NCBI GenBank assembly: GCA_036172665.1
Contig: CM069872.1
Location: 50,888,101 to 50,952,100 of the forward strand
Length of the DNA: 64,000 nucleotides
Direction of reading: 5' to 3'
Source of the DNA: Prosopocoilus inquinatus
Lineage: Eukaryota; Arthropoda; Insecta; Coleoptera; Lucanidae
Part shown: positions 1 through 64,000 of the stretch, one piece after another
How the letters are laid out: every line of letters starts with the position of its first letter
Position numbering within the stretch: the first letter of the stretch is position 1
Translations under genes and position numbers: made by a program
The notes under the pieces: model-generated
Databases searched by the model: none
The model's input: only the letters and a program-made list of their open reading frames with translations
What the model was told of the DNA's origin: nothing

Positions 1-449
1 ACAAGATTTTTCAGAAAAAAAAACAAACAGAAGAAACTGAAAACGTAGGGTGTCTAAGACCTATTACAGTTTTTTTAGATAAAATGCATTGAAAATTCAG
101 ATATAAATTATTATTTTTTTGCTGTAACATCAACTGCATGAACAATGTAACGAATTAACAAGGGAGATTCAGGTGTAAAATATGATATATATGATAAAGC
201 AGAAGTGATCAAGAGAGAAAGCATGATTTTTAAAAAAGTATCACATCACAAGACAATAATTGCACTGTCTGTATTCAGCTTTAGTTTCCATCTATTCAAG
301 AACATACTTACATTTTGAAGAAACAATCGATTGCTCAGTCTTCACAGCATATAAAAAAAAGAAGAAGAAAAATAAATAAAGATAAACCGAAAATCTGAAA
401 GACTTCCAAACGGTCACCTTTCGCAATAAGAGGAGAAACGTCAGAATAA

Positions 450-642
450 GGGCCAGTTGTACAAAGGCGGTTTAAACTGAAGTTTAACTGAACCAGGTTC
501 AAAAGTAAACAAATTCGCATAGGATCTTAAGGGCACATGGCAATTAATGCATTCATAAATAAAATTTGATGCGATTTTGTCCACTTTGAACCTGGTTCAG
601 TTGAGCGTCGGCTTAAACCTCCTTTGTACATACAACTGGCCC
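450..642. mobile_element. Foldback MITE, GGGCCAGTTGTACAAAG ends
   Basis: The left end reads GGGCCAGTTGTACAAAG and the right end is its near reverse complement (CTTTGTACATACAACTGGCCC). Inside, GAACCAGGTTCA-type sequence faces TGAACCTGGTTCAG, so most of the 193 bp folds back on itself. No target-site duplication is clear. Related ends occur at 23784, 25297 and 38693. Confidence 0.75.
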
Positions 643-761
643 TCAATCATCGTTCCAAATCTCTGGTTAACATTTATTTGTTTTATTTTTTAATTCATTC
701 TGATTATAGGAATTTTATGTAGACTTTTGAATGTTTAGTCGTAAAAATGTTAAGTGTGTGT

Positions 762-2053
762 TATACAGGGTTATTCGAAATAAGTGCCCGGCGCGTTAGC
801 CCCATCTATTGCATAAAGAACAAACCAAAAAAGAACTGAAAACGTAGGGGGTCTAAGATGTATAGTTTTTAAGATAAAGTGCATTCAAGATTCAGATTTA
901 AATTAGTTGGTGGGAGAGATTATACATATAATACATGACAGTTAGTTTTTTATACGTTACTTGTACAATATGTATGCATAAAACGTATACAGCGTTTGAA
1001 ATTTGGTGATATGCAGTTTTTTCTCCGAAATTTTAAGAATTTAAACGCCTATGTCCTGTGACATAAATGTTCATAAAAGTTGAGGTCTATAAAACACTAG
1101 TGGAATTATGAACCCATAATTAAACTGTTTTTTTCTAAATCGGCATTATTATGACTTCGTAATAAACAAGTGTTGGATAAAACTATGTATTACGCTCGTG
1201 TCATAATGGCAAATAAGTCACTCAAGAAAAATTAGCCCGCTCGAGGAAGTTCTCGCGGCTGAACATTCCTTTGGTGACCTATTTGCCTTATAAGACACTT
1301 AATATATAATTATTAGCTATTAGATTACAGTTGATAAGAACCGAGTCTTTCTTGCATGCGTCAAAACTGCTTTTAATGCACGCTTTCTTGTCGGAAGAAA
1401 TTATTTTCGGCGGTTTGACTTGAATTGACTAACAGAGAGCGAACATATTTTTTTAAAGAAACGTCATATGACAGGACCTGTCGCCAAATTAATTTAAGAA
1501 ACAAAAAAATCATGGCCCTCCTGCGTGTTTAAAACAGTCGTAAGAAATGATTGACAGTTTCGATTTTGGATTCAAAAGAGATTGGTTTTTGGTTTTGGTT
1601 TTTTTAATTGTGTCTCTTAATACTTATTTATTATTTAATAAAGTTCAGTTTGACCAACTCATGTGTATTTATGTCGACGTGACTCAAAAACTTAAGCAAT
1701 ACATCTGAAATGATGAAAAACCCTTGTCGAAAACGAACAACAAGAAAAGAAAAAAACATGACTGTGATTCAAGAGAATTGTTATTATTTTATTGTTATTT
1801 ATTATCACATTATTGTTAAGTTAACATTAAGTGGAAGAACAGTGTAGTGTTGCTGCTACTGAGCTTCGTCTTTTAGTGGTCATTACGGCAGAATTAGAGA
1901 TATTTATTACATCTAATTGTTACATGTATTTAAATTGGGCCAATAAAGACAATTATTATTATTATTATTATAAATTTCGTATTTGCGTGATCTTAGTAAA
2001 TACGCCCTCAACGGATCGCGGGATAGAATACTTACCCTGAATCACCCTGTATA
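762..2053. mobile_element. Putative non-autonomous DNA transposon, TATACAGGG ends
   Basis: The left end TATACAGGGTTATTCG faces a right end ATCACCCTGTATA, an imperfect terminal inverted repeat of the kind common on insect DNA elements. The 1.3 kb interior has no transposase-like frame. The superfamily cannot be assigned from the sequence alone. Confidence 0.5.
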
Positions 2054-2340
2054 GAAAAAAATAGACGGAAATCAGTATTCAAGTTGCCATTTCATTCGTT
2101 TTGTACGAGGAATTACTGTACCGTACTTCATTGTGTAAATTTAATTGAACAGTGTGGGATTATGTAGATAATGTATTTGATTTTTTTTATCTAGATTAAA
2201 AGTCATGTGGATTAATTCGAATCCGGAAACAATCCGGTAATACTGAACAGAAATGTGACGTTAAACATACCATTTTTTTTTTATAAAACCAGTTCCAGTG
2301 AAAGTACAAACACATCCGCGTCATCGGTCATTACTAGAGA

Positions 2341-2685
2341 TCGGAATCTCATATTTTGACGTCATCAAATCAGCAGTGGAGTCTATCTAATCATGAATAG
2401 GCTTACATTTGCTTCGGGCATTGCTGTGTTACTCAGTACAGAGGCCAATGAGTATACATATGCCTAAAGCCTGGAACACAATGCTTAAGTGAAAGTGTTA
2501 AGATACAAATCTAATATATTTTACTTATAATGAGACTTAATTTTTAAAGGTAAGGTTTCGGTAATTTTAAAACTGACTAATCAAACTGAATCCATGATAG
2601 CAGCTAGCAAAGACAAACTCTTTTTCATAAACAACGCACTCATTATTTTTCTGATGACGTCAAAATACGCGATTCCTGTCTTTAG
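2341..2685. mobile_element. Foldback repeat around TTTTGACGTCATCA
   Basis: TTTTGACGTCATCA at 2354-2367 faces its exact reverse complement at about 2652-2665, with flanking GATCGGAATC and GCGATTCCTG extending the arms. A related pair of arms lies at 22530-23175 in a later rdgA intron. Probably a MITE. Confidence 0.55.
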
Positions 2686-2997
2686 TCATTACTAGCGAAT
2701 TCCACTTCTAGTAAAAACACGAGCAGATCCGCGTTGGGAAAAACTTAATTATTATCAAATATGAATTAAGTCATTGTGAACATTAATTTAAAAGTGTAAA
2801 GGCAATTTGAAATATTAAAAAATTACGGCAACGATTTAAACATGTGCAATCCAAATGATGATTTGTTTTTTTTTTCTTTTATTCAAAAATGTTATACTCG
2901 GGGATTCCATTGCAAATTGCAATCAACCGTCTTGCCTATTTTATTTTCTTTTTTTAATTTTAGAATGTTTCTTAATAACTCGTTCATCTTGTTGCAG

Positions 2998-5900
2998 AAA
3001 AAGCCTTACCGAGGGTGGCGACCGTCCAATACGATCAACCCCAGATTGGACAGATGCAGCCCTGAACGGTGATCATCTGTGGATTCCCACTTCTGCATCC
3101 GGGGATTTTTGTTACGCCGGTGACACCGACTGCACGGTAAGACCGCGTTTAATTCAAGGAACTATTTAAGGAAATCAAGGTTTTTGTTAATAGAGTAAAA
3201 ATTGGCCACCTACCAAAAGTAGATTTACGATCATTAACCTTATTTAACTTCTTCACTTCGCGCCAAATACAAAACAAAACCCCCTGTAAAGAAGATTTTT
3301 TTTTTCTTTTGGTGTTTTGCTTTCTGAAGATTTCTTTGGCCACGTCCTCAGATGAGTCTGCTTTTTTTTTCTTAACTTTAGAGTTAGAGCTTCTTGCCTC
3401 TTAACTTTATACCTTCTTACCTCTTAACTTTAGACCTTCTTTCCTCTTAATTATAGACCTTCTGGCCTTTTAACTTTTACAAAATAATTTATTCCGTTTT
3501 CCTATTTGTTTGTCTTTTTTATTTCGGAGGGTTACTTTGAAATTTTGGCGCTAAAATCGAGCTTCGTCATTGGTAGCTGGGCGGAATTGACCAATGACGA
3601 AGCTCGTTCGACCAATGTCGTCAAAGCTCGTTTGGCCAATATGAAAGCTGGTTTTTAGCGCCAAAATTTGAAAGTACTACTCGGAAATAAAATATAGAAT
3701 ATAGCGGGTCGTTTCAGACCACCTATTTTTGGCAAAGATTTGTTCAATTCTGAAAACAAAAAAAAATAGAACGTGTTCTGTTTCCAAAACGATCTGCAGG
3801 TTGAATAATTTCTTGTATTATTTACAAACCATGGGTAGTCCGAAATGGCTTTTTGTTTATTTTTGGCAAGCGCGCCAATTTGGCTAAAATCCAATAATTT
3901 TATTGATAGTACTTGTAAGTACAATTTATTGGCAAAGCAATATTTATTACTCATACGTGTATGTACATCAGAGCAGTTAATTTTTTTTTTGTGCTGTAAC
4001 ATCAAGCGATGTGGAGAAGAGTATTTCTATTACGTGTCGAAGATAAACCGAAAATCTGAAAGCTTCCAAAGATTTCCAAACGGTCACCCTATCGTAATAA
4101 AAAGAGAAGCTATCTCTTCCCACTCAACCGAAGACTGCTGTAATACAAAAATTGAGCTTCTGCTGGTAAGCTCCTTATCTTGCTCGGATTTAACTCCGCT
4201 GCATCCATATTTCGCTTAGGGAATGAACCGGAAAGTTCGAAGCTTTTACCTGCATTTACGTCTGCTTTATTTCCTTTACGTATCGAATTTACGACGCAGA
4301 TTTTCCTTACAAATTGGATGTGTCACACTGTATTGTAAAATAAACAGAAACCCTAACTGTTTCAGACAAATGTTGAAATACGGCCCCATATTACGCATTC
4401 CACGAAGATGGTTGTGATTTCGTTATCCTTCCAGAACATTCCTATTCGTATTGTAATCTCCTGTTGAAAAGGATTTTGTGGGATGTGGGAGAGTTGGGAC
4501 TATTGATAACAACATTCGTGTTTGCAACAACTCGAACTATCCCCTCATTGTTTTTAACTATGTAGAACAGCTCTAATAGTGAAAGCAACAAAGTATTAGC
4601 CTGACGTTTCCATGCCACCACAATACGGTGATGCTGATGGTAAGAACGAAAATGAAAAGAAGGGCAAAAAAAAGTTAATCCCGTCGGTCGTCTCCTCGTA
4701 ATTATTTTCAAAGCTCCGTCGCCGAGCGCCAGGTATCCGCGAGCTTTTCCCATTTAATGGGGAGTTTGTTTCGCGTAATTTCCAGCAAATTTGTCACTTC
4801 TAGCTAGATTAGAATTTTATTGGAGAAGGCACCCGGTTAAATTTGGAATTCAATTTGCGTGGAAAATGAACGTTTTCGGCTGGTGCTGCAGCGGGTGGAG
4901 CTTTTTTTTTGATCCGGAGCTTTCACTCATTACACATCGTTTGTATTAAAAATTACCTAATTTAAGATTTTGCATAAAAAGAAGAAGAATAAAACCTTTA
5001 TATTTTCTAATTATTCAGTTATAATCAGGGCTCGGGAAACTCGGGGGATCGTAGTTTGACTTACCTAACAAATACTCAAGTGCTGTTTTTTTATGGTGTT
5101 TAAGGTTGACCTTGAAATGGTTTTTAATTTTAAAAAGTCTGTTCAATGTTCAATTTCTTACGTTAAATTGTTCGGAATTTGAAAATTTTTTTTTAAACAT
5201 TTTAAAAATCTGTTGTAATTTTTTTGTAGAAGTAAATGCGGAGAGAGAATTCCACCGCAATCTGACCCATTTTCCTGTTATGTAAATTTTAAGCATTAAA
5301 AAAAAAAATTTTTTTCCAACTTTCTTGCATTTTTTTCCGTTTTTTTTCTCAATTCTCTTTTTGGGCTGGGTTCACTGATCTTCAGTTCAGTTGCGTTGGG
5401 TTCATTTAAGTTCTCCGCAGTTGGGTTGGGTTGACCTTGAAATACTCTTTAATTAAAAAAAAATTCTGTTCAATTTCTTACGTTAAATAGTTTGGAATTA
5501 ATTTTTTTTTTTTTTTAAATTCAGAACATTTCAAATCTGTTCTGAATTTTTTCTTTATAAGTAAGTGCGGACAGAGAATTCCACCACAATCTGACCGACT
5601 CTCCCGTCTTGTAAATTTTTTAAATTTAAAGTGTTTATTTCAAATTTTCTTATAATTTTTTTACTGTTTTTTTTTAATTCTCGTCTTGGGCTGGGTTCAC
5701 TGGGGCTGCAGTTCAGTTGAGTTGGATTAATTCAGATTCTCTGCAGTTGGGTTGGGTTGACCTTGAAATACTTTTTCATTCAAAAAAATTCAGTTCATTT
5801 TCTTACGTTAAATTGTTTAGAGTTTTTAAATTTTTTTTTAATTCAGAACAGTTTAAAAATCTAATTTCTTTATAAGCTTCTACTTTTCTCGAAATTCTCT

Positions 5901-8900
5901 TTTTGATATGACAAATTGAAGAGACACTCTCATTTTACTTTACTGGCAGCTGTTGTTAGGTAACAGATGTGCGAATATTGGACAGGAATCAGGAGTCGAT
6001 CTTACATAATTATTTTTTCTGTTACATTTAATTAGTGCTGCCTTGTAACTCGTCAACGGTCAAGAGAAAAGAGAAGCTGTCAAATGATAAAAATAAAAAA
6101 AAAAAATTGTTTTACTCATTTTAATCAGTCAAGAATCTGTATGAAAAGTGTTTTCTTTTCTGTAAACTCCGAGTAGCTCATTTTGGCAATTGGAACTTTT
6201 ACAAAATAATTCATTCCGTTACGCCTTCACTAGGAAGTCCTTTTTAGATTGTTTCAGGGCACCTCATTTTCTGGTAGCAAAAGATTGGTTCAATTCTGAA
6301 AAAATAATAGGACGTGTTCTGTTTTCAAAACGATTTTAAGGCGCACAAAATTATAAACAATAGTAACACTTTGCGCTCGCTAATCGAAACAAAATAAGTT
6401 GTATGAGGCCCCCGGCCACTCAGAGCGAAGATACAAATATTAAACAGAAGGAGGTGATAAAAACTCAGATCTTTTCCACTGATATACCAGTGGAGAAGAT
6501 CTTTTCCGCAGTTATAATTAGGGCGCGGGAAACTCGGGAGATTGTAGTTTGACTAACCTAACAAATCCTCAAGTGCTGTCTTATAAATAAAAAATAATTT
6601 TGCTTTCTAAAGATTTTCTTTGACCATATCCTCAGGTGAATGGATTGTTTTTCTTAACTTTAGACCTTCTTGCCTTCACCTTTTCTTTTACAAAATAATT
6701 CATTCCGTTACGCCTTCGCTAGGAAGTCCTTTTTAGGTCGTTTCAGGACACCCCATTTTCTGGTAGCAAAGATTGGTTCAATTCTGAAAAACGAATAGAA
6801 CGTGTTCTATTTCCAAAACGATTTTAGGGCACGCAAAATTATAAACAATAGTCACACTTTCCGCTCGCTAATCAAAAGAAAATAAGTTGTATGAGGCCCC
6901 CGGCCACTCAGAGCGAAGATATACCTTAAATATTAAACAGAAGGAGGTGATAAAAACTCAGATCTTTTCCACTGATATACCAGTGGAGAAGATCTTTTCC
7001 GCAGTGATAATCAGGGCGCGGGAAACTCGGGGGATCGTAGTTTGACAGACGTAACAAATCCTCAAGTGGTGTCTTACAAATAAAAATTAATTTTGCTTTC
7101 TAAAGATTTTCTTTGTCCATATTCTCAGGTGAATGGATTTTTTTTCTTAACTTTAGACCTTCTTGCCGTCGCCTTTTGTTTTACAAAATAATTCATTTCG
7201 TTATGCCTTCACTAGGAAGTCCTTTTTAGATTGTTTCAGGGCACCCCATTTTCTGGTAGCAAAAATTGGTTCAATTCTGAAAAAATAACGGAACGTGTTC
7301 TTTTTCCAAAACGATTTTAAGGCACGCAAAATTATAAACAATACTGACACTTTGCGCTGCTCGCTAATCGAAACAAAATATGAGGCCCCCGGCCACTCAG
7401 AGTGAAGATATAAATATTAAACAGAAGAGGATGATAAAAACTCAGATCTTTTCCACTGGTATACCAGTGGAGAAGATCTTTTCCACAGTTATAATTAGGG
7501 CGCGGGAAACTCGGGGGATCGTAGTTTGACTTACCTAACAAATCCTCAAGTGCTCTCTTATAAATAAAAATTAATTTTGCTTTCTAAGGATTTTCTTTGA
7601 CCATATCCTCAGGTGAATGGATTTTTTTCTTAACTTTAGACCTTCTTGCCTTCACCTTTTCTTTTACAAAATAATTAATTCCGTTACGCCTTCGCTAGGA
7701 AGTCCTTTTCAGGTCTTTTCAGGACACCCCATTTTCTGGTAGCAAAAGATTGGTTCAATTCTGAAAAAATAACGGAACGTGTTCTTTTTCCAAAACAATT
7801 TTAAGGCACGCAAAATTATAAACAATACTGACACTTTGCGCTGCTCGCTAATCGAAACAAAATATGAGGCCCCCGGCCACTCAGAGTGAAGATATAAATA
7901 TTAAACAGAAGAGGATGATTAAAAACTCAGATCTTTTCCACTAGTATACCAGTGGAGAAGATCTTTTCCACAGTTATAATTAGGGCGCGGGAAACTCGGG
8001 GGATCGTAGTTTGACTTACCTAACAAATCCTCAAATGCTGTCTTATAAATAAAAATTAATTTTGCTTTCTAAAGATTTTCTTTGACCATATCCTCAGGTG
8101 AATGGATTTTTTTCTTAACTTTAGACCTTCTTGCCTTCACCTTTTCTTTTACAAAATAATTCATTCCGTTACGCCTTCGCTAGGAAGTCCTTTTTAGGTC
8201 GTTTCAGGGCACTCCATTTTCTGGTAACAAAAGATTGGTTCAATTCTGAAAAAATAACGGAACGTGTTCTTTTTCCAAAACGATTTTAAGGCACGCAAAA
8301 TTATAAACAATAGTAACACTTCGCGCTCGCTAATCGAAACAAAATAAGTTGTATGAGGCCCCCGGCCACTTATAGTAAAGATATAAATGTTAAACAGAAG
8401 GAGGTGATAAAAAATCAGATCTTTTCAACTGGTGTACCAATGGAGAAGATCTTTTCCGCAGTTATAATCAGGGCGCGGGAAACTCGGGGGATCGTAGTTT
8501 GACAGACCTAACAAATCCTCAAGTGCTGTCTTACAAATAAAAATTAATTTTGCTTTCTAAAGATTTTCTTTGACCATATCCTCAGGTGAATGGATTTTTT
8601 TTCTTAACTTTAGACCTTTATGGCCCCCACCTTTTATTTTACAAAATAATTTATTCCGTTATACCTTCACTAGGAAGTCGTTTTTAGGTCGCTTCAGGGC
8701 ACCCTATTTTCTGGTAGCAAAGATTAGTTCAATTCTGAAAAAAGAATAGAACGTGTTCTATTTCCAAAACGATTTTAAGGCACGCAAAATTATAAACATT
8801 AGTAACACTTTGCGCTCGCTAATCGAAACAAAATAAGTTGTATGAGGCCCCCGGCCACTCAGAGCAAAGATATAAATATTAAACAGGAGGTGATAAAAAC

Positions 8901-11900
8901 TCAGATCTTTTCCACAGTTATAATTAGGGCGCGGGAAACTCGGGGGATTGTAGTTTGACTGACCTAACAAATTCTCAAGTGCTGTCTTATAGATAAAAAT
9001 TAATTTTGCTTTTTAAAGATTTTCTTTGACCATATCCTCAGGTGAATGGATTTTTTTTCTTAACTTTAGACCTTCTTGCCTTCACTTTTTCTTTTACAAA
9101 ATAATTCATTCCGTTACGCCTTCGCTAGGAAGTCCTTTTTAGGTCGTTTCAGGGCACCCCATTTTCTGGTAACAAAAGATTGGTTCAATTCTGAAAAAAT
9201 AATGGAACGTGTTCTATTTCCAAAACGAGTTTAAGGCACGCAAAATTATAAACAATAGTAACACTTCGCGCTCGCTAATCGAAACAAAATAAGTTGTATG
9301 AGGCCCCCGGCCACTTATAGTAAAGATATAAATGTTAAACAGAAGGAGGTGATAAAAACTCAGATCTTTTCAACTGGTGTACCAATGGAGAAGATCTTTT
9401 CCGCAGTTATAATCAGGGCGCGGGAAACTCGGGGGATCGTAGTTTGACTGACCTAACAAATCCTCAAGTGCTGTCTTATAAATAAAAATTAATTTTGCTT
9501 TCTAAAGATTTTCTTTGACCATATCCTCAGGTGAATGGATTTTTTTTCTTAACTTTAGACCTTCTTGCCTTCGCCTTTTCTTTTAAAAAATAATTCATAT
9601 CGTTATGCCTTCACTAGGAAGTATTTTTTAGGTCCTTTCAGCGCACCCCATTTTCTGGTAGTAAAAGATTGGTTCAATTCTGAAAAAATAATAGGACGTG
9701 TTCTATTTCCAAAACGATTTTAAGGCACACAAAATTATAAACAATAGGCACACTTTGCGCTCGCTAATCGAAACAAAATAAATTACGATCGAGCAAGGCC
9801 CCCTCATCTGACTACGCGTTCAGACTTTGTACCCCACAAGCTTCCAGGGCCCTGGCTATAAAACAGTGTGATGTTTTAATACTCGCAGGATTCTGCCTAG
9901 TCCGTGGACTCTAATTTAACTAACACTTGAAGCAATATCCAAACAGAAAAGAAAATGGTTGTTACTTTGTGAAACAATGAACTCTGACTAGGCCTAAAGA
10001 ATGAATCTTCTCTGACTAGGCCTAAAGAATGAATCTCCCGAAGGAGTGTTTACAATCCTGTTAGAAATTTGCACATTGTCCTGGATTAACTCTCTTCAAA
10101 GCCTTCCGGCTGTTGATCTTAAGATCGAGACAATCGGGGGGGCTTGCAGAGAAACGTTTCGTGGCGTCGTCGAGGACTGGCTTTGGCTCTTGGGAAACCG
10201 GAATTACAAGCCCCTGGATTATAAACTTTGCGCTGTTTTCGGTGTGTGTTGAAAGCGCCACTATTACCTAGAGACTTGGAATGGAATCCTCGAAGACCTC
10301 CCGGTGGATGATGTTATGATGGCCGAGGTGTTTCGAAAGCGCCTCGAAGAAAGTACAGTGGAACTTCGATAAATCAAAAGAAGTATGACTCGCCAGAAAA
10401 AAGTTCGAGTCTTCGGGTTGTTAAATAAACTTCTTGACTGGTAATCGAATTAAAGAAGGCTTTAAAATTAAACTCACATTCTAACCTATAAATAAACGTA
10501 AAGTGGTTTAGTTCGATTATGAAATCGGTCCTCCAACCAATTTGATTCGAGTTATCGAAATTCGACTGTATTTCGTTTTTTTTTTAATTTAAGAAAGAAA
10601 AAGTAGTCAGAATTTGTTAAATTGAAGGTTAGGGAACGGGAATTACTTTAGGTTTAGACCAGCATTTCCCCAACTTTTTGTTTAACATCGACCGCTTAAA
10701 GGGCAAAGAGGTTTTCATCGACTCCCTCTCTCCCCTATTTAAAGTAATATTACAACGTTTAAGTTTGTATCCACGTTGAATTTAGATTTATTATACATAT
10801 GTTTTTAACTCACGTACAAAGCGATTACACCCTGTAGATGATTTTTAAACAAAATTTTTCGATTTAATCCAAAAAATTGTTACAGTTACAGATATACTGT
10901 CTCTTACCGTTTTGACAAGCTTTAAGAATTTTAAAAAATGAAAAAGACTTTGATTTACGCATAGAAAAATCAAAAATCAAATCGAATTTAAAAAATTCAT
11001 AAACATTCTGTTTAGTTGTAATTATTATATTAAACGTCACCTATGAACCACTTTAGGAAATAATTCCCCCACGTTAATAAGTTAACTTATTTGAAAAGCC
11101 AGAACCATCTATTATCTCCAAGTGAAAGCTGTTTTTAGTTAATTTCCTATAACAGGCAAAGTTTTATCTTCACGCTGACGTTTTCAGCAAAATCCTTGCC
11201 TTCATTAACTTCAAAATTGTTTGACATAACTACAATCACGATCTCACGCCATCTCTGGATCAGAAGAAGAAACGATTTGAATCGTAATTTATGAAACAGC
11301 AGTTCACCTTCATGCTGGCATTCCAAGCCAAACTCTGCCTCCGCAATGATTTTAATTTCAAAATTAAATACGAATATGTAAAACCGCGGCCTAACAGGAA
11401 TCTTCAAAGCGACATCTCTTTGTCAAAAGGAGAAATGATTTTAATCGAAATGTTCACCTTCACATTGACATTCTCAGGCGAACTCTACCTACGCAATGAT
11501 TTTATTTAAAAAATTAAATATCAAGACATGAAATCGCGGCGTGACAGGAACCTTCAGAGCGCCATCTCTTGATTAAAAGGAGAAATCGAAATTTCTGCAA
11601 TAGCAATTCATCTTTGCACCGACGTTCCTAGCCGAATTCTGTCTTCGCAATCATTTTAATTTCAAAATTAATTACCAAGATACTAAAATCGCGGCGCGAC
11701 AGGAATCTTCAAAGCGCCATCTATTGATCAAAAGGGGAAACGATTTTAATCGAAATTTCTGCAACAGCAGCTCACTTTCACACTAACATTCCCAACCAAA
11801 TTCTTCCTTCGCAGCGAATTTAATTTCAAAATTAAAATACAAGACACAAAATCGTGGTGCGACGGCAAAGGAATTATTCGAAGCGCCATCTCTTGATCAA

Positions 11901-14900
11901 ATGAGGAAACATCAATTCACCATACACTCACATTCTCAGCCAGATTCTGCCCTCGCAATGATTTAAGTACAAAATTAAACTTCAAGGCAAAATCTTGGTG
12001 TGACGAGAAAGGAATTATTCCAAAGTGCCATCTCTCGACTAAAAATCGAACGATTTTAGTCGAAACGTATATAATGGCATTTCATCTCTACGCTGACGTT
12101 CATTTCAAAATCAAGTTTCAAAATAAAAAATCGCTACGTGTCAGAGATCATTGGATCATGTGGAATCAAGACACGACAGGAATCGTTTATGCGCCATCTC
12201 TTACCCAAAAGGGAAAACTATTTGAAGCAAGGGCTAGTTTCTAAGGAACGAATTAGACAGTAATAGAAAATAGATCTTCTTAATCGACTCTGAATCGACC
12301 ACTAATTTTGTTCATCGATCCCTAAGTGACCCCCAAGAGGTTCATTGACCATTTTTAAGTTCGCGTAGACCCAGTGGTGACTCGTCGGGGTAGTAAACCC
12401 CTTGCTTAAATTTAATTCAAAAATTACAAGCGCGATTGCGAGGGGAGGTAGAGAGGTTCAGTTAATCGAGCGTTGCTCTTGAATTTTGATTGTAACTCGA
12501 GGACGCGTTCGTCGATTGTTTTTTGGTAAAAGGCGTTAGAAAGCTGAGAAAAAGCTCAGTAAATCCCCCACTTAAATTGAATTCAAAAATTACAAGCGCG
12601 ATTGCGAGGGGAGGAGGACGTTCAGTTAATTGAAAGAAACGCTGCGCTTTTGACTTTTGATTGTAACTCAAGAACGCATTCGTCGATTGTTTTTTGGTAG
12701 AAGGCGTTGGAAAGCTCAGAAAAAACTCTATAAATCGCCCACTTAAATTGAATTCGAAAATTACAAGCGCGATCGCGATGGGAGGGAGAGACGTTCAGTT
12801 AATTGAGCGTTGCTTTTGAATTTTGATTGTAACTCGAGAACGCGTTCGTCGATTGTTTTTTGGTAAAAGGCGTTAAAAAGCTGAGAAAAAGCTCTGTAAA
12901 TCCCCCACTTAAATTGAATTCGAAAATTACAAGCGCGATTGCGAGGGGAGGGAGAGACGTTCAGTTAATCGAGCGTCGCTCTTGAATTTTGATTGTAACT
13001 CAAGAACGCGTTTGTCGATTGTTTTTTGGTAAACGGCGTTGGAAAGCTGAAAAAAAGCTCTGTAAATCCCCCGCTTAAATTGAATTTAAAAATTACAAGC
13101 GCGATCGCGAGGGGAGGGAGAGACGTTCATTTAATTGGGCAAATAAAAACGCGTCGCTTTGGAATTTTGATTGTAACCCAAGAATGCGTTTGTCGATTAT
13201 TTTTTGGTGAAAGGCGTTGGAAACTTGAGAAAAATCTCAGCAAATCCCGCGCTTAATTTTGATTCAAAAATTATAAGTGCGATGGCGAGGGGAGGAGAGA
13301 CGTTCAGTTAATTGAAAGAAACGCTGCCCTTTTGAATTTTGATTGTAACTCAAGAACGCGTTCGTCGATTGTTTTTTGGTAAAAGGCGTTGGAAAGCTGA
13401 GAAAAAACTCTGTAAATCCCCCACTTAAATTGAATTCGAAAATTACAAGCGCGATTGCGAGGGGAGGGAGAGACGTTCAGTTAATCGAGCGTTGCTCTTG
13501 AATTTTGATTGTAACTCGAGAACGCGTTCGTCGATTGTTTTTTGGTAAACGGCGTTGGAAAGCTGAGCAAAAGCTCAATAAATTTCGTGCTTAAATTGAA
13601 TTCGAAAATTATAAGCGCGATGGCGAGAGGAGGGAGAAGTTCAGTTAACTGAGCAAATATAGTTTTTTTAATTTTCATTGTAACTCAAGAACGCGTTCGT
13701 CGATTGTTTTTTGGTAAAGGGCGTTGGAAAGCTGAGGAAAAACTCTGTAAATCCCCCACTTAAATTGAATTCAAAAATTACAAGCGCGATCGCGAGGGGA
13801 GGAAGAGACGTTCAGTTAATTGAGCGTCGCTTTTGAATTTTGATTGTAACTCAAGAACGCGTTCGTCGATTGTTTTTTGGTAAACGGCGTTGGAAAGCTG
13901 AGAAAAAGCTCTGTAAATCCCCCACTTAAGTTGAATTTAAAAATTACAAGCGCGATCGCGAAGAGAGGGAGAGACATTGATTTCCACTTCGAAATCAAGT
14001 TTCAAAATAAAAAATCGCGACGTGTCAGAGATCATTCACTTTTTAATCGACTCCGAATCGACCCCTAATTGTTCATCGACCCACAATCGGCCCCCAAGAG
14101 GTTCATCGACCATTTTTAAGTTTGCGTCGACCCCTCGGGGGAAAACATCGACCCCGTTTTAGACAATAGTTTGCTCGTTATTGAAAGGAAAGTCTGCAGT
14201 TAATTTTCGCTAGCACAGTGAGAAGAACCTGTTGAACTGTACGTGGGGTGATTATAAATTCTGGGGGGAATGTGAATGGAATTATGTTTATTTTTACACA
14301 CCTCACGAGTGTCGTCGCTCTAATCAGCTGTGTACACAGTAAATATTTTTATTGGCCTATTACTATTACGAAAACAAATATTTGCGAATGTAGATGGGCG
14401 GGGGGGTCGGAGGGGCAGGGGGGGGGTTATTAGAATGACAATTATTTGCCGACGCTTATGAACAGATTATAATCTAATGTCGGTGTTGGTTTAGGAAGGC
14501 GGCCGCCGCCGCCGCTGAGATTTGTTTCACGGGATGCCGTGGAAATCGCACGTAGAGCGGTTATGGAACGAGTGGGACGCAGAAGAGACTGTCATGTTCA
14601 TTCAGACCACAATGCAGACAATGATAATAAGTGGAATGACATCAGATATCTAAACCATTATTGAACGTTCTCCTCTATACACGCGTTCGTTCATTCTCTC
14701 CTAAAATAGACATTCTCATTATTATTGCCGACCATCGGAGACTTCGATGGGTAATTTAATGAAAATGCTCGTTGGGAGGAGATTTAATATCGAACGGAAG
14801 AAACGAGCACAATTTTGTAAAACGTTTCCCGGAAGAAGAATTTCAAAATCCCCAATGTATTGTTGTTTAAGATTCCATCTTTTTGTATGGTTTTATGTGA

Positions 14901-17900
14901 GTTTCTGAAGCTCCCTAATTCCAATTTCCAATTAAGAGGATCAAGCATTTTATGGAAGCTTTGAATTTATTCGAATCTGTTTTATGAAGGGTGCCTTATA
15001 AGTAGTGTGAGGACGTTTTCAGGTGTACAGCAAACAGAGTTTAGTATTCACAGCAGATGACGTTGCCTTATTTTGTCCTCTCATTACTTATAACTTCAAA
15101 ACTACATAACTACTTATGACTATGCAGTTCTTAAATACATGGTCGAGACTACCTCAACACCATCCCTAATTTTAAATTTTCTTATTCCATCCACATTTAT
15201 TATAAACCCTTTTATTATTCCTCCATTAATAGGATTGCCTTTTGTTTCAGAAACATGGTGCGCGATTAAAATGTGCAGCATGTAACGTAATAGCCCATCA
15301 AAATTGCATCACCACATTGGTGGAGAGGGTGAAATTCACCTGCAAACCCACGTTTAGAGATGTGGGCGTGCGACAGTACCGGGAACAGACGTGCATCCAC
15401 CACCACTGGGTTCACAGACGGTCTGAAAAGGGCAAATGTAGGCAGTGTGGAAAGGTAGGGGAATGAATATACATACCTAAACCTTCGTTCCCAAAAATAA
15501 ATGTAATCGATACGTTTGGCATCAACAGAAAATTTGGGCCAGCAAGTTCGATAACGACAACAAGTAAATTAATGTCAAACATTAATTAATCAATGGATGA
15601 ATTTTAATCACTCGGTATTTCGGTATTAACGTCGAACTTTTTCATTTTTGGAGATTATATTTGTTTTTGTTATACGTTTATGTGCAGGGTCATAACGCCA
15701 GGGGCGGATTTAGGCACGGTCTTTATGGGCTGCAGCCCAGTGGCCCGTGCAATCAAAGGGCCTCCTTCACGGTTAAAAAATGTATATGACTCGTAGAATA
15801 TTTTATTTATTTAAAAAAAGCCGCTTTACACCCACCATCTGATTTGCCATTAATTTTGAATTTGACACACTGTTTGTGTTTCTATTTGAGTTGCGCGCAG
15901 TGGCGTAACTAGAAATCAGGCCTCCCACCGCCTTTAATTTATTACAATATTTAATTTTAAAGTTCATTTCTTTAGGTGCTTATTTTCTACGCTAAATAAA
16001 TCAAAACTGCTTTATTGCTCTTGGATTATTTTATTTCAAAAAGTTACAAGAGTTGTCAAAATTGCTCTTGGTTTATTTTATTTCAAAAAGTGGCAAAATT
16101 TTAGGTTAGAAGAGCTGCCGCAAAAAGTAGCGTTAAGCGGAGAATGTGCTTAAATTGTTTCTAAAATGATTTCTTGAAGAATTTGCCTGTCTTCCATCCG
16201 GTTTGTAAAAAGAACAAAATTAATTGCGGTTACAGATTAAAAGATGGCGTTGCTTGTGTTTGGAACTTCTTTCTGACAATTTTTTTGTTTATTTGAAATC
16301 GTTTTTTGTAATATTATTTCTTCAATTTTTCTGAGCATTCTTCGATTGCCTTGAAATTGCTTCGCCACAAACAGAGAGGACAGAGAATGATTCATGATTC
16401 ACGATAACAGATGGCACCACAAACGTGTTTGTTATTCAAAGTTGTTTTTAGAACATTGTTCTTTAGCTTCTGTATTATTGTTCATGATTTTTAGGCCAAA
16501 TTTAATTATGATTGTGTAGGTGTGGAAGTAAATTATTCAGATAGTTTCCCTAAACGATTTTTTCAGTTGTTTTCAATTCTTCGCTTTAATTATTTGGAAC
16601 AGATAAAACAGCGACACCCTACGATCGCTTTTTGTCCTTTACAACAACATTACATAAGGATTGACAAATTAAAGCGGGTCCGCTACATATTAAGTCACCC
16701 CATGCAAGGCGGCCATGCTTGCTGTTAAAGCAACACACTTTTTTAACTATTTAGGTACAAAATTGAATTTATTCAAAATTGTTTTCAGAGTTTTGTTTTT
16801 TTCTAGCATTCCTACCGTTTTTTTTTTTTAGTTGTTTTGAAATCTCTTCCTGGAATATTACAAATTTACGGCTCAGATTAACAGATGGCGCTGTCAATGT
16901 CGTTCATTTGAAATTGATACTTAAAACTTAGTCGTTTCGAAATTGTTTTCAGGCAATAATATCTCCCAAAATTAAAATTCTCTTAGTTTATTATTTCTTC
17001 TTCTTTTTCTTTTTTTTAACTTATTTCAGACTGTATTCAGTATTTGAAAATATACGTTTATTAAAAATCTTTTGAATTTGTGAATCTTTTCAGAGATAAC
17101 GCCTTGGTATATCCCCCCGTAGCAACGCCACTGTTAAAGCCAATTAAAATATTTCAAAGTTGACCATTTGTTGCTACGACTGTTTTCTCTTTTTTAATTT
17201 CCGTTAAGCTTCGATATCCTTCAAAAAATATATTCACGTGAGATTTCAACTTTTTTTCCGACTTCATGAAACAAACGAATCTGAGGAATGAACAAGTGAC
17301 TGCAGGTGACCATCTTCTAAGTTAGAGTGATTGTTTTTTTTTTTTTTTGGTGAGATTTGTCGTTGTCTTTTTGTTGCGTGCGCAAAGGATATTCCGTTTT
17401 CCTTTTTCCTTTTTTTAAGCGATCAATTTTTTTTTCTTCAACTTTCCTTCATTCAATCCAATGTTAGGTTTTCTTTTTATTTTTATTAATTTTTTTGGTT
17501 TGAGTTTAAGCGTTCCTTTTTTTTTGTTTGCCATAAAACGATGTTTTCAGTTTCTAAAATGTGTTTTTATTTATTTATTCATTTTTAATTTTCTTTAACA
17601 ATATCTTCCGATCGTCTTTTGTTTCTTTTTTTTATTGTTTAATTTACGTTACTTTTTCCTATTTTGTTCTCAATTTGCTTTTTTTATCCAAACAGGCATT
17701 ACTTTTTTAATTTTTTTAATTTTTATTTCCAAATCGGGATTATTTTTTTTATTTTAAGCAATTTTTTTTGTTTAAATTTAAGCGATCGCGTTTTGTTTCT
17801 GAATTTTATTCGATTTTTTTCAAAATTTTCGAAGAAGGAATCCCTCCTAAGATACCTACATTTTTGCCTTCGACTTTGAATTTGATTAGGTTTGGAATTT

Positions 17901-20900
17901 TCTTCGTCTTCTTTTTAATTAATGCGATCGTCTTTTGTTTTTGAAATTTATTATTTTTTTGTTTGTTTGTTTGTTGCTTCCGCAAAGAACAATCTGTGTT
18001 TGTTTTTCATTTTTAGCAAGACCGTTCGATCGGTTTTTGTTTTCGCTATTTTATTTTATTTTTGAAATTTTTCGTTTTTTCTTTTCAATTAGCCTTTGCC
18101 CTCTTTCAAGGTTAGATTTTTTTCCATATTTTGACTGCTCTTTTGTTGTTCATTACTATTACATCGCAATTACGAATAAATTAGACAAGTCGTTTTTGGT
18201 CTGCAGTGGGAATGTCGAGCTACGTCTCTGCTGATGAAGCCCCAAACAGGGCTGAAACAGCTGTACAGAGGCTGCTCGAGGTTTTCACTGCAATCAAGAA
18301 CGATTTGCAACAAATTTTTTTGATCTTTTGTTGTTTAAGTTTAAGCGATCTCTTTTGTTTCTAAAATGTGTTGTTTTTTTTTCTCCAAATAATTTTCGTA
18401 AGAGAATCCTTCCCAAGGAGGACGATTATTTAAATAATCATTTTTTATTTGTATTTTGGTTAAAAGATATGTAGATGGCGTTCATATTTTGCAACTTTAC
18501 TGAAACATTATTTTTATTAGATAGTAATTTTCCGTAATTCATTTTTTCTTTCTGAAAGCTTAGAATTTGCAATATCTCCATAAATTCAGAAGGAAATTAG
18601 CTTTACCTGCACTGGTTTTGCTTCTTCTTGTGTTAATTGTGTTAATTCCACTTCCTTGAAGAAATTCATTTCAATTTATTTCGCGTTAGGCAGACCTGAA
18701 GTTCAAAATAAGAAATCTGAATTCAAAAATTTTTCGTCTATTATAGGTATGTACGTATCGCGGAGTAAATTCGGGGACACACTGTATAAACTTTTTTTTA
18801 GCTTTTTATACAAATGAATTTCGATTATACTGCCTCGATCTCGGCGACACTGGTGAATAAGAAAATTTCTTTAATTAGATTGTTAAGAGATTTCGTAGAA
18901 AAACGCACCGGCATGGTTTTCATTATTAGACTTGAAATAAAACACTAATAAGTCACATTTTTTGTCAAAATATTGCAAAACTAATACTGGAAATTTAAAA
19001 TATTTTTAGTAATTTATTAAACTATTTTTCGTTTCAAATATTCCAGAACATAAAATAAAATTTAAAAAAAAAAATCACGGTCGACAAATTGACGAATGAG
19101 TCGTCATAAACCCAAAACCCAAACTTGGATTTATTTATATTTATTGGGCAGCCCAAATAGTATTAGCCCAGGGCCCCCAAAGTTAACGGTCCGCCCCTGG
19201 CTAACTCGAGAATACGCCTGGCCTTTTTCTTTTTAATTTTTGAATTGAATGTGTTGTTCCAAAGAGGAGAAAAATTTCCTTTCAGTGATTCACAGATTTC
19301 ATCAATCATCAATTGGTTCAAAGTTCTTGCATAAAATGTCGACATCCTAATCATACCGTCGGTTAACAGTTTAATTATCAAAAGAAAAGTTCCGGATTAA
19401 GCACAACGCAGACGAATAAAATAATTAAATTAAAATTCTGTACGGTGGAAGTCGTAAACTTGACGTCATTACTTTTATCAGTACAAATTTAATTACGAAT
19501 AGGGCAGACAGAGTGCGCTGAAGACGTTTTGCCAGCGCAAATGCCTGTGCGTTTTTACTGCCGTGTTTTTAGATATTATACATATTTTTTTTTATTCGCC
19601 TCCCATACACCATAACACAAACGTTATTGCTCCTTTGATCCAGTCAAAGGCGAAAGATACACGCAAGTAATAACTTCGCTAATAAAACTCCATTAAATCC
19701 AATCTTTCAAGACTTTCAACGTTGCTTGGATTAGTCCGACGTGGATCGTTCCTAAACGAAATGCAAAAAACAGGGCAATTTCTGTTTTAGTCATTCCAAT
19801 CAAAATTATCGTTCAGCAGCAAAGAGATCGTGGCGTTAAGTTGTTCGTGGTGCAAAGCAGCTTATCACAACAAGGAAAGCTGCTTCAACTTGAACCGCAT
19901 CGCCGAAGAATGTAAGCTGGGTGTCCACAACAGTATTATAGTCCCACCCTCTTGGATAGTTAAGCTGCCGCGCAAGGGTAGTTTCAAGTCAAGCCTGCGC
20001 AAGTCTCCCAAAAAGCGGGCTTCGAGTAAAAAGAGAAGCAAAGACAAAGTACGTGGTGATGACCATTTGGTTATCCCCTAATTGATTGGTTTTGGTTTGT
20101 GTGCATACAGGATAAGGATCAGAAGACATTTGTGATAAAACCAATTCCATCGGCGGCGGTAACTCCGGTGATCGTTTTCATAAACCCGAAGTCAGGCGGC
20201 AATCAGGGAACAAAACTGCTCCAGAAGTTCCAGTGGCTCCTAAACCCCCGCCAAGTATTCGACCTAACTCAAGGCGGACCAAAATTAGGCTTAGAACTTT
20301 TTAAGAAGGTACCTAATCTCCGGATACTTGCTTGCGGTGGAGACGGGACCGTAGGTTGGATCCTCAGCGTCATCGACCAAATAGGCATATCACCCCCACC
20401 GGCTGTCGGGGTCCTACCCTTAGGCACCGGAAACGACTTGGCTCGCGCGCTCGGCTGGGGCGGTGGCTACACAGACGAACCAATTTCGAAGATCCTTTTG
20501 AACGTGAGCGCATCCGAAACGGTGCTTTTAGATCGGTGGTCTTTGCAAGTCGAGAAGAACCTTGAGGGCGACGCCAGCGAAGGCGGCAAAGAAAATCTAC
20601 CCCTGAACGTCGTCAACAACTATTATTCTTTGGGGGTGGACGCTCACATTGCTTTGGAATTTCACGAGGCCAGAGGTATTGTCGTTTTTGTCGGTTAGTG
20701 TCGAAGTTGAAACGTTTTGTTCCAGAGGCCCACCCCGAAAAATTTAATTCAAGGCTGAGGAACAAAATGTTTTACGGCCAAATGGGAGGTAAGGACTTGC
20801 TGAAGAGGAAGTGGAAGGGGCTGGCCGAGTTTGTGACTTTAGAATGTGACGGGAAAGATATGACGCCAAAACTGAAAGAGCTCAAAGTGCACGCTATTGT

Positions 20901-23900
20901 CTTCCTTAACATTCCAAGGTATTCATTTGGGATTGTTATTGTTTTAGTGTTAGTTTTTGTTGTTGTTAGTTATGGTGGTGGAACTCACCCTTGGAATCGT
21001 TCCATGGGCGCTGTGGAGCCGAGCACTGAAGACGGCCTTATAGAAGTCGTCGGACTCACTACTTATCAGCTTGTGAGTAAGTTAGGGCTACCTCATTTTT
21101 ATTGATCTGATCGGGGTGTGTTAGGGTCTTGCAACTTTCTCTTGTTTGCAGCCTTTGCTGCAAGCTGGTGGTCACGGTACGTGTATTACCCAATGCAAGA
21201 CTGCTCGTATTGTTACGTCCAAGACAATACCTATGCAAGTGGATGGGGAAGCGTGTAAATTAACTCCTTCCATCATAACCCTTTCCCTTTTGAATAAAGC
21301 CACGATGCTCGCGAAGCGCAAGGGTCATAAATTGACGGTGCCCCAGGCGGCATTAGAGAACCTCCACGTCACGCTTCATCGAATCATCATGAGTGACTAC
21401 GAGCAGCATCACTATGATAAAGAGCTTCTCATGCAAGCCGCCATACCACTTGGTACGGTGGAGGTGAACCCCGTGGCTGACTTGGAGCAAGTCCGAATCC
21501 AAATCAATAAGTTCTTGGAGGAACGATCCGGCGCTTGTACAGACTGGTGTTTCGTGGATTCTTGCACGGCGGAAAGATTTTTCAGGATAGACCGTGCCCA
21601 AGAAAACATCCATTACATCTCCGACATAGCCTACGACAATCTCTACATACTCGAATGCGGAAGCGTCTCTGTCCCTCAGACTCCTGAAGACGAAACGGCG
21701 GCACCCTCGCCCGCCCATTACGTCATACCAGAAATGAGGGTCAGGTACGAGCAAAATAAACCGAAACCCTTTCCCTAAATCCTCGTGGTAAGTGATGTGA
21801 TTTCATTATCCATCCCCCAAAAAATCTAAGGCCCGATTTCTTCACCTACGGATCTGCCAGGTAGTATCCTCGGAAACTATTATCGATGGAATGGTTTCCC
21901 AGGATAAGAAAGTGAAGAAATCGGGCATGAATCTGCATTTATTATTTAATTTTTTCAGTGATGAAGGTAGTTTAGATTCGCCCAGTGATCAACCGCCTAT
22001 GTCTCCGAAAAATCTACAGTCCCCCGAAGAACCCCCGCCAATATCCGAGGAAAAACAAAACGGCGATAATTCACCCACAGAACCTAGTCTTAAAATTAGA
22101 AGGTACTTTCAATTTATTATGGCCCTTACTTATTATATTTATACGAAACCCCTGATAGAGATTGGCTAGGTGACGTACCCTGCCCACTCGATCGGCCGCT
22201 TTTTCAACTTTCACTTCCTGACTTTTATTTATAGATACGAATAGTAGACCTCTCTATTATTTATATAAAATATATTTATCGACTCGAATGTATTTATTGC
22301 TGAATAGTTAAATAGGAGAAGCATGCCGTTTGTTTTTTTTTTTTTTAATTCTCTCTCTAAATGTTCTGGTGGATATTCTGTGGAAATAAATTTTCTACCA
22401 TCATCACTTTGTAATATTTATCCCTTGAGGTTCTTGAAGAGAAGAAACGTTTACAGTAGAGTAGCACATTTAATAGTAGAGTAGCACTTTTAAATAGGGA
22501 GCATTGGGAAGGATAATCGTGTGAATGAGTTATGAATGAGATCGGAATCACATATTCAATGTCATCATCATGTGAGCGACACTTCCCACTTACCGGGAAA
22601 AGTCAGAGAACTAAAGAAAGCATCATAATATCATTAGGGAAAAGTCTGTTTTATGATCTCGTCTGATTAATGATTATGTAGCATATTTAAAGCAATTAAA
22701 ATGCAGGAATTGGTAATGTAGATACGTATTCTTAACTATAGGCAACCACCCAAACGCCTGCGTTCATTTGATTGCCTATACTACTTGCTTTTTAGGAGAA
22801 GTTTGATTAATTGGTTTATAAACAAATTAGCACTTATTAGAATTATTGGTACGGGAATTTTTAAAGGCAATTCAATATTTTTCACCATTATTATACAATA
22901 AAATTAAATTAAAAAAATAAAATAATGCCTCTTCCGTAACGATTAACTGAAATTAGGGAAATATGGAAAATCGTTCAAATATGTAAAATTTTAGGGAGGT
23001 GCATAATCGCAGTGAGCTGCGAAAGCTTCAGTTTTAATGAAAAAAATAAAAAATTAAAAATAATGTGGCAACCCATTTTTGAAAAAGATTGGGTAATGAA
23101 AGCTAACTGATTTTTTTTTGTCGTCTCCTTTTCGATGACATCAAAATATGTAACCCGATCTTTAGTTATGACTTTTAAGCAGTAATTCAAATCCCCCCCC
23201 CCAAAAAAAAAGCTAAACTAAAATAACTCATTGACATTTCGCTTCTGAAAAAAATAAACTTCAATCACGAGCAGCCGCACTCACCACATAAGTTTTTAAA
23301 CCTCGTCAAACTCGATCACCATTTCATTATACTCCTATTATTTTGTTTGATTAAAAAAAAAAAATTGAAATAAGCACCGTGTTCTTTTTTTTTACTCTTG
23401 TCTATAACCTGCACATGATCTGCGGGTGTATTTCCATCTGGTTGAGCTTCTGACATGTGTTTTGCATGCAGCATCACTGAGCGACTCTTTGGCTTATCAC
23501 AGGAATCTTACAATGCGTATAGGTAAGATTCTTCAACTTCCGCAACCGGTTCTGTGCCTGTTAAGCGTCCCTAACGAAATCTTCTCTCTTTATTTGAAGC
23601 AACCTCCTGGATAAACCCAGTGAAGCTCTGCTCAAAGCTGCCAGAATCGGGGATTTACAGATGGTAAGTGTGAAACTTTTAAACAGGGGAAAGAATTCGG
23701 ACCACTTGACTCTTCTTCCCCTCCCGCTCAATAATAACAATTCGAGGAATAAATTGTATATTCGGCGTGAAAAGCAACCAACACTAATGGCCAGTTGCAC
23801 CAAACGCTTAAATTTAAGTGCTGCTTTTAATGTTAGGCAACATTCAGTAAATCACACATAATTCTAAGCGGTGCTTAAAGTTAAGGTCGACTTAAGAGTG

Positions 23901-24411
23901 TTTGGTGCAACTGGCTATTAGTGGCTTGAATTCTTTTCCTTGCTTATAAATCAAAATGTAACTGTTATTTTTGATTGATTGCAGGTGAAACATCTTTATA
24001 ATCAAGGGTATTCACTTCTGACCAGAGATGTAACTGGTCAGACGGTGTTACACTATGCAGCTAGATATGGTCATAAGGAGATAGTAAAGTATTTGCTGGG
24101 ATGTGCTCCTCCTGCTTTGTTAAACATCAAAGACAACGTTCAGGGTCAAACAGCACTTCATAAAGCGGCGGCGTTCCGCTGGAGATCAATTTGCTGCACG
24201 TTGGTAGCTGCCGGTGCAGAACTGAGTGTAACTGACTTTCAGGGACTGACTGCACGTCTTTTGGCCTTACAAGCCGATGACCACGAATTGGCGTCGTATT
24301 TAGAAAGTAAGTCGTGACCTTGAAGTTGATTATAATCCGCCACCCTCTTAAATCCCCGCGCTTCTTTTAGGCCAGGAACGTTTTCAAATGGTGGAAGAGA
24401 CGGTGGTTTAA
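2998..24411 (+). CDS. rdgA: Diacylglycerol kinase, rdgA / DGK zeta-iota type (5' end outside window)
   Basis: Phosphorylates diacylglycerol to phosphatidic acid at membranes; in flies rdgA acts in photoreceptor lipid signalling. Twelve exons join in frame: 2998-3136, 15251-15454, 19791-20048, 20111-20675, 20726-20918, 20970-21072, 21152-21744, 21959-22102, 23472-23522, 23600-23663, 23985-24306, 24371-24411 (about 891 residues; N-terminus missing). Exons 1-2 form the first C1 domain (HxxW, CxxC, HxxC pattern). Exons 2-3 form the second, extended C1. Exon 3 ends in a Lys/Arg/Ser-rich stretch like the MARCKS-type segment of DGK zeta. Exon 4 holds the catalytic GGDGT (20336-20350) and [10 protein letters not shown]. 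Exons 5-7 form the accessory domain. Exons 10-12 carry ankyrin repeats, and the protein ends ETVV, a class I PDZ ligand as in DGK zeta (ETAV). Introns downstream of 20 kb are mostly very short (50-79 nt), against 12.1 kb and 4.3 kb upstream. An in-frame stop lies just past the exon 7 donor (see findings). Confidence 0.95.
3534..3675. mobile_element. Foldback MITE, TTTTGGCGCTAAAA ends
   Basis: The left arm ACTTTGAAATTTTGGCGC faces GCGCCAAAATTTGAAAGT. Inside, GAGCTTCGTCATTGG faces CCAATGACGAAGCTC. About 140 bp. It interrupts a diverged copy of the 489-bp satellite unit, which resumes on both sides (roughly 3306-3500 and 3690-3810). Confidence 0.7.
5000..5880. repeat. Diverged satellite fragment plus ~325-bp imperfect tandem repeat
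   Basis: 5020-5095 matches the GGGAAACTCGGGGGATCGTA part of the 489-bp satellite. After it, GTTGACCTTGAAAT recurs near 5104, 5427 and 5754, a period of about 325 bp. Each unit carries GAGAATTCCACC, CTGACC and GGGCTGGGTTCACTG. Non-coding. Confidence 0.65.
6190..9785. repeat. ~489-bp satellite array in the large rdgA intron
   Basis: About seven direct copies. The marker GAGGCCCCCGG recurs at 6404, 6893, 7382, 7865, 8355, 8844 and 9300, giving spacings of 489, 489, 483, 490, 489 and 456. Most units carry an inverted repeat, AGATCTTTTCCACTG facing CAGTGGAGAAGATCT with one mismatch, about 6 bases apart. In the unit near 8844 half of it is deleted. No conserved long frame exists; short ORFs in it are by-products of the repeat. 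Confidence 0.95.
9982..10037. repeat. 28-bp direct duplication
   Basis: CTCTGACTAGGCCTAAAGAA and the following bases occur twice, offset by 28. The surrounding 9786-10353 has higher GC than its neighbours and a TATAAAA at about 9858, but no supported gene. Confidence 0.8.
10354..10570. mobile_element. pogo/Tigger-like MITE
   Basis: The left end TACAGTGGAACTTCGATAA faces a right end whose reverse complement is TACAGTCGAATTTCGATAA. CAGTNGAAC-type ends bounded by TA fit the Tc1/mariner pogo group. 217 bp, no coding capacity. Confidence 0.75.
11150..12240. repeat. ~150-bp tandem repeat array
   Basis: GACAGGAATCTTCAAAGCG and variants recur at about 11392, 11544, 11698, 11860, 12003 and 12176, each followed by CATCTCTTGATCAAAAGG and an ATTTCAAAATTAAATAC-like block. 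Period about 145-170 bp, six to seven diverged copies. Confidence 0.85.
12370..13975. repeat. ~170-bp satellite array, hAT-derived
   Basis: CGTCGATTGTTTTTTGGT or a one-base variant recurs at 12510, 12681, 12847, 13013, 13191, 13363, 13529, 13699 and 13864, so nine copies at 165-178 bp. The array begins with CAGTGGTGACTCGTCGG, a diverged form of the terminal repeat of the intact hAT element at 59491. That element carries the same satellite with about five units. Confidence 0.9.
14534..14653 (+). other. Short ORF in a GC-rich island inside the rdgA intron (unproven)
   Basis: A GC-rich patch (GGCGGCCGCCGCCGCCGC at about 14500) precedes an ATG opening 39 codons, starting [19 protein letters not shown], and ends at TAA. 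The composition (Trp, Glu, Asp, Met) is unlike the AT-rich surroundings. It could be an alternative 5' exon of rdgA or an unrelated short gene. No strong splice donor is seen and no family is recognised. Confidence 0.25.
15898..17133. mobile_element. Nested element, CAGTGGCGTAACTA ends
   Basis: CAGTGGCGTAACTAG at the left faces CCCCCCGTAGCAACGCCACTG at the right. CAGTGGCGTARCTA-like ends are typical of hAT-type elements. The flanking 8-mers (GTTGCGCG and TTAAAGCC) do not match, so insertion boundaries are uncertain. It contains about 145 bp (16590-16735) that recurs at 56625-56765. Confidence 0.5.
18215..18280 (+). ncRNA. Type I hammerhead ribozyme motif, intact core, sense in rdgA intron
   Basis: Core CUGAUGA is at 18231-18237. 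Stem II is AGCCC/GGGCU with loop CAAACA. GAAA is at 18254-18257. Stem III is minimal: A-U and C-G around AGCU, or a 4-bp palindromic stem if two molecules pair. Predicted cleavage is after GUA, 3' of 18265. Stem I has seven pairs next to the core (GUCUCUG with CAGAGGC, one G-U), an internal loop, then UCGAGC with GCUCGA. All the invariant hammerhead residues I know are present. The unit shares flanks (GACAAGTCG upstream, CACTGCAATCAA downstream) with the 35-37 kb array. Activity is predicted, not shown. Confidence 0.85.
21831..21926. mobile_element. Small foldback MITE in rdgA intron
   Basis: GGCCCGATTTCTTCAC faces GTGAAGAAATCGGGC across about 96 bp. It fills much of the 214-nt intron between exons 7 and 8. 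Confidence 0.75.
22530..23175. mobile_element. Foldback repeat in rdgA intron
   Basis: GAGATCGGAATCACATATTC with ATGTCATCATC at the left faces GATGACATCAAAATATG and CCCGATCTTT at the right. The ends resemble the 2341-2685 repeat. The middle is AT-rich and has no frame. Confidence 0.45.
23784..23921. mobile_element. Foldback MITE, CTAATGGCCAGTTGCACC ends
   Basis: CTAATGGCCAGTTGCACC faces GGTGCAACTGGCTATTAG with one mismatch. Inside, CGCTTAAATTTAAG faces CTTAAAGTTAAG-like sequence. 138 bp, in the intron between rdgA exons 10 and 11. Confidence 0.8.
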
Positions 24412-24585
24412 CACAGCAATAAATGGTCATTGGTCTTCTACTCTCTTTATCTAAATGCCTTAAACTTTTCAATGATCGTACCTACAAGATTATTATGAAC
24501 ATGTGATATCATTACTAGTACTATTTATTTATTGTTTTCTATGGCTAGTCAACCCTAGATTAGGTGTAAGTAGATTTTAAATTTG

Positions 24586-24591
24586 AATAAA
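24586..24591 (+). terminator. Proximal poly(A) signal of rdgA
   Basis: AATAAA 175 nt after the stop codon, followed by GT-rich sequence (CGTCGTGTGTTTTC). Confidence 0.55.
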
Positions 24592-25296
24592 GGAGGACGG
24601 ACGTCGTGTGTTTTCTAAAAGAAAAATGCAGCTTTCTCTGATATTTTGTTTTTACTCAAGACACTTCACCTTTCTCTATTTTGTGTTATTTTAATAACTT
24701 ATAAACCTGTGTGTAATACTTACAGACTGAAGCAAAAATTTATTAGAAATTATGTTGCGGCAGTTACAAAATGAAATCTAATCGTCTCGTCAGTCTGTAG
24801 GTTAGACTTTAATTAAAAAGATCTGTGTACATACTTATAGTTACCATCTATTTATTGAAACATATCATGTTCACATTCCCATAGTTGTCCAGCGTAGGAT
24901 AGTGGCTGTCGTTTTTAGTTGTTTTATTCATTGGCAATAACTTGTACGTCGGTACATAAAAAAAAAAAACAAATCCTGTACATGTGTAAATAACTTTACT
25001 TGCAACGAATTTCAATATTTCCTCAAGAGACAATCTATGAATGTTCTGGAAAATTATATATTGTTGTAGCTGTAAAACTTGTTTTCCATTCGAATTTTTA
25101 ATTATTGAAATTATCGAACTGCATTAAGCATCTAGGATTTGATCTTAAATATAATGTATACATAGAAATATTGTACATAATTAGAGATAGTAGGAGTTAG
25201 TAGGCGACGTTATGTAATCAACAAACGAGAACTATTTCGTTTTGAATCACTATGTCATATTGAAAAGACGTCTAAAGATAAAATTAAAAAGACAAG

Positions 25297-25431
25297 TTAG
25301 GCCCAGTTTTACAGTGACGGTTTAACTTTGAGCCGAAGCTTAAACCCTTCGCAACAATTGTTGAAATAATCGTCGCTAAAGGTTTAAGCCTCAGCTCAAA
25401 GTTGAGCCCCATTTGTAAAACTGGACCTTAA
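25297..25431. mobile_element. Foldback MITE, GGCCCAGTTTTACA ends
   Basis: TTAGGCCCAGTTTTACAG faces TGTAAAACTGGACCTTAA. Inside, AACTTTGAGC and GCTTAAACC face GGTTTAAGC and GCTCAAAGTT. About 135 bp. Same type as the repeats at 450, 23784 and 38693. Confidence 0.8.
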
Positions 25432-27239
25432 TAATTTTCAGGATCGTAATTATTGCAAGTCAGTTTTATTGTGACCAAATTATAAATAGCTGGGATTAAC
25501 ATAAATAATAATCATTTCAGGACCAATTGAAATTCTGAAAAAAAATGCGAAATTTCGAGACACACTTTTAATGAAAAAAAAAATCTATAATTCCATTGAC
25601 TGATAAAAAATTAAAACGTAAAAGAAATACTATTTTTTTCCTTTGTTGGATACATTCCGTCGCAATCTAGACTAATCAGTTTTCATAGTTTTACTTAAAT
25701 ACGACCAGTTAATAATAATAATAATAATAAATTCTGAAAATGATTGTATGAATATCTGCCTGAATGAGCTGAGCGATTGCTTGAACGAGTGTGACTTTAT
25801 TTAACTGGTCAGTTTTGTTCCAAATATTCTTATTAGTCCGTGCAACGGACGAAAATCTCGCTCGATTATCTTTCATTAGTATTTATAAATAATAGACTTG
25901 TGGTTGTAAACACTTGTACATTTCAAATAGACTTAGTAGCACTCTGACTTGCCCTCCCCCCGGGGCAACGCTTAGGTTCACTTCGGGGACACAAGAGGAC
26001 TTAAGCGTTGTCGCGTGCTGAGTTGCAAAGAAGAAGAAGAAAAGAGAAAAAAAAAATATTGTGTGGTATTATAAGTAATCCAACACCAATTCAGATTTAA
26101 TATTCCATTGTGTAATTAAAATCAAAGGCACGTTTATTATAACCAGCTGAGCTGATGATCTTCCTTGAACAAAAAAAAAAAACAAAAAAACAAATCATTT
26201 CGACTGATTAAATCGATTGTAAAAAAAAAAACTTGCGATGGAATTTCTTCCGGGTTCGGCTTTATATATTTGCCAGCGTTTCCAAATTTTTATTCATCGT
26301 TTATTATGAAATTTCATTCTTATTATACCAGGTCGATTTGTGCACATTACCTGTCCAATATAGTGAACTAAGGGTCCAAACTCATGTGTCTCTCTCTCTC
26401 TCTCTTGCAGTCTCAATATCACATTATTACTATTGTAATTAGTTAGAGCGTACTGTATACTGGCAGATATACGATTTGTAAAATAAAATGGTACCTCCTT
26501 AACTTTCCCCGCTGACACTTAAAACCACTTACAACACACAAATACAATTGCATCGCATGATTAAAAAAAAAAGAAATATTCTGCACCTAAGTGAAACTAG
26601 CACTGTCTTAGCACCGAGTATAGTCATGGGTTTAGTTCTGTTCAGGTCCTCGTTTTCGATTCTATTAACAAATATTGATGTCAATCGATAATAAGCTATT
26701 GTAAACACCACAGAGGGTATTTTGAAATTAATCGGCAGTTTCCAAGTTTTCTATGCCTAATTCTGTATATTAAAGGTGATAATAAATAATATTTAAATCT
26801 AAATTTGGTTGTTTTATTTTCCTATTTATGTACCCAAAAGACACTGGCTACAAGTAATTAACCAGTGTCTTTTTTATTTGCAATTACAATTTTATTTACA
26901 AAATACGAAGAAAGAAAAAGAAAAGAAATGGAATAAATCACGCTGAAGAGTTCCTATTCCTATGGAACAGAAGTATCCTAGCCTCAGACTGAGTATTATA
27001 GTCTCTAACTAGGTATTCCAGTCTCTAACTTTTTGTAGGAGTTAAGCTGCTGCGTTTAGGCGCCCTCTGCGTTTCACCAGCGCAATCAATGATCACTTTA
27101 GCTGCAGCAGGCAGAAAACTGTAATTCAAATGTTGAATTACAGAAAACTGTACGTCCAGTGCCGACTTATAGAAAACTATAAATCTACTATCAACTTGCA
27201 TGAATCTGTAAGAATGCAAATGACTTCTAAATTATTAAG

Positions 27240-30110
27240 TTATATTTTGAACCTTGCTACCAGGATCACATAGACGCGAGAAGGTGTCGAACATAAAGTA
27301 TCCGGCGCCGAAGAATTCCCGCCTATTTTAAAAACGAATTAAAAAAAAAATTCTGAAGCAGTTTTACTCGAATTTTTGAATCTTGCTACCAGGATCGCAT
27401 AAACGCGAGGAGGTGTCGGACTTAGGATGTCCGGCGCCGAAAAATTCCCGCCAATTTTAGAAACAAATTAAAAAAAAATTCTGAAGGAGTTTTACTCGAA
27501 TTTTTGAATCTTGCTACCAGGATCACATAAACGCGAGGAGGTGTCGGACTTAGGATGTCCGGCGCTGAAAAATTCCCGCCAATTTTTACTAACCGCAAAA
27601 CTTTCTGCGATTTTCGTCGCTGTTAAGATATTGTGATTTTTGACTTAATTTCATGAAATTGAGTTAATGAGGTGAAAAACAAGTCATCTCAACCTGTTCT
27701 CGACTTAAATGAATTTTTCTGCCACCGACACATATTTTTGAAAATTGTTTTCTCGAAAACGACGCGAGCTAGAGACTTGCGGTTTGCGGCATTCGATTCG
27801 TCTGCTCAAGCTCTACGAGAGCGATTTTTTTCGCCGCAATCTATTTTTCGTAGAAATCCTAAAATTTTCATGGACTATAACCTTACTACTTTTTGGACGG
27901 AAAAATATTTTTTTCTCCTAAAATCGCGAAAAAAATCACCCAAGTGGAGCTCGACGAGGCGCATTCAAAACAGCGCTCCGTTCCTCAGTAGCTCAGCCCC
28001 TTTCCGAGATATCGACCCCTAAAGATCGTCGTAGAAAAACAGTTTTCCCTCAGTAAAAAACCGGAAAGGCAAAAATTCGCCAGCGCTAATCGAATAATCT
28101 TTATTTATGGGGCGATGCGGAACGATTTTAATTAATAAAACAGTTAATATAACAATAAAAGTATTTAATTTATTTATGTATTCGTGGTGCTGCCATCTTT
28201 GAGCCACCTAATGGACATTGCAGGTTATAAAACGAAACAGGTCTCTGTAACACTACAGGAATCTGTAATCATACACCACGGGTGATCTATAAATCGCACT
28301 ACTCGCTCGAAGATGGCAGCACTACCAATGCACGAATAAATTTAATTTATTGTTATTTTAAGTCTTTTATAAATCAAAACCAGACCTTTTCGTTCTACAA
28401 ATAACGATTATTCGATTGACGCTAGCGGATTCTTACTTTTCCGTTTTTTTTACTGAGGAATAACTGTTTTTCTGCAGCGACCCTTTAGGAGCCGATATCT
28501 CAAAAAGGGGGTGAGCTACAGAGGAATGGATCACGGTTTTGGATGTGCCTCGTCGAGATCTACATGGGTGAATTTTTTCACGATTTTTGGAGAAGAAAAT
28601 ATTTTTTCACCGAAAAAGTAGTAAGGTTTATAGTCCATGAAAATTTTAGGATTTCTGCGAAAAATAGATTGCGGCGAAAAAAATCGCTCTCGTAGAGCTT
28701 GAGCAGACGATTCGAAAGCCGCAAACCGCAAGTCTCTAGCTAGAGCCGTTTTCGAGAAAAAAAAATTTAAAACTTGAGTCGATGACAGAAAAATTCAATT
28801 TTTTTCTCGAAAACGGCGCGAGCTAGAGACTTGCGATTTGTGGCATTCGATTCGTCTGCTCAAGCTCTATAAGACCGATTTTCTCGTCTCGATCTGTTTT
28901 TCTTAGAAGTCCCCAAATTTTAATGGGTCTTATTACTTTTTCAGCCATAATATTCCTTTCTCTTAAAATCACCAAAAAAATCACCCACGTAGAGCTCGAC
29001 GAGGCGCATCCAAAACCGGGCTCCGTTCTTCTGCAGCTCACCCCCTTTCCGAGATATCGACCTTTAAAACGCCATCGCGGAAAAACTATATTTTCTCAGT
29101 GGAAAATTGGAATAGTAAAAATTGTCTTGCTCCAATCGAATAATCATTATTTATTCAGTGAAGGGCGACGGTTTTAATGCATGAAACAGTTAAAATAATA
29201 ATAAATTAATTAAATTTATTCATGTATTGGTGGTGCTGCCATCTTCGAACGAGTAGTACGATTTATAGGTTACGCGTGGAGTAAGATTTACAGATTCCTG
29301 TAGTATTACAGAGACCTGTTACTCTGGATAACCAGAGAAGTCCGTTAGGAGACTCAAAGATGGCAGCACTGCGAATACATGAATGAATTAAGTACATTTA
29401 TTGTTATATTAACTGTCTTATTAATTAAAATCGTTCCGCATCACCCCATAAATAACGATTATTCGATTAGCGCTAGCGAATTTTTACTTTTGCAGTTTCT
29501 TACTAAGGGAAAACTGTTTTTCTACGACGACACTTTAGGGGTCGATATTTCGGAAAAGGGGTGAGCTACAGAGCAACGGAGCCCGGTTTTGAATGCGCCT
29601 CGTCGAGATCTACATGGGTGAATTTTATCGCGATTTTAGGAGAAAAAAATATTTTTTTAACCGGAAAAGTAGTAAGGTTATAGTCCATGAAAATTTTAGG
29701 ATTTCTACGAAAAATAGATTGCGGCGAAAAAAATCGCTCTCGTAGAGCTTCAGCAGACGAATCGAATGCCGTAAACCGCAAGTCTCTAGTTAGCGCCGTT
29801 TTCGAGAAAAAAAATTTCAAAAATATGTGTCGGTGGCAGAAAAATTCATTTCAGTTGAGAACAGGTTGAGATGATTTGCTTTTCACTCCATTAACTCAAT
29901 TTCATGAAATTCAAAGTCAAAAGTCGCAATATCTTAACAGCGACGAAAATCGCAGAAAGTTTTGCGGTTAGTAAAAATTGGCGGGAATTTTTCAGCGCCT
30001 GTTACATTCCGTCCGATACCTCCTCGCACTTATGTGATCCTGGTAGCAAGATTCAAAAATCCGAGCTAAACTTTTTTAGAATTCTTCGGCGCTAGATAGA
30101 TTCCGCTCGA
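27240..30110. repeat. Large inverted-repeat complex centred near 28.78 kb
   Basis: The outer left part has three copies of GCTACCAGGATCACATA + CGCGAG + GTGTCG at about 125-bp steps (27249-27600). The same block in reverse is at 29985-30060. The arms from about 27660 and back from about 29895 match in reverse (for example GAGACTTGCGGTTTGCGGC and ATTTTCATGGACTATAA). Within them are nested inverted pairs around CGTGGTGCTGCCATCTT (28180-28340 and 29230-29380). The centre (28740-28830) is itself palindromic (TCGAGAAAA ... CGAAAACGGCGCGAG). No transposase-like frame is seen. Confidence 0.8.
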
Positions 30111-30239
30111 AAGTTTTCGATAAGATAAAATTTAAAAAAATCTGAATCTGTTCCAGAGAAATTCGGTAAGTCGACAACGGCGCGATTCCAACAATTCCCG
30201 CTGATTTTTCGGTGATTTTTAAATCTGGGAATTTACTGC

Positions 30240-31910
30240 GATTTTTGTATCTTGCTACCAGGATCACATAAACGTGAAGAGATGTCAGAGGAGACGTATT
30301 AGGAACCCAAAACTTCCTGCCAATTTTTATTGCGATTTTTGAATGTTGCGAATTTACTGAAATTTTTGTATTTTGTGACCAGGAACACATAAACACGAGG
30401 AGATGTATCAGGCGCCGGAAAAATTCGGGTCAATTTTTACTGCGATTTTTTTTATTGTTCAGAATAAGCAGGAAAATCAAAACAATTAATGCCAATTTTA
30501 ACAAACTACCAACGGAAATAACAAATAAATCACCCAGAGGTTTCGAAAGGAGAGTAAAGACAATATTAATTAATCATAGTTGTTATACAATACAAGAATT
30601 TTTGAGTATAACAATTTAAGTTTGGTTAAAACATTGTAATTAATATTTTCTAGTTTCTTTCGCTTTTCACTATTATTTTTATTTATTTTTTTTTAGTTCT
30701 TTTATTCTATTTCTAAATAATTAGCATTTTTTTGGACGTTTTATGTAATTCAGTTTGATGAATAAATATTATTATTATTATTAACTCAATAATTTTAGCT
30801 TAATGCGTGCCCTCAGGCGGATAGGGGTTCAATAATTTAAAAAAATATGCACACGGGGCACGCGCGGAAATATTTTTACTAATAATGCAATAGTTTTTTT
30901 TTTAGTAAGAATAAGCGGGAAAATCGATTCCTAAACTCAATCATAAGAAAAAAGCTTTAACTCGTTAATAACGTTACGCTGTGATTGCCTATTTTGGAAT
31001 TTAAATTGTTTTAATCCTTTTTATGTCAACGCAGTTGGTAAACAGAATTTATTTACCTCTTTATGTTTACTTCAACAAATTTCTCTTCCCTTACGATGAC
31101 AAATTAATTAATGACAATTAAAATTGAATTGAATTCCGTAATTCTTGTTCGTTCGCGCCCAGTATTAGAAAAGAAAAACTAATTTTTCCTCTTTTGTTTA
31201 CTTAGAAAAGCAGCACTACCAATACATAAAAAAATTAATTTTATTTTTATTTTAACTGTTTTATAAATTAAAAGCATGCCCTTACCCTCGATAAATAAGG
31301 ATTATTCGATTGGCGCAAGTGGATTCTTACTTTTCCAGTTTTCCACTGAGAAACAACCGATTTTAATTTAGGACAGGCTTAATAATTTTTGCCTTTTTAA
31401 TTAAACAAAACAGGAAAAATCAGTTTTTCTTTTCTAATACTGCGCGTGATCGAACAAGAGTTACGGGATTCAATTTCAATTAATTTGTCATCAATAAGGG
31501 AAGAGAATTTTGTTGAAGCAAACATAAAGGGGTGACTGTGCTCTGTTGCGTTGGCATAAAAACGATTAAAACTATTTAAATCATTGCGTAACGTAACGTA
31601 ATTTGATAAAATTTAAAATTTAGATCATGTTACCATTTATTTTTTAATTTTGCTGTCAGGATCAGGATTGAGGTGGTGCCGGATGAGAAGTATCAAAAAT
31701 TCCCGTCAATTTTTCCTACTATCAGCCACACTTTCTCGGATTTTTGTATTTTGCTACCAGGATCACATAAACGCGAGGAGATGTCGGTTGAAATGTATCA
31801 AGCGTTCGAAAAATTGTGACAAATTTTGCTGCTATTTTTGAATCTTGCTGTGAGGATCACACGAACTTGAGAAGGTGTTAGCGGTGTATCAGGCGTAAGC
31901 AAATTTCGGC
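30240..31910. repeat. Scattered diverged GCTACCAGGATCACATAA repeats
   Basis: Further copies of the same block occur in direct orientation near 30245, 30365, 31750 and 31845. The 30480-31200 part between them is AT-rich unique-looking sequence. 31200-31400 resembles the GCAGCACTACCAATACAT and ATAAGGATTATTCG parts of the inverted complex. Confidence 0.6.
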
Positions 31911-32545
31911 AATTCTAATTAAACATTTCAGCGAAAATGTTTAATTAAAATCCACGTGAGAATAGTAATTATGTTAATAATAAAGCATTGAAAGACTTTC
32001 CGTATACTTAACCTCGATGATACGGAATTTTTATGTAACAAAATCAGCATGTTACAGTCGAAAACAAAAAATAATAAACATTGTAACTGTTTTTTTTTCA
32101 CTGATTTTTACAAAAGTTTTAAGTTTTGCTGTAAATTTGAGAACTTTCAATATTTTTAAATGTCATCTGTCAAGACGTATTTAAACAGTACCAATTACAG
32201 AAAACTGTAAACTTGTCTTGCATAGCACGGATCACACGAACGTGAGAAGGTGTCTGCTGAGAAATATCAGGAGTAAGCAAATTTTGGAAATTCTAATTAA
32301 ACATTTCATCGAAAATATTTAATTAAAATCCTCGTGAGAATAGTAATTCTGTTAATAAAGCATTGAAAGACTTTCCATATACTTAACCTCGATGATACGG
32401 AATTTTTATGTAACAAAATCAGCATGTTACAGTCGAAAACAAAAAATAATAAACATCTGTCAAGGCTTTCAACATTTTTAATGTCATCTGTCAAGGCTTT
32501 CAACATTTTTAATGTCATCTGTCAAGACGTATTTAAACGATACCA
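31840..32545. repeat. 378-bp direct duplication
   Basis: AATTCTAATTAAACATTTCA and the next ~150 bases (with CTCGATGATACGGAATTTTT and GTTACAGTCGAAAACAAAAA) occur at 31911 and again at 32289. The preceding CACACGAACxTGAGAAGGTGT is duplicated too. Short copies of TGTCATCTGTCAAG follow. Confidence 0.8.
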
Positions 32546-32621
32546 ATTACAGGAAACTGTAAACATGTCTACAATTTTTTTTAATGCAGAAAACCAGTAG
32601 AAATTTTAATTTCAATTTTTT

Positions 32622-32627
32622 TTTATT
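32622..32627 (-). terminator. Poly(A) signal of the cuticle protein gene
   Basis: TTTATT on the plus strand is AATAAA on the minus strand, 84 nt after the stop codon of the cuticular protein. Confidence 0.55.
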
Positions 32628-32710
32628 GCTAAAACTATATACATCGATAGAATAAATAACAAATACATGAAATAAAAATAGATGGATTTTCAAAACGACA
32701 CGGTGCTGAT

Positions 32711-35700
32711 TCAGTGATATGCGGGGAGGGCGTATTTGGCAACTGGAGCGGCGTACGCTATGGGGGCGGCGATTTTGGCAACCGGAGCGACGGCCTTGAC
32801 GGCCACGCCAAGTGGTTCGCGGTGTACAACCGCGTTGAAACCGTTGTGGGGATCGGCGGTGTACTCGACGGTTCTCTTGGTTCCATCGGAGTCGATGAGG
32901 GAGTAACTGCCCTGGACGACGTCGCCGTCGCGTGTTTCATGTTGGCTCTTGCTGTCACCGGTAAGTCCATCTTGGATGTCATAAGCGAAGGAGTATTGAG
33001 GATGAGGATCGTAATCGTCGGCGACTACGGTTTTCGCTACGGCCAAAGGAGCGGCGTATTTGGCTACGGGCGCGGCGTAACTCAGATACGGAGAAGGTGC
33101 GGCAAGACCAATGGCACCAGCATGAGCGATGGCCACAAAGGCAGCGAATAATGCAAGCTATGACGTAAAACAAATAATTCTCAACTTCAATTAATAATCT
33201 TTTTTTGTAAAATACAGAAACAAAAGGCACCGGGCGCGTTCAGCGGACGCTCTGCGGCTGAATTGCTTACTCAGCAGTGGTTTGTGAGTGGCTATTACCT
33301 TAATGTGAGCCAATCACAAACGATTGTTGAGTAAGCAACTCAGCCGCTGAGAATCCTTGAACGCGCCCATTTGTTTAAACTGTTTAATATGTTGGCTTCA
33401 GTGTCCTATCTAATTGTGTTTAATCTGTGACAGAAAAAACTAATATCGCCATATACGAAGATAAAACATTAATTAATAACAATTATAAACTTAGAAGTAA
33501 TAGAAATATGAGTAAATAACACAAATAAATGATTAAAGATGTAAAGTGAGCATAAATAACTGCAAATACATTTAAATTAACATGAAGTTGTAGCGCGTCT
33601 TTTTAAAAAAAAATTATTGGAGTAAGCCACGACTTTTTATTTTAGTTGGCGGCATTGAATGCGTGACATTTAATTATATTATAATGGCCTTCATTAATTT
33701 AATTCAATTATCTGACAGTTTGATGACTAAAATCAAAATTTCAGTTGTTTTTTTAGAATTGCCAGCGTCTTTTGTAAAATCAAGGCTTACTCAAATTAAA
33801 AATTTAAAAAAAATCTACATCGATATGTTATTAAAACAAATGCAAACAATATGCAGTTACAGTGTTGCAAATAACTGAATAAAAGAATGCTCTTGATTGT
33901 ATTGCCAACTGAAACAGTTATACTCGATCAATTCAATTGTCTTTTCAGAATTGTAAAATCATGGCCTACTCAAATTGAAAAAATTAAAAATCTGTATCGA
34001 TCTGTCAATAGAACAAATGCGAACAATATCCAGTTAGTGTTGCAAATAGTCGAATAAGAAAACGCTCTTCATTGCACTGCCAACTGAAACAGTTATACTC
34101 GATCACTTTGTATAAAAACTAAACTAAAAGGAGTAAATTTAATTAAGAAAACGAAATTAGAAACTAATAATAAAAAATTGCACAGAAAAATAAATTAAAA
34201 AGTAACAAAGGTAGCTCAATGGAAAATGTAGAATCAATAAAAAGAATTAAATTAATTTAAAAGATGTTAGTAACAATTATAAAGTTTGAAATTATAGAAT
34301 TAAGACTAAATAAATCAAATAAATAGTTAAGGATGCAAAGTAATCGTAAATAGCTGCAAATGCGTTTAAATTAGCATGAAGTTGTACCGCGTCATTAAAT
34401 AACATTTTATTTTAGTTGGCGGCATTGAATGCGTGACATTCAATTGTATTGTAATGGATGAATCGGGGCTTTATTAATTTAGTTTCAAGTATCTGACAGT
34501 TTGAAGACTTAAATCAAAATTTCAGTTGTGTTTTCAGAATTGTAAAACTAATTAAAAAATTTTAAAAATTTGTATCGATCTGTTATTAGAACAAATGCAA
34601 ACAATATCCAGTTACAGTGTTGCAAATAGTCGAATAAGAAAACGCTCTTCATTGTGTTGCCAACTGAAACAGTTATAATCGATCGCTTTGTATAAAAAAA
34701 AAAAACTAAACTAAAAGGAAGAAAATGAATTAGGAAAACTAATAATAAAAAAGAATTGCAAATTATCAAAGAAAACGCAATGAAAGATGTAGAATCAATA
34801 AAAAAATTAATTTTTAAATTAGTTTAAAAGATGTTCTCTTTCCAAAAGGCAATTATGATGAAACTAATTAAAGTTTAATTAAAGTCAAGCTTAAATCAGT
34901 AAATTTTCAATTACAAAAGTTTAATTAAAGTTTGAAAGCAAAAACTTTAAAAAAATCTAATCAATTCGTCTCAAAAAAAAAATTAATTCAACAAAATTTG
35001 AAGATCCGCAAGAGTAAACAAAGTTTAAAAAAATACATTTAAACTTAATTTAACAGATTCAATTTTAAAACATTTATTTTACTTTAGTTTCTGTAGCGAA
35101 TTTAAAAACATTAATTAACATTTATTTTATTACCAATTTTGTTGTAAATCGTTTTTGATTGCAGTGAATCCCTCGAGTATCCACTGTACAATTGTTTCAG
35201 CCCTGTTTGGGGCTTCGCCAGCAGAAGTATAGCTCGAGAGTTTGCTTGCAAACTAATAACTTGTCCGAGGTCAGTACATTATTGAATGGTTAAATAAAGA
35301 GAACAAAACAAAAAACAAAAAAAAATAGATTTAACAAAGATGCAATTCTTTCGTATTATTAAAAAAAAATAGTTTTGTCCAACGAATTTCAATTAATTTA
35401 TTTTATCAATTTTGTTGCAAATCGTCTCTTATTGCAGTGGAACCCTCGAGCATCCACTGTACAACTGTTTCAGCGCCATTTGGGGCTTCGTCAGCAGAAG
35501 CGTAACTCGAGAGTTCCCTTGCAAACCAAAACGACTAGTCCGAGAATATTCATTTATTTTATCAAATTCTAACAAAGCCTAATAAATTATTGAATGGTTA
35601 AATAAAGAAAACTAAAAAAAAAAACTCAAAAAACATTTTTTCGTATTATTTTAAAATAGTTTAGTTTTGTCCAACGAATTTAAAAACTTCAATTTTGTTG

Positions 35701-37442
35701 CAAATCGTTTTAGATTGCAGTGGATCCGTCCAGCATCCACTGTACAGCTGTTTCAGCCCTACTTGGAGCTTCGTCAGCAGAAGCGAAGCTGGAGAATTCC
35801 CTTGCAAACCGAAACGACTTGTCCGAGAATATTCATTTATTTTATCAAATTCTAACAATAAAGCCTAATAAATGATTGAATGGTTAAGTAAAGAAAACTA
35901 AAAAAAAACTCAAAAAAGAGACAGATTTAACAAGGATACAGTTTTTTCGTATTATTTTAAAATAATTTAGTGTCATCCAACGAATTTAAAAACATTTGTC
36001 TTATCAATTTTTTTGCAAATCGTTTTTGATTGCAGTGGATACCTCGAGCAGCAGCTGTTTCAGCCCTGTTTGGAGATTCGTCAGCAGAAGAGTAGCTCGA
36101 GAGTTCCCTTGCAAACCAAAACGACTTGTTAGAGGATATTCATTTATTTTATTAAGAATAATAATAAATTATTGAATAATTAAATTAAAAAACTAAAAAA
36201 AAAAAAAAAAACTCAAAAAACAGACAGATTTAACAAAGATGCAGTTCTTTCGTATTATTTTAAAATAATTTAGTGTCGTCCAACGAATTTAAAAACATTT
36301 GTTTTATTAAATTTTTTGCAAATCGTTTTTTTTTATTAAGAATAATAATAAATTATTGAATAATTAAATTAAAAAACTAAAAAAAAAAACTCAAAAAACA
36401 GACAGATTTAACAAAGATGCAGTTCTTTCGTATTATTTTAAAATAATTTAGTGTCGTCCAACGAATTTAAAAACATTTGTCTTATCAATTTTTTTGCAAA
36501 TCGGTTTTTGATTGCAGTGGATACCTCGAGCAGCAGCTGTTTCAGCCCTGTTTGGAGTTTCGTCAGCAGAAGAGTAGCTCGAGAGTTCCCTTGCAAACCA
36601 AAACGACTTGTTAGAGGATATTAATTTATTTTATTAAGAATAATAATAAATTATTGAATAATTAAATTAAAAAACTAAAAAAAAACTAAAAAAACATACA
36701 CATTTAACAAGGATACAGTTTTTTCGTATTATTTTAAAATAATTTAGTGTCGTCCAACGAATTTAAAAACATTTGTCTTATCAATTTTTTTGCAAATCGG
36801 TTTTTGATTGCAGTGGATACCTCGAGCAGCAGCTGTTTCAGCCCTGTTTGGAGTTTCGTCAGCAGAAGAGTAGCTCGAGAGTTCCCTTGCAACCCAAAAC
36901 GACTTGTTAGAGGATATTAATTTATTGTATTAAGAATAATAATAAATTATTGAATAATTAAATTAAAAAACTAAAAAAAAAAAAAAAATCAAAAAACAGA
37001 CAGATTTAACAAAGATGCAGTTTTTTCGTATTATTTTAAAATAATTTAGTGTCGTCCAACGAATTTAAAAACATTTGTTTTATTAAATTTTTTGCAAATC
37101 GTTTTTGATTGCAGTGGATACCTCGAACAGCAGCTGTTTCAGCCCTGTTTGAAGTTTCGTCAGCAGAAGAGTAGCTCGAGAGTTCCCTTGCAAACCAAAA
37201 CGACTTGTTAGAGGATATTCATTTATTTTATTAAGAATAATAATAAATTATTGAATAATTAAATTAAAAACTAATAAAAAAAAACTCAAAAAACAGACAG
37301 ATTTAACAAAGACGCAGTTCTTTGGTATGGTTTTAAAATAATTTAGTTTCGTCCAAACGAATTAAAAAAATAAATAAATTAATTAAATATTTACGATTTC
37401 GTAACGACCAAATTATGCGATTGATCTTACCTTAAAAAACAT
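32711..37442 (-). CDS. Cuticular protein, RR-2 (CPR) family
   Basis: A secreted structural protein that binds chitin in the exoskeleton. Exon 1 codes only MFFK (37442-37431), followed by the donor GTAAGA. Exon 2 is 33157-32711 and starts after the acceptor TCATAG. The join is in phase 0 and gives 152 residues. A signal peptide covers about residues 1-17 ([17 protein letters not shown]). Ala/Pro/Val repeats of the [10 protein letters not shown] type flank the Rebers-Riddiford domain (about residues 60-125), with [29 protein letters not shown] and [17 protein letters not shown]. The G-x-Y-x-L and YTAD-x-NGF spacing is RR-2, usually linked to stiff cuticle. A very short first coding exon is usual for CPR genes. 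The 4.27 kb intron holds the whole hammerhead repeat array, in sense. Exon 1 was found by frame and splice sites and supported by the promoter just upstream. Confidence 0.92.
33232..33368. mobile_element. Foldback MITE, GGGCGCGTTCA ends
   Basis: GGGCGCGTTCAGCGGACGCT faces TGAACGCGCCC. Inside, TTGCTTACTCAGCAG faces TTGAGTAAGCAACTCAGC. 137 bp, inside the cuticle gene intron. Two relatives lie at 60724 and 60878. Confidence 0.85.
33575..34800. repeat. Complex direct repeat in the cuticle gene intron
   Basis: CATGAAGTTGTA plus GGCGGCATTGAATGCGTGACATT occurs at about 33583 and 34376 (roughly 795 bp apart). A block with ACAATATCCAGTTACAGTGTT and CGCTCTTCATTG and TTGCCAACTGAAACAGTTAT occurs three times (about 33841, 34020, 34600). 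34800-35090 is AT-rich with nothing recognised. Confidence 0.75.
35172..35238 (-). ncRNA. Hammerhead motif, array copy 1, core mutated
   Basis: The core reads CUGGCGA, so the conserved A after CUG is G. GAAA, the GUA cleavage triplet, stem II (AGCCCC/GGGCU) and the CUCGAG/CUCGAG outer stem I are kept. Probably inactive. Confidence 0.7.
35445..35511 (-). ncRNA. Hammerhead motif, array copy 2, intact core
   Basis: On the minus strand: CUGACGA (plus 35488-35494), GAAA (35468-35471), stem III GAAACAGUUGUA with predicted cleavage after the A at 35460. Stem I inner pairs are UCUG-side to CAG-side, and the outer stem is CUCGAG with CUCGAG. Stem II has one C-C mismatch (AGCCCC/GGCGCU). Confidence 0.8.
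35728..35793 (-). ncRNA. Hammerhead motif, array copy 3, intact core with stem I covariation
   Basis: On the minus strand: CUGACGA, stem II AGCUC/GGGCU, GAAACAGCUGUA. The outer stem I is CCAGC with GCUGG where the other units have CUCGAG with CUCGAG. Both sides changed so as to keep pairing, which is evidence for selection on structure or for descent from a functional master. Confidence 0.8.
36043..36101 (-). ncRNA. Hammerhead remnant, array copy 4, cleavage site deleted
   Basis: CUGACGA and GAAACAGCUG are kept, but the GUACAGUGG-like stretch is missing. GAAACAGCUG runs straight into CUGCUCGAGG, so the GUA cleavage triplet and inner stem I are lost. Confidence 0.75.
36525..36583 (-). ncRNA. 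Hammerhead remnant, array copy 5, cleavage site deleted
   Basis: Same deletion as copy 4; core CUGACGA and GAAA remain. Confidence 0.75.
36821..36879 (-). ncRNA. Hammerhead remnant, array copy 6, cleavage site deleted
   Basis: Same deletion as copies 4 and 5, nearly identical to copy 5. Confidence 0.75.
37122..37180 (-). ncRNA. Hammerhead remnant, array copy 7, cleavage site deleted
   Basis: Same deletion; in addition the outer stem I reads TTCGAG on one side. It lies about 250 nt downstream of the cuticle gene exon 1 donor. Confidence 0.75.
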
Positions 37443-37468
37443 TGTGTTTCTTTTGCTGACTTCTTACA

Positions 37469-37506
37469 GAATGATGCCGTCTGCAACCAACGTGGTGGCT
37501 TTTATA
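37469..37506 (-). promoter_or_regulatory. Core promoter of the cuticular protein gene (TATA + initiator)
   Basis: On the minus strand TATAAAAG (37506-37499) is followed 34 nt on by TCATTC, an insect-type initiator (predicted start near 37472). Then come a 30-nt leader and CACAATG. This supports the assigned 12-nt first coding exon. Confidence 0.7.
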
Positions 37507-38274
37507 CATCAGAATTGTGCAAGAGTTTGCATAAGCCCGAATATTCGGCGGCGGCATTGGGCCCCACCTGCCACTTTCACGACCCTTACTTTGATACCAG
37601 ATCTAGGCTCTGCGATACTACAATTCGCAATTTTGCTTTTTCTAAGTAGGCGCAACAAACCGCCTATGTCTACACGCATGAAAACTATTAGGAAAAAAAA
37701 ATTGCAAAAAGAAGAAAAAAAAAACATATATTTTTTTAATGATATTTAAGGTAGAAACGAGTTTCCGAATGCCACTTGAAATTCCTATCAAACTCAAGTG
37801 CGTTCCAGTTTCCACAATCAAAAGTGTTACGTACCATTGTCCAAGTGGGTAATTAAAAAAAAGTTGGTTTCGGTGTTCGATGTTGGTCGTTCGTTGCAGA
37901 TTATTGCAACAAGAGATAACATTGTACAGATCAGAAATCCTGATATAACATTTTTTTTTTTGCCGGTTCAGTTCGAATTCGTACAAACTCAAAACGACCT
38001 TTGCGGACAATAAGACGGCACTTTTCTGATTGTTTTAGGTGCTCAAATTTCAATCGTTTCAATCAGTCGTTACATAACAAGAAACAATCGTAAACGGTGA
38101 CTACAATAACCGAACCCTCATTTGCATACATTAAATGTCGATTGATTCGAGATTGAGAACGAACTTGAGTTCTTAATTTATTTATAGCTGGGTCACTTGA
38201 AATTTGTTTTATTTGATTAATCGAAGAATTTTAACTTTATATTTAGGATTAAAATTTAATTACTGGCTAAGAAA

Positions 38275-38540
38275 TTAATAAATAGGTAAATATGCAGGTA
38301 CAAATTGTGTATGTATTTTAGAAATAGCCAAGTTTTCTATAAGCATAATTTGAATAAAATAAATAATTGTAGTGAGCTGGATGTCCATAGTAAATAAATA
38401 AATAAATAAATAAATAACATACAATAACATACAATACATAGAACATACAAGTAGGTACAGAGTCACTACGTGAGAATTACCACCCCCTTTAACTTTTTTA
38501 TTTTTGAACTTGGAAAGATATGTTTCATACAAAACTTGTA
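38275..38540. repeat. AT-rich repeat with GGATGTCCATAGTAAATAAA
   Basis: The block GATGTCCATAGTAAATAAAT with nearby AACATACAAGTAGGTACA recurs at 41340-41430 (twice), and both sites share GAATT.CACCCCC.TT.A near one edge. Dispersed repeat, type unknown. 37650-38275 shows nothing recognisable. Confidence 0.55.
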
Positions 38541-38692
38541 TGGACTAATTCATAGTTTTTACTGACGTTTACCGAATAACAAATGCACATCGAGTAACCA
38601 AGATATAAACTGACATTTTATTTTCTTAAATGGAACACCCGGTATATCTGTACAAATTTGGATCCGAGATTAACTTCCGATAACAATTTCTC

Positions 38693-38822
38693 TAAGGGCC
38701 AGTTTTTCAATCGGGGTTTAACTTTAAGCTCCGTTTTATTCCTATGGAAATAATTGTCCTTACAATTGTTATCATGGGATTAAAGCGAAGCTTAAAGTTA
38801 TGATAGAAAAACCAGCCCTAAA
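38693..38822. mobile_element. Foldback MITE, TAAGGGCCAGTTTTTC ends
   Basis: TAAGGGCCAGTTTTTCAATC faces GATAGAAAAACCAGCCCTAA. Inside, GGGTTTAACTTTAAGC faces GCTTAAAGTTAT. About 130 bp. Confidence 0.8.
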
Positions 38823-38864
38823 TAATTTTTATATAAAACGAGTAGTTTTCTAGATATTTGTAAT

Positions 38865-40990
38865 AGGTAAATTCCCAACCTTTTTTTAACCATCGACCCC
38901 TTATGAGAAAATAAAAATTTCCATCGACCCCCACAGAGATTTAATTAATATAAAAAAAACAGCAGGTGTAGATATACTAATAATGTTTTATGCAGATTTA
39001 AAATTTTATTAAATTGTGACAACCTTTCATTCTGTTTATTTTCTTTTATTTAATTTTTTAATTATTAATTAATTATTTAAGTCAATCGTCTTTTTTCTTT
39101 TCTTGATTTGATTTATTTTATATTCATTACATAGTTATCAGTTTGATTCTCTTTTATTGAAATATTCAGTTAAAAATTCACCAATGATTCGATCTGATTT
39201 TATGTTAATTTTATAGAATTTTTATTTTAGTGTCATCTTCTTCAATGAACATCTTTTGTTTTTTTTGTTTTTAAATCCTATTCGTCTTTATTTTATTTAA
39301 TTTTCAATAAAATCAATTCATCGAGCTTTGTTTTTTTTCTCAGATTTCATTTGTTTTGTTTTTTTATTTTTTAACTTGCTATGATTTGATCTGATTTTAT
39401 GTTAATTTTATAGAATTTTTATTTTAGTGTCATCTTCGTTTCGTCAATGAACATCTTTTGTTTTTTCTTGTTTTTAAATCCTATTCGTCTTTATTTTATT
39501 TAATTTTCAATAAAATCAATTCATTGAGCTTTGTTTTTTTTTTATTTGATTTGTTTTGTTTTTTTATTTTTTAACTAGCTATGATTCGATCTGATTTTAT
39601 GTTAATTTTATAGAATTTTATTTTAGTGTCATCTTCGTCAATGAACATTTTTTGTTATTTTTTTTAAATTCCTATTCGTCCTTATTTTATTTAATTTTCA
39701 ATAAAATCAATTCATCGAGCTTTGTTTTTTTTAGATTTAATTTGTTTTGTTTTTTTATTTTTTAACTAGCTATGATTCGATCTGATTTTATGTTAATTTT
39801 ATAGAATTTTTATTTTAGTGTCATCTTCGTTTCGTCAATGAACATCTTTTGTTTTTTTTTTAATTCCTATAAGTCTTTATTTGATTTAATTTTCAATAAA
39901 ATCAATTCATCGAGCTTTGTTTTTTTTTAGATTTCATTTGTTTTGTTTTTTATTTTTTAAATAGCTATGATTCGATCTGATTTTATGTTAATTTTATAGA
40001 ATTTTATTTTAGTGTCATCTTCGTCAATGAACATTTTTTGTTATTTTTTTTAATTCCTATTCGTCTTTATGTCATTTAATTTTCAATAAAATCAATTCAT
40101 CGAGCTTTGTTTTTTTTTATTTCATTTGTTTTGTTCTTTTACTTTTTAACTGGCATTTACCTTTTTGGTTGCTCAGTTTTACCGAGTTTATTTTAATTAT
40201 TATTTCTTTAATATTCACAGATTATCATAACATGACAAAATTTGTCGATTTTAAAATTAATTTGACTTATTGTTATGTAGTTTCATATAATTTTTATTTT
40301 GGTCATATCTTTATCATCATCCTTTATTTTTTTAATTTCTCATTTGACTTTGTGTTATTTAATTTTTAATATACATAATCAGTTGATAGATCTTTGTTTT
40401 CTCTTTTAATCGTTTTCATTTGTTTTGTTTTTACTTTATCAACTAATCATCTTCGTATTCTTTTTCTCTTCGGTTTGATTTTGTTTGAGACGATTTTTTT
40501 ATTTTATTTTTTATTATCAGTTGATCGTCTTTTGTTTTTTTTTAAATCGATTTAAAATAGTAATAATAGAATTATTATTATTATTATTATTTTTAATTAT
40601 TAAATTAAATTAAATTCTTGGTTCTGATGAAAGGCAGTTTCTATAAAGATTTGACTTACTGAGTTTTACAACTTTTTCATTTTCGTCCTGTTTTGTTCAA
40701 CGATCGTCTTTTGTTTTTGGTTTTATTCGACTTGACTGTATTTTAGAAGTACTTTGATTCTGATAATAATCAATTCGACGTTTTCTTTTCTCTTTCATTC
40801 GAGCTGATTCAAATTTATTTGATATTATTTGTGAATCTTTACTTTTTTTATGAACTATTCAGATGGGCCTACATTAAACAAGACTAGAGGTTCATCGACC
40901 CCCAGCCGACTCATAAAGGTTCATTGACCCCTTGTAAGTCTTCATAGACCCTCAAGGAGTGGATAGCAACCCCATTGGAAACCTGGTGTA
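38865..40990. mobile_element. Non-autonomous element with CATCGACCCC ends and ~195-bp internal repeats
   Basis: The left edge TTCCCAACCTTTTTTT then CATCGACCCC and the right edge (GGTTCATCGACCCCC, AACCCCATTGGAAACCTGG) are of the same type as the 10660-14165 element. The interior has about five direct copies (marker ATGAACAT with TTTTGTT at about 39247, 39449, 39643, 39840 and 40029; period 189-202) and T-rich TCTTTTGTTTT runs. Confidence 0.6.
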
Positions 40991-41279
40991 AAATGTCTCT
41001 CGTCTATCAGATAATATCTATCAGATAAAATGTTAGAATTTAATTAAACAAAATTTAGAAAATAAAATTTAGAAAACAAAATTTAGAAAAATCAATTTTG
41101 TTTAAAAAAGAAAGGCTATTAGTATTTAAGATTTCAAATATGTATAAAAATACCAATTGGTCCATTAAAAATAAAATAAAATTTCACTTTATATCTCAGT
41201 TATGCGATGTTCATTTGTTTTTCTGTAAACATTGAATGCAAAAACTTTGAATCAGTCTAAATAAGTTTTGCAATAAACA

Positions 41280-41560
41280 TTTTTTCTCAATTCAGAAAGA
41301 AAGAAGTTAAGGGGGTGAGAATTTTCGTGTAGTCACCCTGTACAAAATAAATGGATGTCCATAGTAAATAAATAAAAAAATAAAATAAAATATATAGAAC
41401 ATATAAGTAGGTACAAAATAAATGTATGTCCATACTAAATAAATAAAAAAATAACAAAAACATAGAATGTATAAGTAAAAAATAACATAAAATACATAGA
41501 ATAAGTCCAAAAGAAATATTCCCTTCAGTCTTTGGAATTATTATAATAAGACTACCTATA
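41280..41560. repeat. Second locus of the GGATGTCCATAGTAAAT repeat
   Basis: Two internal copies about 70 bp apart, with AACATATAAGTAGGTACAAA between them. 41560-42035 is AT-rich and shows no gene or clear repeat. Confidence 0.55.
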
Positions 41561-42035
41561 AACAATTTATTATTTTTTTTTGAATAATTTAATTTATTAA
41601 TTACACTAACTTTTTCTTTTAATTTGATGATATTTTGTAATTCTTTGTAATATCTTCAACACATTTTAAAATAGAAAGCACAACGAATTTATTCTACGCA
41701 GCGCTTTTTCCTGGCTATTCTGTTTGGCAATTCCTTTGGGAAGATTTATGTTTCTGTACGCAACAACAATAATAATTAGTGCTCATTTATGAAGCGTAAC
41801 AATAAATTAGATCGTTAAGTTGTACATTAAAATTTCACTCCCGCATTACCATAATCAAAACAGGCAGAAACAAACGTTCGTTATAAATGTAGATGCAAAA
41901 TAAGTTTTTAGGTTTTAATTTGCGTATAAATTCGCCAATTTGTTTCAATTTGCAATTCTGTGGTGTACAAGTCTAAGTTAAATGTAAAAAAAATGACAAT
42001 GAAAAGCAGAAAATTTATATTATATATACATATAC

Positions 42036-43185
42036 AGTGGAACCTCTTTAATTCAATCAATTAAATGTAAAGAGTCGTTCGAATTAACGAATTGTTTGAA
42101 TTTGCAAAAACATTTTCTACTTCAGGATTTGCATTAATTTTTAAAGTTTTTGTGTTTTCCCATCCTCTGTCCGTTGTTGTTACGTATTTCATATTTTTTT
42201 AATTTTTTTTTTTAATATCAGACACTTGCTTTACCCACTCCATGTTCTAAAGCAATATTGGAGTAACTTAAACCAATTTCTATTTTCTTTTACGTTTTCT
42301 TTTTGACGTCTTAAGTGCATACTTAATGTGCGGGGAAATACTCACTGTTAGTGTTGTCAACTGGTAGGGAAATTCTCTTTCTTTGGGGAATTTTTAAACG
42401 AAAATTGGGAACTTCCACAATAATTGAGGGCAAAAATATTATTTTCAACATTTGTTGCTTGATGACATACTCTTATGTTTTTAAAAGTTTAAAATTCATA
42501 AATTTTATTTCTGTCAGAAAATTTAAAGCTATATATTTTAGGAATTAATTTTAATTAATCTAGTTAATTAATAATATTTTAATCAATTAATTAAAAATAT
42601 ATATTCAGTGTTTTATTTTTTTAGTTTCCTGGATACCTTGTTTTTATTTATTTTTATATTAAAAAATGTTACTATGACGATAATAACTACCGAAACGAAT
42701 TAAGGAGTTTATTTATTTTCTAATATGTTTTCTGTGTTTATGTTTTGACAACAGTTTTCTTCTTATCTGTGTAGCCAAGGCACACACTTAAATTTTAAGC
42801 TGGAAATTCGGGGATTTTTGAGTCAACATAGGGAATTAGTACCACCTAGAAAGGAAACACGCTTTTTGCATGGTTGGCAACACTATCGATTACGTATTTG
42901 AGATGAGTACAGGACGGAATTATGTATTTTGTTCGATTTATTTCGAGCGAGGCGGCAACGAGTGTGTGCATTGACGCGTCGCTGCAGCCGTGTTGGTTTG
43001 CCGCTTCGTTAGTATTTAATCGAACAAAAATATATAATTCCGTTCCCTGGAGATGAGGAAAAGGCAAGGCCGTTCGGATTATCGAGTTAGACGACGTAGC
43101 GTTCGGATTACCAGGTCACGATTTCGGAATTCGGATTATTGGTTGTTCGAATTAAAGTCTGTACTGATCAACGAGGTTCCATTTT
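42036..43185. mobile_element. Diverged pogo/Tigger-like element
   Basis: The left end ACAGTGGAACCTCTTTAATTC and the right end GATCAACGAGGTTCCA show CAGTGGAACCTC-type termini. The subterminal parts have GTTCGAATTAACGAATTG at the left and GGTTGTTCGAATTAA at the right. No transposase frame survives in the 1.15 kb. Confidence 0.5.
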
Positions 43186-43326
43186 TATTAATTAAAAACA
43201 TGAATCGCAGCGAATCCAGAAATTGACATTTAACTGACACCAGTGACAGGTTTGGCTAGTTCAAGAGAATTGAGAATAAAGCGGCAGATAAAAGCTTGTT
43301 CCCTGCAATTCCCTGTTAATTAAGGT

Positions 43327-43490
43327 ACAGTCGAAAGCAAAAAATAGTACACAATTAGTTTCCTGTAATTTTTCTATCTCCAAGAGTACGGTTTAAATGT
43401 GGCTTCAAGTCGTACTTAAACGGTTCCATTTTGGCGAGAAAAAGTTACAGAAAACTGTAATTGTCTACTATTCTTTTTGCTCTCGACCGT
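43327..43490. mobile_element. Foldback MITE, ACAGTCGAAAGCAAAAAATA ends
   Basis: ACAGTCGAAAGCAAAAAATA faces TATTCTTTTTGCTCTCGACCGT-like sequence. A relative of the ends (GTTACAGTCGAAAACAAAAA) sits twice at 32050-32440. Confidence 0.65.
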
Positions 43491-43663
43491 GGAAACTAAA
43501 ACATAATCTAAAATTGTTTTTAGTGTCTTTTATTTTGTTTCTACTCTCTGTCCAGGCTAAGTTGTTTTGCTTTGTTTACATTTACTTACGATTTTTATGC
43601 AAAATTACTCGATTTTTGAAATAATTAATTTTTTACCAAAAAATGAAATCGATTTTCACTTAT

Positions 43664-43785
43664 AGCGTTTTCGACTGATTGCTCGGGTGCGCTCTTAAAG
43701 TATCTCCATCTTATTTTAACCTTATGTAGAAACAGAGGACGGAGATACTCTCAGAGTGCTCCAGAGTGGTCAGTCGAAAACGCCG
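43664..43785. mobile_element. Foldback MITE, GCGTTTTCGACTGA ends
   Basis: AGCGTTTTCGACTGATTGCT faces GGTCAGTCGAAAACGC. AAAGTATCTCCATC faces GGAGATACTC. A diverged relative is at about 44390-44505 (CAGCGTTTTCGATTCAC facing TTAATCGAAAATGC). The rest of 43800-44750 has nothing recognised. Confidence 0.75.
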
Positions 43786-44753
43786 TTAGAAAAATGCTTC
43801 CCACTCCCAAATGTGTATGCGCCTACGTTTTCAAGTAAAAAACGAAACATACGGTATGCATATGTCGTCAGCTTGGAACTATTAAGAAGCAATAAATTTG
43901 TACAAACAACTCAAAGCGTAGGAAATAATAAAAGCAAAGGATTCTCCGGTTGTGCAATCAAAATTTTGCATAATTTCGCGTTGTCCGAACTAGATATAAA
44001 CAACTTTTTTTTGAGTATGCAATTTCCTTGACATCCTAACACTGAATTTACGAATTTTTTTTGGCACTTTCCGAGTAAAAGCGTTACGTAACTTTTTCTA
44101 ATCTCATTATACAATAGCCGTTCTAGATCACTTTTTCTGGCAGTGCTCTCGGCGACTCCAATCTTGAATATTACCGGACCCTCCCACATATATTTATGTG
44201 TAACGACAATGCGGTGAAAGTAAGCCACCTAACAAAGTCAAGTACTCGAACGGAACATGAAAAAATCAGATTAATTTTAGTGACAATCGAAATGTTGGAT
44301 GTTAGAGATAGATTACGTCTGAAGTTACATTTTATGTCGACGTCGTTCTGCTTACAGAAAACGTCTCGTATAATCAGCTAGAAGACCATCAGCGTTTTCG
44401 ATTCACTTGCGCTACAGTATTTGCTTCTCTTTTCAACCTCATGTAATAATACGAGATTAAGATACTCTGTATGCAACCAAGTTAATCGAAAATGCTACAA
44501 AAGGTTTCAAAAGCGCATATTTCTTTTGATTATTGAATGCTGCTATCTAAATATAAAGAACTTCAAAAGGAAGCTTCTAAAATGTTGCTTATTTAATTAA
44601 AGAAGATTGACCAAACCTGTTTTGTTTTTTTGATATACGCGGATTTTTTTAATAACCGTGAAAAAAATGATGGGAATAAATAATGTCATACCTAAACCTT
44701 CATGCTTATTTTTACTTAAACACACGTAATTACATGTTTTTTTCTTAACCTAG

Positions 44754-46527
44754 TTATTCACTGTCGGATTTTCCTCCCGATTCAGACCCTGACCCGGAAC
44801 CAGAACCCGAAGCAGAACCTGACCCGGAACCCGAGCGAGACCTTGAAGCAGACCTGCTACGTGATTTACTTCTGGACCTCGAACGTGAACCCGATGGTGA
44901 TCTTGATGCTGATCTGGATTGAGATGGAGAGTGAGATCTGGATTTAGACACAGATCGTGACTTAGATCTTGAAGGTGATTTAGAGCGAGACTTCGATCTG
45001 GATCTAGATTTTGATCTGGACCTGGATCTGGATTGCGATCGGGATTTAGACCTCGATCTACTTGATGACCGAGATGTCGCACGCGATTCATTATTGTTTT
45101 CTTGTTCGGAATCATGTTGTTGTTCTTCCTCCTGCTGGGGTTCCAATTCAGGTTCATCGTCTTCTTCCCCAGGGGGTTCAAGTTGTTTCTCTCTGTACCT
45201 CTGCATGCGATATTCTTGTGCATCCATAGGTCTGTGTTTGACGATAAGCCGAGTGTTACTCGGCGTTTGCCCAACTTTCTGTCTGCGCTTACTCAACCTA
45301 ACGCGTGTTTCTAACTCATTATAATAGATTCCATCGTGCCTGGCAACCAAGAAGTAGTTTTCTTCATAGCCTTTACTCGCTTTACTTTTAACATTCCAGT
45401 TGTATTCACGAGCCATTTTATACTCGTACTCTTCATCGTCTTGATAAGGTATGTTCTTCGCAAAGTCTTCCCTTCTCTTAGCTAGGGTTTCCTCAACGGG
45501 TAAGAAGTAAGCGACGAATTGCTCTCCACTTTCATCCATGACACCGCGAATCATCGCCTGCGACATTTCCTCTAACTGTGCGGGCACCTGCTTTCCGACC
45601 GGGGCCGGATCGCTATCGAATATGACCTGCGCACACGGATACTTCCACAGTTTAAAATCAGGATAAACCGGCAGGATTTCGATGGGAACTACGTTTGGTT
45701 TACTGTAATGTTTCTCAATTGCCACCTTGGTGTCGTCGAACGTCTTCTCGATGGCTTTAATCTGAGAATCACGGTCCATGTACAGGGTCTCATTTTTAAA
45801 GTTCTTCTTAATGCTGTACCCGACTTTCGCCTCCACTTTATCCATTGTCTGCGGCTGAAAGCGGGTTTGCTCCGTTGAAATGTATTCTGTCCTCCTGAGC
45901 CATGATACTGAACGAGCATGATGGCGAGATCGTTTCGAATCTTGCGGGGTGAGAATGTCTTCTTCGAGGAGCTTTTCATCGGCAGGATCTAAAATAGAAC
46001 CCGGCTCCACTGCATAGATGTCTTTATTAATTAAGTCGATGCTAACACCCAAGTCATGTTCTGTTAAGACTTCATAACGATAGTTTCTTTCTAGAGAAGT
46101 AGGGTTGTACTGAATGAATCTATAAAGAAATATTAGGACGCATGTTACAGTCGTCGTGAAAGTTCTTGTGCATATTTAAGTCTACAAAGGTTTTTTTTTT
46201 ACTTTTGCATTTTTATTTCATTTAAGACCTAGACGCGAGATCAAATTAATAATTGAGGTGACACTACTTCGTAGTTGCAGTTTCAATGTTTCTGTCTTAC
46301 CTGGTTGATTCAAATGGATATGAAATAAACTTTAGATCGAAGGGTATGTCTGGCAACGTATTGCAGTACTTGACCTTACATACTAACTCGGACCTAAAAA
46401 TGAAGTGCATTAGTATTACGAAGGTCTAAATATTAAAGAAAAATAATCCTCACCGTCTTTCTCCTTGCTTAACCGGTCGTTTCTCTGGCTGTGCAGTACC
46501 AGTACCATTTTGTATTGTTGGAGGCAT
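44754..46527 (-). CDS. Paf1: RNA polymerase II-associated factor 1 (Paf1 complex subunit)
   Basis: A nuclear subunit of the Paf1 complex, which rides with elongating Pol II and supports H2B ubiquitylation and H3K4/K36 methylation. Three exons on the minus strand: 46527-46454, 46393-46301, 46119-44754, joining in frame to 510 residues. The start MPPTIQNG matches the animal Paf1 start. [25 protein letters not shown], [35 protein letters not shown]-like, [18 protein letters not shown] and [19 protein letters not shown] all follow family order. The tail is acidic (about 372-400), then an almost pure Arg-Ser repeat (about 402-485), then a Gly-Ser/Glu end. Human Paf1 has an acidic/Ser tail rather than such a long RS run. 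The gene diverges from IntS10, 611 bp away. Confidence 0.97.
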
Positions 46528-47138
46528 TTTTGTTTACTTCCACAAAAATATAATTTTGACAGTCAAATGTCAACCATGTAACACAAAAAAAAAATGCACC
46601 ACGAATTTTGAAATGCACCTCAGCCACAGATGATACGTTAGCGGGTAAAATTAAAAGTTAAAGACAGAAAAACGTTTTATCATTCATCTCTGTCTGTGAT
46701 ACTCGTTATAAAATGGAGACTTTTAAAATATTTAACTAGAAAATACGATTTCGACTTTGATTAAACTGCACCAGCCGCGGGCGGAGTTTACGTTGTGGTT
46801 GAGGTACATTTCAAGATTCGCTTTTTATGTTGTAAAGATTTGCCAAATTAAAATTTGATGTATCTACTACGCTTCAAGCTAAATTTATTTTTATCGAAAA
46901 TTGAGTTCATTAAAATTTAAATTAAAACAGTATAACATACTAAAATGTTTTAAGAAAAAACTTAACTACTTACTTGGGGTGATCGGTGCTCTTAACTCAT
47001 TTGTATTGGCAGCACTGTTCTTTTGTCACTTTTGAATGTTTTAACCTCAATGTTTCGAAAATTCTATGAAAGGTTAATTTATAATTAATTAATTAAATTT
47101 AAACAAATACCATCATAAAGAGAAAACCATTAAACATC
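46528..47138. promoter_or_regulatory. Divergent intergenic region between Paf1 and IntS10
   Basis: 611 bp between the two start codons. No TATA box stands out. It must hold both promoters, so bidirectional transcription of two Pol II cofactor genes is likely (inference from layout). Confidence 0.5.
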
Positions 47139-49662
47139 ATGGATGTTGATGTTAACATTTCTGACGAAGAATACGTAATTCAGCGTGCCAAGAAAGCCTT
47201 AAAAGACGATCCAATTTCAGCCAAAGCCTGGATGATAACCGCCAAAACCTTATACCCTACCAATTTTGGTGTGCAAGTAACTCGTAACTCCCCAAAATAT
47301 TTGTTGCAAGGGCATTTACATTTTGCTTTCAGTTCGAGGCATATTGCATAGAAAAATGTGCGGGACACGTGAAGGAAGCGGCGAAGTGTTTCAGCGACTT
47401 GTAAGCATCACCTACCAGGCGATAGTTCGAAATCATGACGCCAGTTAATTTCAGAATTGGTAAATTTCATCAGCAACCGGAATTCTGGAATGAAATCAAC
47501 AAGGTGACGTCTGCCTTACGAGTGGAATGTGACTCGGGCGATCCGGAGAAACAGTTTTTGTGTGAAATGTTTAAGCACATGTCCCCAGGTTTAACAAAAT
47601 AACTTGCATTAATGAATTCATCTTTTTATAACAAGTTTAATTGTAGACATTCAGCATAAGTTGTTGCTTATAACAGCGGATCATTGCGAGGACACCATGG
47701 AACACTGTAAACTCCTTTTACTGTTGTTACAAAAATTTACAAGCGCAATTCCTAATCATGCTGTAAGTGAAGCCAACTGAATTCTGTACTTTAAGTTGTT
47801 ACCTTTGCATTTATTAAATTATTTTAGCCAGGTTTAATTGATACACTTTTGAGCGCAGAGAAGCACAGTCATGCAAGTAATCAACCCGTAAACAGTTATC
47901 GTAAGATTCTAGTTTGTGATTTGTTACCTCTTCTCAATGAAGAGAACGCTCCCATTGAACTTACACAGAAATTGTTATACAAATTATTACATAAATCAAT
48001 CGAATATCATTTGTACTCTTTGAATATGCAAACAAATAAAACGCAGGTAAAGTTTTGCAATAGTTTTTTCTTTGTACTACTTTGTTTTCTGAAATTTTCT
48101 TTAATTAATCTGTAGGACGTTAACTATACAGATCAACCATGGAATAGATTATGCAGCATACTGGAATATACTGGCAAACAGCTAGGCTGGAATCCATTTT
48201 TAACAAGCTTTGGAGCCAATTGGTAAATTCATTTTCTTTTAACTCCATACTCGAAAGCTCTTGAGCGAAATTATTTAAAATTTGTCTCAGATTCAAGAGT
48301 TCTTATTCAAATAAAAATTATTTTCAGCTTATTAGAATGACAAAAAAATACAAACTGAGTTATTCTTTTAAGCAATCGTTTTCATTTACTTTGTACGTTG
48401 TTCTTTGCAGGTCAAAGGAGAGTTACTGGCAAAAATTACTCACATTTTGTCAGTCACACGCATTAAACCTCGACGATCATAACAACACCAAACAACTACT
48501 TTACTGTTTGACAATTTTCTTCCTGCATTGTTTGCACGAATATAAAATCAGTTTGGCACCGGAACCTTGCCCCGGACAACTGCAAACCACATACGTCCTA
48601 ATCGAAGCTTTCAGTGACCCCAGTTTACCTGGACCTTTGTTAGAGCCTAAAGCAAAACGCAGGAAAGGTGACCACGAGACAGCTACACCTCATTTAACAG
48701 TAGAAAAACCGGAATTGAAACCCGTTGTTAATAATTTCATACTGTTAGTAAAATGCTGGGAGTTGCTGAATTCCACTGAGGTTCTAAAAAGAGGTATGAA
48801 ATACATGTAGCCTATAATATTCTATCGTAGACATGATCAGTGAATTTGCAGAATTTAACAAGTTGAACACACATTTGAAATTAGATGCTTGGTTGGGTTA
48901 TTTTCTAATAGACTATGCGATTTACAAGGGCCAAATAGACGATGCCCTCACTCGTGTAAACCAAATACATGAACCCTTCGCTTCTGTAGCGAAAAGTTTG
49001 CGTTGCGCAAGTATTTTATACTTTAAGAAGAATTTCCTCGTGAGTGCTACTTTAATTTATGCTTTAAGTACACAATTCCTGTGATTTAATTTTAGGGCAG
49101 TTACGAACAGATCCTGTCTGTCATCAGTCAATTGCCAACCAACAATGTGGGTTCATTAAGCAACGGTTTAGTTTCTGGGGGAATACAGAGGCACCTGCAT
49201 TATCTTCCATTAACACAACAAGCCATTCTGCAATACTGCACGAAATTATTAATTCGAGCTACCTCCGAAAATGCCACGCTCGCAACCTACAGCGATTTGG
49301 CCGTGGGAAATATCTTTGTCCTGTGCCAGTTGGATTGGCCACAAGAAGAAGATCGACTACCGTTATTGCTGAATCAATTGCAACAACGTGGTGTGTTCCA
49401 CTATTACCTATTCCAGAGCTACATCGTGAACGTGGACATTCTTGAGGAGCTGACTTATTTGTGGACGCACCATACTACATTAGACGTGGTTCCGCACATA
49501 GGACAGAGACGTATCGGCACGAGAGGATCTGACAAAGGTGTGAAGGAAGAGGTGAAGCAGGCAATTAGAAGACAGGTTGCGCGAAGCAATGAACCATTGG
49601 ATCAGTTAATTATAACGTTCATTACTCAAGAACGTGGGCATATTTCACAGACTTTGATGTAA
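47139..49662 (+). CDS. IntS10: Integrator complex subunit 10
   Basis: Part of the nuclear Integrator complex, which cleaves snRNA 3' ends and attenuates Pol II; subunit 10 belongs to the tail module with subunits 13 and 14. Nine exons join in frame: 47139-47276, 47333-47400, 47455-47588, 47647-47762, 47828-48046, 48116-48222, 48411-48793, 48852-49039, 49096-49662 (639 residues). Family features include VQRA-like start, KAWMITAKTLYPTNFGVQFE, QPEFWNEI, TSALR, a Leu run near CKLLLLLLQKF, and CDLLPLL. The start is the first ATG with a short leader (ATCATGG context). For exon 8 an alternative acceptor at 48830 also keeps frame, but would leave a 37-nt intron, so 48852 was preferred. AATAAA follows at 49689. 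Confidence 0.9.
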
Positions 49663-49688
49663 ACGTACATTTATGGTTTTAATTAAAT

Positions 49689-49694
49689 AATAAA
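49689..49694 (+). terminator. Poly(A) signal of IntS10
   Basis: AATAAA 27 nt after the stop codon. Confidence 0.7.
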
Positions 49695-50185
49695 AATTTT
49701 CAAATTCGTAGTTTTATTAATTTAACATTTATGTGCCATTAAAAATCTCAGGAAATCAAGAATAAATCTAAAAATAAATAAACGAAGAAAACGTTTTTCG
49801 TCAAAAGATATTTATGTATAAGTAATATTATTCAGATGTTTTTTTTTTATGTAACTGAATTGGTTTCAAAAATCGAACCGAGTTACACATTTTAATTATT
49901 CAATTTTCCCGCCATAAATCTAAATGAATTGTCATGCGTCAAGTACAGAGGCTCGTTCAGAAAGTTGATCGCGAGTGCTATTTGGGCGTTTAAAACGTTT
50001 ATTTCTGAAAGTGCCCCTGAGGACAGCACAGAGGTGGTGAAATTTTTTGTTTTCCACCTTTTGAGATTTGAATATTTGGGAATTGCTGTCATTGGCTTTC
50101 GTCGTTCACTTGACGAAAGTTATTGGTTATCGTTGAACACGTGATCAATGAAAACCAAAGGCAGCAATCCTCAAATACTACCAAA

Positions 50186-52320
50186 CAGGATTGCCAGATT
50201 TTTTGTAGGCAATGTCACCAATTTGTTGAAAAATGTAGCCAAATATGCCAATTTTTTTCAGTCGTCATAAACAAAAAAAAAAAACAAAAAATCGCCGATT
50301 TGGTGTATCAAAAAAAAAGAACAAATAAAAAAAACAACCAGCAAAAAAGTCAGAAACAAAAGAAAATTGAAAGCGGCAGCAACAAAATGCTTGAAGTGAA
50401 CTAAAAAGAAGAAAACAAGCGTCAGAAAGAAAGAAAAATACATAATATGAAAGCATAGAAAAAACAAAACACGATTGATGACTAAGATGAAAAAAAAAAA
50501 CAAATGAATCTCCAGACGAACAATTTAAAAGTAGAAAACAAAAGGCGTTAACCAACAAAATGTGAAAAATCAATTTGATAAATATAAACAAAAGAGAAAT
50601 ATGACAGCATAAAATGGATTAAAAAAAAGAAAACAAAAAAGTGCCAGGGTACGTACTAAAATGAACAAAAGAAAAATGAAAATCGTCGAAAGTTTTTGCA
50701 AGTAAAAAAAAGCTCGTAGAAAACAAAAGAGAACCGCAATAAGGAATCAAATACAAAAAAAATACATAGTACAAAGAAAAAAATTAAATATAATCGACTG
50801 CTTAGGTGAACCAAAAACAAATGAATCTCCAGACGAAAAACAAAATAACTAATAGAAAACAAAAGACAACTGTAAACAAGCATCAAGCAACAAAATGGGA
50901 AAAAATCAATTAGATAAAAATAAACAAAAGAGAAATACAAAGTGTGAAATGAATTAAAAAAAAAAACAGAAGTGCTAAGTGTTAAGATGGGCAAAAGAAT
51001 TAAACTCGTTTTTGCAAATGAAAAGAAACTCCTAGAAAACAAAAGACAATCGTAAAGAGGAATCAGAAACAAAAGAAAAATACATAGTGCAAAGGCATAA
51101 AGAACAGAAAAAAAAAAAACAAAAGAAGATTGACTGTTTAGATGAACCAAAAACAAATGAATCTTCAGTCGAAAAAAAAAGTAGTAGAAAACAAAACACA
51201 AGCTATAAAAAAGCGTCAACCAATACAATGTAAGAAATCAATCAGATAAAAATAAACAAAAGGGAAATACAAAATATAATTTAGAAAGAAAAACAGAAGT
51301 GCCACGGTGTTAAGCTGAACAAAAAAATGAAAATCGAACAAAGCTTTTGCAAATAAATACAAACTCATAGAAAACAAAAGAAAATTTTAAAAACGAGTCA
51401 ATAAAATGTGCAAGGCCAATTTGATTAAAAAGACGATAAATGCGAAAAACAAAAAAATTAATAAAAGTCGAACGGATAGACCAAAAAATTAATAAAAAAA
51501 AGATGAATCTCCGCCGAAAACTTTTACAAGTCAAGAAACTGACAGGACACCAAAAGATAAAATAAAACAAATGAACAAAATGCAAAATGCAATACATACA
51601 TCAATCCCTTAAAGCAAAAAAAAAAACAAGAAAGAAGAAACGAATATGAAATGAACAAAAACAAAAGAAAACTATGCTCGAAGTATTCTTTTCATATAAT
51701 ACCTAAATTAAATTTAATCAAAGCAGCGTCGTGGACAGTCATTATTGATCGCATGGTATATATTTTCTTTGTCTTTGGCCTGTCTTTGGATTAACGATGG
51801 ATAACATCAGACAAATTGATCAGTAACAATTACACTGACGCAAACGTTCAACATTAATATGAAAACAGAAAAAGGAAGTAAATTATTAAGGCAAAACTTA
51901 CCGAGAAAACGTCTGCTACTTTTTCTTTAATTGTCGCTCAGTTAAATTTTCAATTTCACTATAAACTTTGAAAAGAGCTTCTTTTAACTGCGCACTTAAA
52001 AGGTTTCTGCGTTTTCGAGGCATCGTTAAAATTTAATGCAAATTGCAAATTGGAAATACGACAATTCGAATTTTGACTGACACGTAAAAATTTTACAGTG
52101 CCAACCCGAAGTACCAACCAATTTCAACCAAAATATATCTGGGGGAATTTGCTCTTTGACAACTTAAATTCAACAGGTGGTGGTTTGCCAGCATCATTTC
52201 TAATACCCGCTAGAATCGTAAGTAACGGTTATTTACGGACTTCTTAAAAAAAAACAATACGGTGTTTCTTTTCTAAAATGTAGTCCAAATGGCGAGATTT
52301 CGCCCAATCTGGCAATCCTG
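50186..52320. mobile_element. A-rich non-autonomous element, CAGGATTGCCAGATT ends
   Basis: CAGGATTGCCAGATT at the left faces AATCTGGCAATCCTG at the right, a 15-bp perfect terminal inverted repeat. The flanking 8-mers (CTACCAAA and GTTCTGTG) do not match, so no duplication is visible. The interior is made of loose A-rich repeats with AAAACAAAAGA, ACAAATGAATCTCCAGACGA and AAATACATAGT recurring at about 300-370 bp. Long minus-strand frames in it are low complexity. Confidence 0.7.
51916..52023 (-). other. 35-codon ORF inside the A-rich element (unproven)
   Basis: Starts MPRKRRNLLSAQLKEALFKV and ends in a Lys run, with a basic then amphipathic helix-like composition. A good donor (CTCGGTAAGT) lies just after the stop. 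It could be a remnant of the element's own protein or chance. No family recognised. Confidence 0.25.
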
Positions 52321-52570
52321 GTTCTGTGATTGCGATGTTGGTACACCTGAAACAAACATAACCCCACATAACCCCTACCCCAAGCTGTAGAATAACCTAA
52401 AATATAACAGCCTGGGAGAATTTCTATTTTTATCATTTTATTTTAACTTTCCCGCACATGCTTGCAATATCCCGAGTGTGAAATTCTGTTGGAACTTTTC
52501 ATTCATGCCAAGTAGTTTTGATTTAATTCTCACATGATATTTACATGCTTTTCTTCCAAATCCTGCTTAA

Positions 52571-54615
52571 ATGTATAGAATGAAGAACTGGGAAGCTTTC
52601 AGTATATTCATCGCAGTCAGATTAGCATCCGTGTACCTGGTGCAGACTTGGTATGTACCCGATGAGTATTGGCAATCACTTGAAGTAGCACATCGCTTCG
52701 TGTTCGGTTATGGTAGCCTGACTTGGGAATGGAGGGAAGGCATTCGGAGCTACGTGTATCCCTTAATTATTTCTTTCATTTACAAAATTTTATACGTTTT
52801 GAATTTGGATGCCGCAGAAGCATTGGTAAGTAAAACTGTAGGTGCACGAATGTTAGCAGGGGGTGACTCTTTCTTTTTAGATTTATATTCCTCGTGTAAT
52901 GCAGGCAATTTTGAGTGCTTACGCCGATTTTCGATTTTACCGCTGGTCCGAGACGAGAAAATGGGCTGTGTTCACTGTTGCGACCTCTTGGTTTTGGTTT
53001 TATACAGGCTCCAGGACGTTAATTAATTCTTTTGAAACTGCCCTTACGACTATAGCTTTATCGTATTTCCCGTGGCAATATTCAAAAACTGGTAATGCTT
53101 TAAATGATACCTACCATAAAAAGTTTCGTCATAAACTGCATGTTAAAAATATATTCCACTTTATACACCACAGGATATTCAATTAATCCAACTATAAGGT
53201 ATATGTTTCTAATAAAAGACGGTATGTGAATGTGATTTGAAGAATTTAAGAACACTTAAAGCAAACGTTTTTTGAAATATGTACTTGATACTTATGACTA
53301 GACAGATTTATTTGAATGGGCTTTATTATTTTTGCATTTTATTGCAGCCGATGACAGTAAATTTATATGGTTGATTGGCATTTTGTGTGCAATTCGACCG
53401 ACTGCTGCCATCCATTGGTTGCCACTATGTGTTTACCACATGAAAACATCAAGAGACAGTATTATTCGCTTGCTGGTTGCAAGATATATTCCCATAGGGT
53501 AAATTAATTGACCACGGTTGACCATTCATTTTATAATAAGTTCTGATTTTAGAGTAGTTATCTTACTGTGTTCTGTAATAATCGACAGTTGGGGACACGG
53601 TTCATTCTTATGTACATTTTACGAATTCTTGCGAGCGAATGTTATAAAGGACATCGCTTCTTGGTATGGTTCGCATCCGTGGTATTGGTATTTATTGGAG
53701 GGGGTTCCCGTTGTATTAGGAATATACATCTTACCGTTCTTGCTTTCTACGATCCACATACTCAAGTACAGGAAGGCTTTTCCTAACGAAATTGCTTTAC
53801 TTGGCACAATGGCTTTCACCGTCGGGGTTTATAGGTAAACCAGATTTTAATTCGGCATTAGGGATTTGTCACAACTGATACTAAAATTGCAGCGTCCTGA
53901 GTCATAAAGAATTCCGATTTATTTTGCCCCTGTTACCGATGGCCTTGCATATATCTGCAATATATTTATCGAAATGGAGTTACAGAGCTGAAGAGTGTGT
54001 ATTATTATTTCGTGTCTCGTATTGTAACTACTTGATTTGTTTTTTTTTTTAGTTTACCCGTCTGGACTGTCGCTGTTGTCATACTTCTTGGTAATGCAGT
54101 GCCAGCCTGTTATTTGGGGCTGATCCACCAAAGAGGTGCTTTGGATGTGATGGTGCCGCTCAGGGAAATAGCGAAAGCCCATCCACACAACACGAGCCTT
54201 CTCTTCTTGACTCCTTGCCACTCAACCCCTCTCTACAGTCATTTACATGTGAACATCACCGCTCGCTTTCTCCACTGCAATCCGAATCTCAATGACATAC
54301 CTGATTATGTCGATGAAGCCGATTATTTCTATCAAAATCCTTCACGCTGGCTTAGAGTGAACGTTCCCCCAACTAAACCCTTGCCATCTCACATTGTCAC
54401 TTTCGACACGTTAGTGCCACGTCTAACTGATATTTTAAGCAGGTAATAAGCGTTTCCTATCGCTCGATTTACGTTTGAATTGTTGGAATTTATTTTGCTT
54501 TTGCAGATACAAGCCAATACATCGAATATTTCATACGCACATGCCAACCAGCAAGTTGGTTGGGCGCCATTTCATCATCCATCAGCGAATTGATCCGCCT
54601 TCAAACAATAAGTAA
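52571..54615 (+). CDS. PIG-B: GPI mannosyltransferase 3 (PIG-B)
   Basis: An ER membrane enzyme that adds the third mannose to the GPI anchor precursor from dolichol-phosphate-mannose (GT22, GT-C fold). Seven exons join in frame: 52571-52825, 52881-53091, 53348-53498, 53553-53834, 53893-53994, 54053-54442, 54507-54615 (499 residues). The N-terminus carries [19 protein letters not shown] with the luminal Asp-Glu of the GT-C active site. [47 protein letters not shown] and [13 protein letters not shown] follow in family order, then [21 protein letters not shown] and [10 protein letters not shown]. Many hydrophobic segments. The exon 5 donor (GTGTGT) is weak. Start: first of two nearby Met codons (52571, 52580). 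Confidence 0.97.
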
Positions 54616-56590
54616 AAGTATTCAAGAGTATTCTTCTTTTTTTTTAATTTAAGTTTTCTAATAATTATTGTTACGTAGTAATACATAGTTGAAAACGAAG
54701 TTTTCTATAAGTAATTCAAATGAATAAAAACTTGGGTACCTGTTACGTTTCTCTAATATACAAACAAATTTTAAATTGCATGTCATGCTTTTAATTATGT
54801 TGGTCTTATTGTGTTTTGTGTAATTTACAAAAGTGATGATTTGCTGCAGTGCTTTTTAGAAGTTATTTTAAGTGCAATCGTTTTTTTATTTTTGCTTTAA
54901 TTAATTTAAAAAAAAAGATCTATTTTAATAAAAGACATACAATCAAATATTTGACGAATGATTAGTTTTACACGATTAATTTAGACGTTTAAGTTACACA
55001 AACGTGTTAGTACAAGTAACGAAGTACAAACTACGTTTAGGTTCTTGCTCAACTCTTAACTTTTATACGAATGTTTGAGAAGGCATTATTCCATATCCTT
55101 GAAAAAAAAAACTATGTATTGTACGAATTTTATGTTGATTATGCATTTTACAATTGCAATGAGGCTATAAAATATGGAATAATGTTGAAATGTGTTCATT
55201 GTAAAACTGCCAATGAAATTGTGACAATTTCCGAGCATAATAATAATAATAAAAAGAATAATTGCAGAAGAAATGTTGGCTTTTATTTTATACAACAAGG
55301 GCAGCAACACGGTTGTTTATAATTAATTTTTAATAAATACAAACGCTTGCGTGATGCAGAATGTTATTTTTTAAATACAATAACATTAAAGCATCGTTCA
55401 AACTATTTTAGTCTATTAGATGTAGGTAATTTTAAAATAATGACTATGACGTCATTTAGCTGTGAGTTTGGTGGTTTGGTAAATAATACAAAAATAATCG
55501 TTTAGTATACTTTAAACACATATTTTTTTTAAATGACGCAATTTTCCATCCAGGAGAAAATTCAGAATAAATGACCGGGCTGCGAAAAATTTCTTCGCGA
55601 TAAGAAATTGCGTCTGAAAATAACGATCGGTTTTTCCCCATCTGACACAATCGCTGTTTAAAATACTTCATCGTCCTGTAGCATAGTTGTCGGTCAATTA
55701 AACATTTAAATGCGTTGTCCGTCGAGGAGAATACGTTACGCTTTTTCGTTATGGCATCGAATTCGATAAGACTGCGTGCATAAATTTAGTTATAAACAGG
55801 TTTACACCGCAAGGTCGTTGTGTTTGTTAACATAAAAATTGGTATTTTGTTATTTTTGTCACATAATCTAGTTGAATTCTGCTCGCTCGATGAGCGCGTT
55901 CCTCCGCCGAGTGCTTTGAATGCATTTAATTCTTCGGTTTTCGCAAAGGCATTATCGCTTTCGTCATTGCAAAAAGGAAGTGGCGGGGTTTTTGTTTATA
56001 TACATTCTCGGAACACCGTTTCAATAACTATAGTGCTTTTGTATTAATCAGTATTCGCGGCTGCTTGTGAAAACAATACAGGTTTGTATATATGTATTAA
56101 TACTAAATTGAAAGAAATGTGTTTCACTTTGATTTAAACAAGCAAGAACATTAATTAATAGGAGTAATAAGGTGTACCTAATTAGTTTAAGACGTAGATT
56201 GTGGAGATGAGCAGAGGAAATTAGGTAGGTAAATGAACTCTGCTAATATAGCTACGTGTTCACTAATAAAGAAAATTATCACAATACATAGAATCCTCGG
56301 CTATAAACTTAAATTAGTTCCCAAAGAGTTTTCTCTTTCTTTTGTTTAAAATGTCTTATTTATTTCATAAAATATCACGTTAAAAAAAAATTGAAAAGAA
56401 CTTTGGGTTCGACTATCAGTGATAGAAGTCACAGCAAGTTCGACTTGGCCACCCATGCACATGATTCACTATTCGTTTCTAAACAAGCTGTCAAGCCTGT
56501 AATTATAAAGATTAATATATTTTTTCCCCCTAATTTGTAATATAATAACTAGAACATCATAAATTTCATTTCAACTATTTTAAAAACACA
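54616..56590. other. Intergenic, no gene recognised
   Basis: The 3' end of PIG-B (AATAAA at 54723) is followed by AT-rich DNA. 55680-56080 is GC-richer and could be a promoter or leader exon for the exon at 58639: a TCAGTA initiator-like site at 56048 is followed by a possible donor (ACAGGTTTGT, 56081). This is speculative. Confidence 0.4.
54723..54728 (+). terminator. Poly(A) signal of PIG-B
   Basis: AATAAA 108 nt after the stop codon. Confidence 0.6.
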
Positions 56591-56686
56591 TCTTTCAAAT
56601 GCAACCTACAAATTCGTACGTATTTATTTAGAACAGGTAAAACGGCGACATCTTACGATCGCTTTTTGACCTGACATTGCAGTAGG

Positions 56687-56852
56687 ATAGACAAATTGAA
56701 GCGGATTTGCTCCTAATAAGTCCCCCATGCAAGGCGGCCATGCTTGCTGTCAAAGCATAAGATAAAAAAAAACTTTCATTATGCTTTGACAGCAAGCATG
56801 GCCGCCTTGCATGGGGGACTTATTAAGAGCAAATCCGCTTCAATTTGTCTAT
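56687..56852. repeat. 166-bp near-perfect palindrome (74-bp arms, 18-bp loop)
   Basis: Left arm 56687-56760 and right arm 56779-56852 are reverse complements with about one mismatch (GCTCCTAATAAG against GCTCTTAATAAG). The arms contain CATGCAAGGCGGCCATGC. One arm with ~60 bp of upstream flank (ACGATCGCTTTTTG) is found singly at 16590-16735, so the second arm was added by inverted duplication here. Confidence 0.95.
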
Positions 56853-56857
56853 GAATG

Positions 56858-56925
56858 TCGAGCTACGTCTCTGCTGACGAAGCCCCAACAAGCAGGGCTG
56901 AAACAGCTGTACAGAGGGTGCTCCA
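56858..56925 (+). ncRNA. Type I hammerhead ribozyme motif, intact core, next to palindrome
   Basis: Six bases after the palindrome: CUGACGA (56873-56879 region), stem II AGCCC/GGGCU with a 9-nt loop, GAAACAGCUGUA, predicted cleavage after GUA at about 56911. Inner stem I is UCUCUG with CAGAGG, and the outer stem is GAGC with GCUC. Downstream flank CACTGCAATCAAAAACGA matches the unit at 18.2 kb. Confidence 0.8.
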
Positions 56926-57049
56926 GGTTTTCACTGCAATCAAAAACGATTTGCAACAAATTTTTTTAAAAAGTATTTATTTAGGAAGATAACATAAATT
57001 ACTGACTCATTGTCAAATTGACATGCGGTATACATATAAAGCCGATTTA

Positions 57050-58152
57050 TACAGGTTGTTCATGGGAAACTGCTACACTAGCTAACTTTCTTTATTTGAA
57101 TGAATTTTTACGAAGTTACTTAAATTAGAAAAGTTTCAGGACCTTTTCTGGCCGATTTTATGGTGCCTTCGGAAAAAACAAATATTATCAGTTGGTTCTG
57201 CTGTTGACGTAAGTTGTAAACGTCAAATTTTAAGTTGGAGTTTCACGAATAAATGACGTTGCAGGCGAGTCACTCGACGTCCATAACGAATTGTGACCAC
57301 ATTTTGACCAAATATTGACGTAATAAAAATGGATGTTGCTGCTTGGATAGTACTTTTCTCTTCGCTTGTTACGTCATTGCTATCATAGGGATTTTTACTT
57401 AGATATGTCAAGTTGTAGTATTTTTTTTTGTAAACACACATTTATTCTTACATCGTTGGCCTTGAAATGTAAATTATTTCACCTTTCTTTTTAGTAGGAG
57501 TAATATTTATTAAATTCCGCTACGAAAGCAAAAAAAAAACTCCTACGCCGCTGCACGCTTTTTGAAAATCCCGCCACGGTAGCGGAATTCCGCTACGACT
57601 GGCAACACTGGTTGAAACATGAAAATAAAGGAAGTGTTTTCAAACTGTTAAGATTACAGCCGCGTTCCTGTCGTCACTAATCTCACCTCATATCAGTTAA
57701 ACAAACGTCATTTCCGTTGGCACGAAAAATTAAGTTTGAACGGAGATTTCAGCCTCCCGCCTTGTCGTTCGAGCACTTCCATTGTCTGCTAAGTCAAAGT
57801 ATTCGTTCACACTTACTTGTTCATGCTGACGGAAATGACGTTTATCTGATATGAGGTGAGATTTGTGGCAAATGGAAAGCAATTTATAAAATAGTAGACT
57901 TAGGAAGAGAGTTTTTTTTTTTTAGAGACGTTGGTTTGACATACTGAACACGATACGGTAATAAAAAGTATAGTGTTCCATTTGAGAAAGCTGAAAACAA
58001 TTGAAAATCTTGAAAACCTGATAGTCATTTGTTTCTCTGCGGGTGTCATAAAATCGGACAGGAAAAGTCCTGATGAAACTTTTCTAATTTATTTCGTAAA
58101 AATGAAAATAAAGAAGTTAGGTATTATACAGGCTTCCCGTGAACACCCTGTA
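57050..58152. mobile_element. Non-autonomous element, TACAGGGTGTTCACGGGAA ends
   Basis: The left end TACAGGTTGTTCATGGGAA faces a right end whose reverse complement is TACAGGGTGTTCACGGGAA. It contains an inner foldback at 57679-57863 (AATCTCACCTCATATCAG facing CTGATATGAGGTGAGATT, with CGTCATTTCCGT next to it). Confidence 0.7.
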
Positions 58153-58638
58153 TTAATACAATTTGTATTCTGAATTATTCTGTTTGAACAGTGTTACCTA
58201 CGTCCTGTTTTTGCTCCAAGGAATCATCGTCAGCCTATTACTTAATGAGTTCCACCCCAAACACCCTTCTCCACACTTTTATACATACCTATACGTATAG
58301 TTACGTTGTACTTATACAGGGTGTTTCAAAGTAATTAGTACAAGAAAAAAATTGGTCAGTTGGTCATCGGCAAAATAAAAAAATTCTTTAGTTTTCAAAC
58401 TAAAAATTACTATAAATATACAAACATACTATGGCTCGATAAAAGTTGCTAATTAAATTTTGCTGTAATCATTTTATTCAAAATGTGATTTCAAAGTTTG
58501 TTCGCACCAAGTAAGTATAAAATGCAAAGCGAACACCACAGATTCAAGAAATGTAACGAATTCGAATTACATGCAACGTTAAAATGTTTTAAAGTGGAAC
58601 TGATTAGTTTACTGTTAAAAAAAAAAAAATTGTTTCAG

Positions 58639-58751
58639 AAGGAGAAATGAAGATTTTCCTGTTGCTGTGGCCCGTCTGGGTGGTATGCGGTTCATCACAG
58701 CTGCAAAAATTCGTGCCCGGAAATCAAAAGTTCAGCGCCAATGTTTATCAG
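58639..58751 (+). CDS. Isolated signal-peptide exon, probably a serpin first coding exon
   Basis: After the acceptor TTGTTTCAG, ATG at 58647 opens 35 codons ending VYQ before the donor GTGCGC, phase 0. Residues 1-16 form a clear signal peptide (MKIFLLLWPVWVVCGS). The rest, with NQKFSANVYQ, resembles the start of helix A in secreted insect serpins (protease inhibitors). No serpin body is found in the 5.2 kb downstream, where the yellow exon lies on the other strand. Either the gene continues past the window with yellow in its intron, or the exon is an orphan. The family call rests on a short segment. Confidence 0.45.
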
Positions 58752-58878
58752 GTGCGCTATTAATTAGTCACATCATCAGGCAGTTTTTATTCTACAGGGT
58801 GTATACAAAAAAGTGCGGCAAAATTTGAACAGAGCGTTGTGTTGACGAGGCTCGGTAAATTAAGAGCCTTACCAGTGG

Positions 58879-59006
58879 CCTTATTCTCGAATCTCGGATA
58901 CAGTTTCGCGCAAGAGAACGTGACGTCAAAATGACGTAATTTTCTTTTGCGATTTACAAGGACCCACGTCATTTTGACGTCATGTTCTCTCGATTCGAGA
59001 ATAAAG
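58879..59006. mobile_element. Foldback repeat with ACGTCAAAATGACGT arms
   Basis: CTTATTCTCGAATC faces GATTCGAGAATAA. Inside, GAGAACGTGACGTCAAAATG faces CATTTTGACGTCATGTTCTC. About 128 bp. TACAGGGTGTNT-type ends lie nearby at 58315 and 58794 and in reverse at 60405. Confidence 0.7.
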
Positions 59007-59490
59007 CACCAAGAAAGTTCAAGTGGGCGTGTATAAATGTCAGCATTTTAAATACACTTTCATTTTACCAAAAAGACTTAGATATTAATTAAAAGCTGTG
59101 CACTTGTGCAGGTTCTCAATATGCAGAACTCAAAGTCACTTTTAACTGTACAGTGTGTTTCCTTCTTCCTTTCTATGAATGATACCTAAACAGTTAGTCC
59201 CACGATAACATTCCGAATCGAACGCCATTGTCGTACAGCGAATTTCGGTAAGTGTTGATTAATTAACAATCACTGAAGTGGTAGTGAAAATAAAAGGTGA
59301 ATATCGTGGAAAAGCCAACATAAAGGCTATATAAAGAATAAAATACGAAATAACTCGAAAACCACTGAAAATAATTAAGTCATATCATTTTCATCAACTC
59401 TTCGAGTACTGCTGAAACATGTGATAATTTGTGCGGTTTTCTGTTTAAAAAAAAATATAAATTTGACCTGTAACTTAAACAGCGAAACAC

Positions 59491-60395
59491 CAGTGGCGGC
59501 TCGTCGGAGTGGGCAATATGGCCCCTGTCCTTAGAAGTTGCAGATTCCGGTTCCTCGTCCGGGCAACACCGAAAAACAAATTTGTTTGCAAAATGCTCCC
59601 ACTTTCCCTTTTGCAGTTGTGGATTGTTTTTTGGTGAAAGGCGTTGGAAAACTGAGAAAAAGCTCTGTAAATCCCACGCATAAATTTAATGCAAAAATTA
59701 CAAGACCGATCGCGAAGGGAAGAAGTTAATCAGTTAGTCGAGCAAATAAAAAATACGGCGCTTTTGAATTTCGATTGTAACTCAAGAACGCGTTCGCCGA
59801 TTGTTTCTTGGTAAACGCCGTTGGAAAGCTGAGAAAAAGCTCTGTAAATCCCCCGCTTAAATTGAATTCAAAAATTACAAGCGCGATCGCGAGGGGAGGG
59901 AGAGACGTTCACTTAACTGGGCAAATAAAACGCGTCGCTTTAAAATTTTGATTGTAACACAAAAACGCGTGCGTCGATTGTTTTTTGGTAAAAGGCGTTG
60001 GAAAGCTGAGAGAAAGCTCTGTAAGTCCTCCACTTAAATTGAATTCAAAAATTACAAGCGCGATCGCGAGGGAAGGGAGAGACCACCATTTAATTGGGCA
60101 AATATAAACGCGTCGCTTTGGAATTTTGATTGTAACCCAAGAACGCGTTCGTCGATTGTTTTTTGGTGAAAGACGTTGGAAACTTGGGAAAAATCTCAGC
60201 AAATCCCGCGCTTAATTTTGATTCAAAAATTATAAGTGCGATGGCGAGGGGAGGGAGAGACGTTTAGTTTAATCGAGCAAAGCTTTTGAATCTTGATTGT
60301 AACTCAAGAACGCGTTTGTCAATTGTTTTTTTTTTGGGTACTTTCCCTTCTGCGGTTGTTGCCCACTCGCAGTAAATCATCACGAGCCGCCACTG
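59491..60395. mobile_element. Non-autonomous hAT element with 8-bp target duplication and internal satellite
   Basis: Ends CAGTGGCGGCTCGT and ACGAGCCGCCACTG are a 14-bp perfect terminal inverted repeat, with GAGTGGGCAA also shared subterminally. CGAAACAC stands directly before (59483-59490) and after (60396-60403), an exact 8-bp duplication typical of hAT. The interior is about five units of the ~170-bp repeat (GATTGTTTTTTGGT, AAATTACAAG..GCGATCGCGA) also found as nine units at 12370-13975. No transposase. Confidence 0.93.
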
Positions 60396-60723
60396 CGAAA
60401 CACCCCGTATAGTTAAAAATAATTTTGAGTTTTGTATGGGTAATGGAAACCTGCATGACTTTTGTTAATATTTTTTTTTTTTTGATAAAAGATACTCTAC
60501 TTAAAATGTTATTTCCGGATTTCCTTGGAAAATGGTGGACATCTGTGCATGTTCGCTTGAACTTTTTTGACGTGCTGGCTTGAGAAAAACACTCGTGTCG
60601 AAATTTTGCCCCGCATTATATTTAATTAACTGAGATTTATTTATTTTATTTCGCAGCCCTTCATTCTTGCTTTTGGCAAAATGTACAGTCGCGCGCACTT
60701 TAAATGCACCACCTTTAAGACAT

Positions 60724-60872
60724 TGGGCGCGTTCAGCGGACGCTCAGCTGGTGAGTTGCCTGCTCAGCAGTCGCTTGTGATTGGCTATTACCTTAACGTG
60801 AACCAATGTGAGCCAATCACAAACGACGACTGAGTAAGCAACTCAACCGCTGAGTGTCCCTGAACGCGTCTA
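60724..60872. mobile_element. Foldback MITE, TGGGCGCGTTCAGC ends, copy 2
   Basis: TGGGCGCGTTCAGCGGACGC faces CTGAACGCGTCTA. Inside, CAGTCGCTTGTGATTGGCTA faces GAGCCAATCACAAACGACGA. Same family as 33232-33368. Confidence 0.85.
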
Positions 60873-60877
60873 TTGAT

Positions 60878-61431
60878 TGGGCGCGTTCAGCCAAGATGGC
60901 GCTGAGACAGCAGTCGCATTGAACGTCTTGCTGACTTATAGCGCTGTGGCGCTGCTGTAACAGTGGTCGCCATTTTTCTCAGCTAAATTATTTTTGCTGC
61001 ATCTCCGCTGGGATTTATTACAAACGCTATATGAAAGATATTTATTATTATGATTCTTAATATAAATATATACTTTTCATTACGCAAAAACAATTTTATA
61101 ATACGTTCTATATCTTCTAAATGAAGCAGTTAAAGCCGATGTTATCGAACAGTTAAGCAAGACAGCAAGATAAACCGTTGACGTCGGTGGCGCAATATCT
61201 GTCAATTAGAGAGACAAGTTGTTCAGTTGTTCACAACCGCTGCAGGGGCTCGTTCAAGAACTGAAAAGAGCGCACTCTGGGTAATATTCTTTCTCTCTCG
61301 CGTAAGTGATTTTGTATGTTTTGCTTTTCGTTTTAAACGCACGAAGTGCTCTTCTGTTAGAGTTTTTGAACGCAACCCAGCTTAGCAAAAGGCAATCGCT
61401 GTGTCAGCGCTGCTCCGGCTGAACGCGCCTA
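60878..61431. mobile_element. Longer relative with TGGGCGCGTTCAGC ends
   Basis: TGGGCGCGTTCAGCCAAGAT starts five bases after the previous MITE; the right end GCTGAACGCGCCTA is its reverse complement. 554 bp, non-coding. The two elements lie head to tail. Confidence 0.7.
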
Positions 61432-62535
61432 TTGTGTAGAAGACCTACAGAAACGTCACGCTAAAGGCGTTTAAGGTGTGCATAATTAATTGATTTAACC
61501 ATCGCGGTTAGAAAATGCTGGGACAGAGCAGTTGTCATTTTTAAACCCACCCAAAAGTCAGATTGAAGTTTCTTCTCATGTCATGTGGCTGAGGTATATT
61601 TCATGATTGGCAGGCCAAACTCATGGTATGACGTCACGTAAACATTTAAGCGTCTAAGCTGGCGCGCGTTTCAAACGAATAGATTTTCAAAAAATGAAAT
61701 ATTATCACAGAATATATTTTTTAATTGAATTTAAACGTGAAATTCATGATTTTTAGACAATAATGAAATAAAAATTAGCGAAAAAAGATATTAAAAAACG
61801 GCGCTACTACATAAAACTAACGTAGGTACGGTTGAAGAAAAAACTCTAGCATGCTTTGAAATGATAACGATTAACAAAGCCCATACACTCTTATTTACAA
61901 CTGTCACTTGGCGCAGAAAATAACCTCAATTTTATATCATAAAAAAAGCAGTATTACCAATGAATGTACACCATGATGACTGAAGTTTAATGAGAAAGTT
62001 ATTAATTAGCAAAAGCTTGTTTAGTGTCGTAAAGAACAGATTGCCGAATAGAATATTTAACGTGAAAACTGAAGATGAATAATTTGAGGGTTACGTTTAA
62101 CAAATGTCAGTGAGGTGAGAAAGTGGACAATCAAGTTAAGACGCACGTTAATTTTCCATTGATTGCTGCGGGTGTTTTTTCAACTGTACGTACTTTATGA
62201 AAAAAATTATCAAAATCAAACAAACCACCCCAATTTTGTTTTTTTTATAAAAGAGTTTATCCCTCCACGTGGAAAATGAAATCTAAAATCAGAGGGGCCA
62301 GAAATGAGTGATGTAAAAATTTCATTAAACTTATTTTTTTGAAATATTTCATGAAATATATCATGAAATGTTTCACTGTCATATATAACCTCATTTCTTT
62401 ATTGTCATTAATTTCTGATACACTTTGCAAATAAGCCAACATATTAAAAGAGAATTAAATTTTAGAAAATGTCAAAAATTGTCACTTCACGTGTCACAGC
62501 GTTTTTAAAATAACTAAGGATAACAATATTAAAAC
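61432..62535. other. Intergenic, nothing recognised
   Basis: AT-rich sequence between the MITE cluster and the yellow 3' side. No frame or repeat could be supported here. Confidence 0.5.
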
Positions 62536-62709
62536 CCCCCTGTTCTATAAGTCATAACGACATCGTTAAACAACGAAAATCGTTAAGTGACTTATTTTGA
62601 CCAATCAGGTCTCAGATACAATGCAGTTCTATGCATTGATTGGTCAAAAAATGTCACTTAACGATTTTCGTTGTTTAACGATGTCGTTATGAGTTATATA
62701 ATAGGGGGA
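62536..62709. mobile_element. Foldback MITE with ~60-bp arms
   Basis: CATAACGACATCGTTAAACA with CGAAAATCGTTAAGTGAC faces GTCACTTAACGATTTTCG with TGTTTAACGATGTCGTTATG. The outer ends are CCCCCTGTTCTATAA and TTATATAATAGGGGG. The inner GACCAATCA faces TGATTGGTC. Confidence 0.9.
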
Positions 62710-62968
62710 TAATTAAATATGTAGTATAAATTATCTCTATAAACTTATGTGTAAGTATAACGGTTACTTTATGTTCAAACAGTTCATTGTGACTGTTGCG
62801 ATCTTTATGATACCATCCAAGTCCAAATCATGCGCAAGCGCGCAGATACTTTTTACGCGGCAAATTTGAAATAAGTTTCATGAATATTTCTGAATGCTTT
62901 CAATGAAATGAAATTTATATGAAATATTTCATTTGAGACACTTTGATAATGTAGATTAACTTTCTGGG

Positions 62969-63957
62969 CTACCATATTACAGAGCATCTTGCAAAACTAT
63001 CAACGGGGGCGTAAAACAACCTAAAATTAACGTCGACGTAATCCAATGTGGAAAGCAAAAAATTCGGCATCCTATCAGACAGAACCCACAAGTTCCTTCC
63101 TGCATCGATTTTAATGTCGCTGGGAAAAACCAAAACCTCATCGTCCTTATCAATAACACCCAAGTACGCACGATGGTAAGGATACGCGGAATTCCAACAC
63201 CCGATGGCATTTCGATCTATCAAATTGAAGAACTCCACGCCGCTATCCCCGTCCATTACCCGTGCCGTGGTATGTCCATTGGGCCCCCGATCACCCAAAT
63301 GCACGAAATCGTGGTAACCATCGCCCACTTTGGAACTGTTGCGTAAAATCCGCGTGGACACACCAAATTGGTGGTTGCTGGCAAGGGGGCTGAAGAATAA
63401 TATTCTAAAGCCGTTTTTTGTCGTGGGGGAAAGTGACAACCCAAATATACCTTCCTCGTTCCACTGGAAATTTAATCCCCCTATATTGAAATCCCCAGCT
63501 AGGGGGTCCGGCATGAAGAAACCATGGGTGAACCTCCACGACTTATTTCTCTCCCACGAGTACACCACAAGGCCATACCCAAGCTCATCGCTCATGTAAG
63601 CAAACGTGTCTTCACAGTTTCCCCCTGGGCCGACATCAACGGCTATGTTGGCTATGAATGTATTCGAGTTGGTATCTTCGGGCCTGAGTTGGTACCGTCG
63701 AAGACGTGAGTGGGTGCGCAAGTCGAAGATATTTAGGGCGTACGGGCAGAGATTTGTTGTGTTTTCCCCAATACCAAACGTCCCAGTATCTAACACCCAA
63801 AGTCTATCGCAGACGTCCACTTGGATTCGATAAACAGTGCTCAGGCCACGCTCGCAGTTTCCCAGTTCGTTGGAAGACCAATTTGGGTAGGGGATTAGTT
63901 GAGGTGATTCTGGTGTGGTGTGTCTCAAGGGGATGTAATTCAAGGTCGCAGGTACAC
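62969..63957 (-). CDS. yellow: Yellow / major royal jelly protein family, last exon (5' part outside window)
   Basis: A secreted beta-propeller protein of the yellow family; Drosophila yellow is needed for black melanin patterning. The exon begins after the acceptor CCTTCAG (frame entered at codon position 2) and runs to the stop at 62969, about 329 residues. VDVCDRLWVLDTGTFGIG, CPYALNIFDLRT, NTFIANIAVDVG, DELGYGLVVYSWERNKSWRF, GINFQW-like, LSPTTKNGFR, SPLASNHQFGVSTRILRN, HTTARVM, FNLIDRNAIGCWN and VWVLSDRMP-like follow the order of Drosophila yellow itself rather than the more distant paralogues. The tail ends soon after the last propeller strand (CSVIW) and is shorter than in fly yellow. 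Signal peptide and first exons are not in the window; a paralogue such as yellow-like is possible. Confidence 0.93.
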
Positions 63958-64000
63958 CTGAAGGAAAAAAAGAGGTGCCCAAAACATTTTGGTGAAATAA

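Follow-up and report, generated by a model that had tools for sequence, protein, structure and literature searches.

Hammerhead copies in a cuticle gene intron

The window, a stretch of 64,000 nt from Prosopocoilus inquinatus (GCA_036172665.1, contig CM069872.1, positions 50,888,101-50,952,100, forward strand), contains an RR-2-type cuticle protein gene with an array of hammerhead-like repeats in its first intron, and further elements of the same kind on either side (Table 1). Intron 1 lies between the exon encoding MFFK and the Chitin_bind_4 exon. Cuticle homologues align to the joined protein, and splicing between the two exons is predicted from this alignment. The array and the gene share the minus strand, i.e. 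the array is sense to its host; the initial annotation had correctly placed it in a 4.3-kb intron in the same orientation.

Table 1. Positions of the cuticle gene, array and dispersed elements in the window
Feature	Position	Strand	Details
Arm sequence, same element family	16597..16732	+	ribozyme model: no match there
Solitary 173-bp hammerhead element	18151..18323	+	ribozyme 18215-18281
Exon 2, cuticle gene	32711..33157	-	148 aa, PF00379 (Chitin_bind_4)
Intron 1, RR-2-type cuticle protein gene	33158..37430	-	4273 bp, GT (37430)..AG (33158); sequence
Array hammerhead, core changed to CTGGCGA	35171..35237	-	sequence
Array hammerhead, C-C mismatch in stem II, U-U in stem I	35444..35510	-	predicted cut after A 35460
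Best-kept array hammerhead	35727..35793	-	one U-U mismatch in stem I; predicted cut after A 35743
Array hammerhead, site-less	36042..36100	-	sequence
Ribozyme-less gap between repeat bodies 36132-36308 and 36327-36485	36309..36326	-	
Array hammerhead, site-less	36524..36582	-	sequence
Array hammerhead, site-less	36820..36878	-	sequence
Repeat body (non-ribozyme part), genome query	36910..37084	-	8/10 genome matches within array
Array hammerhead, site-less	37121..37179	-	sequence
Exon 1 coding part (MFFK), cuticle gene	37431..37442	-	predicted from sequence
341-bp element, inverted-repeat arms then hammerhead	56632..56972	+	

Seven hammerhead-like copies make up the array (at 37163, 36862, 36566, 36084, 35777, 35494, and 35221), with spacings of 301, 296, 482, 307, 283, and 273 between neighbours. 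The seven units described initially correspond to seven ribozymes but eight repeat bodies, and five of the six neighbouring pairs are 273-307 apart. Exact CTGANGA..GAAAC cores occur eight times in the window (six in the array, where the seventh copy is inexact, plus 18231 and 56874), whereas 100 shuffles gave 0.8 on average and 4 at most. The copy at 56.87 kb had not been named in the initial annotation, while that at 18.2 kb had. The GC content is 0.29 in the array and 0.41 in one full element.

Most array copies are damaged. An 8-nt deletion removed the cleavage site in four of the seven (37163, 36862, 36566, 36084) and 35221 has an altered core, so the pattern of CUGANGA..GAAAC with GUA attributed to all units does not hold: only 35777, which is near-intact, and 35494, which has stem mismatches, retain core and cleavage triplet together. 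An NUH site, the core, and three helices occur together in 18231 and, with one stem I mismatch each, in 56874 and 35777; in 35494 they are accompanied by mismatches in stems I and II. The four site-less copies lack the first of these features, and the second is altered in 35221. Stem I has an internal loop, as drawn in the given hammerhead structure.

Ribozyme identity

In an alignment of 14 copies (13 distinct), pairing holds for 87.8% of helix cells, compared with 29-46% when the alignment is slid. Two-sided changes were found in 10 cells against a shuffle mean of 3.8, and none of 500 shuffles reached this number. In the outer stem I helices no more than 57-58% of the cells pair (21 copies, 19 distinct), and these helices are therefore not claimed. 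The model R1 was built from 14 copies, five of them from the window, whose R1 scores thus follow by construction; the 14 include 35221 with its changed core and L011:4425, whose cleavage site reads GUG. Both A2 and R1 leave out the four array copies that have no site.

The Rfam type I check proposed in the initial annotation did not succeed within the window. RF00163 found nothing there at the gathering score and had no match at 56.8-57.0 kb, and the 18.2-kb copy scored 22.2 bits (cut-off 34). In the array, the Rfam hits at E<=10 were four chance families, none of them a hammerhead. Elsewhere in the genome 7 of the 8 listed matches exceed the type I gathering cut-off, with L005 and L006 among these seven being near-identical stretches. 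In the 18.2-kb alignment, the first pair of stem II is A-U instead of the G-C of the Rfam consensus; this replacement, together with the short stem III, fits the failure of Rfam to detect the array.

All 14 copies have monomer minimum folds that are more stable than the hammerhead-constrained fold, by 4.6-14.4 kcal/mol. A free-core double hammerhead is the predicted dimer minimum of both solitary window copies and of three young copies tested, and overall 6 of 18 homodimers (5 distinct sequences) are predicted to reach it. None of five array homodimers did so. The homodimer fold is an imperfect test, because all six Rfam-passing relatives tested fail it as well.

A dispersed family with target-site duplications

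Both solitary elements in the window are flanked by 12-bp target-site duplications (TSDs): TCTTTTGTTGTT at 18139 and 18324 (control 15/1000), and GTATTTATTTAG at 56620 and 56973 (control 6/1000). Direct repeats of 9-13 bp were found at the ends of six of the seven first-set elements (controls 0-15 per 1000); a TSD was looked for at L011_4441 and none was found. Among 16 further loci, nine have repeats of at least 8 bp. Only three of these (L035, L019, L025) are rare in controls (1-2/500), and the other six are equalled by 18-42/500. No such repeat is present at the other seven loci, including the ribozyme-only L044 and L046. The end repeat of L040 resembles the tail of the element itself. Elements measure 173-500 bp between their TSDs.

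Close relatives are common in the genome. On contigs C1-C10 and C12, 46 matches at 38 loci were obtained from the 40 scored of 1642 candidates, and 44 of the 46 are 95-100% identical. A random sample of 180 kb (twenty 10-kb stretches were drawn from 5 of 173 contigs, and the first 18 used) contains six R1 matches at E<=1 (L019, L021; L023, L025, L028; L032). This corresponds to about 33 copies/Mb (12-73 at 95%), a count that takes in decayed copies such as L019 (CUAAAGA). A larger host element was sought at L016 and rejected: the locus has a 1.38-kb inverted repeat, but its sole frame of at least 110 aa is 151 aa long.

That the similarity of the motifs is due to chance, or to common ancestry of an ordinary repeat without ribozyme meaning, is scarcely credible. 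The window copies do fail the Rfam gathering score, but the core excess, the covariation, the Rfam-passing relatives, and the TSD-flanked copies all oppose it. The hammerhead identity, two-pair stem III, and retrozyme-like relatives given in the initial annotation are upheld.

The family probably works genome-wide as a retrozyme. Its RNA copies would be cut by their own type I hammerheads, possibly in dimers held by the palindromic stem III (ACAGCUGU), and the cut RNA would be reverse-transcribed into new sites with duplications of 9-13 bp; the cleavage, the dimer action, and the RNA intermediate are all deduced. Metazoan non-LTR retrozymes, in the excerpted account of PMC7229834, likewise have type I hammerheads, low GC, and TSDs longer than 4 bp (here at six of the seven first-set elements), and they co-exist with Penelope elements in hosts that include insects. 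The direct pair at L011, 312 nt, is of retrozyme size. However, retrozymes in that account are tandem dimers to multimers with hammerheads, whereas among the best matches listed here 30 of the 38 loci are single, 8 are head-to-head, and none is a direct tandem within 1 kb. The inverted-repeat arms beside the ribozyme and the A-U opening of stem II are further differences from what is described there, as is the window array, a probable local duplication. A literature search joining hammerhead ribozyme, Coleoptera, and transposable element found no paper.

Origin of the array

A search with one 175-base body query, by a method that passes over very common words, found only two matches outside the array, both partial (45 and 62 query bases). 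Unit 35494 has a 14-bp direct repeat, TTGATAAAATAAAT, on either side of its ribozyme part, clean in one of the seven units (a figure without matched controls). An 11-nt AT match around the whole array was considered as a TSD and is unconvincing, being equalled by 8/300 controls. The four site-less copies are 91-95% identical to the 18.2-kb copy and the three downstream ones 82-85%; the array may therefore have arisen through multiple events.

The array is best read as one inserted element that was duplicated locally with adjoining intron DNA, not as a transposed retrozyme multimer. A single family of short hammerhead retroelements would then account for three insertions with a ribozyme in the window, the two solitary ones with TSDs and a third that entered the cuticle intron, most likely once. 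In the inferred order of events, this insertion and some 150 bp of neighbouring intron would have multiplied on the spot as DNA, with the four site-less ribozymes descending from a unit already without its cleavage site. The reading as a whole (a retrozyme-like family, insertion into the cuticle intron, then local DNA amplification) is fairly probable.

The initial annotation took the array for a tandem retrozyme sustained by transcription of the host gene. It was right about the hammerhead motifs, intron, and orientation, but most copies have lost the core or the site (both survive in 2/7). In cuticle-forming cells, the host transcript of such an array would be processed to RNA circles of about 280 nt. 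Its sense orientation within a real intron, the regular spacing of five of its six neighbouring pairs, and the cleavage triplets kept in the neighbours 35777 and 35494, which would bound a 283-nt RNA, are in line with this. But four copies have no site, one is a core mutant, and one has mismatches in stems I and II, and 35777/35494 are not predicted to pair as a dimer hammerhead. The near-confinement of the body to this locus, the decay of the copies, and the failure of all five array homodimers tested to fold as dimeric hammerheads (an imperfect test) leave the tandem-retrozyme claim unsupported, and host-driven circular RNA is not likely; as an account of the array this model is very improbable.

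Two other intronic or arrayed hammerhead systems are similar in part. The Dolichopoda pDo500 satellite is also an insect repeat with a hammerhead in every unit, but in the excerpted report the rest of the repeat is less conserved than its hammerhead and the cleavage position was altered once in 198 sequences (PMC2837043), whereas this array lost the site in 4/7. Amniote hammerheads also lie within introns and are described in part of PMC6155905 as highly conserved, unlike the decayed repeats here. The array cautions that a decayed insertion duplicated locally as DNA can give rise to tandem hammerhead repeats, which do not necessarily point to circular RNA.

Pair geometry and the resident Penelope-like element

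Close pairs of the ribozyme element are head-to-head in 8/8 cases (38 loci; 40 of 1642 candidates scored). In the GIY-YIG gene of the resident Penelope-like element the figure is 45/46 (150 of 2232 candidates scored). Pair frequencies are taken only from these scored lists, because L035-L041 were chosen as inverted pairs. The resident element encodes RVT_1 (L050) and GIY-YIG (L048; also C1:419154-419402, in a 788-aa frame), and a hammerhead-like core lies near each 3' end in both short copies read.

The geometry common to both elements suggests that Penelope-type machinery may move the ribozyme elements, and the resident element may be the source of the partner enzyme. One explanation, with nearly even chances, is that the ribozyme elements are themselves non-autonomous Penelope-like elements, related to pseudo-LTRs (pLTRs) with a hammerhead, which the resident Penelope element would insert singly or as inverted copies with its reverse transcriptase and endonuclease. 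The shared head-to-head bias in close pairs and the resident element with its RVT_1, GIY-YIG, and hammerhead-like cores agree with it. So do the Penelope copies of PMC3846280, which have inverted pLTRs, 9-10-bp TSDs, and an optional 31-bp tail, with head-to-head the most frequent inverted arrangement. Penelope-like elements with minimal hammerheads as excerpted from PMC11167929 and PMC3846280 have head-to-head inverted copies with short TSDs and an inverted terminal part with a tail, as here. However, at their length the ribozyme elements are too short for the ORF of those elements, with reverse transcriptase and GIY-YIG found in the separate resident element. They share no similarity (best 11 nt) with the 3' parts of the resident Penelope element that were read, where neither the ribozyme model nor Rfam at E<=1 finds a hammerhead; the material covered is one ORF part and two short copies lying head-to-head. 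In the dimer fold predicted for the Penelope motif the core is paired, and direct pairs of the ribozyme element are present as well (L011, L016).

For the mobilization of animal retrozymes, Penelope-like elements have been put forward as strong candidates (in part of PMC7229834, Cervera and de la Pena 2020), and the one-sided geometry that the close pairs of ribozyme and Penelope-like elements have in common makes this proposal testable in this genome. More tentatively, the abundant hammerhead element could bridge retrozymes and Penelope-like elements, with a Penelope reverse transcriptase copying self-cut dimer RNA. Short RNA would cut itself as palindrome-paired dimers, and the reverse transcriptase would start at two points on a circular or multimeric template. 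The resulting head-to-head inserts would be flanked by TSDs and have constant outer ends and a middle that varies. If true, the partner enzyme that has been proposed for animal retrozymes would gain direct evidence from nature. In six of the seven picked inverted-pair loci, a tail end and an arm end were found on both sides.

Hammerhead copies in the window

The hammerheads are real and are members of a retrozyme-like family, an already known kind. The exact core pattern occurs eight times in the window versus 0.8 expected, a count reached in none of 100 shuffles. The seven hammerhead-like units placed on the minus strand by the initial annotation were confirmed at 35.1-37.4 kb, and two further copies lie on the plus strand. 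In an alignment of 14 copies without the 8-nt deletion (Table; 13 distinct, five from the window and nine from elsewhere in the genome), 87.8% of cells are paired, compared with 29-46% when the pairing was slid, and 10 cells contain two-sided changes (shuffle mean: 3.8). For example, one stem I pair is C-G in unit 35777 and G-C in most copies, with both sides changed.

With gaps left out, the ribozyme parts of the four deletion copies are 95-100% identical to each other and 91-95% similar to the 18.2-kb copy; for the three downstream copies these values are 81-87% and 82-85%. Most simply, the ribozyme of the four units was broken before those units multiplied. At best one or two of the seven array copies may be able to cut. 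A monomer freed from the array would span 283 nt, with predicted cuts after 35743 and 35460.

Table. Features in the window and at other loci of the same genome (L, fetched stretches; C, contigs)
Location	Strand	Feature	Details
37163, 36862, 36566, 36084	minus	array copies	common 8-nt deletion removes cleavage triplet and start of stem I
35777	minus	array copy	sole mismatch U-U in stem I
35494	minus	array copy	C-C mismatch in stem II, U-U in stem I
35221	minus	array copy (CTGGCGA)	one core base altered; seventh copy, found by relaxed scan
18231	plus	18.2-kb solitary copy	173 bp between 12-bp duplications
56874	plus	56.87-kb solitary copy	341 bp between 12-bp duplications
L016		larger form	470 bp between 13-bp duplications
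56631-56852		inverted repeat directly 5' of 56.87-kb hammerhead	~87% to arms of dispersed members
16597-16732		arm sequence of ribozyme-element family	~80%; ribozyme match absent
L016:1-1378, 7764-9065		1.38-kb inverted repeat	90% identical; each arm with weak ribozyme-model match (32.7 and 29.1 bits)
C1:419154-419402		GIY-YIG match	inside 788-aa frame
6196-9781		tandem array	489-bp unit, 7.4 copies, 90% matches
12405-13975, 59622-60262		two tandem arrays, ~46 kb apart	periods 166/335 and 177; units share sequence

Origin of the array

The array had been initially annotated as retrozyme-like tandem hammerhead repeats. When 175 bases of the repeat body (the non-ribozyme part of the unit) were searched against the whole 650-Mb genome, skipping very common words, 10 matches were found: eight were the array's own bodies and two were partial (45 and 62 query bases). 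For the ribozyme part, 40 of 1642 candidates were scored and yielded 46 matches, including the query itself; identity is 95-100% in 44 of the 46. A transposed retrozyme multimer should have whole-unit relatives, so the near-unique body speaks for local origin. Given this body and the four site-less copies, a locally amplified, mostly dead insertion is most likely. In the simplest reading of the sequence, a single short ribozyme element would have inserted and then been tandemly duplicated together with intron DNA. In unit 35494, TTGATAAAATAAAT flanks the ribozyme part on both sides as a direct repeat, as an old target-site duplication would. A 9-nt remnant of this repeat persists in unit 37163, whereas in the remaining five units only different, shorter matches were seen. 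Two points count against a single insertion with local duplication: the body search passed over very common words, and the array halves are unequally close to the 18.2-kb copy, so that several events may have shaped the array.

The dispersed family

The L016 element consists of a ~300-bp palindrome, then a linker, hammerhead and tail. In L011, one insertion with a 10-bp duplication contains two ribozyme parts in direct order, 312 nt apart, of which the first lacks the 5' half of its stem I; this arrangement fits copying that went around a circular RNA, or along a tandem one, for over one full unit. In 6/7 first-set elements the ends carry repeats of 9-13 bp that controls rarely matched. Among the 16 second-set loci, nine have repeats of at least 8 bp (three rare in controls) and seven have no end repeat. 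A random 180-kb sample contained six copies, some decayed (~33 per Mb, 95% range 12-73). The window quite probably contains insertions of one hammerhead retroelement family, the intronic one amplified in place; confidence is slightly tempered because the number of duplications in the second set overstates its strength and because the two array halves do not resemble the 18.2-kb copy equally closely.

Predicted folds

In 14/14 copies the predicted monomer minimum lies 4.6-14.4 kcal/mol under the hammerhead-constrained fold; in solitary and young copies it pairs GCUG with CAGC, burying the core. The predicted dimer minimum of both solitary window copies and the three young copies tested is a double hammerhead with a free core, joined via a palindromic ACAGCUGU stem III. 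Such homodimers were predicted in 6/18 cases (five distinct sequences), in none of five array copies tested and in none of six copies passing Rfam. Since Rfam-passing copies fail the dimer fold, this prediction is no measure of activity. Action as dimers has been reported for axolotl retrozymes (PMC7229834) and newt motifs (PMC6155905).

A resident Penelope-like element

A Penelope-like element is present in the genome. On the same strand as the C1 GIY-YIG match, 200 bases off, a fully open stretch of 1.5 kb has an RVT_1 match; calculated from the coordinates, it shares the frame of the GIY-YIG match. In L048, one frame alone matches GIY-YIG. L048 and L049 contain palindromic head-to-head Penelope ends with arms 99% identical. 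Close to the 3' ends, at both outer sides, these two short copies carry a putative hammerhead-like core, CTGAAGA..GAAA, called neither by Rfam at E<=1 nor by R1, the ribozyme model built from 14 copies (five from the window). The predicted dimer fold of this motif pairs the core.

Penelope elements have inverted pseudo-LTRs, a 31-bp tail and 9-10-bp duplications, and head-to-head is their commonest inverted arrangement, according to PMC3846280. Close inverted pairs of the ribozyme element are likewise head-to-head. Among 150 scored of 2232 GIY-YIG candidates, 45/46 pairs within 5 kb are head-to-head and 58/104 loci are single; among 40 scored of 1642 ribozyme candidates, the corresponding values are 8/8 (within 1 kb) and 30/38. 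No close pair among these scored candidates is tail-to-tail. Direct pairs of the ribozyme element occur in L011 and L016. Sequence matches between the ribozyme element and the Penelope copies read are at most 11 nt, and the main link is common geometry. The Penelope-like element is a candidate partner, and the Penelope-like insertion geometry of the family is the part worth following.

Elsewhere, two 3046-bp stretches on C5 (L005 and L006, at 39.9 and 48.4 Mb) are 99.97% identical despite lying 8.4 Mb apart, reflecting either a recent duplication or an assembly matter.
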